Of a stretch of DNA of 64,000 bases, positions 1 through 64,000 are shown piece after piece (position 1 is the stretch's first letter; each line of letters begins with the position of its first letter). The stretch is from contig JAUSGG010000007.1 in NCBI GenBank assembly GCA_030649165.1, positions 1-64,000 of the forward strand. The letters are read 5' to 3'. The DNA is from Armatimonadota bacterium (GTDB taxonomy: Bacteria > Armatimonadota > UBA5829 > JAUSEB01). Below the pieces are notes generated by a model. The model worked only from the letters and a program-made list of their open reading frames with translations. It searched no databases and was not told the origin of the DNA. The position numbers and the translations under genes were made by a program.

Positions 1-175
1 CTCAGCCCTCAGCCCTCAGCCCTCAGCCCTCAGCCCTCAGCCCTCAGCCCTCAGCCCTCAGCCCTCAGCCCTCAGCCCTCAGCCCTCAGCCCTCAGCCCT
101 CAGCCCTCAGTCCTCAGTCCTCAGTCCTCAGTCCTCAGTCCTCAGTCCTCAGTCCTCAGTCCTCAGTCCTCAGCA
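1..175. repeat. Heptamer tandem array (CTCAGCC)n-(CTCAGTC)n
   Basis: Uninterrupted 7-bp tandem repeat. Fifteen units of CTCAGCC (1-105) are followed by nine units of CTCAGTC (106-168), then a degenerate CTCAGCA. The array touches the left edge of the window, so it may be longer. The sharp switch from one unit type to another, with all copies identical on each side, indicates recent expansion by slippage. Two-unit versions of the same phrase occur at about 3786-3799 (CTCAGCG twice) and 51421-51434 (CTGAGTG twice). There are no spacers, so it is not a CRISPR array. Confidence 0.97.
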
Positions 176-200
176 CTTAGCGGGAACTCGTCGCTCCCTA

Positions 201-230
201 TCTCCGTTCATCTGCGTTCATCGGCGGTTT
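201..230. repeat. Dispersed TTCATCTGCGTTCATCGGCGG-type repeat
   Basis: One copy of a dispersed phrase built on GTTCATCNGCG. Related copies lie near 2325-2350, 3818-3850, 12731-12763, 19375-19428 and 58187-58218, with a weaker form at 52166-52190. All are in spacers. The remaining bases between the array at 1-175 and the first small ORF at 356 show no gene or recognisable RNA. Confidence 0.75.
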
Positions 231-355
231 CAAATCAAGCTGTCTACCTCCCGGCACAAGCGCCGGTTTTCGCCCCAACGGCCTCGCTTCAGTTTAGCCC
301 CCATCCGGCTTGTGGAAAGTAATAAGTGCCGAGGTTAAACCGAGTGGAGGTAGTA

Positions 356-517
356 ATGGCCGAGGAGTCCGCGTTTCACTATGCAAGGATAGCCGCTCAG
401 GCGGAAGACCGTCTGTTGAAGCTGTTCGATGAGGAAAAGACCGCCGTGGTCGCCGTCGCGCCGGAGGATGGACAGGAACCGGCGGCTGAGGAAGGTGAAC
501 AGCTATGCGCAGGTTGA
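356..517 (+). CDS. Small acidic hypothetical protein (53 aa)
   Basis: Short open frame starting at an ATG preceded by GTGGAGGTAGTA, a good Shine-Dalgarno match (GGAGG, spacing 5). The product is acidic and alanine/glutamate rich, beginning MAEESAFHYARIAAQ and ending in an acidic tail with CAG as the last residues. No domain is recognised. Its last 13 bases overlap the next small frame, which suggests translational coupling. It could also be a phage-derived remnant or a chance frame; the RBS and overlap are the only support. Confidence 0.4.
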   Translation: MAEESAFHYARIAAQAEDRLLKLFDEEKTAVVAVAPEDGQEPAAEEGEQLCAG

Positions 518-696
518 GGCGTATGGGTCGACGCGGCGTAGCCGCGTCCCAAGAAGTCGAGGAAGTCAAGACCTCGCGCCGTGACGGTGACGACCGCTCC
601 GCGGGCATCATCGTCTACACGCAGTTCGGACGTTACTACCTGCAGGCCAACCCTGATCCGATGCAGGCTCCGGCGTTCATATTCGGGGCGATGTGA
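505..696 (+). CDS. Small basic hypothetical protein (63 aa)
   Basis: Open frame overlapping the preceding acidic ORF by 13 bases. The N-terminus is arginine rich (MRRLRRMGRRG) and the C-terminal half contains an uncharged, aromatic stretch (GIIVYTQFGRYYLQANPDP). Third codon positions are GC rich, as in real genes of this window. No family is recognised. The acidic-then-basic pairing resembles a small two-component module such as a toxin and antitoxin, but nothing in the sequence proves that. Confidence 0.35.
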   Translation: MRRLRRMGRRGVAASQEVEEVKTSRRDGDDRSAGIIVYTQFGRYYLQANPDPMQAPAFIFGAM

Positions 697-783
697 GTCG
701 GAGGAGTCGAAGGCAATTCCCCCTCCCTTTGGGAGGGGGTTAGGGGGAGGTCATCGCGTCACCACAGCCAACCGAAGGTCTCC

Positions 784-1281
784 TCACTCCCGAAACAGCT
801 TTTTCGCCAGTTCGCGGCCCCTGTCGGTTGTGAATAGACTATCGACGCGCGCCGCCATCTTCTTGCGGTCGATATTGCCGGCGTCCGCGGTGTTGACCAA
901 CAGATCAGCGTCCCACAGAATCCTGAACTCGGGACTGTCTACACCACGCCTGGTGTGGTGTCTGCCCACGATAGCGCAAACCGCGTCCGTTTTGTCGGAC
1001 GGGAAGTCTATGTGTTGAAGAAGCTCCCGCGCGATGTCGGGTCCGTACTTCTCCTGAAGGCGCGCTGAGGACGTCCCGTGCCGCGCTTCGGCCTCTTTGA
1101 TCCCGACGTCGTGCAGCAGCGCGGCGGCGAGAGCAATGTCGCGGTCCGCTGTCTCCGACTTCAGTATCTCCTCAGTCCATGCCATCACTCGAAGCGCGTG
1201 CTCGACCCGCCTGTCATCCTGCTCGAAATGCGCAAGAAGCGCTCTTACCAATCTTGCTTTTACGTATTCCAATTGTTTCAC
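784..1281 (-). CDS. HD-domain phosphohydrolase
   Basis: The 165-residue protein has the HD-superfamily metal-binding pattern: EHALRV near residue 28, the signature LLHDVG near residue 56, GRHHTR near residue 106 and DADLL near residue 124. HD proteins hydrolyse phosphate ester bonds of nucleotides or nucleic acids using bound divalent metals; the substrate here cannot be read from sequence. It is the downstream gene of a two-gene unit. Its start overlaps the end of the DNA methyltransferase by 4 bases (ATGA type), so the two are probably translated together. The coupling suggests a role in nucleic-acid or nucleotide metabolism linked to that methylase, which is inference. Confidence 0.85.
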   Translation of the reverse strand: MKQLEYVKARLVRALLAHFEQDDRRVEHALRVMAWTEEILKSETADRDIALAAALLHDVGIKEAEARHGTSSARLQEKYGPDIARELLQHIDFPSDKTDAVCAIVGRHHTRRGVDSPEFRILWDADLLVNTADAGNIDRKKMAARVDSLFTTDRGRELAKKLFRE

Positions 1282-2153
1282 TCCAGCTTCCGAAACACCA
1301 TCACGTACTCGTGCTTAAAAATGTAAAACCCTCCGGCCAGCGCCCGATACCGCCACAGGTTGTTGCTCTTCCCCTTGCCTTTCTCGTTGCCCTCTATGTT
1401 CTTCACGATAATCGACTTGGTCTTGAATCCAACGTCATTCATCTGCTGCATGCAGAGAAAGCCCAGCGGGACAAGCTCGCCGGCCGCGTACTTATCCCCA
1501 ATGACCAGCGCGGCGAAGCGGCCCGGCTCCAGTAGATCATAGCCGTTCTTCGCGACGCGCCGGAACATCTTCAGGAAATCATCGGTGGATTCGGCATTGG
1601 ACAGGTCCTCCGGCAGGTCGCTGAACTTGATGATGTCCGCGTATGGTGGGTGAAGCATCAGAAGCTGCGCGTGTTCCGCGCCCATAGCCTGCAGGGTCTT
1701 CTTAACATCGGTGACGGTTTCGCTGGACGCGCTGTCGCCCTGAATGATGCGTATCTCCGAGCCAAGCTTGTCGCGCGGAATCTTGCCGCGAACGTGCTGC
1801 GCCAGGTTCTCTTTCAGCTCGACCCCAACACACCGCCGGTCCATATTGACGGCCTCGATGGCCGATGTGCCCGAGCCGAGGAACATATCCAGCACAATAT
1901 CGCCCGTCTTCGAGTAGCGAGTGAATATTTGGGTCGCAATCTGCGGGATGAAGTTGCCGTGGTAGTCGAGCTTGTGGCCGTCGCCCTTCGCCCGGCCTTT
2001 CAGTACCCACAGCGAGTCCGTATCCACCTCCGGGTATTCCTTCCAGCAGGCAAGGTCGAGGTCGCAATACGGCAGCGGCTTCGATATCCCTTTCTTCGGT
2101 CCCCGGCGCTTCCGGCCCTGATTATCGTCATCAAACAGCGGCAGTGTAGCCAT
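1278..2153 (-). CDS. Solitary N4/N6 DNA methyltransferase
   Basis: S-adenosylmethionine-dependent DNA amino-methyltransferase of 291 aa. The SAM-binding motif DMFLGSGTSAIEA is near residue 90 and is followed, C-terminally, by a catalytic motif LLMLHPPYAD near residue 165, a variant of the D/S-P-P-Y signature of N6-adenine and N4-cytosine methylases. The motif order is I then IV. A lysine-rich N-terminus (GRKRRGPKKG) precedes the fold. No restriction endonuclease sits next to it, so it looks like an orphan or regulatory methylase. A BglII-like nuclease lies 14 kb away, too far to assume pairing. The downstream gene is an overlapping HD hydrolase. The recognition site cannot be predicted. Confidence 0.85.
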   Translation of the reverse strand: MATLPLFDDDNQGRKRRGPKKGISKPLPYCDLDLACWKEYPEVDTDSLWVLKGRAKGDGHKLDYHGNFIPQIATQIFTRYSKTGDIVLDMFLGSGTSAIEAVNMDRRCVGVELKENLAQHVRGKIPRDKLGSEIRIIQGDSASSETVTDVKKTLQAMGAEHAQLLMLHPPYADIIKFSDLPEDLSNAESTDDFLKMFRRVAKNGYDLLEPGRFAALVIGDKYAAGELVPLGFLCMQQMNDVGFKTKSIIVKNIEGNEKGKGKSNNLWRYRALAGGFYIFKHEYVMVFRKLE

Positions 2154-2205
2154 TTGCTCCCCTCGGCCAATTGTACCAGCCGCGAATGACGAGGGTCAAT
2201 AGGGA

Positions 2206-2350
2206 AGTGAATGGTGGACAGTGAACAGTGAACGGTAAACAGTGGTTGCACAACGAAACGCCGTAGCGGTGAGCCGGTAACTGAAGGCTGAAAGCTGATA
2301 GCTGAAAGCTATCAGATCCCCTGGGATTCATCCGCGTTCATCGGCGGTTT
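2206..2350. repeat. Runs of 7-bp phrases and TTCATC repeat
   Basis: Spacer upstream of the LeuB-type gene. It holds AACAGTGAACGGTAAACAGTGG (7-bp periodicity) at about 2218-2242, then AGCTGAA/AGCTGAT units at about 2288-2310, then a copy of the GCGTTCATCGGCGG repeat at 2325-2350. The same GTGAACA phrase appears in reverse at 4421-4451 and 39474-39490. Confidence 0.7.
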
Positions 2351-2422
2351 CGTCTTGCTATCCCTTGAAGGAAATCCCTCGACCCGCGCATAACTCCTCA
2401 GCGTTGAGGAGGAATCGTATAA

Positions 2423-3481
2423 ATGCACAAGATCGCGGTCATTCCGGGCGACGGGACGGGCCCGGAAGTAGTAAGAGAGGGCTTGAAGGTCCTTGAGGCC
2501 GCCGCGCAAAAGGCCGGCTTCAAATATGAGACGCAGACCTACGACTGGGGAGGCGACCGGTATCTTGCCACCGGTGAGGTCCTGCCGCCGTCCGCGGCGG
2601 ATGAGCTGAAACAGTTCAACGTCATCTTCCTGGGCGCCATCGGCCATCCGGACGTGAAGCCGGGAATCCTGGAGAAGGGAATTCTACTCGCCCTGCGCTT
2701 TGCGCTGGACCAGTACATCAATCTGCGCCCGGTCAAGCTTTACCCCGGCGTTTGGACGCCGCTGAAGGACAAGGGGCCCGAGGACATAGATTTTGTCGTG
2801 GTCCGCGAGAACACCGAGGGCCTTTACACCGGCGCCGGCGGGTTTCTGAAGAAAGGGACACCGGACGAGGTCGCCGTCCAGGAGTCTATCAACACCCGCA
2901 AGGGGGCCGAGCGCTGCTGCCGTTACGCCTTCGAGCTTACCCGAAAGCGCAACAAACACAATAAGCTCACTCTTTGCGGCAAGACGAACGTGCTCACGTA
3001 CGCGTTCGATATGTGGGAGCGGACCTTCCACGAAGTCGCCAAGGATTATCCCGACATAACGCCCGACTACGCCCACGTGGACGCCACCTGCATGTGGATG
3101 GTCAAGAACCCGGAGTGGTTCGACGTGATCGTTACGGACAATATGTTCGGAGACATCATCACCGATCTGGGCGCGATGATCCAGGGCGGCATGGGGATTG
3201 CGGCCGGCGGCAATATCAACCCGGAGGGCGTGTCGATGTTCGAGCCCATCGGCGGCTCCGCGCCCAAGTACACCAATATGAACGTCATCAACCCGCTGGC
3301 GGCGATTGCGGCGGTCCAGATGCTCCTGGAGGAGATCGGGGAGCGAAAGGCCGCTGATCTCGTGGACAAGGCAATAGCCAAGGTAACCGGCGAGAAGCTG
3401 AAGAGTATGGCCGCCGGCAGGATGGGTTATTCCACGACTGAAGTCGGCGATATGGTCGCCAAATTCGTAGCCGAAGGATAG
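2423..3481 (+). CDS. leuB: Isopropylmalate/isocitrate dehydrogenase family protein
   Basis: A 352-aa beta-decarboxylating dehydrogenase. In LeuB the reaction is NAD-dependent oxidation and decarboxylation of 3-isopropylmalate to 2-oxoisocaproate in leucine synthesis. Visible signatures are IPGDGTGPEV at the N-terminus, the substrate-contacting NLRPVKLYPG near residue 98, VVRENTEGLYTG near residue 125, and the metal-binding VTDNMFGDIITDLGAMIQG near residue 235. The cofactor loop reads EPIGGSAPKYTN instead of the classic HGSAPDIAG, so the family is firm but the exact substrate (isopropylmalate, isocitrate or another malate) is less so. GAGGAGGA sits 9 bases before the ATG. It is monocistronic; a perfect GC-rich hairpin follows at 3567-3596. 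Confidence 0.85.
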   Translation: MHKIAVIPGDGTGPEVVREGLKVLEAAAQKAGFKYETQTYDWGGDRYLATGEVLPPSAADELKQFNVIFLGAIGHPDVKPGILEKGILLALRFALDQYINLRPVKLYPGVWTPLKDKGPEDIDFVVVRENTEGLYTGAGGFLKKGTPDEVAVQESINTRKGAERCCRYAFELTRKRNKHNKLTLCGKTNVLTYAFDMWERTFHEVAKDYPDITPDYAHVDATCMWMVKNPEWFDVIVTDNMFGDIITDLGAMIQGGMGIAAGGNINPEGVSMFEPIGGSAPKYTNMNVINPLAAIAAVQMLLEEIGERKAADLVDKAIAKVTGEKLKSMAAGRMGYSTTEVGDMVAKFVAEG

Positions 3482-3859
3482 TGGGGAAAAGGTGATGGGT
3501 GTTGGGTGATGGCCTTCCGGCCATTCGTCCCATTGGTCCTATCGGTCCCATCCACCCTTAACGTAATCCGGCCCGGCGCATCTGCGCCGGGCCGGACCTG
3601 CTTGGGCGAGGCAATTCACACTCTGTTACACATTCCCCTCCTTCGAAGTGATTCACGGGAAATGCCTTGCACACGAGTCCCATTGCTGACTCCTTCGGCA
3701 GCGTCGCTGCCGCTCTGCTACCGAAGGATCGGGTCAGCGCAAGTTTGATACCGTGCTTTACTTAGGAGGGGGTTAGGGGGAGGTCACTCAGCGCTCAGCG
3801 CCGACCTCCATTTCCCTATCCGTGTCCATCTGTGTTCATCTGTGGTTAAATCCCGCAAA
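3482..3859. other. Repeat-filled spacer between convergent genes
   Basis: No gene is seen. Contents in order: GGTGATG/GGTGTTG heptamers (3491-3512), the perfect hairpin at 3567-3596, one reverse copy of the CTTCGGTAGCAGAGCG hairpin repeat (3692-3726), a half copy of the GGGTTAGGGGGAGGTCA repeat (3766-3786), two CTCAGCG heptamers, and the TTCATCTGTGGTTAAA repeat (3818-3850). Confidence 0.7.
3567..3596. terminator. Perfect 14-bp hairpin after the LeuB-type gene
   Basis: TCCGGCCCGGCGCA, a 2-base loop (TC), then its exact complement TGCGCCGGGCCGGA. The stem is extremely GC rich. There is no T-run on either side, so termination would have to be of the non-canonical kind; it may equally be a dispersed palindrome. 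Similar perfect hairpins follow nrdJ (9617-9648) and the GGDEF gene (38063-38086). Confidence 0.55.
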
Positions 3860-4279
3860 TCACGCCGCCAGCCGGAGCGTTTCGGAGCCGTCTTCGACTT
3901 CCGCCGCTATCGATCTGTAGGGATCTCTGCGCATTCGGCAGATTTCCTCCGCGGCTAAGTCAACGCTGGAGCAAAGGTGTGACCTGAACGGGAGACTCTG
4001 AGAACCCAGAACCGCGGCGACCTCTCCCGCCGCGACCAAATGCACGTCCATCTCAGGGCTCCACTTGTTCATGACTTCGAGGAGCGCGTCCCGGCCTTCC
4101 GTTCCGACCAGGCTCACCTCGCTGAGGTCAAGGATGATGTTGTCGTAACCTTTCCACTTGAAGGAGCGGAGCAAACTGTGCAGCATCCCGTTGTGCCGGC
4201 CGTCCATGCGCCCTCTTGCGGTAACAAGCGGCGCTCCGCAGAACCGCCTGACATCGAGTTGAAGCCCTTCATGATCCAT
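3860..4279 (-). CDS. STAS-domain protein (anti-sigma antagonist type)
   Basis: A 139-aa protein with one STAS fold: an N-terminal beta strand (LVTARGRMDGRHNG, near residue 18), a core strand NIILDLSEVSLVGTEGRDALLEVM near residues 47-70, and a further strand VHLVAAG near residue 80. In classic anti-anti-sigma factors the residue after the D-S-x-V segment is a phosphorylatable serine (D-S-S/T-G); here the segment is SLVGTEGRD, so the regulated residue would be Ser or the following Thr. It likely works by protein-protein binding in a stress or signalling switch. It is divergent from the large histidine kinase at 4501, and a partner kinase or phosphatase is not adjacent. An AGGAG lies 10 bases before the ATG. 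Confidence 0.75.
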   Translation of the reverse strand: MDHEGLQLDVRRFCGAPLVTARGRMDGRHNGMLHSLLRSFKWKGYDNIILDLSEVSLVGTEGRDALLEVMNKWSPEMDVHLVAAGEVAAVLGSQSLPFRSHLCSSVDLAAEEICRMRRDPYRSIAAEVEDGSETLRLAA

Positions 4280-4430
4280 TCAATAATACTCCTATGATCG
4301 TGTCCTACATCCATAGTTATCGGAGGAATCCCACTCTGATTGTAGGGCGTCGAAGGCTTCGGTTCTCAAGTGCGTCACTCCTTGTGGAACAATAAGGAGA
4401 AGCGTCGGCTGTTCTGTTCACTGATCACTG

Positions 4431-4460
4431 TTCACCGGTCACCGTTAACTGTGCTATAAT
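4431..4460 (+). promoter_or_regulatory. Probable sigma-70-type promoter of the GAF histidine kinase
   Basis: TTCACC (4431-4436, 4 of 6 to TTGACA), an 18-bp spacer and a perfect TATAAT (4455-4460), about 40 bases before the ATG at 4501. The -35 half lies inside a run of GTTCACTG heptamer-like repeats (4421-4451). Confidence 0.55.
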
Positions 4461-4500
4461 ATTAGCGTCAGCCGCTACTTCAAAGGACTGTCCCATAAAC

Positions 4501-7500
4501 ATGCCATCTCCTTCCGACGAAAACGGCGCTCTAAAGCAGATAGCGCTCCTCGCAAGCTCCGATTCCCCAGCCGAAGAAGTCGTGCGGTCTATACTGGACA
4601 TCGCCAGGGGAACCGCGGAATCGGAGTCCCCCGCGCTCGCCTCCGCCGTTTCGGACGAGCGGATAAGCGAGATCGCGACTATATACGAGATCGGGCAGGC
4701 CATCAACGCCTTGGACCTGGACGAGGCGCTCCGGTTGATCACCGAAAAGTCGTCCCGTTTGATGAACGCGCAGGCGTGCTCGCTCCTCCTGAAAGATCCC
4801 GAAACCGAGCAGTTGGTCATCGAAGCGAGCTACGGATTGTCCGAAGACATAGTCCGGGGCGCGAGAGTGCGATACGGCGAGGGCATAGCCGGCAAAGTGG
4901 CGCGGACCGGCGAGCCGATGCTGATACTCGATGTGTCCAAAGACCCCCGTTTCGCCGGGGAAACGCTGTCTCCCAAACCGGAGGTCGTGGCCTCGCTCTG
5001 CGTGCCCCTGAAAGACGAAGTCGGCGGGATAATCGGCGTCTTGAGCATCAGGCGCCACGCGCCCGCGCCGCCGTTTACGCAGTCCGATCTGAAACTCTTC
5101 AGCATATTCGCAAACCAGGCCTCTCTGGCCATCACAAATGCGCAGCTCTATGCGCGGCTGAACTCCCGCATTCAGCACATGGCCATTATCTCCGATTTGC
5201 TCCACGCTATCAGTTCGAGCCTGGACCTGGACCATGTTCTCAACCAGATAGCCGGAAATATCATGGACGTGGTCGGCTTTGACCGATGCTGTGTTTACCT
5301 GCGGGATCCTCGGACCGACGAGTTCGTTGTTGGCGTCGCCAGAGGTTTTGCCACGGGCGAAGCTCCGGAGGAGCGCGTGAGTCTCGGTGAGGGCGTGGTA
5401 GGGATGGCCGCCAAAGAGAAGATCCCGATCTTTTTGCAGAGTTCGAGACTGAAGCCGACGGATCCCGTCGAAGGCGCTAGAGAAAGGCAGGCTCTTGCCC
5501 TCCCTGTCATAGTCCGCGACAACTGTATCGGAGTTGCGCTTGTCGATAACGAGGTCACCGGCAGGCCGATCAAGCCCGACAGAATAGAGCTGCTCTCCAC
5601 ATTTGTAAACCAGGCCGGGATAGCCATAGAGAACGCCAGGCTCTACGAGGCAATGGAGCAGAAATACGCCGAGCTGAACGTGCTCTACGAACAGAGCCGG
5701 GCTATCGGCTCCGCCTACGGACTGGACAACGCCGCTTCCCTCCTGGTGGATGTCGCGATGCGGGCGGTAAAGTGCGACAGCAGCGTTCTGTTCCTTCTCG
5801 ACGAGCGACGCCAGGAACTGCGAGCGCGGTGTGGGGCCGGAGCGTCGCAGAAAGTGATGTCGGATTTGCGCGAGGCCAGCGGCTCCGAGGACGCCGCCCA
5901 CGCTGTCAGGCGGCTTCGAGACCCGCTGCTCATTTCGGCCGAGCGGCCATTGGAGCGACTGGAGGATGACTGGGCATTCATCGGCAGTCTGCTGCGGAAA
6001 CATCCGTCAGCGGCGATCATCCCGCTTATTGCTGAGGACGTTACCATCGGCGCTCTGATTCTGGCTCGCGCGTCACGAGAGTCGTTCCGGACCGCGGAGA
6101 TGAAGCTCATGTCGATCATCGTCTCGCACGCCGCAGTCGTATTGATGAACGCTATCCGCTATGAAGAGCGAATGCGCGAGAAAGCTCTGGAACTCTCGGC
6201 ATTATACGAGTTTGCCACGCGGATCAGCTCGGCGGCGAGTTTGGAAGAAGCCCTGGATTCGATAGTCTCGATCGTGGCTGGTCTGGTTCAGTGCGATGAG
6301 TGCGTTATTTATACGCTGGATCACGAACAGAACGCCGCGTCCGCCAAGGCGGCCAGGCGCCGCGACGGGACGGTCCACGAGACGCCCGACGTAACCCTCG
6401 ACGATAACGATGGGATCGTGAGTTGGGTGGTCCGCGAGCGTAAGGCCGTAATCTCGCCCAATATCGCGGAAGACCCTCGGTTTGGCATGTCCGAGCCCGA
6501 GAACTCACGGGTAATGTCGCTCATGTCGATTCCGCTGGTGGTGCAGGATGACGTGGTTGGCGTGCTCAACGTGCACAGTTACAGCCCCAATCAATACACC
6601 GAAGACGACGTGCGCGTGCTGTCGATAATCGCTTCGCAGAGCGCGGCCATATACAAAGAGCTCGAAGCCCTGTCGGCGTTGACAAGCTATACGGATAACA
6701 TACTCAGCAGCATAGCCGCGGGCGTGATCACCCTCGACAGCGAGGGATACGTCCTTACCTGGAACCAATCGGCGGCGCAAATAGTCGGTCTCACGGATGA
6801 TCAGGTGGTCGGGCGTCATTACAGCGACGTGGTTGAAGACGTACGGGTCGCCGAGAGCGACCGCGAGAACCTCGTCCAGACCATAGACAAAGTGCTTCGG
6901 ACCGCACAGACCTATCAGGCCTACAAATTGGGCTTCCAGACGACCGACGGGACCGCATACCTGAACCTCAGCGCCTCGCAGTTGGTGAACAGTGGCGGTG
7001 ACAGGCTCGGTCTGGTCATCATATTCGAAGACGTGACCCGAGAGATAGAAATGGAGGACCAATTCCGCAGAATGAGCGAACTGGCAGCCGTGGGTCAGCT
7101 CGCCGCCAGCATTGCTCACGAGCTGCGAAACCCTCTCAGCTCGATAAAGGGCGCGGCCCAATACCTCCAGAAGGAGTACGAGGACCACTCGTCCGTCTCC
7201 GAATTCCTGTCGATAATAATCGAAGAGGTCAACGGTCTCAGCAGGCTGACCACGGAGTTCCTGGATTTCGCCAGGCCCATACAGCTCGAACTCAAGCCGT
7301 TGAACCTGAACTCCGTGGTGGAGAAGACGCTCCAGTTGATGAGCGTCCACATTGCCGAGAGCAATGTTGCTCTGAAGAGCGAGCTGAGCGAGGATCTGCC
7401 GGAGATCGAGGCGGACGGCAATCAGATAACCCAGGCGCTGCGCAATGTCATCATAAACGCACTCCAGGCCATGCCGTCGGGCGGGGAGTTGACTGTCGAG

Positions 7501-7785
7501 ACCAAGCCTTCGCCGGGCCGCGGCGCGGAGCTGTGGGTGCATGATACCGGGGTGGGCATAGCCGCGGACAAACTGGACCGGATTTTCGTCCCGTTCTTTA
7601 CTACGAAAACGAAGGGAACCGGTCTGGGATTGTCGGTCGTGCGCAAGATTGTGGAAAATCATGGTGGTCGCGCCGTTGTGCGGAGCGCGCCGCAGGAAGG
7701 GACGAGTTTCGGGATCATCCTGCCGCTGCACGGAGTGACGCCGATTGCCGTTCCCGAGGCGGACGCCGCCGACAGAAGGAAATGA
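4501..7785 (+). CDS. Soluble multi-GAF/PAS sensor histidine kinase (NtrB-like)
   Basis: A 1094-aa sensor kinase with no transmembrane segment, hence cytoplasmic. There are four successive GAF domains (roughly residues 60-215, 230-390, 395-560 and 565-725), one PAS domain (about 735-850), then a kinase core of NtrB/ZraS type. The phosphorylated residue is His873 in the H-box SIAHELRNPLSSIKG. The ATP-binding part shows an N-box (NVIINALQAMPSGG), DTGVGI and FFTTKTKGTGLGL. GAF domains bind small ligands or sense redox and protein partners; four in tandem would integrate several cytosolic signals. The NtrC-like activator 236 bp downstream on the same strand is the obvious phosphotransfer partner. 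The ATG has no clear Shine-Dalgarno sequence. Confidence 0.93.
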   Translation: MPSPSDENGALKQIALLASSDSPAEEVVRSILDIARGTAESESPALASAVSDERISEIATIYEIGQAINALDLDEALRLITEKSSRLMNAQACSLLLKDPETEQLVIEASYGLSEDIVRGARVRYGEGIAGKVARTGEPMLILDVSKDPRFAGETLSPKPEVVASLCVPLKDEVGGIIGVLSIRRHAPAPPFTQSDLKLFSIFANQASLAITNAQLYARLNSRIQHMAIISDLLHAISSSLDLDHVLNQIAGNIMDVVGFDRCCVYLRDPRTDEFVVGVARGFATGEAPEERVSLGEGVVGMAAKEKIPIFLQSSRLKPTDPVEGARERQALALPVIVRDNCIGVALVDNEVTGRPIKPDRIELLSTFVNQAGIAIENARLYEAMEQKYAELNVLYEQSRAIGSAYGLDNAASLLVDVAMRAVKCDSSVLFLLDERRQELRARCGAGASQKVMSDLREASGSEDAAHAVRRLRDPLLISAERPLERLEDDWAFIGSLLRKHPSAAIIPLIAEDVTIGALILARASRESFRTAEMKLMSIIVSHAAVVLMNAIRYEERMREKALELSALYEFATRISSAASLEEALDSIVSIVAGLVQCDECVIYTLDHEQNAASAKAARRRDGTVHETPDVTLDDNDGIVSWVVRERKAVISPNIAEDPRFGMSEPENSRVMSLMSIPLVVQDDVVGVLNVHSYSPNQYTEDDVRVLSIIASQSAAIYKELEALSALTSYTDNILSSIAAGVITLDSEGYVLTWNQSAAQIVGLTDDQVVGRHYSDVVEDVRVAESDRENLVQTIDKVLRTAQTYQAYKLGFQTTDGTAYLNLSASQLVNSGGDRLGLVIIFEDVTREIEMEDQFRRMSELAAVGQLAASIAHELRNPLSSIKGAAQYLQKEYEDHSSVSEFLSIIIEEVNGLSRLTTEFLDFARPIQLELKPLNLNSVVEKTLQLMSVHIAESNVALKSELSEDLPEIEADGNQITQALRNVIINALQAMPSGGELTVETKPSPGRGAELWVHDTGVGIAADKLDRIFVPFFTTKTKGTGLGLSVVRKIVENHGGRAVVRSAPQEGTSFGIILPLHGVTPIAVPEADAADRRK

Positions 7786-8021
7786 GTGGAGAGAGTGGAG
7801 TGAGCCGAGTGGAGGGGGTCGAAGGAGTCGAGCGTAACCCCCTCCCCACTTACGGGAGGGCTGGGGTGGGGTCGAGTCCGGGATCTAACTTCCAACCTCT
7901 AACTTCTAATCTCCAAACCGGGAGGGCTGGGGGGCATCCCGCATGCGCGAGGCGCTCTATCCTCCGATTCGTTCGACTCTTTCGACTCCTCCGACTCTTC
8001 CCGATATGGTAAACTAGAGTT
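7786..8021. repeat. Spacer with 9-bp phrases and hairpin repeats
   Basis: Contains GAGTGGAGTG/GTCGAAGGAGTCGAG phrases (7790-7833), the CCCTCCCC-ACTTACGGGAGGG hairpin repeat (7848-7876), heptameric CTAACTTCCAACCTCTAACTT (7887-7907) and CGACTCTTTCGACTCCTCCGAC 9-mers (7974-7996). An extended -10-like TGGTAAACT sits only 8 bases before the regulator ATG at 8022, which also lacks a Shine-Dalgarno sequence. A leaderless transcript is therefore possible. Confidence 0.6.
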
Positions 8022-9227
8022 ATGGCAGAAAACGGAGCAGGCACAATCCTTATAGCCGATGACGAGCCGAACATCCGGCGCGTGCTTGAGGCTGCGTTCG
8101 CCAAAGACGGTTATACCGTTCTGACGGCGGAAAACGGGCGAAAGGCGCTGGATATAGTGGCCGTCGAGCCGAATATCGACGTGCTCATGTCCGACCTGAT
8201 CATGCCGGACATGAACGGCGTGGAGCTGCTGGAGGCCGTACGGGAGATCAACCCCAGCATGTCCGTCCTCATGATAACGGCCCACGGCACCATAAAGAGC
8301 GCCGTGGACGCAATGAGACTCGGAGCTTTTGACTACATAACCAAGCCGTTCGATATGGACGAGATCAAGGTAGTCGTGAAGAAAGCCCTTGAGCGCCGCC
8401 ATCTGATAAACGAAAACCAGGACCTCAGGCAGCAGTTGAAGTCCCGCTACAAGTTCGACAACATCGTCGGCAGCAGCGGGCGAATGCAGGAGGTCTATAA
8501 GATAGTCGAGCGCGTTGCGAGCAGCCGGGCCTCGGTCCTCATCCGAGGCGAGAGCGGCACCGGCAAAGAGCTGATCGCCCGCGCGCTGCACTACAACAGC
8601 AATCGCGCGGCCATGCCATTTGTGCCGGTGGTCTGCGTGGCGCTCTCCGAACAGCTCTTGGAAAGCGAGTTGTTCGGGCACGAAAAAGGCTCTTTCACCG
8701 GCGCCATAGGCCAGAAACCGGGCAGATTTGAGATGGCCCACAAAGGCACCTTGTTCCTTGACGAGATCGGCGATATTCCCGGCAACGTGCAGATGAAGCT
8801 CCTGCGCGTCCTGCAGGAACGAGAGTTCGAAAGAGTAGGGGGCCTCAAGACAATAAAGGTGGATGTGCGCGTGGTCACGGCAACGAACCAGAACCTCGAA
8901 ACTGCGGTCAAGGAAGGCAAGTTCAGGGAAGACCTCTTCTACAGGCTCCAGGTCGTTCAGATCAACCTGCCGCCGCTCCGCGAGCGCAAAGAGGACATCC
9001 CGGCGCTCGTCGAGCATTTCATCGGCAAGTACGCGAGAGACAATGGCTCCGATATCAAGTTCGCAAGCCCGGAAGCCCTGGAGACCATGCTTCAGTACAA
9101 CTGGCCCGGCAACGTGCGCCAGCTCGAAAACACCGTGGAAAGGGCGATCGTTCTGGCCGACCCGGACGCGCAGTTGATCACCCCCGATCTGCTGCCGATA
9201 GAGGTTCAAACGCACAAAGGGTCTTAG
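8022..9227 (+). CDS. NtrC-family response regulator lacking the DNA-binding domain
   Basis: A 401-aa sigma-54 activator. Receiver domain: residues 1-125, with the acidic pocket ADDE near residue 11, phospho-acceptor Asp58 in MSDLIMPDMNG and Lys in TKPF. AAA+ domain: about 145-375, with Walker A GESGTGKE (176-183), the sigma-54 contact loop GSFTGA (223-228, a variant of GAFTGA), Walker B GTLFLDEIGD, and REDLFYRL and PLRERKEDIP. The protein stops about 20 residues after the AAA+ lid (LLPIEVQTHKGS), so the C-terminal Fis-type helix-turn-helix is missing. The stop codon lies inside a GGGTCTTAGGGTCATAGGG repeat. Activators of this shape can act from solution, as FlgR does; truncation by repeat spread is the alternative. 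Confidence 0.92.
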   Translation: MAENGAGTILIADDEPNIRRVLEAAFAKDGYTVLTAENGRKALDIVAVEPNIDVLMSDLIMPDMNGVELLEAVREINPSMSVLMITAHGTIKSAVDAMRLGAFDYITKPFDMDEIKVVVKKALERRHLINENQDLRQQLKSRYKFDNIVGSSGRMQEVYKIVERVASSRASVLIRGESGTGKELIARALHYNSNRAAMPFVPVVCVALSEQLLESELFGHEKGSFTGAIGQKPGRFEMAHKGTLFLDEIGDIPGNVQMKLLRVLQEREFERVGGLKTIKVDVRVVTATNQNLETAVKEGKFREDLFYRLQVVQINLPPLRERKEDIPALVEHFIGKYARDNGSDIKFASPEALETMLQYNWPGNVRQLENTVERAIVLADPDAQLITPDLLPIEVQTHKGS

Positions 9228-9304
9228 GGTCATAGGGTTTTAGGTTCATAGGGTCCTGTTGCGGGAAAAGGGTTTCCCGAAACAACGCAAGAGCATCCGC
9301 TCAC

Positions 9305-9524
9305 GTCATTTCGAGCAACCGACCACGCGGGCGTGGTTATCTCCAAAATGAAACGCATGGCCTATCCTGCGGGAACGGCCTTTTCTAGCTGAGGTTTTGG
9401 CATCGCTACCTGTAGTTCCCGCAACGCATCCGGCGTTTCATTAGGAGCGGAGCGCCAGCGCAGTCGAGAAATCTGCTTCTGTAAAGTGGCCGGAAAAAGC
9501 AGATTCCTCGTTCCTCGGAATGAC
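9305..9524. mobile_element. MITE-like composite repeat, copy 1 (220 bp)
   Basis: Begins GTCATTTCGAGCAACCGACC and ends TCGGAATGAC, so the termini form an inverted repeat (extended as ACGTCATTtCGA / TCGgAATGACGT). A second copy lies at 37775-38012 in the opposite orientation. Shared ends cover the AGCAACCGACC-GCGGG-GGTTAT module and the GAATCTGCTTTTTCCGG / AAGCAGATTT hairpin followed by CGCTGGCGCTCCGCTCCTAA. The middles differ. It has no coding capacity. Target-site duplication is not evident. Confidence 0.55.
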
Positions 9525-9616
9525 GTTGCCCGGCAGGTACTCACCATTCCTGAACTGTTACCCGCGTACGCGAACCAACAACCAACAACTAACAACCAAC
9601 AACCTCCCCAAATATG

Positions 9617-9648
9617 CAACGGCCTGGCGCCGCCACGCCAGGCCGTTG
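9617..9648 (-). terminator. Hairpin downstream of nrdJ
   Basis: A perfect 13-bp stem (CAACGGCCTGGCG / CGCCAGGCCGTTG) with a 6-base loop, 24 bases beyond the nrdJ stop codon. The bases that follow on the minus strand are only weakly T rich, so efficient intrinsic termination is not assured. Confidence 0.55.
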
Positions 9649-9671
9649 ATCGGAGGAGAGGTGTTACCGGA

Positions 9672-11900
9672 TTATCCACATTTACTGAAACCGCACAACC
9701 TGCACACTACGCAGCCGCTTTCGTGCTCGACCGCTCCGCCGCAGTCGGGGCACGCGCCTATGAGCGTATCGAGCTTGTCCGAAAGCTTCCGGCCGCCCGC
9801 GTCGGAAGTGTCCGCGCCGTTCGCCTTCAAGTAGTTATCTATCGCTATGCCTATCGCGTCACCGCAGCTTAAAACCGGTCCTGCGCTGTCCCACGATGGT
9901 GTCGGGCAGCGAATACCCCGAAGATGTTTAACAATGGACTTTGCGTCCACACCGGCCCGCAGAGTGAGCGAGATCAGCCTCCCCGCCACCTCCAATTGCG
10001 ACGCGCCGCAGCCTCCGGACTTGCCCATCTGCGTAAACACCTCGCAGAGACCGTGCTCGTCTTCGTTTATCGTCACATAGAGGTTCCCGCAGCCCGTCGT
10101 TATCCGTTCGGTGGAACCGAAAGTCCGCGTCGGCCTTGCACGCGGGGCGCGCGAAACGTGCCCACCGTCCTTGCCCTGGGATTTGCCGGAATCGCCGAAG
10201 CTGAGCACCTGCTCTTCCCTGCTGCCGTCGCGGTAGATCGTGACCCCCTTGCAACCCTCCTTGTAGGCGAGTTGGTAAACCTCGCGAACATCCTCGGCCG
10301 ACGCCGTGTTCGGGAAGTTCACTGTCTTGGAAACCGCGTTATCGGTAAACCTCTGAAACGCCGCCTGCATCCTGACGTGCCAGGTCGGGGAGATGTCCAT
10401 AGCGGTCACGAATATCCGCTGTAGGTCGGGCGAAACGCCCTCCACTCCGCGCAGGCTCCCCTTCGCGGCAAGCTCCTTCATCAGCTTCTCGTTGTAGAAA
10501 TCGCGCTCGCGCGCCACCTTCTCGAAGTGCGGATTGACCTCCACCATCTCCGTGCCGTCGAGCACGCGGCGGACGTAGGACACCGCGAACAGCGGCTCCA
10601 CGCCGCTCGAGCAGTTGGCGATTATACTCAGCGTGCCGGTCGGCGCTATCGTGGTGACCGTCGCGTTGCGAACACGCATCCCGTCGGGACGGTCGTACAT
10701 ACTCCCGGTGAAATTCGGAAAAACGCCCCGCTCCTCCGCAAGCTCCACGGAAACCTTCTTGGCCTCCTGAGAGATAAAGCTCATGACCTGCTCGGCAGTG
10801 TGGATACCCTGCTCCGAGTTATACGGGGTCCCCAACTGGATGAGCATGTCCGCAAATCCCATCACCCCCAGGCCGATCTTCCTATTGCCCCGCGTCATCT
10901 CCGCAATCACCGGCAGCGGATATTCGTTGACGTCTATGACGTCGTCCAAGAACCTCACCGCCAGCCTGACCGTCTTCCGAAGCTTCTCGAAGTCGACCTC
11001 GGGCCGGCCATCCTCGATCATAATCGTGTTCGACAGGTTGATCGAACCGAGATTGCACGATTCGTAAGGCAGGAGTGGCTGTTCGCCGCAGGGGTTCGTG
11101 CTCTCGATCTGGCCGAGATTGGGGGTCGGATTGTCCCGGTTGATGCGGTCTATGAAGATGACCCCCGGTTCCCCGTTCTTCCACGCCATGTTCACGACCA
11201 GGTCGAACACTTTGCGCGCGTCGAGTTTCTTGACGGCCTTTCCAGTGCGCGGACTGATCAGGTCGTAGTCGTCGGCTTTGTCCAGCGCCCTCATGAACTC
11301 ATCGGTCATAAGCACGGAGATGTTGAAATTGGTGAGCCTGGTGTTCTCCTTCTTGCACGTGATGAAATCCAGGATGTTCGGGTGATCGACCCGCAGGCAG
11401 CCCATGTTCGCGCCCCGGCGGGTGCCTCCCTGCTTGATCGCCTCCGTGGCGGAGTTGAACACCTCCATGAAGGAGATGGGGCCGCTGGAGACGCCATTTG
11501 TGGAGCGCACTACATCATCGGCCGGCCTGAGGCGCGAAAAGGCAAACCCGGTGCCCCCGCCGCTCTTGTGGATCAGCGCGGTGTGCTTGATCGCCTCGAA
11601 GATGCTCTCCATCGAGTCCTCGATCGGCAGGACGAAACAGGCGGAAAGCTGGCCGAGCGGACGCCCCGCGTTCATGAGTGTGGGGCTGTTCGGCAGAAAG
11701 TCGAGATCGGACATCATACCGTAGAACTCATCCGCGATTCCCGCCGTCTCGGTTTCCGTCTTGCCGTAGGTTTTCTCCGCGGCAGCCACGGCATCGGCGA
11801 CGCGCCGGAACATCTGGTCCGGCGTCTCCATCACCTGGCCAGTCTCATCCTTCCTGAGGTACCTTTTCTCCAGCACCGTGACCGCGTTCTTGCTCAACAT
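9672..11900 (-). CDS. nrdJ: Adenosylcobalamin-dependent (class II) ribonucleotide reductase
   Basis: Reduces ribonucleotides to deoxyribonucleotides with a radical generated from adenosylcobalamin; no second subunit is needed. The 742-aa protein contains [22 protein letters not shown] (reducible Cys), [38 protein letters not shown] (catalytic Cys and Glu near residue 290), [17 protein letters not shown] and, at the C-terminus, [14 protein letters not shown], the Cys-rich tail used for re-reduction or zinc binding. ATG 11900 is chosen because GGAGGG precedes it by 7 bases; an in-frame upstream start at 11933 lacks an RBS. It follows nrdR on the same strand and is probably controlled by it. No cobalamin riboswitch is visible upstream. 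Confidence 0.95.
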
Positions 11901-11939
11901 CCCGTTACCCTCCGCAATATTCAACCACACCACGAAGAC

Positions 11940-12150
11940 AGAGTCGGAAGAGTCGAAGGAGTCGAGGGAGTCGAATGAACCGACGTAATCCCCTCTCCCT
12001 TGAGGGGAGAGGGCTAGGGTGAGGGTGAAACCTTCCGCGCACCATCCCCCGTCGGCTCCCCAAACCTTGCAACTCTCAACCCTGCAAACCTACAACCCTC
12101 CAACCCTCAAAACCCTTAGAACCCTAAAACCCTATGACCCTAAGAACCTT
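11940..12150. repeat. Low-complexity spacer between nrdR and nrdJ
   Basis: AGTCGGAAGAGTCGAAGGAG 9-mers (11941-11974), the CCCTCTCCCTTGAGGGGAGAGGG hairpin with GGGTGAGGG tail (11991-12028), then CAACCCTNCAAACC-like runs ending in AACCCTAAAACCCTATGACCC (12115-12139). The last phrase is the inverse of the run at 9222-9256 and reaches the nrdR stop codon. Confidence 0.65.
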
Positions 12151-12610
12151 TCCTTCTCCTCGGCCTATCCAGCACGTCGATTATCTCCTTGAACTGCGTC
12201 ACGTCCTCGAACTCCCGGTAAACGGACGCGAATCTGACAAAAGCCACCCGGTCCAGCCGCCGCAGACGGTCCATAACCATCTCGCCGATCTCCGCGGAGC
12301 TGACCTCCCTCTGCCCGCTGTTATAGATGGAACGCTCGATCTCGTCCGCGACCTCATCGAGAGTCTCAGCGCCAACCGGCCTTTTCTCGCACGCCGCGAG
12401 CATCCCCCTCAGCAGTTTAGCCCGTTCAAAAGGCTCGCGCCGCTGGTCTTTCTTGACGACCAGTATGCGCATTTCCTCGATCTCTTCGTACGTGGTAAAG
12501 CGCCTGCCGCAGTTGAGGCATTCCCGCCGTCGCTTGATCGCCTCACCTTCGCGCACCGAGCGCGAATCGAGGACGCGATCTTCTTGAAACCCGCAAAAAT
12601 GGCATTTCAT
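12140..12610 (-). CDS. nrdR: Transcriptional repressor NrdR
   Basis: A 156-aa regulator that represses ribonucleotide reductase genes when dATP/ATP bind. The N-terminal zinc ribbon is C-x2-C (MKCHFCGF) and C-x2-C (RECLNCGRRF), and an ATP-cone follows from about residue 49 (LVVKKDQRREPFERAKLLRGML). Length and sequence match the family closely. It lies directly upstream of nrdJ on the same strand, and a pair of NrdR-box-like sequences lies just upstream of its start, so autoregulation of an nrdR-nrdJ unit is expected. The final residues (DRPRRRKGS) are basic. Confidence 0.96.
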   Translation of the reverse strand: MKCHFCGFQEDRVLDSRSVREGEAIKRRRECLNCGRRFTTYEEIEEMRILVVKKDQRREPFERAKLLRGMLAACEKRPVGAETLDEVADEIERSIYNSGQREVSSAEIGEMVMDRLRRLDRVAFVRFASVYREFEDVTQFKEIIDVLDRPRRRKGS

Positions 12611-12625
12611 ACGGCCCGCCGCCAG

Positions 12626-12680
12626 ACGCTACATGTAGTAGGCACACGAACTATAACATACTACATATACTGGCTGTCAA
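12626..12680 (-). promoter_or_regulatory. nrdR promoter with two NrdR boxes
   Basis: On the minus strand a perfect TTGACA (plus 12675-12680) is followed by CCAGTATATGTAGTAT (plus 12658-12673) and, after exactly 16 bases, CTACTACATGTAGCGT (plus 12626-12641). By eye these match the NrdR-box consensus ACACTATATCTAGTGT at about 12 and 11 of 16 positions. The 16-base gap, about three helical turns centre to centre, is the known spacing of tandem NrdR boxes. The upstream box lies between -35 and -10, so binding would block RNA polymerase. Confidence 0.75.
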
Positions 12681-12772
12681 TAGGTTTTACGGGTTGGGAA
12701 GAAAAAAGTTTGCGAGAGGTTGGTTGGGAAGCTATCTGCGTTCATCGGCGTTAATCCGCGGTTGCTCTTCCC

Positions 12773-14794
12773 CTAATTCAGAAACAGGTAGAACCCCTTC
12801 GTTCCAGTCACCGCGTTGATGGCCATCCAGAATACCGCGATTCCGAATTCGCCGAGGACGAGACCGAGGAAGATTGGGCGGGCGCGGACAAAGCCTTTCA
12901 TGCCGCCGTAGCGAAGGATGAGGGTCTTGACAAGCCACCCCACCATTATGGAGAACCACAGATTGGTCATCGGCGACGACGCCCCCATGATGTAACCGAT
13001 CGGATGGAATGGCCACCACGCGTATGTGCCGCGCATGTAGACCAGAAACAGAGCGACCGCCGCGCCTACTACCGCAAAAGGCGCGTTCGACAGGTCTGTT
13101 GGCTTGGGCGAGAGAATCGCTTGCTTCAGGGCGTCGCACTGCCAGGTCGGGGGCCCGGCAGCCAGCCAATAGTTCAGATTGACGCATCCGCCTTTGCGGT
13201 ATCCCATCCAGATCAGTGTCACGTAAGAAACGACCGCGGCGACCAGAATCGAAAGAGCCATGGCAATGACAAGCTTGCGGCGGTTCAGCCTCGCGCTGTC
13301 GGACAGCTTCATGCTGTCCAGAAGGGAAGGCATCAGGAGGCCCCTTTGCTGCGTCATGAAAATCCTCTCCACAAAGGAAAGGACCGTAATGCTGCCGGCG
13401 CCGATTGCCCCGATCCCTGACACGCCGGCTATCACGTCCGTCGGCGCGAACGGCGCCTGGACAAAGAGTATCCCGCCTTCGGCGATGAAGCGAGTGAGGC
13501 ACACGGCAATCAGGTAGAAGAACAGCAGCGACGCAAAAGCAAGCAGGAAAGACATGCCGGCCAGCCAACACCAGCCGGATAGGAAGATCGTGCCCAGAAT
13601 CAGGCCGAAGAACGCGGTACGGTAGGAGAGGCTTTCGTTGCGGTCATCCACGTCTTTCGTTCCGGTGAATGCCTTACGCACCACGTCCGCCAACTGTCCG
13701 CGGCTGAGGTAGACCATGTAGCCGAAGAAGACCAGAAAGGCGCCGAACATCTGATAGGCCTCGACCTCCAGCACGGCGTAGTTTTGTGTGAACTTGTGCT
13801 CCATCCCGAAGGATATCGTTATCGCCTCGAACACCTTGAACAGCAGGTAGAAGGCCCAGAGGCTGAAGCTCACCTCGGATGAGATCAGGAAGCTGAACCC
13901 TATAACGGTGAAATACACGAAAATGATAAAGAGGCCGCCGCCGCCCCACGGAGATGGTAAGTAGCGGTGCAGATACACGGTTAGATTGATCTCCGGAACG
14001 CTGGGGACGTACATGTGGATTGCGCTGAGGCTGTGTAGGATGGCGGGTATTGCGAAGCCCAGCCACATCATTTTGTCGCGGAAGAACGGGTTGCCGCCCC
14101 AGCAGGAGTTGTCGCCCTGGCGGGCCATCTCAACCGGAAGCTGCACCAGCGGAAAGGTCAACTTCTCATTGTCCACCCACTGCTTTCTCAGGATCGTGGA
14201 GAGACACATCCACACAAAGAAGAGCGTGAACCCGAAGGCGCTCCACGCCGTGAGCGGCCTGACCCAAATTCCCCACGGGATCGGCCTGCTCGATGGAATG
14301 CCCTCGTAGAACTGCTTCATGGCGGCCTGGGCGGATTGTGACTTCGACTGCGGGTCGAACGGGACCATCCACGGCCTGATGTGCTGGTAGAAGGTCTTGG
14401 CCCAACCGTTCTCGGAGGTGGCGAAGTAGTTGCTGCCGCTGATGCTTGGGATCAGGTAAATGGTCAACCCGAAGGAAGGCAGAAGCGCCCCAACCAGCAT
14501 CATTATGTAAACGACGTACAACTCCCCCTGGCTGAAACGCCACCGCGGCGCGAGCTTGACCAGAGCTGAGTTGACGATGACAATCAGGAAGGCAAACGTC
14601 AGAAGGGGAAGCATCGGCAGGTGCGAGGAGGCTATGAGCGTTCCACGAAGCAGGAAGTCAGCGCACGGAGTCAAAGCCGCCTCACCGGCAACGCAGATAA
14701 GGCCAACCAGGACCGCGCGCAGGGTCAGAGCTCCGGCGGTCGATTCAGCGGGCAATTGCTCGCTCGATTTCTGAGGGAACACGCCCAAATCCAA
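12773..14794 (-). CDS. Polytopic membrane protein, OPT/DUF6785-like
   Basis: A 673-aa integral membrane protein with about 14-15 hydrophobic segments spread along its length, beginning near residue 26 (LRAVLVGLICVAGEAALTP). The layout and segments such as WVDNEKLTFPLVQLPVEMA and RFIAEGGILFVQAPFAPTD resemble large membrane proteins distantly related to oligopeptide transporters (DUF6785/DUF6784), frequent in Planctomycetota and Armatimonadota. That assignment is from memory of the family and not from a search. Transport is likely, substrate unknown. The start is TTG at 14794; a second TTG at 14788 is better spaced (9 bases) from GGAGG. The gene stands alone. Confidence 0.7.
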   Translation of the reverse strand: MDLGVFPQKSSEQLPAESTAGALTLRAVLVGLICVAGEAALTPCADFLLRGTLIASSHLPMLPLLTFAFLIVIVNSALVKLAPRWRFSQGELYVVYIMMLVGALLPSFGLTIYLIPSISGSNYFATSENGWAKTFYQHIRPWMVPFDPQSKSQSAQAAMKQFYEGIPSSRPIPWGIWVRPLTAWSAFGFTLFFVWMCLSTILRKQWVDNEKLTFPLVQLPVEMARQGDNSCWGGNPFFRDKMMWLGFAIPAILHSLSAIHMYVPSVPEINLTVYLHRYLPSPWGGGGLFIIFVYFTVIGFSFLISSEVSFSLWAFYLLFKVFEAITISFGMEHKFTQNYAVLEVEAYQMFGAFLVFFGYMVYLSRGQLADVVRKAFTGTKDVDDRNESLSYRTAFFGLILGTIFLSGWCWLAGMSFLLAFASLLFFYLIAVCLTRFIAEGGILFVQAPFAPTDVIAGVSGIGAIGAGSITVLSFVERIFMTQQRGLLMPSLLDSMKLSDSARLNRRKLVIAMALSILVAAVVSYVTLIWMGYRKGGCVNLNYWLAAGPPTWQCDALKQAILSPKPTDLSNAPFAVVGAAVALFLVYMRGTYAWWPFHPIGYIMGASSPMTNLWFSIMVGWLVKTLILRYGGMKGFVRARPIFLGLVLGEFGIAVFWMAINAVTGTKGFYLFLN

Positions 14795-15398
14795 GATCCT
14801 CCTCAGCGATTACGCGTGAACCGACACCGACATAGGGGAGGAGATGAGCACGGTGATGGCTCCCGACCTCAGCCATTATATCAGGATTTCCAGGGGATGA
14901 TTCAAGTAACGCAACGGCTCGTGTGAGTTAAGTCTTACGGGAACAGGCAGAGTCAGCGAAAATGGGGACTGACGCTTTTTCGCAGAGCAACCTGTCAATG
15001 CTGCACAAGCCCCGCTGCGAAAATGCCGTCTGTCCCATTTTTTCGCGGTCGAATTTCGCACAACGTCCCGGGGAACCAAACTCTCTCCAGCCAACGCAAC
15101 AGAAGTGAGTTCAGTCTCGCGGCAACACCATTGAGTCAACGTAGCTGGTGCGCCAAATCCCCCTCTCCCCCTTGGGCGGGAGAGCCTTGTCCTGAGCCTG
15201 ACGAAGGGGGTTGGGGTGAGGGGGGCAGGCTTATTTTCGATCCTTCGGTAGCAGAGCGCAGCGCCGCTGCCGAAGTGCACGACCGCCGCAGGTACGTCAT
15301 TCTGAACGCAGTGAGGAATCTGCTTTTAAGCCCGACTGCTGACCGAGGAAAAAGCCTCCGATCCTTTGGTAACAAAGAGCAGCGCCGCTGCCGCGCCA
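14795..15398. other. 600-bp spacer with palindromic repeats
   Basis: No convincing gene. It holds the REP-like inverted repeat (14956-15046), a long CCCTCTCCCCCTTGGGCGGGAG repeat interrupted by CCTGAGCCTGACGAAGG (15162-15230), a CTTCGGTAGCAGAGCG hairpin (15241-15276), a GTCATTCTGAACGCAGTGAGG repeat (15296-15325), and a degenerate second CTTTGGTAACAAAGAGCAGCG copy (15361-15395) reaching the stop of the AbrB-type gene. Confidence 0.65.
14956..15046. repeat. Inverted repeat of RAYT/REP type
   Basis: Left arm 14956-14985 (GCGAAAATGGGGACTGACGC then TTTTTCGCAG) and right arm 15015-15046 (CTGCGAAAATGCCGTC then TGTCCCATTTTTTCGC) are near-perfect complements around a 29-base core. The GGGACAGACG / CGTCTGTCCC core of each arm resembles palindromes that flank REP-associated Y1 tyrosine transposases. 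No transposase is present, so it would be a non-autonomous copy. Confidence 0.6.
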
Positions 15399-15662
15399 TC
15401 AGTCGTACATCGACTCCCGGCGCAGCGCCTCGTCAGGCAGGATGGGCGCCACAGGGCGCGGGCTGTTTGCCCAGTCGAGAAAAGACGCTACCCACTCCTG
15501 CCGACTGGCATTGGCCCAAAACTCTTCGCCCTCAACAGGACGCAGGGTGATCGACTTGCCGTGAAACTCCACAACATAACGAGTGTGCGGATCCACCGAA
15601 CCTATTGTTTTCTGAGGAAGGACGAGATTGCCCTCGTCGTTCACTTCAACCATTTCGCCCAT
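15399..15662 (-). CDS. SpoVT/AbrB-type DNA-binding protein (orphan antitoxin-like)
   Basis: An 87-aa protein whose N-terminal half has the swapped-hairpin pattern: VEVNDEGNLVLPQKTIGSVD followed by TRYVVEFHGKSITLRPV. The AbrB fold binds DNA as a dimer and is common in antitoxins. The C-terminal tail (EEFWANASRQEWVASFLDW and beyond) is the part that would hold a partner toxin. ATG 15662 is preferred because GGAG lies 6 bases upstream; the open frame continues further upstream without an RBS. No PIN or other toxin lies next to it on the same strand, only repeats, so the cognate toxin may have been lost. Confidence 0.65.
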   Translation of the reverse strand: MGEMVEVNDEGNLVLPQKTIGSVDPHTRYVVEFHGKSITLRPVEGEEFWANASRQEWVASFLDWANSPRPVAPILPDEALRRESMYD

Positions 15663-16236
15663 GTGCTTCTCCAAACGCATTCTAGCACGTTTGCCTTTGC
15701 GAGTCCAGAATACGGAGCCATCCGGAGAGCTTGGTCTACACGCCACCGAGCTGTTTCCCCAACTCCTCGACCTCCGGTTTCCGGCGGCCATAACCCATGT
15801 CCGATCCTTCGGTAGCAGAGCGCAGCGGCGCTGCCGAAGCTACCACCGCCGGCGGGCCGTCATTCTGAACGCAGTGAAGAATCTGCTTGCCATCCAGCTC
15901 GACGTAGGCAGAGTCAGCGTTCCATTCAAGAGCCTCCCCGCAAACCTCGTCGGCCTCCGCCTGGAAGACCCCTTCATAATCACGCACGACGGACAGACGG
16001 AGCGGATTATGGATTTGCCGATGGGTGGGCTGGTGAGCCCGGCGGAAGGATTCATTTTGACCATTGGCGAATACACATTCGACAATGCGTCCATCTGTTA
16101 GCAACAGAGATCAACTGGAGGAGCCACGAGCGCCATCAGACACTGGACGCGGGCAAGAAGAGCGTTAGGCGCATTGACGGCAGGTTCGACAGCACATTCC
16201 AGTGCTTCCTCAATGGCTCGCGCCCCTAGGAGCTCT
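15663..16236. other. Spacer with possible gene remnant
   Basis: Contains a CTTCGGTAGCAGAGCG hairpin (15805-15840) fused to a GTCATTCTGAACGCAGTGAAG repeat (15860-15889). Between about 15897 and 16101 on the plus strand an open stretch with GC-rich third positions would encode a 67-residue segment that includes RLEDPFIITHDGQTERIMDL and ends FDNASIC; its upstream part runs straight out of the repeat. It may be the 3-prime remnant of a gene displaced by repeats. The opposite strand is also open, so coding is uncertain. Confidence 0.3.
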
Positions 16237-17100
16237 ATGGGAGAATCTTTTAGACACGCGGTCGGTAAGTCCACGCTCAGAGAGGGGTTCGCTGTTCCCA
16301 AGAACGCGGAGACATGGATCGGCGCACCCGCCGCCAGCTCTAAGCGGCAAATCCGACTTGTCTTTGACGGTCAGGAGGCGCAGGTTACACTTAGAAGACT
16401 TGGAAATGAGCGAGGGCATGTCCAGGTAAAGTACGAGAATAGCGCGGGTGAGCCATTTAGGAATTGGCTGGTTTCCAGGTTTGGCACAGCTCCAGGCCAA
16501 GCGACCGGAGACTACTTTGAATTGACGAACGTAGGAGACGACCGGTTCGAAGTCAAGGCGTTCCCGTATCAAGCTACTCTCTTTCCCAATCTGTTTGTGG
16601 ACGAGTGGTTGTTCCACGCGGGGGCCGATCAGCTGTTCGACGAGGAGAACGCCCTGAACGAGATACCTGCGGTTGTACGAACTGTGCCGTTCGACAAAGA
16701 CGAAGGCCAGAACTATTACAACCGCGCCTTCTCTAACAGTTTTCGGGAATGGGACTGGCAGTTCGAGGGTCGCGTCGTCCCTCAGTTAGGGCTAAAGTTC
16801 GACTTTGCGAAGAACGGCGTTCAGGTCGAGGTGGAGTTCGGAAACGCGCGCACCTACTACCAGGACTACATTAAGTTTCTGCTGGCAAATCGCCAACACT
16901 CGGCACGGGTCGGTGTTCTCATGGTTCCCAGCGAGTCCTTTGCCAAGCACCTGTGCGAGGTTGGCCGACGACGAGCACTCGAGAAAGGCCGGAACTGCTA
17001 CAGTGGCATGATACACTTCGAGAAAGTGCGGCGCGAGTTCCAACACCTTGAGTTTCTTCTCTCGATGCCTATCGCTATCGCTGGCGTAAGCCCAACGTGA
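16237..17100 (+). CDS. BglII-type restriction endonuclease-like protein
   Basis: A 287-aa protein from the preferred start. The C-terminal half contains KFDFAKNGVQVEVEFGNART followed by YYQDYIKFLLANRQ, the typical V-E-V-E-F segment plus helix of the BglII/BamHI-like PD-(D/E)XK nucleases; the ExE pair would bind catalytic Mg2+. The next strand ARVGVLMVPSESFAKHL also fits. The N-terminal part (RQIRLVFDGQEAQVTLRRLG) is a beta-rich domain that I do not recognise. No methyltransferase lies beside it, so either it cleaves modified or foreign DNA or it is a leftover restriction gene. The start is uncertain: ATG 16237 has AGGAG only 4 bases away; ATG 16213 has none. The protein just downstream also looks nuclease-like. 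Confidence 0.65.
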   Translation: MGESFRHAVGKSTLREGFAVPKNAETWIGAPAASSKRQIRLVFDGQEAQVTLRRLGNERGHVQVKYENSAGEPFRNWLVSRFGTAPGQATGDYFELTNVGDDRFEVKAFPYQATLFPNLFVDEWLFHAGADQLFDEENALNEIPAVVRTVPFDKDEGQNYYNRAFSNSFREWDWQFEGRVVPQLGLKFDFAKNGVQVEVEFGNARTYYQDYIKFLLANRQHSARVGVLMVPSESFAKHLCEVGRRRALEKGRNCYSGMIHFEKVRREFQHLEFLLSMPIAIAGVSPT

Positions 17101-17200
17101 TTTTGAAAGCGATTGCAGGTTTCCCGAAACAATATATGGTGTCGCATTGGTGACTTCGAAGCGGAATGGCGGATAGTTTCGGTAAGAGGGAGGAGTATTC

Positions 17201-17845
17201 TTGATAAGTGTAAGGGAGAGAATCCTTGATTACGTTCGGCTGCACCCAGAAGGTATGACCGATAGCCAGATCACAAAGGGTTTGGCTATTCGCTACGTGC
17301 CGCAGACCAACAGTCGGTGTCGCGAACTCGAAACAGCGGGACTGATTGAGCGGCGCGTGGTGAACGGCAAAATCCATAACTTTCCCATGGACGGGGAACC
17401 CATTGAGCCGGATGCGCCTGACCAAGACGCACAGACGGAGCCAGCGGGCAGGGAGTGGTTCTGGGAAGGAAACGTACAGGAACGCGTTGCTGCCTATCTG
17501 AAGGCGCAGGGCTATACCATCGACCGGTGCGCCGATTGCGCGTCAAGGGAACGGGGCCGGGACATAGAGGCGAGGGATGGGGCGGGGCCGCTTTGGGTAA
17601 CCGTGAAAGGATACGCGCGTAAGACCGAAAGCACACATCCTTCTACTCAGGCTGGGCATTACTTCAAGGACGCCCTGTTCGATATGATAGCCTGGCGCGG
17701 CGAAAATGCGGACGTTCGCTTGGCTTTCGCGCTGCCGGATTTTCAGCGATATCGAGCACTGGCGCAGAAGGTCGCATGGCTTCTCCCGTCCGCGCGATTC
17801 TCATTCATTTGGGTGCAGCACGACGGGACTTGCGGGACGCGGTGA
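17201..17845 (+). CDS. Winged-helix plus PD-(D/E)XK-like protein
   Basis: A 214-aa two-domain protein. Residues 1-60 form a winged helix (ILDYVRLHPEGMTDSQITKGL, recognition helix near TNSRCRELETAGLIERR). After a proline/aspartate linker, residues 85-210 resemble restriction-endonuclease-like folds: ERVAAYLKAQGYTIDR, GRDIEARD, then LWVTVKGYARKT, a D-x(n)-[T/S]-x-K variant of the catalytic core, and a helix QAGHYFKDALFDMIAWR. Nuclease activity or DNA binding is inferred; the usual acidic residue before Lys is Thr here. The start is TTG at 17201 with GGAGG 6 bases upstream. It follows the BglII-like gene by 100 bp on the same strand and probably belongs to the same islet. Confidence 0.6.
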   Translation: MISVRERILDYVRLHPEGMTDSQITKGLAIRYVPQTNSRCRELETAGLIERRVVNGKIHNFPMDGEPIEPDAPDQDAQTEPAGREWFWEGNVQERVAAYLKAQGYTIDRCADCASRERGRDIEARDGAGPLWVTVKGYARKTESTHPSTQAGHYFKDALFDMIAWRGENADVRLAFALPDFQRYRALAQKVAWLLPSARFSFIWVQHDGTCGTR

Positions 17846-17899
17846 CAACATGACGTTCGTCGTTTCGCGAAGCCCTCTTCCCGAACCTCCGGACTGCAT

Positions 17900-18667
17900 C
17901 TACGCAGCCAGTTCCTCCCGCACATCCTCACGTCTGCTCCACGGTACAGGTCTGACTTCATAGCTTCGCAGAGCGTTGATAATCGCAGGGGAAACCTCGT
18001 GCTCCGTGTCGTTCAGCAGAGCGTAGAACCGGGAGTCAGGGGGCCGGACGTCTCTTGTATCGAGCCAGGAGAGGATCGTGGACTGCGCTGCGTCGCGATT
18101 TGGATGCGTGATCGTCTTTAGCAGTCGTTCCGGCTGTGTTCGGGATTTGGGAATGCCAAAGTCAAAGACGTAGTCGTAGCCGCTCTTGCCCGTGAACTTC
18201 ACCTTGGGCATATACCTGACTTCGTTAAGATCCAGCCAGCTTACCACGTCTTCGTAAAATAGGCTCGCCACTATCGGCTGAGCCAGATAGAACATGTCGT
18301 TGACCGACAGCATGGCCTGCACGAGATTGTGCTTACGAAAGGCGAAGCCATCGGGCGCCGAATGCACCTGCAGAGCGCCATCGACCATCTGCACGCCATA
18401 GCCGTTGAGTACCGTCTTCAGCAACTCCTGCCGTTTAGGGGAGTCCAATGGGCACCCGGAAGTCTCCAGATCATCCAGGATGTAACCGTCGTCGGTCAGA
18501 ATGTAGCCCCCATTTTCCCTTCGCGCGTAAATCTGGAGACAATCGTTGTGCCGGTCCAGGTACGGCGTGGTGATCTCCACCCAATCCCCATCAACCTGCC
18601 GCAGCTTAGTCTTGTCCCTGAGCCATCTCACATAGCTATCGAGTAGCTCCTGAATGTCGTTGATCAT
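17900..18667 (-). CDS. DUF1828/DUF1829-like protein
   Basis: A 255-aa protein with the appearance of the DUF1828 family: N-terminal helix [17 protein letters not shown], strands [20 protein letters not shown] and [16 protein letters not shown], helix [17 protein letters not shown], then a DUF1829-like C-terminal half ([26 protein letters not shown]). Family function is unknown to me. It is coupled to the upstream gene by an ATGA overlap (18664-18667). It lies tail-to-tail with the wHTH/nuclease-like gene. The setting between nuclease genes suggests an anti-phage or addiction role, which is inference. Confidence 0.65.
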
Positions 18668-19113
18668 ATGAACAGCACCTTGTTAATGACCGGAGGTTCC
18701 GTTATGTTGCAGAATCGCATAAAGTCCGTCAACACCTGCCAGTCGTCAGAGGTATTAGCGAACGCCTCTGACGGCGCAGGATACGCCCATTTATCCCCGT
18801 ACCCTTCTCTGTACAAATGCAAATGTGGACAGTCCACTTCAGTTCCGTCAGGGTTGCGGTGAGGCCCTCCGCCGAAGTCATAACGAGCCAATATGAGCGT
18901 GTGTCGTGCCCTGTTCTGGTACTTGCCCTTTAGCACGATCTTCCCGCTCCGACTCACATCCAAGAGGAAGCTCTCCCGCCTGTCTCGTGAAACCAGTGGC
19001 ACGCAAATCCGGCCCCAAGGCGCCGGGTAGTCCCACGCCTGATCATCGATCTTAGACTTCTCCATCGCAAGTAAAGCATCAGCTTCGGCCTGCGTAACGT
19101 CTACATTGGCCAC
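18664..19113 (-). CDS. DUF6978-like protein
   Basis: A 149-aa protein that starts at GTG 19113 (AAGGA 8 bases upstream) and overlaps the DUF1828-like gene by 4 bases. A central beta-rich part reads [48 protein letters not shown], then [26 protein letters not shown]. The pattern P-H-x-H-x-Y-x-E-G-x-G-x-K-W-A fits the DUF6978 group often found next to DUF1828 genes. That match is from memory and needs a profile search. Histidines and acidic residues in the HLH region could bind metal. Function unknown; the fixed pairing with DUF1828 suggests a two-component module. Confidence 0.6.
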
Positions 19114-19823
19114 AACGTCATCCTTTTCTCAGCCTGACCGAGAATGGAAAATACGCCGACCTATTCCCGGGCAGGGGCTATCACAGCCGTGTTCGGCACA
19201 GGACCTCCCAAGTCCTTTTTTCGGTGTCACCCTTCTTGTCTTGACGTGAGAAAAGAATCACACGTGTCAAGTGCATGGATCGCCCGCCGAACAGGGATCA
19301 TCCGTCGTTCGGCAAACCCTTTCCCAAACCGTCGCGCCACGCTATCCGGCTTCTCTACTCCCGCTATCCCCATCCCCATCTGCGTTTATCCGCGCGCACC
19401 GGCGTTCATCCGCGTTCTTCCCTGAACCCCACCTCCCGCCTAGCCCGTGCCCCCCGAAAAAAACTCTCCCCAACCTGGAACAAAACTCCCGCCCCCGTCG
19501 TCTCTTCACTATTAGTGGTCACTCAGGGTCAGTCTGGCCGCCCGTGATTCAGCGGCGTCAGACCATTCCGCGACTCAGCGGTTCAACAGGCGTACGGTCG
19601 GGATCTAACGATCAACCTACAACCGTCCAATAAAAAAGTTACCGAACGAAATGGTCTCCACGCTCAACCTGAGCACGAAACTGTTCGTACAAGAACGGCA
19701 AATTCCTTCGTGCCCGAATGGTACGAACAGATTGATCTTTGATAACTGAATACTGCAACTACCGCGAGTCGGCCCTGGTGTCCGGGTGGCCAACGAGGCT
19801 GTCCGGCGACTAGCAACTAACCA
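19114..19823. other. 700-bp spacer, no gene seen
   Basis: Contains the TTCATCCGCGTTCTTCCCTGAAC repeat cluster (19375-19428; same ending at 58187-58218), a short CAACCTACAACC phrase, and the perfect inverted repeat 19681-19730. Open frames on the plus strand here are proline/arginine-rich noise. Confidence 0.6.
19681..19730. repeat. 10-bp perfect inverted repeat around a 30-bp core
   Basis: CTGTTCGTAC (19681-19690) and GTACGAACAG (19721-19730) are exact complements separated by 30 bases. It lies between the convergently facing permease stop and the islet, so it may be an operator-like site or the remnant of a palindromic element. No neighbouring promoter makes a regulatory role clear. Confidence 0.5.
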
Positions 19824-20954
19824 CTACATGGGATGCGAACGGACGTGGGGGGACGGCAGATCGATCGCCTCGTCCTGGGGATCCGTCTCCTCCCGCCGGT
19901 TGCGTGGAGCGATGATGTAGAACCGGATCAGTTCCCGGAGGATTGCCGCCACGGGCGCGGCGACGAACATGCCGATGATGCCGAAGAACTCCGAGCCGAT
20001 CAGCAGGACGATTATGATCACCGCGGGGTGCAGTCTCATCCGGTCGCCTATCAACTTGGGCAGGATGAACTTGCTCTCCACGAACTGAAGCAGGCTGAAG
20101 ACTCCGAGCAGGAACATGCCCAGTTGAGAACTCCTGAACAGGCCGAGGACGACGATGGCGATGCCGCTGATTATCGGCCCGATGATCGGTATGGCGCGCG
20201 TGACGCCGGCGAAGACCGCGAGGGCGAGAACGTAGTCCATCTCCAGTCCCCACAGGACCAGACCGATGACGGCGCCCGCGATCAGGCACAGAATGAGCTG
20301 ACCGATGATGTAGTTCTGAAGGATGCCGCCGACGTGCCGGAGGAGGTACAGGGCCTCTTTGCGCCGCCGCTTGGGCAGCGCGCCGACGAACTCGCGTCGC
20401 AGCGATCTATAGTCGAGTGCAAAGTAGAACGCCAGCACGGGAATCAGGATGATGTCCAGGATGTTCTTGCCCCAGGCTACAGTGCTGCCCACCACTCTGA
20501 GGAGCCATTTCTTCAGGGCGTCCCATGCCTGGTCCTTCTCTTTCTCGCCGAACAGGTCCCTGATGTCATCGGGAAGCCGGTTGAACCACCCGGAGAACTG
20601 CTTGGAAAGGCTCTCGAAGCTCTCCGCTTTGCGAACCGTCTGAATCAGGTCGCTGGCCTCGTGGACGAAAGGAGCAACGATATACTGCACGGCGACACCG
20701 GTGAGCGCAAGGAGCACGACGAATACGAGAACGCAGGCCCAGAAACGCCGCGATTTGTAGCTCCACCCACGCACTCGAACGGCGCTGAGGCTGTTGACAA
20801 GAGGCAGGACAACATAGGTGAGCATAACGGCCAGCAGGACGGCAACGAGAATCGAGCGAGCCTGGTACAGAGCGTAGACCAGGCCGGCGAGAAGGGCGAG
20901 CCGGACGAAGAAGCCCCAGATGACACCAATTATCGTTTCGACTTTGCTCGTCAT
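19824..20954 (-). CDS. AI-2E family transporter (PerM-like)
   Basis: A 376-aa integral membrane protein with about 7-8 transmembrane segments, two at the N-terminus (residues 12-45), one near 72-92, and a C-terminal block from about 165. The family signatures LPVLAFYFALDYRSLRREF-like (IPVLAFYFALDY near 170), GVTRAIPIIGPIISG and QFVESKFILPKLIGDRMRLHP are clear. Family members export small molecules such as autoinducer-2 or act as ion/proton antiporters; the substrate here cannot be inferred. The C-terminal tail after residue 350 is hydrophilic. It stands alone on the minus strand. Confidence 0.92.
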   Translation of the reverse strand: MTSKVETIIGVIWGFFVRLALLAGLVYALYQARSILVAVLLAVMLTYVVLPLVNSLSAVRVRGWSYKSRRFWACVLVFVVLLALTGVAVQYIVAPFVHEASDLIQTVRKAESFESLSKQFSGWFNRLPDDIRDLFGEKEKDQAWDALKKWLLRVVGSTVAWGKNILDIILIPVLAFYFALDYRSLRREFVGALPKRRRKEALYLLRHVGGILQNYIIGQLILCLIAGAVIGLVLWGLEMDYVLALAVFAGVTRAIPIIGPIISGIAIVVLGLFRSSQLGMFLLGVFSLLQFVESKFILPKLIGDRMRLHPAVIIIVLLIGSEFFGIIGMFVAAPVAAILRELIRFYIIAPRNRREETDPQDEAIDLPSPHVRSHPM

Positions 20955-21188
20955 GTCATACTAAGCAGATATCGGGACGGTCCACCCGTTCCATGTAACA
21001 GTTCGGGGTCGCGGAAAAATCCATCGCTTCGTCTCATCTGATAGGTTCAACCCTCACCCCAGTCCTCTCCCTTCCAGGGAGAGGGAGCTTGCCTCGCGCT
21101 CTCGCGATAGTGAGCCTCGAAAAGGACCGTACTCACCATTCCTGAACTCTTTCCGCTGCGCTTGGGACAGTCCCCGATTCGCACTGCG

Positions 21189-22319
21189 TCATTCTATTTT
21201 GAAATACGCGAAGATTGCCTGTCGTATCCGCCGAGCCGCGGTCCCGTCGCCGTACGGGTTCTTGACCTCCGCCATCCGGTCGTATTGCGTTCGGCTGGCG
21301 AGGAGCGATTCGACCTCGGCGATAATGTCTTCCTTCTTCGTCCCGATCAACTTTGCGCTGCCGGCCTCCACGGCTTCCGGACGCTCGGTGGTCTGCCGAA
21401 GGACCAAGACCGGCTTGCCCAGCGAAGGGGCCTCCTCCTGGACTCCGCCGGAATCCGTAAGGATCAGGTATGACTGCTTCATCAGGTGCACGAACGGGAT
21501 ATATTCCGGCGGCTCCATCAGCCGGACCCGGTCTATGGACTCCAGCTCCGGAAACACGATTTCCCGCACGATCGGGTTCTTGTGCACCGGAAAGACTACC
21601 TTGACATCCGGATGCCGTCGAACTATCTCCGCTATTGCCCGGCAGACCGAACGAAGCGGGTCTCCCCAGCTCTCCCGCCTGTGGGCGGTGACCAGGATGA
21701 GCCGGCTGCCGTCGCGGGTCGCGACCTCGATCCACTCGTCTTCGAAGACGAACGGCCTGCCGGTCACGGCAAGGAGAGCGTCGATAACCGTGTTGCCCGT
21801 AACGACGACGCGCTCATCCGGCACGCCGGAGGCCAGCAGGTTCCTCCGGGCTCTCTCGGTCGGAGCGAAATGGATATCGGTCAGCTCGCTCGTCAGCCGG
21901 CGGTTGATCTCCTCCGGAAACGGGTTGTACTTATTATCGGTTCGCAGACCGGCTTCCACATGGCCAAATGGGATCTTATGGTAGAAGGCCGCGAGACTCG
22001 CAACGAAAGTGGTCGTCGTGTCGCCCTGGGCCACGACGAGGTCCGGGCATACCTGCGAGAGCACGTCCTCCAGACCTTCAAGACACCGGGAGGTGATGGA
22101 GGAGAGGCTCTGCTTCGCCTGCATGATCTGGAGGTCGAAGTCCGGCTTGATCTCAAAGACCTCCAGAACCTGGTCGAGCATTTCGCGGTGCTGACCGCTG
22201 ACGGCGACGGAGAGATCAACCTTGTCGGGGAATTTGCGTAGTTCTTGTACAACCGGAGCCATTTTGACCGCGTCCGGCCTGGTGCCGAAGACGGCCAGAA
22301 CCTTGAGCTTCTTGTCCAT
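21189..22319 (-). CDS. wecB: UDP-N-acetylglucosamine 2-epimerase
   Basis: Non-hydrolysing epimerase that converts UDP-GlcNAc to UDP-ManNAc, supplying ManNAc for cell-surface polymers. The 376-aa GT-B fold protein shows VFGTRPDAVKMAPVV at the N-terminus, VAQGDTTTTFVASLAAFY and GHVEAGLRT near residue 100, NRRLTSELTDIHFAPTE, and the nucleotide-binding LTDSGGVQEEAPSLGKPVLVLR and TERPEAVEAGSAKLIG near residues 280-320. ATG 22319 is chosen: GAGGTGA is just upstream, and the ATG comes 2 bases after the WecA-like stop, so the two are coupled. Last gene of the rpiB::glyA operon. Confidence 0.95.
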   Translation of the reverse strand: MDKKLKVLAVFGTRPDAVKMAPVVQELRKFPDKVDLSVAVSGQHREMLDQVLEVFEIKPDFDLQIMQAKQSLSSITSRCLEGLEDVLSQVCPDLVVAQGDTTTTFVASLAAFYHKIPFGHVEAGLRTDNKYNPFPEEINRRLTSELTDIHFAPTERARRNLLASGVPDERVVVTGNTVIDALLAVTGRPFVFEDEWIEVATRDGSRLILVTAHRRESWGDPLRSVCRAIAEIVRRHPDVKVVFPVHKNPIVREIVFPELESIDRVRLMEPPEYIPFVHLMKQSYLILTDSGGVQEEAPSLGKPVLVLRQTTERPEAVEAGSAKLIGTKKEDIIAEVESLLASRTQYDRMAEVKNPYGDGTAARRIRQAIFAYFKIE

Positions 22320-22321
22320 AT

Positions 22322-23305
22322 TCACCTCGAACACGCGTACAGGGTGAGAGCAGTTGCCGAAAGGGCTATTGTGAGACCGTATATGATGAGAACCACCTGG
22401 CCGTGGCTCAGCCCGCGTTCCAGAAGGCGGTGGTGCACGTGGCTCTTGTCGGCCACGTGAACGGGTCTGCGCTCAAGGAATCGACGGACGACGACGAACG
22501 CGGCGTCAATTATGGGCACACCGAGCGCGAACACGGGGACCGCCACGGCGACCAGAGTGGCCACCTTGAAGGCCCCGACGATGGATATCGATGCCAATAT
22601 GAAACCCATGAACTGAGAGCCGATGGTTCCCATGAATATCTTGGCGGGCGGGTAGTTGTGTCGCAGGAATCCCAGGCTTGCGCCGATGAGCGCGGCGGCC
22701 ATTATGGAAACACTGTGAAAGGAGCCGGCGAGCTTGATGTTCTCAGCGCTCTTGGCCTGAATCGCCATCAGAAGGAGGGTCGTCGCCGCTATAGCGCAAA
22801 TGCCTGACGCGAGGCCGTCGAGGCCGTCTATCAGGTCGACTGTCTTGGTAACGCCGAAGACCCAGATGATGGTTATGGGGATCGACAGCGCGCCCAGGGC
22901 GACAAGCCGCGGCGCATCGAACGGTTTGGTGATGTGGGATATCTTAATGCCGAAGTGGATCAGAACGAGAGTCGCGATGACAATGCCAAGCGCCTGTATA
23001 ACCGCCGGCAGGTCGTACTTATCGTCAAACGCGCCGAAGATCGCTACGAGCGTGCCGGCCGCCAGAATGGCGATCACTTGTCCGTCGAAGCGGAGGGATT
23101 TGTCCACGGCCACAATGAGCAGAACGGCCGCCGTGAAGCCGATGTAGATAGCCAGGCCGCCGAAGCCGGGCGTTGCGGTGGTGTGGACTCTGCGCTCGCC
23201 GGGCTGATGAACAGCGCCAATCTTCCAGGCAACCTTGCCGGCGAGGGGCGTCAGGAAATATGATGCAACCAGCGAAACCGCAATTGCCAAAACCGCGGAC
23301 ATCAT
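22322..23305 (-). CDS. WecA/MraY-type phospho-sugar transferase with altered MGD motif
   Basis: A 327-aa, roughly ten-helix membrane enzyme that would transfer a sugar-1-phosphate from a UDP-sugar to undecaprenyl phosphate and start surface polysaccharide assembly. Conserved features: [10 protein letters not shown] (the DD pair), [16 protein letters not shown], and the C-terminal [14 protein letters not shown] (WecA-type H-x-H-H). The third acidic motif is unusual: where the family has MGD-x-GS, this protein has [12 protein letters not shown], so the Asp is replaced by Thr. ATG 23305 overlaps the deaminase stop (ATGA). The downstream wecB supplies UDP-ManNAc. Either the Asp loss is tolerated, or the enzyme is altered in activity. 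Confidence 0.88.
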
Positions 23306-23781
23306 TCTTTCACGACCTCCGCCGCTTCCTTGCGGCGCGCGAACCGGACGATCTGAATCTCCACCGCCTCCAGCATTTCGAGGGAAAAGCCATCCGGATA
23401 CTCGCCCTCGAACACTACACGGCTGATTCCCGCGTTGATCAGCATCTTGGCGCAGAGGCTGCACGGCTGATGAGTGCAATAAAGGGTCGATCCCCGGGTT
23501 GACACGCCGTATAACGCCGCCTGCACGATTGCGTTCTGTTCGGAGTGCAGAGCGCGGCATATCTCGTGCCTTGTCCCGGAAGCGATGCCCAACTCGTCGC
23601 GCAGGCAGCCAAGCTCCAGGCAATGCGGAAGGCCGGCCGGGGCGCCGTTATATCCAGTTGCCAAAATGCGTTTGTCCTTGACGATCACCGCGCCGATCTG
23701 ACGCCGGAGGCAGGTGGACCGTTTCGCCACGACCTCGGCAATCTCCATAAAGTACTCGTCCCAGTCGGGGCGGCGCTTCAT
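23302..23781 (-). CDS. Deoxycytidylate deaminase (ComEB-like)
   Basis: Zinc enzyme that deaminates dCMP to dUMP for thymidylate synthesis. The 159-aa protein has the deaminase signature: [12 protein letters not shown] (zinc His and catalytic Glu) and [17 protein letters not shown] (two zinc Cys). The N-terminal [21 protein letters not shown] is typical of the family. ATG 23781 shares one base with the GlyA stop (TGATG), which argues against the longer upstream frame. Its place next to a GlyA (folate one-carbon supply) fits thymidylate metabolism. Confidence 0.94.
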
Positions 23782-25529
23782 CAGTTCGTCTCCAACGCCG
23801 GGACCGGAAATCGACCGCACAGTTCTTTCACGCGGCGCCTCACATCTTCTTTAGCCGGCTCGCTGTCAATGTTACGCAGGGTGACGTCGATCAGTTCCCC
23901 GATAGTCTGCATCTCCGGCTCGCGCATACCTCTGGTCGTCACGGCCGGAGTCCCGATGCGAATGCCGCTGGTGACAAAAGGCTTTTGGGTGTCGAACGGG
24001 ATCATGTTCTTGTTCAGCGTTATTCCCACGTCGTCGAGCGAAAGTTGGGCCTGCTTTCCGGTCAGTCCCATCGGCGTGAGATCCACGAGCATCAGGTGGT
24101 TGTCCGTTCCGCCGGAGACGAGTCGGAAGCCTCTTGCCGAGAGAGTCGCCGCGAGAGCCTTCGCGTTTGCCCGAATCTGCTTCTGGTAGTCCTTAAACTC
24201 GGGGGCCATCGCTTCCTTGAAGCAGACGGCTTTTGCGGCAACGACGTGCATAAGCGGGCCGCCCTGCAGGCCAGGGAACACGGCCTTGTCTATCGCCTCG
24301 GCGAGTTCAGCGCAGCAGAGGATCATGCCCGACCTGGGGCCGCGGAGCGTTTTGTGCGTCGTGCTGGTCACTATCTGGGCGTGCGGAATGGGGGACGGAT
24401 GCTCTCCCGCGGCGATAAGGCCGGCGATGTGGGCGATATCCACCATAAGGAGCGCGCCGACATCGTCGGCAATCGACCGCAGGCGGGGAAAGTCGATAAT
24501 CCGGGGATATACCGTCGCGCCGGCGACTATCAGCTTGGGCGAAGTCTCTTTGGCGAGCCGGTGGATTTCATCGTAATCAAGAAGCTCATCCTCCCGGCTC
24601 ACGCCGTAAGGGATCACGTTGTAGAGCTTGCCGGAGAAGTTCACGGGGCTGCCGTGGGTCAGATGCCCCCCGTGGGAGAGGTTCATAGCCATATAGGTGT
24701 CGCCAAGGCTCAAAACGGCGAAGTAGGCCGCCATATTGGCCTGCGAGCCCGAGTGGGGCTGGACGTTGGCGTGCTCAGCGCCGAAGAGCTCCTTTGCCCT
24801 TTCCACCGCAAGCCGCTCCACAACGTCCACGTATTCGCATCCGCCGTAGTAGCGTTTGCCGGGATAGCCTTCGGCGTACTTATTCGTCAGCACGGATCCC
24901 TGGGCCTGTCGAACGGCGCGGCTGGCGTAGTTCTCTGATGCGATCAGGACGACCTTATCGCGCTGCCTCCGTTCCTCGGCCTTGATGGCGTCAAATACCT
25001 CGGGGTCGGCCTTGGCCAAGTCGGCGGTCATGCAGTCCGACAGCGCCTCAGCGCCGGCTATGCCCACGGGAACTGTTCCTCCTCCGTTGCGACGTTCTAT
25101 CTCGTTAATCTTGTTGACCCTGCGCAGATGCCGTTCGTCGCCGGAAAAGGGCGTATCGAGCCACTTCTCCACAATCCCGACCGCTTCGTCTCGGGCCGTT
25201 TTCCAACCGGAGAGGACCAGGACGTTCGAGTCGTTGTGCTGCCGCGACAGTTCGGCGCATTCCGCATCGCGGCACAGCGCGGCGCGAACGCCGCGCACCT
25301 TGTTGGCGGTCATGGACATGCCGATCCCCGTGCCGCAGATGAGCACCCCTGCGTCGAACCTGCCGCGCGCGACTTCTTGCGCGACCTGGACGCCTACGTC
25401 CGGATAGTCCACTCGACCTTCGGAAAAGGTCCCGAAATCGGTAAGCTCGACACCCCGCTCGCGCAGAAACTGAGCGACCTGTTCTTTGAGGGAGTATCCG
25501 GCGTGATCTGATCCAAGAGCAACTTTCAC
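23781..25529 (-). CDS. RpiB-GlyA fusion (ribose-5-P isomerase B + serine hydroxymethyltransferase)
   Basis: One uninterrupted 582-aa frame. Residues 1-147 are Rpi[13 protein letters not shown], catalytic Cys65 in [19 protein letters not shown], and His98 in [12 protein letters not shown]. Residues about 165-582 are a full-length [56 protein letters not shown] and the PLP lysine Lys393 in [14 protein letters not shown]. The linker is about 18 residues. RpiB interconverts ribose-5-P and ribulose-5-P; GlyA converts serine to glycine and loads one-carbon units on folate. In many bacteria the two genes are adjacent; here they are joined. The start is GTG 25529, first gene of a coupled operon. Confidence 0.95.
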
Positions 25530-26110
25530 GAGTGTTTATCCGATATGACAATCCGGCCGGCGGCGATCCATGCCCCGGCCGGTTCAATTATAGTCTATGG
25601 CCTTCGGGCTTGTAAAGATTCGAGGGTTCCAAGGTTTATGAGGCTTATGGGGATTGTGAGGGTGACGGGGTGCGACTGTTTGCCGTTCACTGTCAGAGGG
25701 AATCGTTTGCGCCCGTGAGAGTTCAGTTCTACGGGAAGTTTATGAGACTCACCACGATAACAGATCCGATCCCCCCTCACCCCAGCCCTCTCCCGCCCAG
25801 GGGGAGAGGGGGCAGGTGGCACATGCTCCAGTATCCGGATAGCGTTCCCGCAACACTGAACCGTCGTAAGAGTACAGAAATGGAGAGAACTTTCACCCTC
25901 ACCCCGTTCGCTACGCTCAGGGTAGGCTCTAACCCTCTCCCTCAAGGGAGAGGGGATTACGCTCGTGTTTTCCCAAAGGGTGAGCAGAGAGGAGAGTCGT
26001 ACCGACCATTCCTGAACTGTTGCCCGGGAATGGTTCGCGCCCACCGGACGTATACTTTGTGGTAGAATGGCTGGGTTGTTGTCAGACTTCGAGAGGAGAG
26101 TTTCAGACGC
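25530..26110. other. Divergent spacer with promoters and repeats
   Basis: Next to the rpiB::glyA start is a 5-prime leader carrying a perfect CCGGCCGG / CCGGCCGG hairpin (25553-25560 with 25575-25582). Farther out are two CCCTCACCCC...CCCTCTCCC-type hairpin repeats (25776-25816 and 25895-25954) and a CCATTCCTGAACTGTTGCCCGG repeat (26003-26024). No gene is seen. Confidence 0.65.
25587..25616 (-). promoter_or_regulatory. Promoter of the rpiB::glyA operon
   Basis: On the minus strand TTTACA (plus 25611-25616, 5 of 6 to TTGACA), an 18-bp spacer and a perfect TATAAT (plus 25587-25592), about 57 bases upstream of the GTG start. The leader contains an 8-bp GC hairpin. Confidence 0.65.
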
Positions 26111-27007
26111 ATGGAATGGTTTGCAAACATGCCCCTGCCGTGGGTGATTGTGATAGTGATCTTTCTTTTCCTGATAAGGTTTATCTTGAAACCCACGCCG
26201 CGTGAGGAACGTATTTTGCCTGCCGGCATACTGTCGGCGGTCGGCGGGGTCAGAGTCGCCCTGGGCCGGATGATGAAGGAAAAGTGGTCAACGACTATCG
26301 CGGAGACAGCGGAGAGCCTCGGCCTTGCGTTTGCGCTCGTTTTCCTCATAATAAGGCCGTTCATCGTGCAGGCTTACTTTATCCCTTCCGAATCGATGGA
26401 GCCGACGCTGCTTGCCGCCACGCCCTCCAGGTCGGGCGACCACCTTTTGGCCAATAAGGCGATATGCAGGCTGCGCGCGCCAAGACATCGCGAAATAGTC
26501 GTCTTTAAGGCGCCCCCGGCGCTCGAAGCCGAGGAAGGAAAAAAAGACTTCATCAAGAGAGTGATCGGAACGCCGGGCGACACCATCGAGGTCAGACAGG
26601 GATTGGTATCGATCAATGGAACGGAGTACAATCATGATCAGATGCGGAGTGAGCTTGGGGACTACGACCATCGAATAAAGTTCTTTCCGAATTGTTTATT
26701 GGTAGGCGACAAGAAGCTTTCCAAGAAGGACTTGGCCGAACGCTTTTACGACTCGGATGCCCATATCGTGATTCGACCAGGGGTCGTTATTCGCAACGGT
26801 AAGCCGCTGAACGAACCCTACACCAATGAAGACCCCGATTACGACTATCCGCTTGTCAAAGTCCCGCGGGACAACTTCTTTGTTATGGGCGACAACCGCA
26901 ACAACAGCAAGGACAGCCACTGGTGGGGCTTTCTGCCGCGGAAGTATGTCCAAGGCAAGGCGATGTTCGTGTTCTGGCCGGTCACGAGGATAGGGCTGAT
27001 TCGGTGA
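26111..27007 (+). CDS. lepB: Signal peptidase I
   Basis: Membrane-bound serine protease that removes signal peptides from exported proteins. The 298-aa protein has two N-terminal membrane segments (about residues 9-26 and 69-87). The catalytic Ser is in IPSESMEPTL (near residue 95), the general-base Lys in DFIKRVIGTPGDTIEV (near 150), and box E reads GDNRNNSKDSHWWGFLP. A 60-residue insertion between boxes D and E (near 175-235) is longer than in minimal Gram-positive enzymes. AGGAG lies about 12 bases before the ATG, a long spacing. Single gene; a 9-mer repeat run follows (27013-27066). Confidence 0.95.
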   Translation: MEWFANMPLPWVIVIVIFLFLIRFILKPTPREERILPAGILSAVGGVRVALGRMMKEKWSTTIAETAESLGLAFALVFLIIRPFIVQAYFIPSESMEPTLLAATPSRSGDHLLANKAICRLRAPRHREIVVFKAPPALEAEEGKKDFIKRVIGTPGDTIEVRQGLVSINGTEYNHDQMRSELGDYDHRIKFFPNCLLVGDKKLSKKDLAERFYDSDAHIVIRPGVVIRNGKPLNEPYTNEDPDYDYPLVKVPRDNFFVMGDNRNNSKDSHWWGFLPRKYVQGKAMFVFWPVTRIGLIR

Positions 27008-27101
27008 GGGGGAAGAGTCGGAGGAGTCGAGGGAATCGGACGGGGCGGACGGGTCAGACGAGTCAGGCAGGCGAGAGACTCATACCTCATGCCTTCCTTC
27101 C

Positions 27102-28172
27102 TCACCATGTCTCCTTCAACAACTGAATCATGTGCTTGAAGTTCTCGAACGGGGCGTTGGCCGGAACGGCGTGATCTACGGCCGGTATCCAGCCGAGTCT
27201 CTTGTACAGCTTCCTGGCCTTCGGGATGACTTCTTCCTCGACTTCCTTCTTGCCCTTCAGCAGTTTGCGTTTGTCTATGCCGCCGATGAACAGGAACTGG
27301 GGAAACCGCTCGGCGTAGTCAACAATGTCCTGTTCGGACGCGATCTCGACGGGGCTTGCGCCGTCCACCCCGGCTTCGATCCACAACGGTATCAGCTCTG
27401 AAATATGCCCGTCGCAGTCAACGAAGACCTTATCGGCGCAAATGCTCTTTGCTTCCTGCACGAGTTCACGGTAACGCGGCAGGAACTTCTCTCTGAAAAG
27501 AGTCGGTGAGACCATGCAGGCTGTCTTGTACGCCATGTCCTCGCTTATCATCAGGTTGTCTATTTTTGCGCCGGAGAAGTGCGCGCGCATGAGCCTGACG
27601 TTGTAGTCGAGGATGAAATCCATCATCTCGTCTATCAGCTCGGGCATATCGTAGAACGCCACCGACAGGCCTTCAAATCCCATCCACTGCCGCATCGTCC
27701 AATAGAAACCGTAGATGATAGCCATCGCGGGGTGGTCGAAAGTGTGCGTGTTCTGTATGGCCGAATCGAAGGTCTCGTGCCGGCGGCCCAACTCCTCGGG
27801 ATTGTACCGCTCTTTCATGCGGATGAAGTCTTCCCTGGACTCGACAGGGAACTTGAGCCATTTGCGGGTGACAAAGCCGCTGCCCTGCGCCTCGATGCCA
27901 TCTATCCTAAGGGCGCCTTCCTCGTCGTAGTAAGTCACGTGGCCGTCCTTTTCCTCGACTGTGCGCTTCTCGAACTGCGGATAGTGGGCCGGCGCGATCG
28001 GTATGCCGTTGAACCAGTCGTAACCAAGGAGTTCCTCCGTGCTGACGCCCACCGGGTGGCCTTGCTTGACCCACTGGTCCATCGTCGCCTTCCGTATTCC
28101 GAAGGTCCAGATGAACGGCCTGTCAGGGCGGCGGAAGTCAAGCATTGCGTTGTAGCGTTCTCTGGGTGTCAT
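27102..28172 (-). CDS. Uroporphyrinogen decarboxylase-family protein
   Basis: A 356-aa (alpha/beta)8-barrel protein of the URO-D superfamily. The start MTPRERYNAMLDFRRPDRPF is typical of the branch of uncharacterised relatives that cluster with sugar and methyl-transfer genes. The later segment KVFVDCDGHISELIPLWIEAGVDGASPVEI, with Asp and His in the active-site region, and FLFIGGIDKRKLLKGKKEVEEEV also fit. The true haem enzyme has conserved N-terminal arginines (FMRQAGR) that are absent here, so porphyrin decarboxylation is unlikely; corrinoid or other methyl transfer is possible. ATG 28172 is chosen because AAGGAG lies 9 bases upstream. Confidence 0.85.
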   Translation of the reverse strand: MTPRERYNAMLDFRRPDRPFIWTFGIRKATMDQWVKQGHPVGVSTEELLGYDWFNGIPIAPAHYPQFEKRTVEEKDGHVTYYDEEGALRIDGIEAQGSGFVTRKWLKFPVESREDFIRMKERYNPEELGRRHETFDSAIQNTHTFDHPAMAIIYGFYWTMRQWMGFEGLSVAFYDMPELIDEMMDFILDYNVRLMRAHFSGAKIDNLMISEDMAYKTACMVSPTLFREKFLPRYRELVQEAKSICADKVFVDCDGHISELIPLWIEAGVDGASPVEIASEQDIVDYAERFPQFLFIGGIDKRKLLKGKKEVEEEVIPKARKLYKRLGWIPAVDHAVPANAPFENFKHMIQLLKETW

Positions 28173-28228
28173 TGTGCGTATCTCCTTGTGCACCGCGGGA
28201 ACTAGTAGAGTGATTCGTAATTAACATA

Positions 28229-28453
28229 TCATGCAGCTTGTTCGACAACCACAATAGACTCAAGGCCGTATTTCCAGTGGAATACAACCGGTGTCCGGTT
28301 GAGTTCAGTCAGGTATTGCTCAATTCGTCTGACAAGTTCAGCCTTTGAGTGGACTCTGATTCCACGCAGAAACGTATTGGTCATCTTGGCAAAGAATGAT
28401 TCGATCAGGTTCAGCCAAGAGCCGTGTGTTGGCGTATGGATGAACTCGAATCG
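28229..28453 (-). pseudogene. IS630-family transposase C-terminal fragment
   Basis: Reading the minus strand from 28453 gives about 74 residues ending at a TGA at 28229-28231, containing FEFIHTPTHGSWLNLIESFF, AKMTNTFLRGIRVHSKAEL, VRRIEQYLTELNRTPVVFHW and KYGLESIVV. This is the last DDE acidic residue (the Glu in LNLIE) and C-terminus of IS630-type transposases. A stop codon precedes it two codons upstream of FEF, and the N-terminal two thirds of the gene are missing, so it is a dead remnant. It sits between the URO-D-like gene and pabBC. Confidence 0.85.
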
Positions 28454-28499
28454 TCAGTTGCCGCAGCATACCTCAACTCTTGAGCGGCTTCCTTTGGTT

Positions 28500-30371
28500 T
28501 CAGCGTCTCAGCGGTTCAAAAGCCTTCCAAACAACTGCGCCGGACTCCTCGTCAACGATCTCCCCCACGGCAATCGCTCCCCGCACGGAGTTGCCGATCA
28601 CGACCTCTTCACTCGTCGCGAGATCACCCAGGCTGATGGCCCGTTCCGCCACCCCATTCTCTCGCAGGAAGACGTCCCGCCAAATCCCCGGCAGCATCCC
28701 TTCGGAAATGGGCGAAGTAACCCATTCGCCGTTGATGTAAGCAAAAAGATTCGTGAAGGAACCTTCTGTTACATTGCCCCGCTGGTTCAGGAACATGACC
28801 TCAAAGAAACCCTCTCGCTGCGCTTCTTCAAGCGCCTGGTCGTAAAGCTGCCTCCGCGTGGTCTTGTGGAACAGAAAACGGTCCCGGGAGTCCGTGCGCC
28901 GGGACGACAGCAGGACACGGACCGGCGTCGCCGGCGCGCCCGGCAGCGGTATTGCCGAAATCGTCACCCGCCCTTCCTGGTCAAGCTCCGCGTGGACCCG
29001 CAGCGGCAACTCCTCCGCGGTCTCGGCGAATTCCCGAATTCGCGCCCGGAAAAGGTTTTCGTCAAACGCAAAATCCCAATACTTCGCAGACTCAGCGATC
29101 CGCGCGATATGCTCGGATTCGTGCGCGTACTTGCGGTCTTCCGTCAAGAGCAGGGTCTCAAACAGCCTCAAATCAGGAGTGAGGTCGAACGCGAAGCTCG
29201 ATTTGAGCAACGTCTCCTCATATTCGCTTTGCGCATCGGAATCCCAGACGATGCCGGAACCGATGCCAAGATCGAACTCCCCGTCCTTATGGACCAGCGT
29301 CCGGATGGCCACGCTGCAGGTGAAGTCGCCGCCCGGCTCGAACAGGCATATCACCCCGGTATACACGCCTCGCGGCTCGGACTCCAGTTCGCGAATGATC
29401 TCCATCGTGCGCCGCTTCGGCGCGCCGGTGATGGATGACGGCGGAAACGTCGCCGCCATGACCTCTCCTACGGACGCGTCGGGCGCAAAGCCGGTCGCCG
29501 TGCTCGTCATCTGCCAGACGCTGCGATACTTCTCGACCGTGAACATAGCCGGAACGGTCACGCTGCCTGTCCGGCAGAACCTGCCCAGGTCGTTGCGCAT
29601 CATGTCGAGAATCATCACGTTTTCCGCGCGGTCCTTCTCGCTGGTCTGAAGCTGCCGGGCCAATTGCTCGTCTTCCTCCAGGGTCCGCCCGCGAGGCCGC
29701 GTGCCCTTCATCGGCCGTGTCTCGATAAGCTCCCCCCGCCTCTTCAGAAACAGCTCGGGCGAAAGGCTCAGGATTTGCGCATCCCCTACGTTGATGTACG
29801 CCGCGTACGGCACCGGATGGGAACGAACGAGCGCGAGGAAATAGTCAAGCGGGTCAACTTCCAAGCCAAAACGCGCGTGGCAAGTGTAGTTCACCTGATA
29901 GGTATCACCGGCCGCGATGAGGTCCCTTATCCGTGCGATTGCCGTTTCATACTCCGCCGCGGTGACGTTGAGGCGGAAGTCCATACTGGCCCCAATGCCA
30001 ATGGCCCCGGACATCCATGTCCGGGACCGACTTCCCTGGACATCCGTGTCCAACAACTCTCTGACCCTAACAACATGCTCTGGAGGATATACGCCAAACC
30101 ACGCAAGCGGAGCCGAACTCCCCGGTTGATGAGTCGCCAGATCGAATGCAGCCCCGGCCTCGTAGGACATGTAGCCGGCAACGTAGCGCCCACCGCGAAC
30201 CTCGGCCTCAATCTGATCTAGATGGTCGGTCAGTGCGGAAACATCGGAGGTGGAGATTACGCGGATCGGGTCAGAGAGCAACAACGCTTCCGGATAATCC
30301 GACCAACGCCTATTGCCGCATAACAGAACGCTGTTGGGTTCCAGGACAGACTTCGATGATACGGGTGTCAA
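28500..30371 (-). CDS. pabBC: Bifunctional PabB-PabC (aminodeoxychorismate synthase component I + lyase)
   Basis: A 623-aa fusion for p-aminobenzoate (folate) synthesis. Residues about 130-375 are the chorismate-binding domain: AAGDTYQVNYTCHARF, LSLSPELFLKR, ETRPMKGTRPRG, DRAENVMILDMMRNDLGRF, FPPSSITGAPKRRTMEII and GIGSGIVWDSDAQSEYEE. Residues about 385-620 form a class IV PLP lyase: FETLLLTEDRKY, catalytic Lys in FLFHKTTRRQLYDQA, EVMFLNQRGNVTEGSFTNLF and SPISEGMLPGIWRD. A glutaminase partner (PabA) is not in the window. An odd segment, DTDVQGSRSRTWMSGAIGIG, near residues 107-126, is encoded by two palindromic repeats (see 30006-30052). Confidence 0.93.
   Translation of the reverse strand: MTPVSSKSVLEPNSVLLCGNRRWSDYPEALLLSDPIRVISTSDVSALTDHLDQIEAEVRGGRYVAGYMSYEAGAAFDLATHQPGSSAPLAWFGVYPPEHVVRVRELLDTDVQGSRSRTWMSGAIGIGASMDFRLNVTAAEYETAIARIRDLIAAGDTYQVNYTCHARFGLEVDPLDYFLALVRSHPVPYAAYINVGDAQILSLSPELFLKRRGELIETRPMKGTRPRGRTLEEDEQLARQLQTSEKDRAENVMILDMMRNDLGRFCRTGSVTVPAMFTVEKYRSVWQMTSTATGFAPDASVGEVMAATFPPSSITGAPKRRTMEIIRELESEPRGVYTGVICLFEPGGDFTCSVAIRTLVHKDGEFDLGIGSGIVWDSDAQSEYEETLLKSSFAFDLTPDLRLFETLLLTEDRKYAHESEHIARIAESAKYWDFAFDENLFRARIREFAETAEELPLRVHAELDQEGRVTISAIPLPGAPATPVRVLLSSRRTDSRDRFLFHKTTRRQLYDQALEEAQREGFFEVMFLNQRGNVTEGSFTNLFAYINGEWVTSPISEGMLPGIWRDVFLRENGVAERAISLGDLATSEEVVIGNSVRGAIAVGEIVDEESGAVVWKAFEPLRR
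30006..30052. repeat. Two hairpin repeats inserted in-frame within pabBC
   Basis: CCCGGACAT-CC-ATGTCCGGG (30006-30025) and TGGACA-TCCG-TGTCCA (30037-30052) are perfect palindromes within the pabBC reading frame. They encode a Ser/Arg/Gly-rich segment between the N-terminal part and the chorismate-binding core. Spacer hairpins of the same style occur elsewhere in the window. Confidence 0.75.
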
Positions 30372-30385
30372 GCGAATGGTCGGCC

Positions 30386-30577
30386 CTATCCTGCCGCTTT
30401 GCGCAACCTGCGTCGGTAGAGAATAACACCGCGCGGGCGTTGATCGCGAGCTTCTCGTGCCGGTGCGAAATCCACATCCACACGTTCACCGTCATCGAAA
30501 TAGTCGGTGGCGTCGTGGGTCTCCCAGAACTCGACCTCTTCCTCTTCCGTCTTAAACTTTGGCAGTTTCTTCTTCAT
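30386..30577 (-). CDS. Short BrnA/CopG-type antitoxin, probably truncated
   Basis: A 63-aa protein whose first 35 residues (KKLPKFKTEEEEVEFWETHDATDYFDDG) match the conserved N-terminus of CopG/BrnA-type antitoxins. The ribbon-helix-helix that normally follows (IxLRLPxxLLxxLKxxA) is not visible; instead the frame ends in a basic RRRLRKAAG. The other two frames do not restore it. So the antitoxin is short, decayed, or of an unusual class. It overlaps the toxin gene by 4 bases and lies just downstream of it. Confidence 0.6.
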   Translation of the reverse strand: MKKKLPKFKTEEEEVEFWETHDATDYFDDGERVDVDFAPAREARDQRPRGVILYRRRLRKAAG

Positions 30578-30876
30578 CTTTGCAGCCCCTTTCGCCGACG
30601 GAATCTGTATCTTTCTCGATCTGTCGCGGGCCTCGCCGTGATGACGCGCACGGTCTCGGGTTCGGACGTGGCAAAGACTACAAAAACGTATTCGCCGCTA
30701 TCTTCCACCCGCGCAATTCCAGCGTATCGATCTGTCCCCGCCTTCCAGATATAGGGCTCAGTATCGCGGTTGAGGAGGGCGCTTTCGACCTCCTCCGGTT
30801 CTATTCCGTGCTTCGATTGTATCTTCTCCACAATGTGGTCCTGCCAGATGATGTGCCTGACTCGAATCGCGGGCAT
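30574..30876 (-). CDS. BrnT-like toxin
   Basis: A 100-aa protein of the BrnT/RelE-fold ribonuclease type: [23 protein letters not shown] (the K-H-G-I/V signature near residue 22), a strand [22 protein letters not shown] and the closing [22 protein letters not shown], which matches the I-S/T-A-R-x-A-x-x-x-E-R end of BrnT. Such toxins cleave RNA and stall translation until bound by the antitoxin encoded next to them. The following 63-aa gene overlaps by 4 bases in the same direction, the usual brnT-brnA order. Confidence 0.75.
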
Positions 30877-30912
30877 TTCACCTATCCTCAGTATATCCTT
30901 AAAGCACGGTGA

Positions 30913-33345
30913 TCACAACTTGGTCCGATGCGCTGATCCCTCGGGATTCAGCAGCGCGATTCGCAGCACATCGTCCGCGTGCTCCACCATCTCGAACTTG
31001 ATCTGCGCGCGGACGTCGTCGGGGATTTCTTCGAGGTCTTTCTCGTTCTCTTTGGGGATGATGACGGTCCGTATGCCTGCCCGGTGGGCCGCCAAGACCT
31101 TCTCCTTCACGCCGCCAACGGGCAAGACGCGGCCCCGCAGGGTAATCTCACCCGTCATAGCGACGTCTTTTCGCACGGGGCGTTTTGTGAGCGCGGAGGC
31201 AAGGGCTGTCGCGATAGTGATTCCCGCTGACGGGCCATCCTTCGGCACGGCGCCCGCCGGAACGTGAATATGGATATCGGTCCTCTCGTAAAACTCTTCG
31301 TCCAAATCCAGGGCGCGGGCCTTTGACCGTACGTATGTCAGGGCCGCCTGGGCCGATTCCTTCATTACGTCGCCGAGCTGGCCGGTGAGCGTCAACTTGC
31401 CGTCATTCGAGCGCAAAAGCCCTACTTCGATAGAGACTATGTCACCGCCGAACTCCGTGTAAACCAGTCCCGTCGCGGTAGCGATCTCGTCCTTCTCCTC
31501 GGCCATACCATAGTGGTACTTGCGCTGGCCAAGGTAGGTCTTTATATCTTCTTCCCGAACCGCGACGAGTTTGCCGTTGCCCTTGGCGACTTCCTTGGCG
31601 ACCTTGCGGCAAATACTGGCTATCTCCCGTTCGAGGCTCCTGACGCCGGCCTCACGGGTGTACTCCCGGATGATCCTCCTCAGCGCCCCGGTCTCGAAGG
31701 TTATATTCTTCGTCGTCAAGCCGTTCTCTCTGATCTGCTTCGGAACGAGGAATTGCTCGGCAATACGCAGCTTCTCGTCCTCGATATAGCCGGCGAACGG
31801 GATGACCTCCATCCTGTCGCGCAGCGCCGGAGGTATCGTGTCCAAAACGTTGGCTGTGGTTATGAACATCACATCGCGTAGATCGAACGGAACCTCCAGG
31901 TAATGATCGCTGAACGCTTCGTTCTGTTCCGGGTCGAGGGCTTCCAGGAGAGCGGATGAGGGGTCGCCGCGGAAGTCGATGCCGATCTTGTCGATCTCGT
32001 CGAGCATGAAGACCGGGTTTCGATAGCCTGACTGCTTGATTCCCTGGATGATCCTGCCGGGCAGCGCGCCGACGTACGTTCGGCGGTGGCCCCTGATCTC
32101 GGCCTCGTCCCGCACTCCTCCGAGCGAAACACGAATGAACTTGCGGCCAAGCGCGCGGGCGATGGATTTGCCTATTGACGTTTTTCCGACCCCGGGAGGT
32201 CCGACGAAACAGAGAATGGGGCCCTTGTTCGTACCGGTGAGCTTCCTCACGGCCAGAAACTCCAGAACTCTTTCTTTGACTTTGGTGAGACCGTAATGGT
32301 CCTCGTCGAGCACTTTGGAAGCTCCATCCAAGTCGAGCGACTCGTCGGTCCGCTTGTTCCACGGCAGACTTATGACCGAATCCAGATACGTGCGAACCAC
32401 AACCCCTTCCGGGGCCGCATAGGGCATTTTCTCGAGCCGGTCCACCTCTTTCAGGACGCGCTCGGAAACCTCCTGCGGCATCGCCGCCTGGGTGATCTTC
32501 TCCTTGTAGTCCTCGATCTCGCCGGTGCGCTCGTCATGCTCGCCAAGCTCCTGCTGGATCGCTTTCATTTGCTCCCGCAGAATGAACTCGCGCTGGGTGT
32601 TGCCCATTTCCTTCTCAACGCGCGACCTGATGTTGCGTTGGATTTCGAGTATCTCGCACTCTTTCTGCAGGATCACGTTCAACTCTTCGAGCCTGCGGCG
32701 GATCGGCACGATCTCCAGAATCTCCTGCTTGACCTCCACCCGCACCGGCAGCAGCGGGGCTATCGTGTCGGCCAATCTGCCGGGATCGTCCATATTGACG
32801 ACGCTGACCATCACTTCCGGAGGAATCGACCGCCCGTTCTGGACCACCTGCTCAAACTGGGTGACCACGCTGCGCATCAGCGCTTCTATCTCGACGCTCC
32901 ACTCCTCTGCCGCTCGGAGAACCTTGTATCGCGCCTTGAAATAGGGTTCCGTGTGGGTGTACTCGATGACCCTGATGCGGTCCACGCCCTCCAGCATCAC
33001 GCGCACCGTGCCGTCGGGCACCTTCAGGACCTGCACGATCTCCGCCAGCAACCCCACTTCATAGATGCCGTCCACATCGGGGTCTTCCGCCGCCACCACG
33101 CGCTGCGCGGCCAGCAGGATGAACTTGTGCTTGGACATTGCCTGGTCCAGCGCACGAATGGACTTGTCACGCCCGACAAACAGGGGGAACAACTGACCGG
33201 GGAAATAGACGGCCTCGCGCAGTGGCACGAGCGGGAGCGCCCGCGGGAGTTTGCGCTCCTGCGGCGCCTGGATATCCGGCGCGACGCTCTCTAACAGCAA
33301 CTCGGTAGGAGTCGCGTCTTCTTCGGGGGTAAAATTGCGAGCCAT
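30913..33345 (-). CDS. lon: ATP-dependent protease Lon (LonA)
   Basis: A cytosolic ATP-driven protease of 810 aa, normal LonA length. The N-terminal substrate domain starts with [25 protein letters not shown]. The AAA+ core has Walker [14 protein letters not shown] and Walker [13 protein letters not shown]. The proteolytic domain holds catalytic Ser706 in [15 protein letters not shown] and Lys749 in [13 protein letters not shown]. It degrades misfolded and regulatory proteins. It follows clpX by 3 bases on the same strand, so clpX-lon are cotranscribed; tig and clpP lie upstream, making this a proteostasis block. Confidence 0.98.
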
Positions 33346-33348
33346 GTT

Positions 33349-34617
33349 TTAGGAGGCCGCCTTCAGTTCACTTACGGTCACCAGGGTCGGCTCTTTACCA
33401 TCGATTATAGTCTCCGCCGACACAATGCACTTCTTGACATCTTTCGTGGATGGTATCTCATACATTATGTTCAGCATGACTTCCTCGATAATGGTTCGGA
33501 GGGCCCTGGCCCCCATTCCTCGCTTGTAGGCCTGCGCCGCGATAGCATCGAGGGCATCTTCGGTGAAGATGAGATCGACGCCATCGTAATCGAAGAACTT
33601 CTGATACTGTTTGACCAGAGCGTTTTTCGGCTCCACCAGGATTTTGACCAGCGACTCTTCGTCCAACGCTTCCAGAGTCGCAATCACGGGCAGCCGGCCC
33701 ACGAACTCCGGTATGAAACCGTACCTCAGAAGGTCTTGGGGTAGGATTTTCTCCAAGATTTTGCTTTCTTTCAGCAAATCCTTTCCGGAGGACGCCGAGC
33801 GGAAACCGACGCTCGCATGATCGCTCACGCGCCGGTCGATTATCTGGTCCAGCCCTTCAAAGGCCCCACCACAGACGAACAGTATATTGGACGTGTCGAT
33901 CTGAACGTATTCCTGCTGCGGGTGCTTTCTGCCCCCCTGCGGCGGCACGTTGGCAACCGTCCCCTCCAGAATCTTGAGCAGGGCCTGCTGCACTCCCTCG
34001 CCGGACACATCGCGGGTTATAGATGGATTGTCCGACTTCCGCGCGATCTTGTCAATCTCGTCGATGTAAACTATTCCCCGCTGTGCGTTGCGGATGGTCG
34101 TCTGGACGCTTTCGCCCGTGTCGGCCGCCTGTATGAGCTTGAGAAGGATGTTCTCCACATCCTCGCCGACGTAGCCAGCTTCCGTAAGCGATGTCGCGTC
34201 CGCAATCGCAAACGGAACGTTGAGTATCTTCGCAAGCGTCTGGGCCAAAAGGGTCTTGCCGGATCCGGTGGGGCCGATGAGCAGGATGTTGCTCTTCTGC
34301 AGCTCCACCTCGGCATTAGTTGCGTTTACGCGCTTGAAGTGGTTGTACACAGCCACCGAAAGCGATCTCTTCGCCCTCTCCTGGCCGACCACGTACTGAC
34401 TCAGAATTCGATATATTTCCTTCGGCTTCGGGACTGCCCCGATGTAAGCATAGTCTTCCGCGTGAACGACATCGCCCCGGATGATGTCGTTGCAGAGCTC
34501 CACGCAGTCCAGGCAAACTCCGCCGTAAACGCCAAGAATCAGTTTCCTGACCTGGTCCTTGCTCTTGCCGCAGAGCGCGCAGCGCCCGTCGATGCGATCC
34601 ATTCCGGTTCTCGCCAC
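33349..34617 (-). CDS. clpX: ATP-dependent Clp protease ATPase subunit ClpX
   Basis: A 422-aa unfoldase that feeds substrates to ClpP. The N-terminal zinc finger shows C-x2-C and C-x2-C ([21 protein letters not shown]). The AAA+ core has Walker [16 protein letters not shown], the pore loop GYVGEDVEN, Walker [12 protein letters not shown], and the C-terminal sensor region [19 protein letters not shown]. The likely start is GTG 34617, with AAGGAG 9 bases upstream. It is followed directly by lon. The gap to clpP (244 bp) is filled by hairpin repeats. Confidence 0.97.
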
Positions 34618-34741
34618 GACTTCCTTCTCCTTAGTGCTGCGCTTCGGCCTGTTCTACGAAGCCGAAGCCGTGGTATAGGCGGTGGGCACGGCTGCCCGAT
34701 CAGCTACTCCGTCTTTCGGTATTTCGGGTATCCTGTTCGAT

Positions 34742-34820
34742 AACCCAGAACCTCTCTCCAGCCCTCTCCCGGAAGGAGGGTGAGCCTTCCCCCTCCTCTT
34801 AGGAGGGGGTTAGGGGGAGG
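34742..34820. repeat. CCCTCTCCC / GGGGTTAGGGGGAGG hairpin repeats
   Basis: Two adjoining copies of the dispersed GC-hairpin family (CAGCCCTCTCCCGGAAGGAGGG; then CCCCCTCCTCTTAGGAGGGG with GTTAGGGGGAGG). Related copies: 718-752, 3766-3786, 7848-7876, 11991-12028, 15162-15230, 21051-21092, 25776-25816, 25895-25954, 36811-36853, 39318-39358 and 51434-51512. A TTGTTCCCGAAACAA palindrome follows at 34841-34855, just before the clpP stop. Confidence 0.75.
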
Positions 34821-34860
34821 TTCGATGTTTCAGGAATCTTGTTCCCGAAACAAACCCCCG

Positions 34861-35457
34861 CTAGGGAGTCTTATCTTCAGTCTTGGCCAGTACTGTGTCT
34901 ACTATTCCATATTCGCGCGCTTCTTCCGCCGACATGTAGTAGTCGCGGTCTATGTCTTTTTCCACCTTCTCCACTGGCTGACCCGTATGCTTCGCCAGTA
35001 TCTCCGTCAGAAGGCTCCTGTAGCGAAGGACCTCCCGCGCCTGTATGTCGATATCCGACGGAGTTCCGTGGAAGCCTGCTTCGCCCTGGTGGATCATTAT
35101 CCGAGCGTTGGGCAGCGCGTGCCGCTTGCCCTTGGCCCCTCCGGAAAGGATCACAGCGGCCATGCTCATGGCCTCACCGATGCACCATGTGGAAACATCC
35201 GGCTTGATGAACTGCATCGTGTCGTAGATCGCCAGCCCGGCCCGCACGTACCCACCGGGACAGTTAATGTAGAGATCGAGGTCCTTGTCGGGATCTTCCT
35301 TCGCCAGAAAGAGCATCTGGGCCACGATAAGGTTTGAGATGTCGGTGTCGATGGGCGTCCCGATGAAGATGATCCTGTCCTTCAACAACCGGGAGTATAT
35401 ATCGTAAGCGCGTTCACCCCGCGCTGTTTGTTCAACCACCATGGGTATTAAAGCCAC
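34861..35457 (-). CDS. clpP: ATP-dependent Clp protease proteolytic subunit ClpP
   Basis: A 198-aa serine protease that forms tetradecameric chambers with ClpX. The N-terminus [33 protein letters not shown] is canonical. The catalytic triad is Ser in [13 protein letters not shown], His in ARIMIHQG and Asp in [15 protein letters not shown]. Two motifs differ from the usual form: AASMG reads AMSMA around the serine, and HQP reads HQG with [15 protein letters not shown] after it. The start is GTG 35457, which shares one base with the trigger factor stop (TAGTG), so translation is coupled. Confidence 0.96.
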
Positions 35458-36752
35458 TATTCAGAGTCTCCTTTCATTGCCACATTCTTAATATTGGACG
35501 AATTCACCAAAAAGTCCAGTACCTTCTTACGCTGCAATCTGGACTTCAGTCTCGGCGCGCCGTCAGTCCGGTCGATATAGGCTTGCATGGAGGCTTTGGC
35601 GACCTTCCGTTCTTCGGCGAGTCGGCCGATCTCGGCATCCACATCCTCGTCCGACACGCTGATCTTCTCGCGTCTTGCTATTTCGAGGAGCGCCAGGTTT
35701 GTCCTGATATCACGTTCCGCATTCGAGGCCATTTCCTCCTGCAATTCCTCGAAGGATTTCTTCTCCGCCCGAAGATAGTCCACCAGCTCGACCTTCGCCT
35801 CGTCCAGACGCTCCGTGATGTCCTTCATCCGATGTTCGACCTCGTGGACTACCATTTCATAGGGAAAATGTATTTCCGAGTTCTCCACAATCTGCCAGAT
35901 GAGACTCGATTCCACTTGACGCTGAGCAACGTCTGAAGCCATAGTCTCCATTCGACTTTTTAGCGTCTTCCTGAGATCATCAACACTGTCGGCCCCGACC
36001 GATTTGGCAAACTCGTCGTCCAATTCCGGAACGCGCCGCTCCTTGATCTCAATCGCTCTAGCTTTGAGCTGCAGGGTCTTGCCCGCCAGTTCTTTATCGT
36101 GATAGTCCTCGGGATACTGGACCTCCACGACCTGCTCATCACCTGGCTGCATGCCGATCAGCTTTTCATCGAAAGCGTCGAGATTGGACCCGGCCTGGAC
36201 CATCTGCAAGTTCGGCTTCGCTTCCGGATCGTCCATCTTCCGCAGCTCGACGTAGACAATGTCGTCTTTCTTGATCGGCCGGTCCACTATCGATTCCAGC
36301 TTCGCCGCGCGCTGGCGGATATCGTCGATCTGCCGCTCCACATCTTCGTCAGACACCATAGGAGTGATGCGCTCCACCGTGAGGTTGACGTACTCGCCAA
36401 GCTCGATTTTCGGGGCCAACGGCACTGTCGCCTTGAAGATCAGCGGCTGCTCTTGATCGAACTGAACGATTTCCACATCCGGCAGGTCGTACGGCGTTAT
36501 CTCAGCTTCTTTGACGGCATCCTCGTAAGCCTCCGGCAGAAGCGCGCGCACAGCGCGGTCCTTCAACGACTCCTCATCTATATAGCGTTCTATCAATGCG
36601 CGCGGGGCTTTGCCTTTTCTGAAGCCCGGGACCGACACGCGCTTCGACAGATGCTGGAAGGCGTGCTCCAGGGCCTCCGCCACTCGCTCGGCCTCGACTT
36701 CGATATTCAGCTCGACCTTGCACGGGTCCAGTTGCTCTTTCGTCTTGAGCAT
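35457..36752 (-). CDS. tig: Trigger factor
   Basis: Ribosome-bound chaperone and prolyl isomerase of 431 aa that meets nascent chains. The ribosome-docking signature is [17 protein letters not shown] near residue 43. The FKBP-like domain spans about 150-240 ([15 protein letters not shown] to [13 protein letters not shown]) and the rest is the helical C-terminal arms. ATG 36752 is chosen because AGGAG lies 7 bases upstream; a TTG one codon earlier is possible. It is the first gene of the tig-clpP-clpX-lon block. Confidence 0.95.
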
Positions 36753-36964
36753 CAACGGTCTCCTATCGGTTGACGGTTGTCACTTGTCGGTTGTCGATTG
36801 AGCCGACCGACCCCCTCTCCCTTCCAGGGAGAGGGCCGGGGTGAGGGTCGAACGTCTTGCCAACTTTCTATGCTGAGGGAACGGCCTTGATACGCCAAAC
36901 GCGCCAGAATCAAGTATAACGTAGTTCCCGCAGCGCCAACCCTCGACTCCTTCGACTCCCGTTC
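36753..36964. other. Spacer upstream of tig with repeats
   Basis: Contains GGTTGACGGTTGTCACTTGTCGG heptamers (36768-36790), the CCCCTCTCCCTTCCAGGGAGAGGG hairpin (36811-36853) and one palindrome-bracketed element (36868-36937). No obvious -10/-35 pair for tig was found. Confidence 0.55.
36868..36937. repeat. Palindrome-bracketed variable element, copy 2
   Basis: Begins CTATGCTGAGGGAACGGCCT and ends GTAGTTCCCGCAGCGCC. The same ends occur at 9363-9427 (CTATCCTGCGGGAACGGCCT ... GTAGTTCCCGCAACGC) and 39361-39427 (CTATCCTGCGGAACGGCCT ... AGTTCCCGCAGCAC). The inner 30-37 bases are unrelated among the three copies. Confidence 0.65.
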
Positions 36965-37046
36965 AAAAAAACACAGGGTATGATTATCAGGATACTCCAG
37001 CGGCTACTCACGTCAAATCCACTGTCTATCCCTGATGCATACCCTG
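36965..37046 (-). terminator. Terminator of the tRNA cluster
   Basis: On the minus strand CAGGGTATGCATCAGG (plus 37031-37046) pairs with CCTGATAATCATACCCTG (plus 36974-36991) around a 39-base core, then GTG and seven Ts (plus 36965-36971). It is an intrinsic-terminator layout with a long loop, 13 bases beyond the tRNA-Gly 3-prime end. Confidence 0.7.
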
Positions 37047-37058
37047 GTAGATGTAAAC

Positions 37059-37133
37059 TGGAGCGGGAGACGGGATTCGAACCCGCGACATCCACCTTGG
37101 CAAGGTGGCGTTCTACCACTGAACCACTCCCGC
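37059..37133 (-). tRNA. tRNA-Gly (GCC)
   Basis: The full cloverleaf is visible on the minus strand. Acceptor GCGGGAG pairs with CTCCCGC; the D-loop is GGTTCAGTGGTAGAA, the anticodon arm CCACCTTGCCAAGGTGG (anticodon GCC), and the T-arm GCGGGTTCGAATCCCGT. The 3-prime CCA is encoded. Last gene of a Lys-Leu-Gly cluster. Confidence 0.97.
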
Positions 37134-37307
37134 ATTTTAGATGTTAGAGGTTAGATGTTAGACCACCAAATTCCCGGACGATTCGTCTAACCTTTTACCC
37201 CCAACTCGGCGCTAGATCCCAGGTCCACGCGCATCTTAGATGTTGGAAGTTACGCATAATATCAAACGCCCGCCTTGAGGCGCCATCTCTAACCTCCAAC
37301 CCTAAAG

Positions 37308-37391
37308 TGGTGGGCGAGAGGAGAGTTGAACTCCTACGCCTTGCGGCACTAGATCCTAAGTCTAGCGTGTCTGCCATTCCACCACTCGCCC
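37308..37391 (-). tRNA. tRNA-Leu (TAG)
   Basis: Class II tRNA with acceptor GGGCGAG / CTCGCCC, D-region GTGGTGGAATGGCAGACACG, anticodon arm CTAGA-CTTAGGA-TCTAG (anticodon TAG), a variable arm (TGCCGCAAGGCG) and T-arm AGGAGTTCAACTCCT-like. CCA is encoded. Confidence 0.96.
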
Positions 37392-37477
37392 GGTTCAGAA
37401 GCTGGAAGTTAGACGTTAGAAGTTAGAACCTAATCCGCGCGCTCTAAACTCTAACCTCCAACCTCTACCTCTAAACC

Positions 37478-37553
<76 letters not shown>

Positions 37554-37705
37554 ACGATCGCAATCGGAGCTGATCTCGGATGACCTTTACAGCCTCGTGG
37601 CTCCGCTCCGGATCCGCCCTTGGGTCGCTAGTCATTATACCCTTCAAATCAGCCGGGCGTCAAGCGTCCTCAGCCCACTCCCGCGCGCAAACCAAGAGCA
37701 AACTT

Positions 37706-37734
37706 ATTATGGCAGAGGGGTTGGGATTTGTCAA
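37706..37734 (-). promoter_or_regulatory. Promoter of the tRNA cluster
   Basis: On the minus strand a perfect TTGACA (plus 37729-37734), exactly 17 bases, then CATAAT (plus 37706-37711). It reads toward tRNA-Lys about 150 bases away and is the strongest consensus promoter in the window. Confidence 0.8.
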
Positions 37735-37774
37735 CAGTCGGTTCTCGGTTGAGTGAGTTCAGTTTCGCGGGAAT

Positions 37775-38012
37775 GTCATTCCGACCGAAGTGAAGGAATC
37801 TGCTTTTTCCGGTTGCGTCACGCTCAAAAGCAGATTTCCCGACTCCGCTGGCGCTCCGCTCCTAAGGAAGCGCCCCGTTTCGGGATTTCCGGGTTGGGAC
37901 CCGAAGCTGTCCGCTATAGCATGCGTATGACGCCCAACCCTCAAATCCCGAAACACCGGGGTGGTTCCTTTCCGAAATAACCCCGCCCGCGGGGTCGGTT
38001 GCTCGAAATGAC
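37775..38012. mobile_element. MITE-like composite repeat, copy 2 (238 bp)
   Basis: Opposite orientation to the copy at 9305-9524. Termini GTCATTCCGA (37775-37784) and TCGAAATGAC (38003-38012). Shared modules: GAATCTGCTTTTTCCGG with AAGCAGATTTCCCGACT and CGCTGGCGCTCCGCTCCTAA at one end, and AACCCCG-CCCGCGGGGTCGGTTGCTCGAAATGAC at the other. Its middle is different: 22-bp arms (37877-37898 and 37933-37954, two mismatches) that bracket a 34-base core. Neither copy encodes a protein. Confidence 0.55.
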
Positions 38013-38062
38013 GATGCCCGGAAGACTGAACTGTTACTGACGGTTGTCAGTTGACGGTCATT

Positions 38063-38086
38063 GGGGCGACCCTCTGCGGTCGCCCC
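38063..38086 (-). terminator. Hairpin after the CBS-GGDEF gene
   Basis: GGGGCGACC-CTCTGC-GGTCGCCCC, a perfect 9-bp stem with a 6-base loop, 12 bases beyond the stop codon. There is no T-run. Confidence 0.5.
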
Positions 38087-38097
38087 GATGACGCGGA

Positions 38098-39093
38098 CTA
38101 GTTCGGCGCGGGCTCCAGCGACGGCGCGGCGCAAAGGATTTCGCTGCGATTGCGCCCGTTTGCCTTAGCTTGATACATAGCCGAGTCGGCCATTCGCAGG
38201 AGCTCATCGACATTGTCCGGACCGCTCATGCCATCATACGCTGTCACGCCACAGCTTACGGTGATGGAGAGCGTCTCGTCTGCCGCGGTAAAGGCGTGAG
38301 ACTGCACGGCGATCCGAATACGTTCGGCGACGCACAACATGCTGCGCAAATCGCCCTGGCCCACTACTACAAACTCTTCTCCGCCGTACCTGGCTACGAT
38401 GTCTTCCGCGCGCACTGCGTCGTGGAGAAGAATCCCCAGCGCTCGCAGCACGTGATCGCCGACATCGTGACCGTAACGGTCGTTGACATCCTTGAAGTGG
38501 TCGATATCAATCATCGCGCAGCCGAGACTAACCCCGTAGCGGCTGGCCCTCGACATCTCATCCTCAAACCGCTGGAAAAGAAGGCGCCGGTTAAAGAGGC
38601 CCGTCAACGGGTCGGTGATGGAAAGCTGTTCCAGCTCCGCATTTTTGCTGTGAAGCTCTTCCGTGCGTTCCTGCACCATCTTCTCCAGTTTGTGAGAGTA
38701 GCGCTCCAGCGCGTGCATGCTGCCATTGAGGATATCCGTCTGCGTCACCAGGCCGACCAGCCTGCCATCGCTTCCCGTAACCGGAAAGCGGCGGCAATGC
38801 CTGGTTTTCATCATGCTGCCCGCCTCCGACAACGTCGTAGACTCAGGGATACTATAAACGGGACGACTCATAAAGTCGCCCACGCGGAGTCGAGTGCTTT
38901 TCCCGGCGTTTTCGGCATAGAACCTGACTACATCACGTTCGGTGACAATCCCTACGGGGCAATCTCGTTCGACCACGATCTGACAGCTAATAGAGGATCG
39001 CGCCATGCGCTCGACGACAGTGAGCAGTGGCTCGTCAGGAGAGGCGGTTTCAACCAACCTCGTCATAACGGCGCCGATCTTTACTTCGGCCAA
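38098..39093 (-). CDS. CBS-pair diguanylate cyclase (GGDEF)
   Basis: A 331-aa cytosolic signalling protein. Residues 1-130 hold two CBS motifs (MTRLVETASPDEPLLTVVERM with PVGIVTERDVVRF; MSRPVYSIPESTTLSEAGSMM with LVGLVTQTDIL), which usually bind adenine nucleotides. A coiled coil (HALERYSHKLEKMVQERTEEL) links to a GGDEF domain at about 170-320 with ITDPLTGLFNRRLL and an intact active site RYGGEEFVVV; the protein should make cyclic di-GMP from two GTP. An RxxD inhibitory site is not evident at the usual position. The start is TTG 39093, with AAGGG about 10 bases upstream. Adenylate charge control of c-di-GMP is a plausible inference. Confidence 0.92.
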   Translation of the reverse strand: MAEVKIGAVMTRLVETASPDEPLLTVVERMARSSISCQIVVERDCPVGIVTERDVVRFYAENAGKSTRLRVGDFMSRPVYSIPESTTLSEAGSMMKTRHCRRFPVTGSDGRLVGLVTQTDILNGSMHALERYSHKLEKMVQERTEELHSKNAELEQLSITDPLTGLFNRRLLFQRFEDEMSRASRYGVSLGCAMIDIDHFKDVNDRYGHDVGDHVLRALGILLHDAVRAEDIVARYGGEEFVVVGQGDLRSMLCVAERIRIAVQSHAFTAADETLSITVSCGVTAYDGMSGPDNVDELLRMADSAMYQAKANGRNRSEILCAAPSLEPAPN

Positions 39094-39489
39094 TCTGTGG
39101 TTTCCCTTCTAGCGAACGCAAGAGCGGTCGCCTGTTACAGCCCTGGGGTATCGGTGGGGATACGGCGCTTTGCCGCGGCACGAGGGACTTGGGGCCGTGG
39201 CCAGCCGGACCCCCGCAGGACCTACTACTTAATACATCGGCTGAAAACCTCCGATTCCTTATGCCGAATTTCTGCTCGTGAGAGCAGGCGTCGAATAAAG
39301 TGTAGTGGTCGGACAGAACCCCACCCCAGCCCTCCCCTGACTGGGGAGGGGGTAGGTTACCTATCCTGCGGAACGGCCTCATAAGACCAGCTCATCGAAT
39401 ATCGTCGAAGTCAGTTCCCGCAGCACGCTCCACGCCGTTTTCATTCCCTTGGCTGGCTCGAAGCGCCGTGGGTGACTGTTCACTGTTTA
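39094..39489. other. Spacer between the GGDEF and uvrB genes
   Basis: No gene is seen. It holds the CCCTCCCCTGACTGGGGAGGG hairpin repeat (39318-39358), directly followed by a palindrome-bracketed element (39361-39427) and a GACTGTTCACTGTTTACTACC phrase (39474-39494) that overlaps the uvrB stop. Confidence 0.6.
39361..39427. repeat. Palindrome-bracketed variable element, copy 3
   Basis: CTATCCTGCGGAACGGCCTC at the left and CAGTTCCCGCAGCAC at the right, with a 35-base interior unlike copies 1 (9363-9427) and 2 (36868-36937). Confidence 0.6.
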
Positions 39490-41481
39490 CTACCACTTCG
39501 CGCTTGGCAGCAGCTTCTTCAGCCTGATGATCTCATCGCGGACCTGGGCGGCGTGCTCGAAGTCGAGCGCTCGGGCGGCCTGCTTCATCTCTCGCTCCAA
39601 ATCAGCCAACGTCAACATAAGCTGGTCAAGGGGAAGGGATTCGACAGCCTGTCTGCTGACGCCGTAATACGCCCTGGTTTCGGCGACGCGTTTTGCCTCG
39701 ATGACGTCCCTGACAGCCTTGGTGATCGTGGCCGGTGTGATGCCGTACTTTTCGTTATATTCGAGCTGCACGGCGCGGCGTCTGTTGGTCTCATCTATCG
39801 CGCGGCGCATCGAATCGGTTACGTTGTCGGCGTACATCAGCACCTTGCCGCTGACGTTTCTCGCGGCGCGTCCGATCGTCTGGATCAGGGAGGTCTCGGA
39901 GCGCAGGAAGCCCTCCTTGTCCGCGTCCAGTATCGCCACAAGCGAGACTTCCGGAAGGTCCAGACCCTCGCGGAGCAGGTTAATGCCGACCACGACATCG
40001 TAGACCCCTATTCGCAGGTCGCGCAGTATCTCCTGTCGTTCCAGGGTGTGGATCTCGGAGTGCAGGTAGTGGACCTTGACCTCCAAATCGAGAAGGTACT
40101 CCGACAGGTCCTCGGCCATCTTCTTCGTCAGGGTGGTGACCAGGATACGACGCCCCTGACCGACGCACTTGCGGATTTCGCCGATCAGGTCGTCGATTTG
40201 GCCTTTGGTCGTCCGGACCTCCACCTCGGGGTCCAGCAGCCCCGTGGGACGTATGAGCTGTTCGGCGATCCGCTGGCTGTGCCTCATCTCATACTGTCCC
40301 GGCGTTGCGGAGACGAATATGGCCTGGCCAATCCGCGCCTGAAACTCCTCAAACCGAAGCGGCCTGTTATCCAGAGCCGAGGGCAGACGAAAACCGAACT
40401 CGACCAGGGTTCCCTTGCGCGACCGGTCGCCGTTGTACATGCCGTGGAGTTGCGGGATCGTCTGGTGCGACTCGTCAATGAACAGCAGGAAATCCTCCGG
40501 GAAATAATCGAGCAGCGTGTGCGGAGCGCTGCCTTCGGGCCTGCCGTCGAGGATTCGGGAGTAGTTCTCGATGCCCGAGCAGTAGCCGACCTCGCGCATC
40601 ATCTCAAGATCGTATCTGGTCCTCTGTTCGATCCGCTGAGCTTCCAGCAGTTGCCCGCTCCGGGTGAAATAGTCTACGCGGTCGAGCATCTCCTGCTCGA
40701 TCTCTTTCATCGCGCGCTCCATCTTGTCCCACGGGGTGACGAAATGGGTTGCGGGGAACACCGTGGCCTTGTCCAGAACGCTGATGACCTCGCCGGTCGT
40801 CGGATTGACATCCACGATCTTCTCGACATCGTCCCCGAAGAACTCCACCCGCGTGATGATCTCCTCGTCGGCCGGCTGGATTTCGAGAATATCCCCTCGA
40901 ACCCGAAACGTGCCCCGGCCCAGGGCGACGTCGTTGCGAGTAAACTGCATGTCGATCAGCCTGCGCAGCGTGGCGTTACGGTCGTAGGTCTTGCCGAGCT
41001 CCAAGGTCAGAATCGTCTCCTGGTAATCCTCCGGCGAACCGAGACCATAGATGCAGGAGACGCTCGCCACGATGATCACGTCACGCCTTTCGAGGACCGA
41101 CTGCGTGGCCGAGTGACGCAGCCGGTCGATCTCGTCATTGATCGAAGAGTCCTTTTCGATGTAGGTATCGGTCTGGGGGATGTACGCCTCAGGTTGATAA
41201 TAGTCGTAGTATGAGACGAAGTACTCCACTGCGTTGTCGGGAAAGAAAGTGCGGAACTCGCCGCAGAGCTGAGCGGCAAGCGTCTTGTTGTGCGCGATCA
41301 CGAGGGCCGGGCGCCGCACGGCCTCGATGACGTTCGCCATCGTGAACGTTTTGCCGGAACCCGTAACGCCAAGAAGGGTCTGGTAGCGATGGCCCTGTTC
41401 CAGACCCTCTACCAGCTTCTTTATCGCCTCCGGCTGATCGCCGGTCGGCTTGAACTCAGCTTTGATCTCGAATTCAGACAT
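39490..41481 (-). CDS. uvrB: Excinuclease ABC subunit B
   Basis: Damage-recognition helicase-like subunit of nucleotide excision repair. From ATG 41481 it is 663 aa, the normal length; the open frame runs on upstream without homology. Visible motifs: [19 protein letters not shown], Walker [14 protein letters not shown], the beta-hairpin [20 protein letters not shown], helicase motifs [50 protein letters not shown] and TIGRAARN, and the C-terminal UVR motif ([27 protein letters not shown]). Monocistronic; its promoter region is AT rich just before the ATG. Confidence 0.98.
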
Positions 41482-41637
41482 TTTACTATAATTATGATAC
41501 CAGAAACGCATGGTGAACCGAAGCAAAAAGACCGGGAAGCCTGTTGTTGGTTGATAGTTGTTGGCTGTCGGTTGCGTCGGACGTGTCCCACCTGTCGGAC
41601 ACGTCCGACTCGTTCGACTCCTCCGACTCACGCTTCC

Positions 41638-41666
41638 TTGAAACGAACACCTCACTCTGCTATAAT
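41638..41666 (+). promoter_or_regulatory. Promoter of the TPR-nadK-recN gene run
   Basis: TTGAAA (41638-41643), a 17-bp spacer and a perfect TATAAT (41661-41666), 35 bases before the ATG at 41702. It follows a run of GTCCGACTCG 9-mers (41598-41630). Confidence 0.8.
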
Positions 41667-41701
41667 TGACCGCGAATCTAGGAACAGGGAGTGGATGCAT
41701 A

Positions 41702-43147
41702 ATGAAGGCTAGAAGCTTGATTGCGGTAGTGTTGTTGGCAGTCCTATGTCTGTGGATAGCGACCGCGGGCCATTCGGCCCCCAGCGCGGTGGATAAAGCC
41801 GCGGACCTGTTCAAAAAGGGCAATACAGCCGAAGCAATTGCCACACTCAAAGCGGCGAACGAAGCTAAGCCGAACGATCCGAACGTGCTCAGTTGGCTTG
41901 GGTATCTGTATGTAAAATCGGGCCAGTACAACGAGGCCGTTGGCGTTCTGGAACGGGCCGTTCAGCTCAAACCGAAGAACCCCGACGTCCGCATCAACCT
42001 CGGCAGCGCTTATACAAATCTTGGTGACGATGCCAAGGCCCTCCCGCACAACCTGGAGGCTGTAAAGCTCAGGCCGAAATCGGCGGACGCCCACTATAAC
42101 CTCGCCAACTCCTACGCGAATACGGGCAGGCTCGACGAAGCTATCGCCGAGTACAAGGCCGCCCAGACGCTCAGCCCGAACGCGGCAAATGTCAAGAACG
42201 GCCTGGGACTTGCCCTGCAGCAGAAGTCGTCCGGTTCCCCGGAGTCGATTGCCGCGTTTGAACAGGCCGTCAGGTGCGATCCGCAGAACGTTCGCTATCT
42301 CACCGATCTCGGAATGGCGTATAAATCGGGCGGGAAGCTGGCGTCGGCAAGGTCGGCTTTGAGACAGGCGGCGGCGGTCGGACCCAACGACTACATGGCG
42401 CGCGTCGCGTACGGCGAAATCCTCTCCGAAAACAACCAGAACGAAGAGGCCGTGAAGGAATATGAGGCCGCGAGCAAGGTGCGACCCGATGAGTTCGTGC
42501 CGCACTACAACCTTGGCGTGCTTTACGGCAGGCAGGGCAACTTCGCGGACGCCGCCCGGGAGTACTCCAGGGCGCTTCAGCTTCAGCCGACAAGCGCCCA
42601 GGCGCTCGCGGGCCACGGTTGGGCCTTGTACAAGACCGGAAAGGCGCCGGAAGCCATTGCTCAGTTCAAGGCGGCCACAGAGAAAGATCAGAACTCGGGA
42701 GACATCTATAACAACCTCGCGATCATATACACGAATGAGAAGATGAAAGACGAGGCGGAAGCGGCGTGGACCCAGACGCTCAGACTTCAGCCCAGAAACA
42801 CCGCCGCTATGATGGCTCTCGGCAATCTGCTCCTTCAGAAGGGGCAGACCGCCAAGGCACAGGAGCATTACGAGAAGGCTGTGACCCTCGACCCGAAGTT
42901 CGCGGAAGCGCACGTGGGTCTGGGCCTGTGCTACGACCGGGCGGGAAACGTCGATAAGGCCATCGAGGAATACAGGACGGCGATCAAGCTCAACCCGAAT
43001 CTGCCGTCGGCCTACAACAACCTCGGAACCGCTCTTGAGAAGAAAGGGCAGCCTCAAGAGGCTATAGCTCAGTACAAGAAAGCGCTCGAACTCAACAAGA
43101 ACCACACTGACGCCAAGTTCAACCTCGAAAGGCTGACAAAGGAATAG
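41702..43147 (+). CDS. Exported TPR-repeat protein
   Basis: A 481-aa protein with an N-terminal signal peptide ([25 protein letters not shown], likely cleaved near residue 25) and then almost only tetratricopeptide repeats: a partial first one and twelve complete 34-residue units from about residue 60 to 468, e.g. [19 protein letters not shown] and [19 protein letters not shown]. It should be a periplasmic or surface protein-binding scaffold. First gene of a long same-strand run that includes envelope genes; the promoter at 41638-41666 is close. No catalytic domain. Confidence 0.92.
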
Positions 43148-43160
43148 TCCTGGACCGGCC

Positions 43161-44030
43161 ATGAAGAGAATCGGGATCGTCGCAAACTCGGGCAAGCCGG
43201 ACGCGCTCCAACTCGCCTCTGAGCTGGCCGACTGGCTTGCCGCCAGGAAAGTCGAGGTTCTCATCGAGCGCGAGTCGGCGGAACTGGTCAACAGGCCGGA
43301 TGTAGCCGCTGACGCCGAGATGATCGCCTCTTCGGACTTCGTCGTTGTTCTTGGCGGCGACGGCACGATACTCCGCGCGGCCCGGATGGTCGGTCCCAAA
43401 CGGACGCCGATACTGGGGGTCCACTTCGGCCAGTACGGCTTCATCACCGAGATTCATCCGCCAAATCTGGAATCCGCGATGGAACGCGCGCTCGCAGGCG
43501 ACTTCCTGATAAGCGACCGGCTGATGCTGAACGCGTCGTTGATCCGCGGCGGCAAGGAGTTGGCCCAATACAGCGCGCTGAACGATGTGGTGGTCGCGAA
43601 AGGCCCTCTCGCCCGGCTGCTCAGTCTGTCGATCTACGTTCACGATAAGTACATCGCCACCTACGCTTCCGACGGCATCATCGTCTCCACCCCGACCGGG
43701 TCCACGGCCTACTCGCTTTCGGCCGGCGGCCCCGTGGTAAACCCGAATGTCGATGTAATGCTGATCACGCCGATCTGCCCGCACACTCTGAACGCCCGGT
43801 CACTCGTCATTCCGGGCTCGGAATCGGTTCAGATAGTCGCCGAGTGCGATAGGGACGAAAGCTCGATGATGCTCACGACCGACGGTCAGACGGGGGTCCC
43901 GCTGCAGTGTTCCGACAAGGTAAACGTCGCCCGCGCGGAATACCCGGCCAGGATTATCATCTGGGACCCGCTGAGTTTCTACGATAAGCTGCAGAGCCGG
44001 CTGCGTTGGGGCGAAAGGTTCAGCGAGTAA
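43161..44030 (+). CDS. nadK: NAD kinase
   Basis: Phosphorylates NAD to NADP using ATP or polyphosphate. The 289-aa protein has the signature VVLGGDGTILRAAR near residue 66 (GGDG), HFGQYGFITEIHP, the second conserved segment ASDGIIVSTPTGSTAYSLSAGGPVV near residue 173 and the HTLNARSLVIPGSE region. It follows the TPR gene by 13 bases and precedes recN by 4, so it is in the same operon. Confidence 0.95.
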   Translation: MKRIGIVANSGKPDALQLASELADWLAARKVEVLIERESAELVNRPDVAADAEMIASSDFVVVLGGDGTILRAARMVGPKRTPILGVHFGQYGFITEIHPPNLESAMERALAGDFLISDRLMLNASLIRGGKELAQYSALNDVVVAKGPLARLLSLSIYVHDKYIATYASDGIIVSTPTGSTAYSLSAGGPVVNPNVDVMLITPICPHTLNARSLVIPGSESVQIVAECDRDESSMMLTTDGQTGVPLQCSDKVNVARAEYPARIIIWDPLSFYDKLQSRLRWGERFSE

Positions 44031-44034
44031 GGCC

Positions 44035-45711
44035 ATGCTGTCAGAGATCCACATCCGCGATTTTGCCCTGATCGACCGGTTGGACCTCAGTTTCAGAGGT
44101 GGGTTCAGCGCGGTGACGGGCGAGACCGGCGCGGGCAAATCGATCATCATCGACGCCATAAGCGCGATTCTCGGCGAGCGGCTGCCGGCGGACGTTGTGC
44201 GGACCGGGGCTGAGCGCGCGGTCATCGAAGCTGTATTCGACGTTGCCGACGCTCCGAGGGTCAAAGAGAAGGCCGGGGAGATGGACATAGAGATCGAAGA
44301 TAACGCCCTCTTCCTCTCTCGCGAGATCGGCGCGGGCAAATCGCAGTGCCGGATAAACGGGCGGCTCAGTCCGCTCTCGACAATGAGAGACCTGACGGAG
44401 GGGCTATTGGACCTCCACGGCCAGCACGAGCACCAGTCGCTGCTGGCCGCGGACGCGCACCTGGAGGCGCTGGACAACTGGCTCGGCTCTGAGGCCGCGG
44501 CTCTGCGCGCGCGGATGGCGGAGTTGTACGCCCGCCTCCGGGAGGTCCGGGGGGAGATCGAGGAACTGCGCAAAAACGAACGTGAGCGCGCGCATTTGCT
44601 GGACCTTTACAAGTTTCAACTTGCGGAGATAGAGTCCGCCGCGCTGACGCCGGGTGAGGAAGAACAGCTCGCGGCTGACCGGGCCAGGCTGGCGAACGCT
44701 GAGAAGCTGCACGCGATGGCGTCCGGCGTCTACGAGGCGCTGAGCGGCGGCGGGCAGGCAAACGGGGCCGTGGACGTTCTCGGCCAGGCGGCTCGGCAAA
44801 TGGAACAAATGGCGGCGGTCGATCCCTCCGTGGCTGACACGGCGGAGATGCTGCAGAGCGCGCTGTTCTCGGCGCAGGAGGTCCAGGCCTTCGCACGGAC
44901 CTACAGTGAGGGGCTGGAGTTCAACCCGCGGCGCCTCGAAACGATCGAGGAGCGGCTGGACCTGATCCGCGCCCTCAAGCGCAAGTACGGCGATTCGACC
45001 GAGCAGATTCTGGCTTACGCCGAGGAGACCGCGGGCAAAATCAGAGACATGGAAAACAGCGAGGAGCGCGGCCAGGAGCTTCAGGCGCAGATCGATCGCG
45101 CCCAGGCTGATGCGCAGGACGTCGCGGACAGGCTTTCCCGCCTGCGCCGGGGCAGGGCGAAGGAATTCGAGTCGGCGGTGATGGGCGAGCTGTCGGAGTT
45201 GGCGATGGAGCGGACGGAGTTCCGGATCTCGATTGAAGATGCCCAATTGTCCGCCGCCGGAATCGACGCAGTCGAGTTCCTTATATCGCCCAACCCGGGC
45301 GAGCCGCTCAAACCGCTTGTGAAGATCGCGTCGGGGGGCGAGATGTCGCGCATAATGCTCGCGCTGAAGTCGGTAATGGCCGTGGCGGACAGAGTCCCAA
45401 CGTTGATATTCGATGAGATAGACACGGGCATTGGCGGCAGGACGGCGAACGTTATCGGCGACAAGCTGGCGGCCCTCGGCGCGACGGCCCAGGTGATGTG
45501 CGTTACGCACCTGCCGCAGATAGCAAGCCGCGCGAGTTCTCACCTCAATGTGGCGAAGCAGGTTATCGACGAGCGGACCGTCGTGCGGGTGAGCGCTCTC
45601 GGCGAGGAAGACCGGGTGGAAGAGCTTGCGCGAATGCTCGGCTCCACCGAGAGCAGCGCGGAAGCGGCGATTCAGCACGCAAAGGAAATGCTTCGGTTGG
45701 GTGTTGGGTGA
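44035..45711 (+). CDS. recN: DNA repair protein RecN
   Basis: SMC-like ATPase for double-strand break repair, 558 aa. The N-terminal half has Walker A VTGETGAGKSIIIDAI and DLHGQHEHQSLL; the central part is coiled coil (about 150-350). The C-terminal half has the ABC signature ASGGEMSRIMLALK and Walker B LIFDEIDTGIGG, then VTHLPQIASRA. The final codons RLGVG and the stop lie in a GGTTGGGTGTTGGGTGAT heptamer run that continues into the spacer, so the exact C-terminus was shaped by a repeat. Four bases after nadK. Confidence 0.96.
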   Translation: MLSEIHIRDFALIDRLDLSFRGGFSAVTGETGAGKSIIIDAISAILGERLPADVVRTGAERAVIEAVFDVADAPRVKEKAGEMDIEIEDNALFLSREIGAGKSQCRINGRLSPLSTMRDLTEGLLDLHGQHEHQSLLAADAHLEALDNWLGSEAAALRARMAELYARLREVRGEIEELRKNERERAHLLDLYKFQLAEIESAALTPGEEEQLAADRARLANAEKLHAMASGVYEALSGGGQANGAVDVLGQAARQMEQMAAVDPSVADTAEMLQSALFSAQEVQAFARTYSEGLEFNPRRLETIEERLDLIRALKRKYGDSTEQILAYAEETAGKIRDMENSEERGQELQAQIDRAQADAQDVADRLSRLRRGRAKEFESAVMGELSELAMERTEFRISIEDAQLSAAGIDAVEFLISPNPGEPLKPLVKIASGGEMSRIMLALKSVMAVADRVPTLIFDEIDTGIGGRTANVIGDKLAALGATAQVMCVTHLPQIASRASSHLNVAKQVIDERTVVRVSALGEEDRVEELARMLGSTESSAEAAIQHAKEMLRLGVG

Positions 45712-45776
45712 TAAGCGCCAGGCGTTGGGTCGGACCGGTCGGACATGTCTGACGGGCTTTATCAGGAGGACCTTTC

Positions 45777-46931
45777 TTGCGAATCAGGGGAACGGTAAGG
45801 CTGGACAAAAGAACAAAGAATCTCGCCAAGCGCGTGCGGCGGGGCGAGATAGCCGTCATCGACCACGAGGATCTGGACGGGACTTCGGCGGAGATGCTCG
45901 TCGAGAAGCAGGTCGGGGCGGTCGTCAACACAGCGCCGTCGATATCCGGCCGTTACCCGAACCTGGGGCCGCAAATCCTGCTCAAGGCCGGCATTCCGCT
46001 GGTAGACGCGGTAGATTCCGATCTCTTCAAGGACCTGAAGGAGGGCGAGTCGGTTGAGCTCGACGGCGAGGTCCTGCGGCGAAACGGAACGAACCTTGTT
46101 CGAGGCGAACTCTTGACATTGAAGACGGTCAAGGATAGGATGGAGGCCGCCAAGCTGAACCTTGGTAACGAGCTGGAGGCGTTCGCGCGGAACACGCTCA
46201 CGTACGTTTCGCAGGAGAAGGGCCTCCTTCTGGATTCGACCGGCTTCCCGCGCATCGACACCAACATCGCCGGCAGGCACGCGCTTATAGTCGTTCGCGG
46301 TGAAGGTTATAAGGAAGACCTGGCGATCATACGGACATATCTGCGCGACGTTAAGCCGGCGCTGATCGGCGTGGACGGCGGGGCGGACGCTCTGCTGGAT
46401 TTGGGCTTCCGGCCCGACATTATCGTCGGTGATATGGACAGCGTGTCCGATCGCGCGTTAGAATGCGGAGCAGAGATCATCGTTCACACGTACGCGGATT
46501 CGTCCCGTGTTTCGCCGGGGCTGGACAGGGTGCGCAAACTAGGCTTGGAGCACAAAGCCATCGCGGCTCCCGGCACGAGCGAGGACCTGGCCATGCTTCT
46601 CGCCTACGATAAGGGCGCGGAGTTGATAGTAGCGGTGGGGACGCACTCGCACCTGATCGACTTTCTTGACAAAGGGCGCAAGGGCATGTCGAGCACGTTC
46701 CTGGTGAGATTGAGAGTCGGTTCGCGACTCGTTGACGCAAAGGGAGTGAGCAAGCTTTACGGGCGAAAGCCGCTTGCGCTGCGAGACGTGTGTCTGATAT
46801 CGCTGGCCGCGGCGTTTGTCTTTGTGAGCCTCGTGGCGTTCTGCCCGTCCGCGGGAGAACGGCTGCAGGCAATCGGAGCGGAGCTGGTCAGCAACATCAG
46901 GATAGCCCTACTGCGTCTCAGACTGAGATGA
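45777..46931 (+). CDS. steA: SteA-like membrane protein (thiamine pyrophosphokinase-like fold)
   Basis: A 384-aa protein related to the actinobacterial cytokinetic-ring protein SteA, which helps daughter-cell separation. The N-terminal part is RGTVRLDKRTKNLAKRVRRG with IDHEDLDGTSAEMLVEKQVGAVVN; the middle has a TPP-kinase-like core (LIGVDGGADALLDLGFRPDI, VGDMDSVSD, PGTSEDLAMLLAY). A C-terminal segment (near residues 340-362) is hydrophobic and likely spans the membrane. The start is TTG 45777 with GGAGGA 6 bases upstream. It keeps the order recN-steA-mctB seen in Actinomycetota and relatives. The last part RIALLRLRLR is basic. Confidence 0.85.
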   Translation: MRIRGTVRLDKRTKNLAKRVRRGEIAVIDHEDLDGTSAEMLVEKQVGAVVNTAPSISGRYPNLGPQILLKAGIPLVDAVDSDLFKDLKEGESVELDGEVLRRNGTNLVRGELLTLKTVKDRMEAAKLNLGNELEAFARNTLTYVSQEKGLLLDSTGFPRIDTNIAGRHALIVVRGEGYKEDLAIIRTYLRDVKPALIGVDGGADALLDLGFRPDIIVGDMDSVSDRALECGAEIIVHTYADSSRVSPGLDRVRKLGLEHKAIAAPGTSEDLAMLLAYDKGAELIVAVGTHSHLIDFLDKGRKGMSSTFLVRLRVGSRLVDAKGVSKLYGRKPLALRDVCLISLAAAFVFVSLVAFCPSAGERLQAIGAELVSNIRIALLRLRLR

Positions 46932-46971
46932 ACGCTAACCGACAACCAACAACCAACAACTAAAAACCAAA

Positions 46972-47874
46972 ATGATCGACCTTCGATATCACATATACAG
47001 TCTGGTTGCGGTGTTTCTGGCGCTTGCGCTGGGCATTCTGATTGGCGCGGCTTTTATTGCGCCGGGAACCTCCGATGGTAAGGAGATAATACGCCGTCGG
47101 ACCCTGATTACTGAACTGGAGAAACGTTTCGACGTCCTGCGCGAGGAGATCGACGAGAAGCAGGAGCTTGCCGCCTCGACCCAATCGCTCCTGGACCAGA
47201 CCGAGCAGGTTTGCAAGGCCCTCATTCCCGCGGCGGTCGCCGGACGCTTGTCCTACCGGAACGTCGCCATTATCCAGACGGGGGGAAGCGACGAGGCCGT
47301 GTCCGCCGTTCGCAGCGCGCTCGCGCAGGCCGGCGCCAGGGTCACCGTTTTCGCCCGGGTAGAGGATGAGATGAGCCCGGACAGCGCGCGCGTCACCGAG
47401 GTCGCACAGTCGCTGGGGCTGGACGCCGATTGCGCGGCGCCCGAGGCATACAACGCCGCGCTCGCCGCAACAGCCAATTGCCTGGTCTGGGCGAAGGAGG
47501 CCGAAAAGCTTGCCGCGATGGAGAGGTCTAACCTCATCACCATCTCTGGCAGCGTGAATCATTGGAACCGGCTGGTGGTGTTAGTCGGAGGGGCCGAATC
47601 GGCCAAGCGCGACCGCGCCCAGGCGCTGGACGTGCCGCTGATCGATCTTCTGCAGAAGAAAGGGGCGCAGGTCGTCGGCTGCGAGGATTTCAACGCGCCT
47701 GTCTCGTACGTGGGCGCGTATGCGGGGAAAGGCATCTCCACAGTTGACAACATCGACCAGGCCGCGGGGCAGATAGGCCTCGTCTATGCGCTCACGGGGG
47801 AGCGCGGCAACTTCGGGGTCAAGAAAACCGCCGACCGGCTCATTCCCCGGACACTGGAGAACTACGGAAATTGA
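46972..47874 (+). CDS. MctB-like coiled-coil membrane protein
   Basis: A 300-aa protein that begins MIDLRYHIYSLVAVFLALALGILIG, a short tail plus single transmembrane helix, then a coiled coil (IIRRRTLITELEKRFDVLREEIDEKQ) and a soluble outer domain. This is the layout of the copper transporter MctB/DUF3186-type family; Mycobacterium MctB limits intracellular copper, but most relatives are untested. Its steady pairing with steA points to envelope or division work. Repeat phrases (AACCGACAACCAACAACC) fill the 40 bases before the ATG. The end overlaps the next start (TTGA). Confidence 0.8.
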   Translation: MIDLRYHIYSLVAVFLALALGILIGAAFIAPGTSDGKEIIRRRTLITELEKRFDVLREEIDEKQELAASTQSLLDQTEQVCKALIPAAVAGRLSYRNVAIIQTGGSDEAVSAVRSALAQAGARVTVFARVEDEMSPDSARVTEVAQSLGLDADCAAPEAYNAALAATANCLVWAKEAEKLAAMERSNLITISGSVNHWNRLVVLVGGAESAKRDRAQALDVPLIDLLQKKGAQVVGCEDFNAPVSYVGAYAGKGISTVDNIDQAAGQIGLVYALTGERGNFGVKKTADRLIPRTLENYGN

Positions 47875-48548
47875 GCAACGTTTCCGCGATCATCCCGGCT
47901 TTCAACGAGGCCGACACTATAGCCGCGACGGTGGCAGCCGTTCGTCGCATCTCCGCGGTGACCGAGATCGTAGTCGTTGATGACGGCTCACCGGACAACA
48001 CCGCTGAAGAGGCCCGAAAAGCCGGCGCGGACAAGGTGATCCGGCTCCAGCGCAATCTGGGAAAGGGTGGAGCGTTGATGGCCGGAGTGGCCGCGGCTCG
48101 TGCAGGCGTTCTTGTGTTCCTTGACGGCGACCTCGGCGATTCCGCATCACACAGCCTACCTCTGATCCAAGCCGTAGTTTCGGACGAAACGGACATGTCG
48201 ATTGCCCTTCTCCCGGCGCCCGCTAAGGCGGGAGGCAAATCCGGCGGATTTGGCCTGGTCCTGCGGCTCGCGCGGTGGGGCATCCGCCGCCTCACCGGAA
48301 GGACGATGAAGGCCCCGCTGTCCGGGCAGCGAGCTATGAAGCGGGAAGTCATCGAGCGCGTGAAGAAGCTCGACCGGGGGTTCGGCATAGAGGTCGGCCT
48401 CACCGTCGACGCACTGCGGGCCGGGTGGAGGATCGAGGAAATCGCCGTCCCGCTGACTCACCGGGCCACGGGCCGCGACGTTAGCGGATTTCTGCACCGG
48501 GGACGCCAGTTCCTGGACGTGCTTCTGGCCCTGGCGCGACGAATATGA
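47871..48548 (+). CDS. Family 2 glycosyltransferase
   Basis: A 225-aa GT-A fold enzyme: VSAIIPAFNEADTIAATV, IVVVDDGSPDNTAEEARKAGADKVI, RNLGKGGALMAGVAAARAGVLVFLDGDLGD (the D-x-D pair) and the acceptor loop PLSGQRAMKREVIERV. Transfers a sugar from a nucleotide donor, likely to a lipid or envelope polymer; donor and acceptor are unknown. The start is TTG 47871, overlapping the mctB stop. Followed with a 4-base overlap by a WecA/MraY-like gene. Confidence 0.9.
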   Translation: MSNVSAIIPAFNEADTIAATVAAVRRISAVTEIVVVDDGSPDNTAEEARKAGADKVIRLQRNLGKGGALMAGVAAARAGVLVFLDGDLGDSASHSLPLIQAVVSDETDMSIALLPAPAKAGGKSGGFGLVLRLARWGIRRLTGRTMKAPLSGQRAMKREVIERVKKLDRGFGIEVGLTVDALRAGWRIEEIAVPLTHRATGRDVSGFLHRGRQFLDVLLALARRI

Positions 48549-49363
48549 ACGGATTGACTGTCGCGGCGGTCGCCGCGCTGGCTGTGGCGGCGTTTCCGCT
48601 CATTTCGCGCCTCCTGCGTTCGCCCCGGCTGCGCAAACCTAACTTCAGAGAAGAGATAATCCCCGCGGCGTACGGACTGTACATCGCGTTCTATTCCGTG
48701 CTTGGGTGCGTGCTGGTGTTACTGCTTGGCGCAGCCCCGACTCGCGTGGCGCTGACTTATGCGGCGGCGATCGGCGGAATGGCGGCCCTGGGTCTCCTCG
48801 ACGACGCTTTCGGGAGCAGAGAAGCAGGAGGTTTCCGCGGCCACTTTAAGAAGTTGTTAGTAGAGCGCAGGATTACGACCGGAGCGGTCAAAGCGATCGG
48901 CGGCGGAGTTCTCGCGCTGGCGATCGGCGCAAGCGTGTCGCGGACCTGGAGCGGGTGGATCGCCAATTCGCTTCTGGTCGCACTGAGTGCGAACGCGCTG
49001 AACCTGCTCGATTTGCGGCCAGGCCGGGCATTGGGAGGGTTTGCCTTCGGGATGGTCGCCGTCGCGGCGGTCTGCGGGTTCGACTGGGCCGCGCTTTGGC
49101 CGCTGACCCTGTTACTTGTTCTGGCAATTCCATTGGTTCCGTCGGATACGGAGGGCCGCGCCATGATGGGAGATACCGGCTCCAACGCGCTGGGCGCGGC
49201 GCTTGGCCTTACGCTTGCCATGAGCGCGTCTCCGGCGGCCAGGGGCGCGGCGATCGCGCTCTTGATCGGACTGCACATCTTCTGCGAAAGATATTCGCTC
49301 TCGCAGATAATCGAGCGTAGCGCTATACTAAAGAAGATAGATTCGCTGCTCGGGGTGAGGTAG
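48545..49363 (+). CDS. WecA/MraY-type membrane protein
   Basis: A 272-aa membrane protein with about eight helices. It keeps GLLDDAFGSR (DD pair), ALNLLDLRPGRALGG in place of the family NLxDGLDGLA, and EGRAMMGDTGSNALGAALG with intact MGD. It lacks the C-terminal H-x-H loop of WecA. Related shortened proteins follow GT2 genes in Actinomycetota and Firmicutes. It probably handles a lipid-linked sugar or is an inactive relative. The TGA overlaps the previous gene by 4 bases. Confidence 0.8.
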   Translation: MNGLTVAAVAALAVAAFPLISRLLRSPRLRKPNFREEIIPAAYGLYIAFYSVLGCVLVLLLGAAPTRVALTYAAAIGGMAALGLLDDAFGSREAGGFRGHFKKLLVERRITTGAVKAIGGGVLALAIGASVSRTWSGWIANSLLVALSANALNLLDLRPGRALGGFAFGMVAVAAVCGFDWAALWPLTLLLVLAIPLVPSDTEGRAMMGDTGSNALGAALGLTLAMSASPAARGAAIALLIGLHIFCERYSLSQIIERSAILKKIDSLLGVR

Positions 49364-49365
49364 AT

Positions 49366-49569
49366 ATGGGGAAGATCGCCATCAACAACGAAAGGTGCAA
49401 GGGATGCGATCTCTGCGTGCACTTCTGCCCGAAACAAGTCATCTTGCACGGCTCCTCGTTCAACTCCAAAGGCCATCGTCCTCCGAAATTCCAGGATGAC
49501 GGCGTCTGCACGGGCTGCGCGATCTGCGCCAGAATCTGCCCCGACGTGGCAATCGAGGTCTGGAGGTAA
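49366..49569 (+). CDS. korD: 2-oxoacid:ferredoxin oxidoreductase delta subunit (2x4Fe-4S)
   Basis: A 67-aa ferredoxin subunit with two 4Fe-4S motifs: CKGCDLCVHFCP and CTGCAICARICP. It passes electrons from the catalytic subunits to ferredoxin. Directly upstream of the alpha subunit (4-base gap), order delta-alpha-beta-gamma. It lies 2 bases after the WecA-like stop, so it is cotranscribed with the envelope genes. Confidence 0.93.
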   Translation: MGKIAINNERCKGCDLCVHFCPKQVILHGSSFNSKGHRPPKFQDDGVCTGCAICARICPDVAIEVWR

Positions 49570-49573
49570 GCCA

Positions 49574-50671
49574 ATGGCCGAGCGCGTTCTGATGAAAGGC
49601 AACGAAGCGATCGTGCGAGGGGCAATCGCCGGGGGCTGCCGCGCGTTCTTCGGATATCCGATCACACCTCAGAACGAGATTCCCGAGTGTATGTCCAGGC
49701 TTATGCCTAAGGCCGGCGGGGTCTTCCTTCAGGCGGAGAGCGAGTTGGCCGCGATCAGTATGGTCTACGGCGCGGCCGCGGCGGGAGTGCGGACGATGAC
49801 CTCCTCGTCGAGCCCCGGGATAAGCCTGAAACAGGAAGGTATTTCTTATATTGCCGGCGCGGAGCTACCGTGTGTCATCGCAAACGTGCAGCGCGGCGGG
49901 CCGGGACTTGGCAACATCGCGGCGGCGCAATCGGACTATTTCCAATCGACCAGAGGCGGCGGGCACGGCGATTACAGGACACTCGTCCTCGCGCCCTGGT
50001 CGGTAATGGAGTGCTACACGCTGACGGCGGAAGCCTTCGATATCGCCGACGAATACCGCAATCCCTGCCTCGTCCTGCTCGACGCCGTGATCGGGCAGAT
50101 GATAGAAGCAATCGAGATTCCCGACTGGAAGCCGAAGGTTCCACCCAAGCCCTGGACAACCACCGGAGCGAAGGGGCGGCCGGCAAACGTGGTCAACTCG
50201 CTTTACATCATCCCGTCCGACCTGGAGGAAGTGAACAACCGGATCCAGGCACGGTACAAGCACGCTGCCGAGCATTTGACGAGGGCGCAGAGCATCAGGA
50301 CCGAGGACGCCGACGTTGTGCTCGTTGCCTACGGCTGCAGCGCGCGGGTCTGCCGCAGTGTCGTCGATATGGCTCGGGGAGAAGGGATTCGGGCCGGGCT
50401 TCTGAGGCCGATCACGCTCTACCCCTTCCCCACTCGGGAGATCGACGCGCTGGCTGAACGCGGCAAGAGGTTTCTGGTCGTCGAGATGAGCAGCGGTCAG
50501 ATGGTAGAAGACGTCCGGTTGGCGGTCGAGGGCAAATCCGAGGTCCGCTTCTACGGTCGCACCGGCGGAGTCGTGCCCGCGCCGGCGGAGATAGTCGAAC
50601 AAGTGAAGGCGATGGCGAAAGCGTCGAGCGGCTCAACAACAGTCAACCGACAACCGACAACCGTCAACTGA
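49574..50671 (+). CDS. korA: 2-oxoacid:ferredoxin oxidoreductase alpha subunit
   Basis: A 365-aa subunit that with beta binds thiamine pyrophosphate and CoA. Features: GNEAIVRGAIAGGCRAFFGYPITPQNEIPE, QAESELAAISMVYGAAAAG, TSSSSPGISLKQEGISYIAGAELPCVI, and the C-terminal transketolase-like part (LRPITLYPFP). The complex oxidatively decarboxylates 2-oxoglutarate or a branched 2-oxoacid to acyl-CoA and reduced ferredoxin. ATG 49574 is taken from the MAERVLMKGN start. The last 14 residues (SGSTTVNRQPTTVN) are encoded by a CAACCGACAACCGACAACCG repeat run, so the native C-terminus was probably replaced. Confidence 0.94.
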   Translation: MAERVLMKGNEAIVRGAIAGGCRAFFGYPITPQNEIPECMSRLMPKAGGVFLQAESELAAISMVYGAAAAGVRTMTSSSSPGISLKQEGISYIAGAELPCVIANVQRGGPGLGNIAAAQSDYFQSTRGGGHGDYRTLVLAPWSVMECYTLTAEAFDIADEYRNPCLVLLDAVIGQMIEAIEIPDWKPKVPPKPWTTTGAKGRPANVVNSLYIIPSDLEEVNNRIQARYKHAAEHLTRAQSIRTEDADVVLVAYGCSARVCRSVVDMARGEGIRAGLLRPITLYPFPTREIDALAERGKRFLVVEMSSGQMVEDVRLAVEGKSEVRFYGRTGGVVPAPAEIVEQVKAMAKASSGSTTVNRQPTTVN

Positions 50672-50682
50672 AGGATCGAAAG

Positions 50683-51417
50683 ATGCAAAAAGTATACGAG
50701 CGGCCCGAGTCGATGGCCGACGTGCAAATGTCATACTGCCCCGGGTGCTTGCACGGAACCGTGCACCGGATGATCGCCGAGGTGATCGACGAACTCGGTG
50801 TGCGGGAGCAGGTAGTCGGCGTTTGCCCGGTCGGCTGCGCGGTTTTCATGTACGAATATATGTCCTGTGATATGATCGAGGCCGCGCACGGCAGAGCACC
50901 GGCCGTAGCGACCGGCGTCAAGCGCGTTTTGCCCGATTCGGTGGTCTTTACGTACCAGGGCGATGGCGATTTGGCCGCAATAGGCACCGCGGAGATCATC
51001 CACGCCGCCGCCCGCGGCGAGAGGATCACCACGATTTTCATCAACAACACGACCTACGGCATGACCGGCGGGCAAATGGCGCCTACTACCCTCCTCGGCC
51101 AGAAGAGCACTACATGTCCGACGGGCAGAGAGGCTATGCGTGAAGGCTTTCCGATCCGCGTTTGCGAGCTTCTCGCCACGCTGGACGGCCCGATCTACCT
51201 CGCGCGTGTCGCGCCGGTGAACGCCGCGGGGCTGGTCAAGACCAAGAACGCGATCAAGAAAGCGTTTCAGAAGCAGTTGGAGGGCCGCGGATTCTCCCTC
51301 GTGGAGGTCCTCTGCAATTGCCCGACACAGCTTAAGGTCAGCCCGATCGACTCGCTCAAATGGGTGGAAGAGAACATGGTTCCCTACTATCCCCTCGGCG
51401 AGTTTGTGGATAGATAG
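50683..51417 (+). CDS. korB: 2-oxoacid:ferredoxin oxidoreductase beta subunit
   Basis: A 244-aa TPP-binding subunit: YCPGCLHGTVHRMIAEV, GVCPVGCAVFMYEYM, the TPP/Mg motif YQGDGDLAAIGTAEIIHAAARGE and INNTTYGMTGGQMAPTT. It holds the catalytic thiamine. It lies 11 bases after korA; the gap is part of the same repeat run. The Cys residues (near 19 and 49) could be redox active. Confidence 0.95.
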   Translation: MQKVYERPESMADVQMSYCPGCLHGTVHRMIAEVIDELGVREQVVGVCPVGCAVFMYEYMSCDMIEAAHGRAPAVATGVKRVLPDSVVFTYQGDGDLAAIGTAEIIHAAARGERITTIFINNTTYGMTGGQMAPTTLLGQKSTTCPTGREAMREGFPIRVCELLATLDGPIYLARVAPVNAAGLVKTKNAIKKAFQKQLEGRGFSLVEVLCNCPTQLKVSPIDSLKWVEENMVPYYPLGEFVDR

Positions 51418-51419
51418 AA

Positions 51420-51512
51420 CTGAGTGCTGAGTGACCTCCCCCTAACCCCCTCCTAAGAGGAGGGGGGATTACGTGCTCCCTCCCCCTTTGGGGGAGGGCT
51501 GGGGTGGGGTCA
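51420..51512. repeat. GC hairpin repeats between korB and korC
   Basis: Two CTGAGTG heptamers, then GACCTCCCCCTAACCCCCTC with CTAAGAGGAGGGG, then CTCCCTCCCCCTTTGGGGGAGGG. Two inverse copies of the 34742-34820 type lie head to tail inside an operon, so they are transcribed and would form strong RNA hairpins. Confidence 0.75.
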
Positions 51513-51543
51513 TTCAGCAGCAGCGCCCGGATAGGAGAGCCAC

Positions 51544-52083
51544 ATGCACCAGGAAGTCGTAATGGCCGGCGCGGGCGGCGACGGCATAATGATGATAGGC
51601 CAGCTTCTGGCGCACGCCGCCGTGCTGGAGGGCAAGAACATCGTCTGGTTCCCATCGTACGGCCCTGAGTCGCGCGGCGGACCCGCGGATTGCACGGTGA
51701 TCCTGTCCACTGATGAGATCGGCTCCCCTATCGCCTCGACACCCGACGTGCTGATCGCCCTCAACCAGATGCAGCTCGACAAGCACGCGCCCACAGTGAG
51801 GCGCGAAGGTCTGATACTCCTGAACTGCTCGCTCGCCGTCCCGCCAAAGGACCGCGACGACTGCCGGGTCATCTCAATCCCCGCGAGTGAGATCGCCGAA
51901 AAAGCCGGGGCCGTGAAGGCGACCAACATGGTCATGCTCGGCTGCTACGCCGCCGTCGCCAAACCGGTGACGCTGGAGTCGATCATCAAAGCCCTGCCGG
52001 AGGTCCTGCCGGCGCACAGGCACAACCTGCTGCCGGTGAATGAGCTGGCGCTGCAGAGGGGGGCGGAGATGGGAGTGGGTTAG
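51544..52083 (+). CDS. korC: 2-oxoacid:ferredoxin oxidoreductase gamma subunit
   Basis: A 179-aa subunit with the typical start EVVMAGAGGDGIMMIGQLLAHAA, WFPSYGPESRGGPADCTVILS and NMVMLGCYAAVAKPV. With alpha, beta and delta it completes the KorDABC set. GGAGAG lies about 9 bases before the ATG. Last gene of the plus-strand run; the region 52084-52256 to the convergent gene has only an AATCTGTGGTT repeat. Confidence 0.94.
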   Translation: MHQEVVMAGAGGDGIMMIGQLLAHAAVLEGKNIVWFPSYGPESRGGPADCTVILSTDEIGSPIASTPDVLIALNQMQLDKHAPTVRREGLILLNCSLAVPPKDRDDCRVISIPASEIAEKAGAVKATNMVMLGCYAAVAKPVTLESIIKALPEVLPAHRHNLLPVNELALQRGAEMGVG

Positions 52084-52256
52084 AGCGCTGTTGGTGGGCT
52101 TCTTTGGACCCCGACCACCACAGATGAAGGTTGCCGTGTCACGACAGAGCCATCTGAGGAATCCCAGCAATCTGTGAAATCTGTGGTTCGAGAAGCTTCC
52201 GGCGTTCCAACTGAGTGGGTCCGAAACCCGCCGCATCCTTGCTCCTGTGTCTACTC

Positions 52257-53204
52257 TTACAACGCCCTAACAACACCCTCCCGCTCGCGCCAACACGTCA
52301 CAGTCTTCCGCACAAGCTCGTCAAGCGTCTTCGGGTCGGGCATGCCGTACATCGAGCGGTATGGGTCGCCGCCGGGGCCGAGGGGCTCCGGGGTGCAGTA
52401 GCACCACTCGTTGTTATAGCCGATGAGGTAGAGAGCCATTATCAGCGTGTCGAGATCGAGCAGTCCGTCGCCGAGCGCGCGGCGGTTGGTGTCCGCGAGG
52501 TGCAGGTTGGTAAGCCGATTGCCGTACTGGATGACCGTTTCCGAAATGTGGCCTTCGCCCGGAAGCATGTGATATACGTCGCCGTTGATGTGCTGAACGC
52601 CGGGCTTGTTCAGTTGGACGATATACCGCTCCGCGTCGGCAAATGAATGGACGATGCTGACCTCTTCCGAGCGGATCGGCTCGACGGCCCCGCGTATGCC
52701 TGCCTGCTCGAACACGTCCGCCACCAGAGCGAGGGCCTCCACCGACCGCGCGAACTCCATGTCGTCTATCACAGCGGGACGCCCGACCGCCGCCGGCACG
52801 ATCAGGAAGTACTTGGCCCGGAAGTCATGACCGAGGTCGACGTTCCGCCGGATGTAGTCGATAGCCCGCTGGCGCACGACGCCCCGGTTGCTGGCGAGGT
52901 CGTTGTCCGTGCTGAACATCCCGCAAATGCCGGCGACTTTGATGCCATAGCTGTCAAGGAGCTTTTGCGTCTCCTTGCTCTTATAGCCCAAATCCTCGCC
53001 ATATCGGTTGCCATGAAGCTCGATGAAGCGAATGCCGTTACTGGCAAGCCGCTTCAAGGAGACTTCCAGCGGCTCCATCCCGAATCCCCAATTGCTCCAT
53101 GAGAGGTTCAGCTCTTTCTCGAACTTCTTCGGGTCGGCCTTCTTCGCCGCAATATAGTCCGCTTTGATCTTCTCGTTTTTCCTCTGCCAGTTCTGAAGAT
53201 TCAT
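52257..53204 (-). CDS. Sugar phosphate isomerase/epimerase (xylose isomerase-like TIM barrel)
   Basis: A 315-aa AP-endonuclease-2/xylose-isomerase-like barrel. Probable metal ligands are the Glu in RGAVEPIRSEE, Asp and His in HINGDVYHM, His and Asp in LTNLHLADTNRRALGDG, and Glu in CYCTPEPLGPGG. Earlier strands read GIRFIELHGNRYGED and GIKVAGICGMFSTDND. It likely isomerises or epimerises a ketose. ATG 53204 is chosen (AAAGGG about 7 bases upstream) over a longer frame. It follows the secreted glycosidase gene by 16 bases, so the two are an operon. Confidence 0.85.
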   Translation of the reverse strand: MNLQNWQRKNEKIKADYIAAKKADPKKFEKELNLSWSNWGFGMEPLEVSLKRLASNGIRFIELHGNRYGEDLGYKSKETQKLLDSYGIKVAGICGMFSTDNDLASNRGVVRQRAIDYIRRNVDLGHDFRAKYFLIVPAAVGRPAVIDDMEFARSVEALALVADVFEQAGIRGAVEPIRSEEVSIVHSFADAERYIVQLNKPGVQHINGDVYHMLPGEGHISETVIQYGNRLTNLHLADTNRRALGDGLLDLDTLIMALYLIGYNNEWCYCTPEPLGPGGDPYRSMYGMPDPKTLDELVRKTVTCWREREGVVRAL

Positions 53205-53220
53205 CTTCGTGCCCTTTCTA

Positions 53221-54867
53221 CTACTCCACCATAACCTTGATCGGCTTCCAAATGCCGCCGCACGACGTGCGGTTGTAAACACGGATGGCCAGGCTATTCG
53301 CTCCCGGCTTCAGTTTCCCGGTCACGTCCAGCACGAAAGCCGTGTTCCACATGTTTATTGCCAAGTCGCGCTGTCCGGCCGGCTTGCCGTTCAGCCAGAA
53401 CCACGCCGCGTCACTTATCGCTCCGGCAACCAGATACACCCGCTTGCCGGCTTCGATCTCAGGCGCGGTGAACTTAGTCCGGTACCAGGCGTATCCGTCG
53501 TAATCTTCTCCGCACTCTTCCCAGTACTTCGCAATAGGCATCGCTCGCCAGGCCGAGTCGTCAAAACCCGGACGATACCAGCCCAGCTTCCTGCCTTTGT
53601 CCGGCTCGTCACGGGCGAAACGCCAGCTCTCCGCCATCAGGTCCATAACCTCGGTCTTGCCTTTGCGAAGGGTGTCAAATAACCTGTTGTTACCATTATT
53701 CGCTCTGAAATCCGCCGCCTCCTCAGGCGTGATCTTGGGTTTCAGCGGGTGTTTCTCCCCCGGCCCCGGCCCGACCTTTGCCAGGCGAAGAGCGTCGATG
53801 TACTCCTTCGGGGCGCTGACCGGCGGCCACCAGCGGAAATGCTCCGACCAGATCCATACGTAGCGGTCCGATTCTCTCAGAGCATAGTTCAGCGATGCCC
53901 TCAGTCCATCAGGGGTGAAGTAGTTCTTGGAGAAATCGTCGGTATGCCACCCTTCCCCGTTGCCATTGTAGTCTATCCAGACGCCGAACCCCACTCGGGC
54001 GTGCTGATCGAACTCCTTGGGGCACGCCGAAACGCTCCTGCCGCCGGACAACTGGAGCTTGCGGGCCGCCGAGAACGACTCAAAGTTGCGGTAGCCGTAG
54101 GAGTACTCGAAGCCGTCCGTGAACCTGGTCCCGGGAGTCGCGGCCTCATACATCCCATCGAGGAACGGTCCGAACAACGAGAGGCCGCCATCGCCGTTCC
54201 ACGCATAGAACGTTTCCGCATAGGTCAGGCTCGACCCGTAGAGCATCAGAAACGTGATGTCCGGATACTCCTTGTTGACCGCTCTTATAAACTCTCTGCC
54301 TCGCTCACGGACCTTGGCGGCGTAATCGGTGAAGCTCGGCGCGTCCTTCTTGTCCTTGACCCGCCCCGCGTACCACCACAGCGGCCAGTTGTTCGGGTCA
54401 CACATCTCGGGATCCAGCATCAGCCCCTTGCAGCCGCCTTCCTTTGCCACTTTCGCCAGGCAGGCCGCGTTATGGGCCACCACGGACCAGTTGGGATCGT
54501 ACCAGTCGATGGTACCGAAATAGGGTGGATAAAGCTGGATGAAATTGTCGGTCAGGGTGGTGAAGCGAGTCGCCTTAAGATCTTCTATCGCGTGCGCATA
54601 ATCGGACGGCTCGAATTTCCTCCCCTTGAAAACTTCAAGGCCCAGAGTATGAGACTCGAACGGAGCCTCCGGGTTGTCGGTCACGCGAATGACGACCCCA
54701 TCGAACGGGATCTTCTCCATTTCGGCAATGTGCTCTCGCACGAAAGCCGTGTCCGGGTTGTCACAGCCGTACTCGATCAGCTTCTTGCCGGTAGTCTTGC
54801 CGGCGTGCGCCGGCCCAACGACCAGGCACGTTGCGACAACTATCGCGGATATGAGTCTGATATGCAT
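53221..54867 (-). CDS. Secreted TIM-barrel glycosidase-like protein with C-terminal sugar-binding domain
   Basis: A 548-aa protein with a signal peptide (MHIRLISAIVVATCLVVGPAHA). Residues about 30-400 look like a (beta/alpha)8 barrel (GCKGLMLDPEMCDPNNW, YPDITFLMLYGSSLTYAETFY, YVWIWSEHFRWWPP). The last 130 residues form a jelly-roll resembling the GH2-type sugar-binding domain (YAWYRTKFTAPEIEAGKRV, DAAWFWLNGKPAGQ, RVYNRTSCGGIWKPIKV). No GH family is certain. Acidic candidates are Asp and Glu in LDPEM. It likely acts on exported polysaccharide or glycan; part of the carbohydrate island. Confidence 0.8.
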   Translation of the reverse strand: MHIRLISAIVVATCLVVGPAHAGKTTGKKLIEYGCDNPDTAFVREHIAEMEKIPFDGVVIRVTDNPEAPFESHTLGLEVFKGRKFEPSDYAHAIEDLKATRFTTLTDNFIQLYPPYFGTIDWYDPNWSVVAHNAACLAKVAKEGGCKGLMLDPEMCDPNNWPLWWYAGRVKDKKDAPSFTDYAAKVRERGREFIRAVNKEYPDITFLMLYGSSLTYAETFYAWNGDGGLSLFGPFLDGMYEAATPGTRFTDGFEYSYGYRNFESFSAARKLQLSGGRSVSACPKEFDQHARVGFGVWIDYNGNGEGWHTDDFSKNYFTPDGLRASLNYALRESDRYVWIWSEHFRWWPPVSAPKEYIDALRLAKVGPGPGEKHPLKPKITPEEAADFRANNGNNRLFDTLRKGKTEVMDLMAESWRFARDEPDKGRKLGWYRPGFDDSAWRAMPIAKYWEECGEDYDGYAWYRTKFTAPEIEAGKRVYLVAGAISDAAWFWLNGKPAGQRDLAINMWNTAFVLDVTGKLKPGANSLAIRVYNRTSCGGIWKPIKVMVE

Positions 54868-54939
54868 TCCTGTCCCTCCGACACTCCGGATCTAGCCACG
54901 AAAACACGAAACTTGGGAAAGCACGGAACGGACCCCTAT

Positions 54940-55010
54940 GCACCGGGGTTATCTCGGAAAGGAAGCAACCGATACTTCGGTAGCAGAGCGGCAGCGACGC
55001 TGCCGAAGTA
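54940..55010. repeat. GGTTATCTCGG and CTTCGGTAGCAGAGCG repeats
   Basis: GCACCGGGGTTATCTCGGAA (54941-54960, also seen in the composite element near 37967-37985) is followed by one hairpin of the CTTCGGTAGCAGAGCGGCAG family (54975-55010; relatives at 3692-3726, 15241-15276 and 15805-15840). Confidence 0.65.
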
Positions 55011-55133
55011 CGCGCATATGCGAGATCACCAGCGCCCAATTCCAGGTTACGTCAATCGCCCAAATATTTCGTGTTTTCGTCCTTTCGCGCTTTCGTGATT
55101 AACTCCCCTTGCGCTTGGGATGCGCCCTCCGGG

Positions 55134-56558
55134 CTACATCTCCTCCTGCGGCGCGGTCACGTCGAATTCGAGGTAATACTCCAGCGCCTCGCGAACCGGC
55201 GCGGCGACGTAAGCCGGCGTCACGCTGACGTGATGGCGATGTCCCTCACGCCCAACGTGCAGTAACACGTCCTGCAGCCCCTCGATTTCGGCGACTCCCG
55301 CGCAGCCGAAGAAATCCTGCGGTATCGGGTCCGCCGTGAATTTGCCTTCGCCAACGTAGAACTTCAGGTCGCCCGAATCAGTCATCATGCTTGAGAAAGT
55401 GAACGGCGACGGCTTGATCCGGCCCACGTTGCAGCCGAACGAGGACGTAATCTCGGGCACGTTGTCCAATATCGCGTGCCCCACTACCCTGCCCTTTGCG
55501 GTCATCATCGACTGCGGCACGGGACCGCAGTGGAAGAGGATGCACTTGTCGTCCTCATCGCCGTAGTTGTTGTTCCAATCGAGGCAGGAAGCGACCTCGC
55601 CGGATGCCTGACTGAGGGCGTACATTGCCACGGCGTTGCCTACGTCCACCTCACAAGCCGCGGTCACGTAGCGCTCGTTCATCTCACTCAACAGCACACA
55701 GGCCGAAATGCCCAGTTGCTGCTGCATTTCCAGCCAGCACCGGATAGCCACGGCGTCGAGCTTGTTTTCTTCGATTATCTTGTCCAGCGCAACACCCATC
55801 TTCACCAACTTGACGAACGAGTCTTGCGGGACCGGCGAAAAGTCCGAATAGCCCTTGAGGAACGCGGCCTTGTCTTTGTAAGCGGCGTCGTTTTCGGAAA
55901 CCGCGTTCATCATCGCGAATACCTGAGAGAGGTCGAAAGTCTCCATCGTAATCCCGTTCTGCTGCAGGGCCAGCTCGTCGATGCGGACCGTCTTGAACGC
56001 GGAGGTCCTCGCCCCGATCGCACCGACGATCATGCTGTCCATCGCCTTCACCACGCGGCAGACACGGTCGAAGTAATCCACCTGCGCCGCAAAAGTCTTG
56101 GACGAAGGCGCTACCGTGTGCGGCTTGAGCGCAGTGAACGGAATGAGGTTCTGGTAGAACACGTCCATTATGGAAAACTTGCCGCAGAACGAGTCGCGCC
56201 GCAGTTCCGGGGCCATCTTGTCCATTTCGTCGGGATACGCTTGAATGAGAATGGGCACGCCTGCGTCCTTGAGGGCCGCGACCGCGCCAGTCTCGTCGCC
56301 AAAATTTGGAAGCGACAGGATCACGCCTCCGAATTTGCCCTGGTTTTCCTTCAAGAACTTCGCGTAGACCGCGCCCTCGGCGGGGGTTTCAACCGCTCCG
56401 TGTCGGGTCGCGCCGGCGTCCAGCATGAGGACCTCATGACCCAGGCCTTTGAGGACTCTCGACAGTTCCTCTCTCGCCGAGGACATCAGCGAGGCCGGGA
56501 AGAACCCCCGATTCCCGAAATACAGCGCGAGCGTGGTTTTGTCTGCTTTTCCAGCCAT
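55134..56558 (-). CDS. L-fucose/L-arabinose isomerase-family protein
   Basis: A 474-aa protein of the fucose/arabinose isomerase fold. The N-terminal part is Rossmann-like (LALYFGNRGFFPASLM, GGVILSLPNFGDETGAV), with IRCWLEMQQQLGISACVLLSEM and TAACEVDVGNAVAMYAL carrying the acidic metal ligands and CILFHCGPVPQSM the His. It would interconvert an aldose and a ketose. The substrate is open: the family covers fucose, arabinose, ribulose and uncharacterised sugars. It follows the FGGY kinase by 2 bases, so the pair acts in sequence (isomerise, then phosphorylate). GGAAGG lies upstream of the ATG. Confidence 0.88.
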   Translation of the reverse strand: MAGKADKTTLALYFGNRGFFPASLMSSAREELSRVLKGLGHEVLMLDAGATRHGAVETPAEGAVYAKFLKENQGKFGGVILSLPNFGDETGAVAALKDAGVPILIQAYPDEMDKMAPELRRDSFCGKFSIMDVFYQNLIPFTALKPHTVAPSSKTFAAQVDYFDRVCRVVKAMDSMIVGAIGARTSAFKTVRIDELALQQNGITMETFDLSQVFAMMNAVSENDAAYKDKAAFLKGYSDFSPVPQDSFVKLVKMGVALDKIIEENKLDAVAIRCWLEMQQQLGISACVLLSEMNERYVTAACEVDVGNAVAMYALSQASGEVASCLDWNNNYGDEDDKCILFHCGPVPQSMMTAKGRVVGHAILDNVPEITSSFGCNVGRIKPSPFTFSSMMTDSGDLKFYVGEGKFTADPIPQDFFGCAGVAEIEGLQDVLLHVGREGHRHHVSVTPAYVAAPVREALEYYLEFDVTAPQEEM

Positions 56559-56560
56559 TT

Positions 56561-58081
56561 CTACCTTCCTTTCAGTTCGTGGAGTTTGTGCCTCGCCGCG
56601 CCCAGGGAGTTGTAAAGCTCCTTGTATATGGCGAAGCGGTCTTCGTAAAGAGACGATTTGCCCGAATCGGGCTCAAATGTGCGAATCGGCGCGGCCCACT
56701 TTTGGCTGGCCTGCTTCGCGTCGAACAGTCCCAGCCCCGAACCCGCCAGGACCGCGGCCCCCATACAAGTGGCTTCCGCCACCTGCATCGTGGTCAGCGG
56801 CATTTGTAGAATATCCGCCTTGATCTGCATCCAAGTCTCGCTCCTGGCTCCGCCGCCGACGGCGCGCAAGTCGGAGAGAATGAAGCCGGACTCGGCGAGA
56901 ATGTTCAGGTTCAACCTCATCTCGAAGGTAATCCCTTCGAGCACGGCCCGCAGGACCTCCGCCCGCGTCGTCGAAAGCGTCAGGCCGAACAGGACACCAG
57001 CGCCTTCGGAGTCGAAATGCGGCGTGCCTGTCGGACCGAAGTGCGGCAGCAGGATGACTTTCGCCGGCTCAGACGAGGCGGCGGCGATTATCACTTCATA
57101 CGGGCTCACTCCCCGACGTTCAGCTTCCGCCGCCTCCTCGGTAGCGAAGCTGTCGCGCACCCATTTCAGCACGCTGCCACCCGTGATGTTGAACGCCACG
57201 GTCGTATAGGCGTCCGGGAGAACGTGCGGGTAAGAGGCCAGGTTCGCCGCCATAAGCTCCCTGCTCAGTATCAGGCGGTCCGCCGACGGGCATATACACT
57301 TGACCGTACCGATGGAATAGGCCGCGCAGCCGGGGGCCGCCGCGCCGCAGCCGAGCGCCCCCACAGGCTGATCGTGGCCGCAGACCGCCACGCCGACGTC
57401 CGAACCAAGGTTCAGCTTTGACGCCAAGTCAGACTTGACTTGGCCAAAAACCGTTCCCGAAGACACGACCTCAGGCAAGCGCTCCACCCCGAGTCCGAGC
57501 CGGTCGAGGATCTCGACGGACCACTGCTTCTTGTCTACGTCGAAAAGCATGGAACGGGCGGCCATGCTGTACTCGGTCGCGGTTTCACCGGTCAGGACAA
57601 ACGCTATCAGGTCCTGGAAGAAAAGGAACTTCCAGGCCCCGCTCCAAATTTGCGGCTGATGCTCTTTCAGCCACATCAGCTTGAACAGCGAGTACATCGG
57701 GTAGCGCGTATGGCCGGTGATCTCATACAGCCTCCGCGCCCAATCCTGTTCACACGCCCGGACGTACGGCTCAGCGCGGCCGTCGGAAGAGGTCATCGCG
57801 TTGCCAAGCGCGGCGCCGTCGCGGGCGATTGGCGTAAAGGCTTCTCCCTGTGACGCAATGCCTATCCCCGCGACCGGATCGCTGCTCCTGACGTCTCCCG
57901 CCGATTTGCCTATCACGCGACAGGCGGCTTCGATGACGTGCCGCGAATTGAGTTCGCTCGCTCCCGGAAACGGAAACAACAGCGGATATTCCTCGTAGGC
58001 CGTACAGAGCAAACGCCCCGACTCGTCAAAAACTGCCGCCTTTACCCCCGTCGTGCCTACGTCAACACCCATTAAGCTCAT
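56561..58081 (-). CDS. FGGY-family carbohydrate kinase
   Basis: A 506-aa sugar kinase of the xylulokinase/gluconokinase type. The N-terminus MSLMGVDVGTTGVKAAVFDESG binds ATP phosphate; GIASQGEAFTPI and the catalytic Asp in VAVCGHDQPVGALGCG follow; the family signature region is LRAVGGGARSETWMQIKADIL and EATCMGAAVLAGSGLG. It phosphorylates a ketose or acid sugar. It pairs with the isomerase downstream and with the class II aldolase 147 bp upstream, giving an isomerase-kinase-aldolase route. Confidence 0.93.
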   Translation of the reverse strand: MSLMGVDVGTTGVKAAVFDESGRLLCTAYEEYPLLFPFPGASELNSRHVIEAACRVIGKSAGDVRSSDPVAGIGIASQGEAFTPIARDGAALGNAMTSSDGRAEPYVRACEQDWARRLYEITGHTRYPMYSLFKLMWLKEHQPQIWSGAWKFLFFQDLIAFVLTGETATEYSMAARSMLFDVDKKQWSVEILDRLGLGVERLPEVVSSGTVFGQVKSDLASKLNLGSDVGVAVCGHDQPVGALGCGAAAPGCAAYSIGTVKCICPSADRLILSRELMAANLASYPHVLPDAYTTVAFNITGGSVLKWVRDSFATEEAAEAERRGVSPYEVIIAAASSEPAKVILLPHFGPTGTPHFDSEGAGVLFGLTLSTTRAEVLRAVLEGITFEMRLNLNILAESGFILSDLRAVGGGARSETWMQIKADILQMPLTTMQVAEATCMGAAVLAGSGLGLFDAKQASQKWAAPIRTFEPDSGKSSLYEDRFAIYKELYNSLGAARHKLHELKGR

Positions 58082-58099
58082 TTGTCAGTTACCTGGTTG

Positions 58100-58218
58100 A
58101 GAGTTGAGACAAATGGAAGGCGGTCCGACTGGTCCGACATGTCCGCCGCGTCTGACGTATCCGGCCCCGCCGACTCCCTCGACCCCATCCGCGTTCATCT
58201 GCGTTCTTCCCTGAACCT
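58100..58218. repeat. GTCCGACTG 9-mers plus TTCATC repeat
   Basis: GTCCGACTGGTCCGACATGT and three more 9-bp phrases (58122-58160), then CATCCGCGTTCATCTGCG and TTCTTCCCTGAACC (58187-58218), the same end as the copy at 19410-19428. Confidence 0.65.
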
Positions 58219-58227
58219 AACCTCTCT

Positions 58228-59154
58228 CTACATGAGAGCACGCAATCTCGTCGCCGAACCCTCGATCCGATGCACATCACGGATCAGCCTCCGCATTGCT
58301 TCGCTCACCGCCGCCTGCGCGTCCGAGACGCTGCCGCCGGCGGCAAGAGCCCGCTCGTACGGCTGGCGGATGTCAGTCGCGATATTGATCTTCACGATAC
58401 CGTTCCGCACCGACTCATCAATGTATTGCTGTTGAATGCCCGATCCGCCGTGCAGCACGAGCGGAACGCCCGTAGCGTCTCGCAATTCCCTCAACCGCTC
58501 GATATCGAGTTTCGCCTGAACTTTCTCCTGGTTCTTGGTCGCCGGCGCTATTGCGCCGTGGACCGAGCCCACCGACACCGAAAGCCAATCGACCTGCGTC
58601 TCGTCCACAAACCGTTTGGCTTCTTCGGGAATAGTGAAGCCCGCCTTGGTCGCGAAAAGCTCGTCGTAAGGCGGCAGCGGACCCGACTCGTGCCCCAGCA
58701 CGGAGCCCAGTTCGGCTTCCACCAGGACTCCCTCGGGATGCGCCATCCGCACAACCTCGCCGGTTACCACGATGTTCTCATCGAGCGGCAGCCTGGAGCC
58801 GTCGATCATGACCGAATCATATCCGGCCTCAATCGCTTCGGCAATATAGCGCCGCCAATCGACAATATCCCCGAACTCGTCTATCACCGGCGTATGGTCC
58901 AGGTGCAGCCCGGCAACCCTGGGGTTTGCGACGCGGCGGTACTCCTCCGCGATTGCCGTGACGCTCTTCGACTCGAACCTTCGGACCTCCAGCTCGGCGA
59001 CCTGTATCAGGCCGTAAGCGTCATATTGCTCCAAAGAGTCCGCCACGGCGGATGTCATCGGAATGTATGGGATATTGAAAGCGAGGACCACAATTCCTTC
59101 CCTCGCGGCAGCGTCGAACAACCTTGCGTATTCATCTGTGCGTTTCGCGGACAT
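58228..59154 (-). CDS. Class II fructose/tagatose-bisphosphate-type aldolase
   Basis: A 308-aa zinc aldolase. Zinc and catalytic residues are in VAGLHLDHTP, DSVMIDGSRLPLDENI, VEAELGSVLGHE, SVSVGSVHGAIAP (zinc His) and LVLHGGSGIQ. It cleaves a ketose phosphate to dihydroxyacetone phosphate and an aldehyde. The usual 2-3 residue phosphate contacts are present (GGSG, NIATDIR). ATG 59154 is chosen with GGAGGTG 5 bases upstream. With the FGGY kinase and isomerase it forms a sugar breakdown pathway. Whether the substrate is a mono- or bisphosphate is not decided by sequence. Confidence 0.9.
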   Translation of the reverse strand: MSAKRTDEYARLFDAAAREGIVVLAFNIPYIPMTSAVADSLEQYDAYGLIQVAELEVRRFESKSVTAIAEEYRRVANPRVAGLHLDHTPVIDEFGDIVDWRRYIAEAIEAGYDSVMIDGSRLPLDENIVVTGEVVRMAHPEGVLVEAELGSVLGHESGPLPPYDELFATKAGFTIPEEAKRFVDETQVDWLSVSVGSVHGAIAPATKNQEKVQAKLDIERLRELRDATGVPLVLHGGSGIQQQYIDESVRNGIVKINIATDIRQPYERALAAGGSVSDAQAAVSEAMRRLIRDVHRIEGSATRLRALM

Positions 59155-59253
59155 CAACACCTCCGGCAAGCTCTGGCTCAGCGCCCTTCGTTGCTTCGTT
59201 AGATGTGAGAGTGAGGAATCCCTGCTTATCGTTTGGGCATTGGGCCGGCGCAC

Positions 59254-62112
59254 CTACGGGGACGGCGTGGGAAGCAGAGTAGTGAACGCGGTAGCGGATA
59301 TCGGCCGCAGAAGGCGCACGATGACATCCCCGTCTTGCGGCACAGTCACGATCCGGCAACTGCTGATCGCGGCGATTTCGACGTAACTCCTGTCCGCGGG
59401 CATGGCGTCGGCGAACGGCCAGTCCACCCGAACACCCCTCATGCTCGGATTCCCTTCGTCGAAGACACAGCCGTCATTGAGATAGAAGCATCCCTGCCCG
59501 ATGTTCGAGACCAGTCCCGTCACTTTCACCAACAGCCCGACATTGTTGGCGCCGCCTTGGTGGAAAAGCCGCCTCTCCCAGACTTTGCTTTGCTTGTTCC
59601 AAACCAGCCGCCAGTCACCGACGCCTTCCTGGAGACCGCACGGGCCACCGCCCAGGCTGTTCAGGCTGAGTCGCCGGGATTTCGGCACGGGCGCACTGGC
59701 AAGGAACGAGACATTGGTCGCGGAGATCATACGTTCGCCATCAATCGTCGTCATTGTCCCAGTAACCTTGACCACCCTGCCCGTCAGCGGCAGATGAGAG
59801 GTCATGCCGATCCCGCGCCTGGCATCCGCTGTCTCCACATACGAGCGATCGGGCAAGACCGCGGATATGATTACCGATGATATCTCCACCCCCCAGCCAT
59901 CGGGCAGCGCCAGGGCCTGGCTTACGCTGACCGGCTGAGCCGTCACCGTGACACTGACATCTCGTGTTGCGACCAAAGTCCGATCCACTACGGTCAAGGT
60001 GAAGACGTAAGAGCCCATCAGACTAAGCCCGGTTACGCTTGTAGACTTGGACCCAGGGTTGGCAATCATCGGCTTCGTGCCCGCCGGCGCGCTCTTTACC
60101 GACCACCAGTGACTGATCACGTCGCCCTGCGGATCGCTCGTCACTGCGGAGAGTTGTGTACTCGTCTGTGGGAGCGCGAACGACGCGGGCGAGGCAGTCG
60201 CCTGGGAGATGACCGGGGCCGTATTCGCGGGATAGATTTTGACCCTCATGTCTCTTGAAACCATGTGCGTCGGATCGCGGATCTCAAACCGGAAAACGTA
60301 GTCGCCCGCTTGGGTAAGACCCGACGCGGCGCAACTGGTGGTCGTGGAGTTCGCCAGAACCGCGCTTGCTCCTGGCGGCTGGCTGACAACGCTCCATTGG
60401 TAGGTGAGAGGATCGCCCTCCAGGTCTCTCGCGCTGCCGCGCAGAGTCGTGGCCGAGGCAGGCAGAGTCACGGTTACCGGCAGCCGGTTGTGAACCGCCT
60501 CTATGATCGGCGACTGGTTGCTCGCCAAAACGGGCAGTGTCACGCGGTGGATGACCGCATGGGTCGGGTCGCTGATGTTGACCGCAAACACATATTCTCC
60601 CGAAGCCGTAAGGCCGGAGACGGCGCAAACCGCGGCGTCAGGCGTCGCAAGAGCCACGGCTGCGCCCGGCGGGGCGCTTTCGATTGACCAGAGGTACGAA
60701 ACCGCATCGTTCTCCGGATCGGTTGCCGAGGCCGAAAGAGTCGCCGCGCTTGCGGGAAGAGTGAGGTAGTTCGGCGCGGCCTTCCAGTCGGTCACTGAAG
60801 GCGGAAGGTTTCCTCCCGGATGCGGATAAATGGTGAAAACGGAGTTCGCGGGCGTGTCCACTGTAATGGATACCGTCCCGTCGATGGTCCGCGGGCCGAG
60901 CTCCTGGTAGACCCCGGCGGCGACGCTCCGGCAGACGCCGTAGGTCCCGGCGGGCAGACCTGTTATCGTAGCGCTCCGGGCCTGCTGCGGGTCAGTGTTG
61001 TTGAGAAGGACCACCGTGACCTTGCCGTTTTTCTCAAACGCGAGCGGGCGTAGACCTGAATCGTTGGACCCGGCCCCTACCCTGATCGCGCCCGGCCGGA
61101 CGTAGTGCATTATCTGTCTGAAATTCCAGTACTGGCTGTAGCGACTAAATGACGCCATGTTGTAATTGGCGCCGAAGTAGTCCCCGGTCGAGGTCACGTT
61201 GCCGTAGAAGGCCAAGACATAGTGTTCCCAATACGACACGCCGCCGAGGGTGAGATCATCGTAGAGATCGTTGATCGTCGTGCCCATGAACTCCGTTTGT
61301 CCCGTCGGCAAACCCTTCTGCGCGGCGAAATCCCGGATAGACGTACGCGAGCCGTTTGGTCCGTACAGGTGGTACGTTAAAACGCCGATGTGCGGCCACA
61401 CATCCGCGTCGCCCTGCAGGCTTTGGATATACGACCAGCTCTGATCGGCGTGCATGCACTCGGGGAATTCGATCTTCGTCGGCAGGCCGAGAGCCGGGAG
61501 CTTCGGCCCGAGAGTCTTAATCATCTTGCCTACGACCGCGGCTGTGAACGCGTTGCCGTTGCCGGCTTCGTTGCAGATCGAGTAGTAGTTGGCGCTGATA
61601 TTGTATGTGTTCTTGAGGTACAACAGGCAGGCCGTCGCCCATTCGGCATACTCTCCGGGACTGTTCAACATCCACGCGGGCACCGAGCCGCTGCTGCCTC
61701 CGTCAAAGAACGAGGGGCTGACGTACAGGTTGAAAGGGTCCCCGTTGGCCTCCACGCGCTGCTTGAACGGCTGGACCCAGTTCAGAACCCTTGCATCGAT
61801 CATCGACGTCTTAAAAGCGCTCCACACGATGTTGTCCGGGTCGCCGTCGTCATTTATCGCGTCCTCCCACTCTCTGCGTGGTATCTCGAAACGCAGGCGG
61901 GTCAGGCCGAGGTCGTTGACGGCCTCGTCGAGTATCTGCTCTCTGATCGCTTGAGGGACGTCTATGCCGCTTGATGTTGCGCCCCAGCCGAGGATGGTCT
62001 GGTATTGCGTCGCGGGATTTACCGTCACATTGGCGGCGCGCGCCGCCAAAGCCGACGCGGCGAGCCCGATTAGCAACGCCGGTATGATTCTGATGTGACG
62101 CATGCGGCCCAT
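59254..62112 (-). CDS. Secreted GH30-like glycosidase with PKD-type repeats
   Basis: A 952-aa exported protein. Signal peptide residues 1-27. Catalytic module about 28-430: QTILGWGATSSGIDVPQAIR, acid/base Glu in YYSICNEAGNG, nucleophile Glu in GLPTGQTEFMGTT, GVSYWEHYVLAFYG and a small beta domain (FEKNGKVTVVLLNNTD, VFTIYPHPGG). Then three PKD/Ig-like repeats of about 95 residues (SATDPENDAVSYLWSI, SARDLEGDPLTYQWSV, VTSDPQGDVISHWWSV), then an OB-like C-terminal domain (RVVKVTGTMTTIDGERM). GH30 enzymes include beta-glucosidases, beta-1,6-glucanases and xylanases; the exact activity is open. GGAG lies 7 bases before the ATG. Confidence 0.88.
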   Translation of the reverse strand: MGRMRHIRIIPALLIGLAASALAARAANVTVNPATQYQTILGWGATSSGIDVPQAIREQILDEAVNDLGLTRLRFEIPRREWEDAINDDGDPDNIVWSAFKTSMIDARVLNWVQPFKQRVEANGDPFNLYVSPSFFDGGSSGSVPAWMLNSPGEYAEWATACLLYLKNTYNISANYYSICNEAGNGNAFTAAVVGKMIKTLGPKLPALGLPTKIEFPECMHADQSWSYIQSLQGDADVWPHIGVLTYHLYGPNGSRTSIRDFAAQKGLPTGQTEFMGTTINDLYDDLTLGGVSYWEHYVLAFYGNVTSTGDYFGANYNMASFSRYSQYWNFRQIMHYVRPGAIRVGAGSNDSGLRPLAFEKNGKVTVVLLNNTDPQQARSATITGLPAGTYGVCRSVAAGVYQELGPRTIDGTVSITVDTPANSVFTIYPHPGGNLPPSVTDWKAAPNYLTLPASAATLSASATDPENDAVSYLWSIESAPPGAAVALATPDAAVCAVSGLTASGEYVFAVNISDPTHAVIHRVTLPVLASNQSPIIEAVHNRLPVTVTLPASATTLRGSARDLEGDPLTYQWSVVSQPPGASAVLANSTTTSCAASGLTQAGDYVFRFEIRDPTHMVSRDMRVKIYPANTAPVISQATASPASFALPQTSTQLSAVTSDPQGDVISHWWSVKSAPAGTKPMIANPGSKSTSVTGLSLMGSYVFTLTVVDRTLVATRDVSVTVTAQPVSVSQALALPDGWGVEISSVIISAVLPDRSYVETADARRGIGMTSHLPLTGRVVKVTGTMTTIDGERMISATNVSFLASAPVPKSRRLSLNSLGGGPCGLQEGVGDWRLVWNKQSKVWERRLFHQGGANNVGLLVKVTGLVSNIGQGCFYLNDGCVFDEGNPSMRGVRVDWPFADAMPADRSYVEIAAISSCRIVTVPQDGDVIVRLLRPISATAFTTLLPTPSP

Positions 62113-62338
62113 TGGGTGTCTCCGTAGACAAGAAGGGAGAAGTGAAATCAGCCGGCTATCTCATTGTGCCACGCTTGGCTGATTCCGACGCGGATATTAT
62201 AGCACAACGGGAGCTGTTGATTATTCTCCGAAGAAGAGTTCCAGGACGAGGAAGGGAAAAGACCCACGCGAAGCCAAAAGGTTAAAGGATGTATTAACCT
62301 GATTCGCATCGCGATCTAATTGACGGAGGACTCTTTTG

Positions 62339-64000
62339 ATGAGTAAGAAGAACGGCAAGGTTCTTCACGTAGTGTCGAGCACGCATTGGGACAGGGAGTG
62401 GTACTACACTTTTCAGCAGTTTCGCGTGCAACTCGTGGATCTCATGGACTCGCTCCTGGACCGGCTGGATGACAACCCGAATTTCTGGCGCTTTATGCTG
62501 GATGGTCAGACCTCGCCGTTGGAAGACTACCTGGAGATCCATCCGGAGAAGGCCGCGGCCATAGAGAAGTACACCCGCGGCGGACAGATAGAGCTTGGCC
62601 CCTGGTACGTTCTAGCCGATGAGTGGTTGGCCAGCCCGGAGTCTCACATCCGCAATATGCAGGTGGGATCGTCTATTGCCCGCAAGTTCGGCGGCGAGAT
62701 GAGAGTCGGATACCTGCCGGACGAGTTCGGTCACATCGCCCAGATGCCGCAAATACTGAACGGCTTCGGGTTCGACGTTGCCTTCTTCTCCCGAGGCACG
62801 AAGCTATCCGGGGATACGTCGCAGCTCTGGTGGACGTCTCCCGACGGATCGAAGGTCTTGGGCCAGACGCAAAGCTACGGCAACGTCGGCGGCGTCTTCC
62901 GCTGCGATCGTGACTATGTTCCGGTCGGATTGGACAAGGAGGTCGAGAGACTCAGCGCTCGCACCAAGACGGATTACCTTCTCCTGATAAACGGCGGCGA
63001 CCACCGGCAGCCCCTGCCCCACCTGCCCGAGATGATCGCCGATTACGGCAAGACCCGTCCTCACAAGATCTTCCACTCGACTCTTGGCGCGTTCATCGAG
63101 GACATCAAGAAGTCCGACCTCACAGGCATACCCACGGTTAGCGGTGAACTCAGAGACGGCATGGGCGACGTGGGCGGCGCGGTAAGCCTGTACAACTGCG
63201 CTTCCTCCCGAATGTTCAACAAGCAGGCCAATCAGAGGTGCAATGACGGATTGGAGAAATGGGCGGAGCCGTTTTGGGGGGTTGCCGCGGCGCTCGGCTT
63301 CAGCCATCCCAGCGGGCTCCTTTGGCAGGCTTGGAAGTACCTGCTACAGAACTACCCGCACGACTCCATCTGCGGTTGCAGTATCGACCGAGTCCACGAC
63401 CAGATGATGACGCGATTCGAGTCCACCGAAGAGATCGCCGAGAAGCTGACAAAGCGAGCAATGGACTCCATAACCCTCAAGGTCGACGGCGGCAAGATTC
63501 CAGCCGAGAGCCGCATGACGACAGTGTGGAACCCTTCGACCTTCAGGAGATCGGGGACGGTGGAGTTCGTCCTGGACACGCCGAAGGAATGGAAGCAGGG
63601 CTCGCCGATGTGCCTGATCGACGCAAAAGGCCGCAGGATACCGGCCCAGCAGGTTCCCAAGCAAGTGGACGACGATTTGGGCGTTACCCACTTCACCCTA
63701 TGGAGCGATGGCAAAGTCAATCCGCGCGCGTTTGCTTTCACCGTGGAAGACATGCCGGCGCTTGGATACCGGGTGTACGGAGTCCTAGACGAGGAAGCTG
63801 AGGTAGACTCTCCGCTCAAATGGGGCGCAAACTGGGCCGAGAACGACTACGTCAAGCTCAAGATTGCAGGCAACGGGTCCGTAACCATAGAGGACAAGAC
63901 GTCCGGCGCCAAGTTCGCGGGCGTCGGCATCTTCGAAGATGGCGGCGACAGAGGCGGCGGATACCACTTCTGGGCGCCGGAGAAAGACAAGATCATCACG
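62339..64000 (+). CDS. GH38 alpha-mannosidase, N-terminal 554 codons (runs off the window)
   Basis: Open from ATG 62339 to the last base. GACGGAGGA lies about 9 bases upstream. Zn-binding and catalytic signatures of GH38: VVSSTHWDREWYYTFQQFR at the N-terminus, QIELGPWYVLADEWLASPES, the nucleophile Asp in YLPDEFGHIAQMPQIL, FFSRGTK and, farther on, LLWQAWKYLLQNYPHDSICGCSIDRVHDQM. It cleaves alpha-mannosyl or related bonds, in the cytoplasm (no signal peptide). It is divergent from the GH30 gene. It probably acts on fragments imported from outside. The C-terminal beta domain is only begun here. Confidence 0.94.
   Translation, partial: MSKKNGKVLHVVSSTHWDREWYYTFQQFRVQLVDLMDSLLDRLDDNPNFWRFMLDGQTSPLEDYLEIHPEKAAAIEKYTRGGQIELGPWYVLADEWLASPESHIRNMQVGSSIARKFGGEMRVGYLPDEFGHIAQMPQILNGFGFDVAFFSRGTKLSGDTSQLWWTSPDGSKVLGQTQSYGNVGGVFRCDRDYVPVGLDKEVERLSARTKTDYLLLINGGDHRQPLPHLPEMIADYGKTRPHKIFHSTLGAFIEDIKKSDLTGIPTVSGELRDGMGDVGGAVSLYNCASSRMFNKQANQRCNDGLEKWAEPFWGVAAALGFSHPSGLLWQAWKYLLQNYPHDSICGCSIDRVHDQMMTRFESTEEIAEKLTKRAMDSITLKVDGGKIPAESRMTTVWNPSTFRRSGTVEFVLDTPKEWKQGSPMCLIDAKGRRIPAQQVPKQVDDDLGVTHFTLWSDGKVNPRAFAFTVEDMPALGYRVYGVLDEEAEVDSPLKWGANWAENDYVKLKIAGNGSVTIEDKTSGAKFAGVGIFEDGGDRGGGYHFWAPEKDKIIT

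Follow-up and report, generated by a model that had tools for sequence, protein, structure and literature searches.

HipAD/DS-6 is a two-gene, toxin-antitoxin (TA)-like anti-phage system, the second chain of which contains a DUF1829 domain and has been proposed to pair, in the manner of an antitoxin, with a HipA kinase that has anti-phage activity (PMC13092281). PDC-M24 is a computational candidate, and no published mechanism or anti-phage test for it was found in the literature searched. Among nucleases, XisH is a recognised member of the PD-(D/E)XK superfamily, in which carboxylate migration is known (PMC1189080). Restriction-modification (R-M) systems of the BglII type are distinguished by a cognate methylase adjacent to the nuclease, and VapBC systems by an adjacent PIN toxin. 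In the present work, we have compared these systems with an islet of 3.7 kb (15399-19113) located in a window of 64,000 nt, viz. the whole stretch of DNA that was analysed (Table 1). The five ORFs which a first-pass annotation had described here as accessory genes were all confirmed. On comparison across genomes, they represent four separate and unrelated units of anti-phage type (viz. an orphan antitoxin, a lone restriction-type nuclease, a wHTH nuclease with an unusual active site, and a two-gene candidate pair). We consider it reasonably probable that chance has brought together in this islet several independent units acting against mobile elements, viz. the PDC-M24 pair, a single-gene wHTH-XisH nuclease, a methylase-less BglII/BstYI-type nuclease, and a VapB-type remnant.

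Table 1. Features of the islet and its surroundings, in coordinates of the window
Feature	Position	Strand	Evidence or remark
Dispersed repeat, copy 1	15239..15323	+	Not an islet border
AbrB-like gene, looks like VapB-type orphan antitoxin, 93 aa	15399..15680	-	Starts from the ATG at 15680; there are longer starts in frame
Dispersed repeat, copy 2	15803..15886	+	Dispersed element
BglII/BstYI-family endonuclease with extra N-terminal domain, 287 aa	16237..17100	+	Nuclease domain ~16723-17088
wHTH-XisH gene, 214 aa	17201-17845	+	MarR-like wHTH and XisH-like PD-(D/E)XK domain
Winged-helix domain, residues 1-62	17201..17386	+	AF2, Foldseek, PHROG
XisH-like PD-(D/E)XK nuclease domain	17456..17842	+	AF2 core, Foldseek, conservation, tree
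First bases of codons	E89 17465, D112 17534, D121 17561, T134 17600, K136 17606, Q150 17648, D161 17681		
DUF1828-DUF1829 protein, PADLOC PDC-M24B, 255 aa	17900..18667	-	Pfam, PADLOC
DUF6978 protein, PADLOC PDC-M24A, 149 aa, GTG start	18664..19113	-	Pfam, PADLOC

The last two genes of the islet overlap by ATGA, as previously described (18664-18667, a 4-bp overlap). They had been labelled a DUF6978-DUF1828-like pair, of which the DUF6978 assignment stands (Pfam, 1.6e-41), while the fourth protein goes beyond "DUF1828-like" and is a full DUF1828-DUF1829 protein (1.4e-26 and 7.9e-31, respectively). Both proteins match the PADLOC models over their full lengths (PDC-M24B, 5e-104, 254/255 model positions; PDC-M24A, 1.5e-54, 142/146), they are adjacent and in the usual order, and no difference from PDC-M24 was found. 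An adjacent DUF6978 gene is present for all 34 of the distinct full-length DUF1828-DUF1829 proteins examined, with the order A-B in 31 pairs and a convergent arrangement in 3, and for none of 9 DUF1828-only or other-fusion proteins. M24A and M24B constitute an obligate two-gene unit. In one genome (G119) hsdS and hsdR flank the pair, with overlaps, and the pair is also found in prophage lysogeny modules, between the repressor and the integrase.

A small overlapping operon of two genes is the arrangement expected of a type II TA system, yet the 3 convergent pairs among the 34 are unlike an operon. The AF2 model of DUF6978 (pLDDT 85) has no fold relatives in the PDB (best E 0.43) or BFVD; a known toxin fold of the kind seen in type II TA systems was rejected for this protein on the basis of these searches and, as neither database holds a fold relative, a toxin role for DUF6978 is one that we can only infer. 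The DUF1828 profile also gave no significant sequence match to solved structures. The window pair resembles HipAD/DS-6 in its two-gene, TA-like form with DUF1829 in the second chain. However, in HipAD/DS-6 DUF1829 is fused to DUF3037 and has a HipA kinase as its partner, whereas in the window it is fused to DUF1828 and its partner is DUF6978, for which no kinase family gave a match. Toxicity, or the effector function, would most likely reside in M24A, while M24B, the larger chain, would restrain it and sense infection, and may be coupled to M24A through DUF1829.

The first-pass annotation had suggested that the islet may hold an unlabelled defence module, in which the wHTH protein would act as sensor and the pair would be a TA-like effector unit. 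Unlabelled genes of defence type are present, and the pair, inseparable in all cases sampled, fits a TA-like unit; neither a single joint module nor a role of the pair as effector of the wHTH sensor was borne out, since co-occurrence across genomes gives no support to such a coupling. The BglII-like gene, the wHTH gene, and the pair are found apart from each other elsewhere. The wHTH gene occurs in 10 and DUF6978 in 13 of 291 genomes of the phylum, and they are found together only in G000 and G272, on different contigs in the latter. Any DUF1828 protein is present in only 3 of the 25 genomes carrying the wHTH gene, no M24 or DUF1828 protein was found in the wHTH loci examined besides the window's own, and both the wHTH gene and the pair are absent from the genomes or loci examined of the nearest BglII-like homologues. 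A single module was rejected on account of these counts. In the composite arrangement, sensing would fall to the wHTH protein and execution to the DUF6978/DUF1828 pair, with the BglII-like nuclease in an assisting role. This proposal draws on the presence of all of the genes inside 3.7 kb, on the location of the BglII-like and wHTH genes on the same strand 100 bp apart, and on genome G088, where a BglII-family R-M unit is likewise found close to a wHTH-family nuclease. Against this, the wHTH gene and the pair share no locus outside the window, the pair is encoded on the other strand, convergently to the wHTH gene, and every unit has its own unrelated contexts. The composite module is already largely refuted and we regard it as highly improbable.

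The wHTH-XisH protein combines two domains, and the winged helix joined to a nuclease-like fold that had been noted earlier is upheld by the fold search. Its AF2 model (pLDDT 93), from an alignment in which four plasmid-derived rows were left out, contains the alpha-beta3-alpha-beta core of the PD-(D/E)XK fold. The wing domain (H4-13, H21-27, H33-45, E49-54, E57-62; pLDDT above 90) matches MarR/MepR proteins in Foldseek (probability 1.00) and the PHROG 2440 transcriptional regulator (3.6e-5). For the C-terminal domain, the top Foldseek matches are the XisH structures 2inb and 2okf (probability 1.00, TMt 0.54-0.61), whereas a profile of the family gave no significant sequence match to solved structures in the PDB profile search. 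The XisH chains differ from the window protein in being 128-129 residues long without a wHTH and in having a Glu where the window protein has Thr and its clade Thr/Ser.

This replacement, reported earlier as a Thr in place of the acidic residue before Lys, is Thr134 ahead of Lys136, where Glu is usual. In the family alignment, E89, D121, K136, and G137 are invariant and Q150 is invariant or nearly so; of the D in strand 2 and the (D/E)xK in strand 3 that mark the PD-(D/E)XK superfamily, D121 and K136 are kept, while the (D/E) of (D/E)xK is Thr/Ser throughout a T/S clade of 38 sequences from at least nine phyla (tree support 100/100). Position 134 has changed from Glu to Thr or Ser in all 38 sequences, and these two residues interchange repeatedly with nothing else found there. 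Random decay of Thr134 was rejected because the replacement is clade-wide. The T/S clade also gains D161 (97% vs 0%) and D112 (87% vs 10%). The MarR-like wing domain would read DNA (its sequence, modification or structure) and the XisH-like domain would cut it with E89-D121-(T/S)134-x-K136-Q150, the hydroxyl possibly standing in for Glu134 and the acid probably coming from elsewhere, for which the clade-specific D112 and D161 are candidates.

The fold and the conservation of the protein point to a single-gene nuclease, for which we infer cleavage and restriction of incoming DNA. We tentatively propose, at rather less than an even chance, that wHTH-XisH represents a stand-alone DNA-reading nuclease family, spread horizontally over at least nine phyla, with a new PD-(D/E)XK site in which the Glu of E-x-K has given way to a Thr/Ser hydroxyl and Asp161 and Asp112 have been gained. 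Alternatively, the PD-(D/E)XK domain of the T/S-clade proteins could be catalytically dead and the proteins could act as DNA-binding regulators. The absence of the half-motif Glu from 38/38 clade sequences, the wHTH being the best-known half, and the annotation "MarR family transcriptional regulator" in Thermus would suggest this. A dead domain is expected to lose its Lys and Asp, however, and E89, D121, K136, and Q150 are kept, or nearly so, over at least nine phyla, with only T/S swaps at 134 and the acidic D161 and D112 gained alongside, and we view this explanation as somewhat unlikely.

The wHTH-XisH family of nucleases so proposed is widespread and unnamed, and the four family libraries that were searched all fail to recognise its nuclease domain. 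In one case the homologue is enclosed by HmaA and HmaB within an Hma system, and others are near type I R-M, CRISPR type I-U, DndB-like, PDC-S11, and methylase genes. Many of the loci are surrounded by housekeeping genes and show no defence gene that could be recognised, so that a defence role for the family rests on a minority of contexts. The neighbours of wHTH-XisH genes gave 268 PADLOC families over 144 proteins compared with 20 over 86 control proteins, although this comparison counts families that overlap, not proteins, and draws its control genomes from a single phylum. No viral relatives of the wHTH protein were seen in an IMG/VR peptide-pattern scan.

The assignment of the second gene to the BglII/BstYI family is upheld by the Pfam match to PF09195 (BglII; 2.6e-9, 37.5 bits against a gathering score of 26) and by a PDB profile search in which its family profile matches BstYI (1.7e-33) and BglII (3.5e-9). 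The VEVEFGN segment described earlier is present in this ORF, the active site of which reads D...EVE. The nuclease domain shares the D-x8-E-V-(Q/E) site of BglII/BstYI; unlike these enzymes, the window protein has an extra N-terminal domain of ~145 residues, a Glu that aligns with Gln95 of BglII, and, as had been noted, no adjacent methylase of the kind that marks an R-M system of the BglII type. Only distant matches to the methylase accompanying a BglII relative are present in the genome (best 5.7e-18, 30% identity). Shorter relatives in G255, G262, and G088 do adjoin a methylase. The R-M unit of G088, which is ~3 kb from its wHTH-family nuclease and is without the N-terminal domain of the window protein, makes a second BglII/wHTH neighbourhood and counts against independence. 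The N-terminal domain is common only to the homologues in G011 and G238, and the phylum of the genome of locus L014 yielded short nuclease-domain matches only and no homologues of it. No relatives of the BglII-like protein were found in plasmids and phages, nor any viral ones in the IMG/VR peptide-pattern scan. The nuclease may have lost, or never had, its methylase, and it could be a remnant or act on modified or otherwise marked DNA.

Its two nearest homologues adjoin truncated genes of a radical-SAM family that only 4/201 genomes of the phylum possess. This would fit a homing-type nuclease gene that is mobile, targets radical-SAM genes for insertion, and came to the window through transposition. 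The radical-SAM gene of G011 is without its 5' part, the homology starting 6 bases past the BglII stop in the same frame, and that of G238 stops at NVLV, ~20 bases before the BglII start. However, there are two such cases only, the G238 contig ends within the BglII gene, no radical-SAM remnant lies beside the window's BglII-like gene (no genome match at E <= 1e-20), and a radical-SAM enzyme that modifies DNA and is functionally paired with the nuclease would also be encoded next to it. Homing is, in our assessment, an unlikely origin for this gene.

The AbrB gene is single copy in the genome and had no family match over the cut-off in Pfam and the other family libraries searched. Its homologues elsewhere in the phylum (L202, L205) share the tail EALRRE(S/N)MY and have a PIN gene overlapping their 3' end, and it is because these homologues precede a PIN gene that we read the gene as VapB. 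The window protein shares this C-terminal tail with antitoxins that precede PIN genes; unlike a VapBC locus, no PIN gene follows it in the ORF list of the window. The gene looks like a VapB-type antitoxin without a PIN toxin, possibly a remnant from which the toxin is missing.

The repeats said to flank the islet enclose the AbrB gene only (15239-15888). One of these repeats is dispersed, with 61 copies over the whole genome (0 in the reversed control), and its dispersal across the genome led us to reject repeats as the borders of the islet. The ORF list of the window contains no recognisable recombinase, and the islet is without flanking direct repeats, so that it bears neither of these marks of an integrated mobile island. 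The repeats around the first gene and the orphan state of both the antitoxin and the nuclease could indicate that the entire islet is decaying debris from past acquisitions, now functionless. This we hold to be improbable, as every ORF is intact, the DUF6978/DUF1828-DUF1829 pair retains its ATGA coupling and full-length domains, and the wHTH-XisH gene retains all of the residues that are invariant in its family.

The strict linkage of DUF6978 and DUF1829 provides a concrete hypothesis, one with two chains, for the so far unexplained PDC-M24 candidate. The interest of the islet lies in the T/S clade, which provides a testable case of the PD-(D/E)XK superfamily rebuilding its active site.

Five accessory ORFs, whose likely extents are listed below, are bordered by NrdR- and DUF6785-type genes at one end and by permease- and WecB-type genes at the other; all of these names except DUF6785 were read from the sequence. 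The genome has 5.48 Mb in 266 contigs. The first-pass annotation had described five such genes flanked by repeats; the ORFs are confirmed, but the repeats enclose only the first gene, which encodes an ordinary antitoxin. Because one repeat also has 61 copies across the genome (30 forward, 31 reverse; 0 for a reversed control), the repeats are not island markers. This dispersed repeat, GTCATTCTGAACGCAGTGARGAATCTG, occupies window positions 15296-15323 and 15859-15886, and many of its copies lie no more than ~240 bases from where a contig starts, as though breaking the assembly.

Likely extents of the accessory ORFs of the islet
ORF	Product	Position	Strand
1	AbrB, antitoxin	15399-15680	-
2	BglII-like	16237-17100	+
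3	wHTH	17201-17845	+
4	DUF1828-DUF1829	17900-18667	-
5	DUF6978	18664-19113	-

The same annotation had suggested that the set may include a defence module in which the wHTH protein acts as sensor and the DUF6978/DUF1828 pair as effector unit. The pair does stay together, but the units do not co-occur as one module across the genomes examined. Across the phylum, 10 of 291 genomes (that of the window counted) carry the wHTH gene and 13 of 291 carry DUF6978; both occur only in the window's genome (G000) and in genome G272, where they are on separate contigs. Any DUF1828 protein is found in just 3 of 25 wHTH genomes, and no wHTH locus besides the window's own contains an M24 (DUF6978 or DUF1828-DUF1829) gene. 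BglII-like genes with the extra N-terminal domain are found in G000, G011, and G238, the other units being present in G000 alone of these three. The units of the islet do not belong together.

The DUF6978/DUF1828-DUF1829 pair is an already known candidate system, both of its chains being recognised by PADLOC (PDC-M24A for DUF6978; PDC-M24B for the protein in which Pfam places both DUF1828 and DUF1829). Loci were drawn from the window's phylum, from IMG/VR (30 loci retrieved via M24B), and from phages and plasmids, and 34 full-length DUF1828-DUF1829 proteins remained after near-copies were dropped. DUF6978 is adjacent in all 34; loci retrieved through DUF6978 are biased to pairs, and those retrieved by M24B only give the same picture. 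The order is A-then-B in 31 pairs. The remaining 3 are convergent with a 4-8 bp overlap (L145 1510-2750, L149 1254-2460, and L159 4956-6246), an arrangement atypical for a toxin-antitoxin operon. An adjacent DUF6978 was found for 0 of 9 DUF1828-only or other-fusion proteins, and two more partial matches (loci L105 and L106) are pieces of full-length genes adjoining M24A. In this set, the linkage of DUF6978 is with DUF1829, not with DUF1828. The DUF1828-only proteins of viral contigs L150, L151, L156, L157, and L160 (125-144 aa) come with neither DUF1829 nor DUF6978, and the window's genome encodes a second DUF1828 protein (G000:C52:34973-35245; L002 1081-1866) with another C-terminal half and other neighbours, without DUF6978.

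In genome G119 (L116 6978-14127), a type I R-M operon contains the pair between its hsdS and hsdR genes, all of them overlapping or a few bases apart; the pair adjoins type IIG or type II methylase genes in G058 and G055, and is flanked by repressor and integrase in Lactobacillus prophage Lj965 and Staphylococcus phage 37. The predicted model of DUF6978 is fair (pLDDT 85), and fold relatives were found neither in the PDB (best E 0.43) nor among viral models. In HipAD/DS-6, which its authors propose to be a TA-like anti-phage system (PMC13092281), the DUF1829 chain carries DUF3037 and is partnered by a HipA kinase, whereas in the present pair it carries DUF1828 and the partner is DUF6978. By analogy, a restraining or sensing role may fall to M24B, and that of effector to M24A.

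A profile of the BglII-like protein and five relatives matches the solved structures of BstYI (1.7e-33) and BglII (3.5e-9). The window's protein and its nearest homologue share an E-V-E motif, replaced by E-V-Q or E-I-Q in shorter relatives, and the N-terminal domain is otherwise found only in G238. The shorter relatives in G255, G262, and G088 adjoin a methylase; the window's gene, as first described, does not, and no close relative of that methylase was found in its genome. The BglII-like genes of G011 and G238 (L112 9374-12263; L113 8730-9895) directly abut radical-SAM genes lacking the 5' or 3' part, respectively. Only 4 of 201 genomes in the phylum have this radical-SAM family, which elsewhere adjoins PbeA- and PbeC-type genes. 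At loci L130 (1581-7855) and L131 (6500-10817), PbeA-type helicase and PbeC-type ATPase genes precede the radical-SAM gene; in L131 all three seem fragmented. On alphaproteobacterial plasmids, the family adjoins DGQHR, ATPase, helicase, and ParB-type genes. A conserved cassette of DGQHR (DndB-like), radical-SAM, and ATPase proteins (L196 5739-9879, L197 4619-9963, L198 5719-9954), frequently accompanied by a DEAD/DEAH helicase, a ParB-domain protein, and a PIN-like/ATPase pair, is possibly a radical-SAM-based DNA-modification system.

The nuclease half of the wHTH protein was named by no library searched (a YraN-type model reached just E 0.067). Its AF2 model (51 sequences, pLDDT 93) predicts an alpha-beta3-alpha-beta core C-terminal to a wHTH, and the proposed nuclease-like fold is upheld by Foldseek, in which XisH proteins rank at the top (probability 1.00; E 2e-3; TM-score normalised to the target 0.54-0.61) and the winged-helix part matches MarR/MepR. 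Feder and Bujnicki had included XisH in their set of PD-(D/E)XK seeds (PMC1189080).

Homologues were collected from 74 genome loci and 14 plasmids. Some have defence-type surroundings. In an Hma system (L014), one homologue sits between HmaA (1e-196) and HmaB (1e-102) and overlaps the latter; others precede type I R-M genes (L013, as read from sequence), adjoin CRISPR type I-U genes carried by Thermus plasmids, or lie near two DndB-like genes (L027), a PDC-S11 protein (L023), a BglII-family R-M pair with a MazEF-like pair (G088), or SNF2-type genes (L010, L012). Further homologues have housekeeping genes as neighbours: they follow asnS-like (L022, L026) or truB/rbfA-like genes (L042) or stand in argG/argH surroundings (G037), all read from sequence. 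PADLOC families matched (1e-10) number 268 over 144 wHTH neighbours and 20 over 86 control proteins, these being counts of families, not proteins, with control stretches picked arbitrarily from one phylum. The comparison thus supports, without quantifying, defence-gene enrichment around wHTH genes. Fusions of wHTH-type readers to nucleases near Dnd modification genes provide a precedent for a reader-nuclease (PMC10853773).

Within the family, Glu89, Gly119, Asp121, Lys136, and Gly137 never vary and Gln150 hardly does. Position 134 divides a Glu group from a Thr/Ser group on a branch with 100/100 support, several exchanges between Thr and Ser having occurred within the latter. The Thr/Ser group has members in Chloroflexota, Thermomicrobiota, Bacillota, WWE3, Deinococcota, Planctomycetota, Pseudomonadota, Actinomycetota, and the window's phylum. 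Relatives from this last phylum are interspersed with the rest, a pattern that suggests horizontal transfer. Loss of Glu134 is accompanied by Asp161 (acidic in 97% vs. 0%) and by Asp112 (87% vs. 10%); carboxylate migration is an established route in the PD-(D/E)XK superfamily (PMC1189080), and Asp161 or Asp112 may be a candidate for the relocated acid. The part of the islet worth following is this winged-helix nuclease clade, in which Glu is replaced by Thr/Ser.
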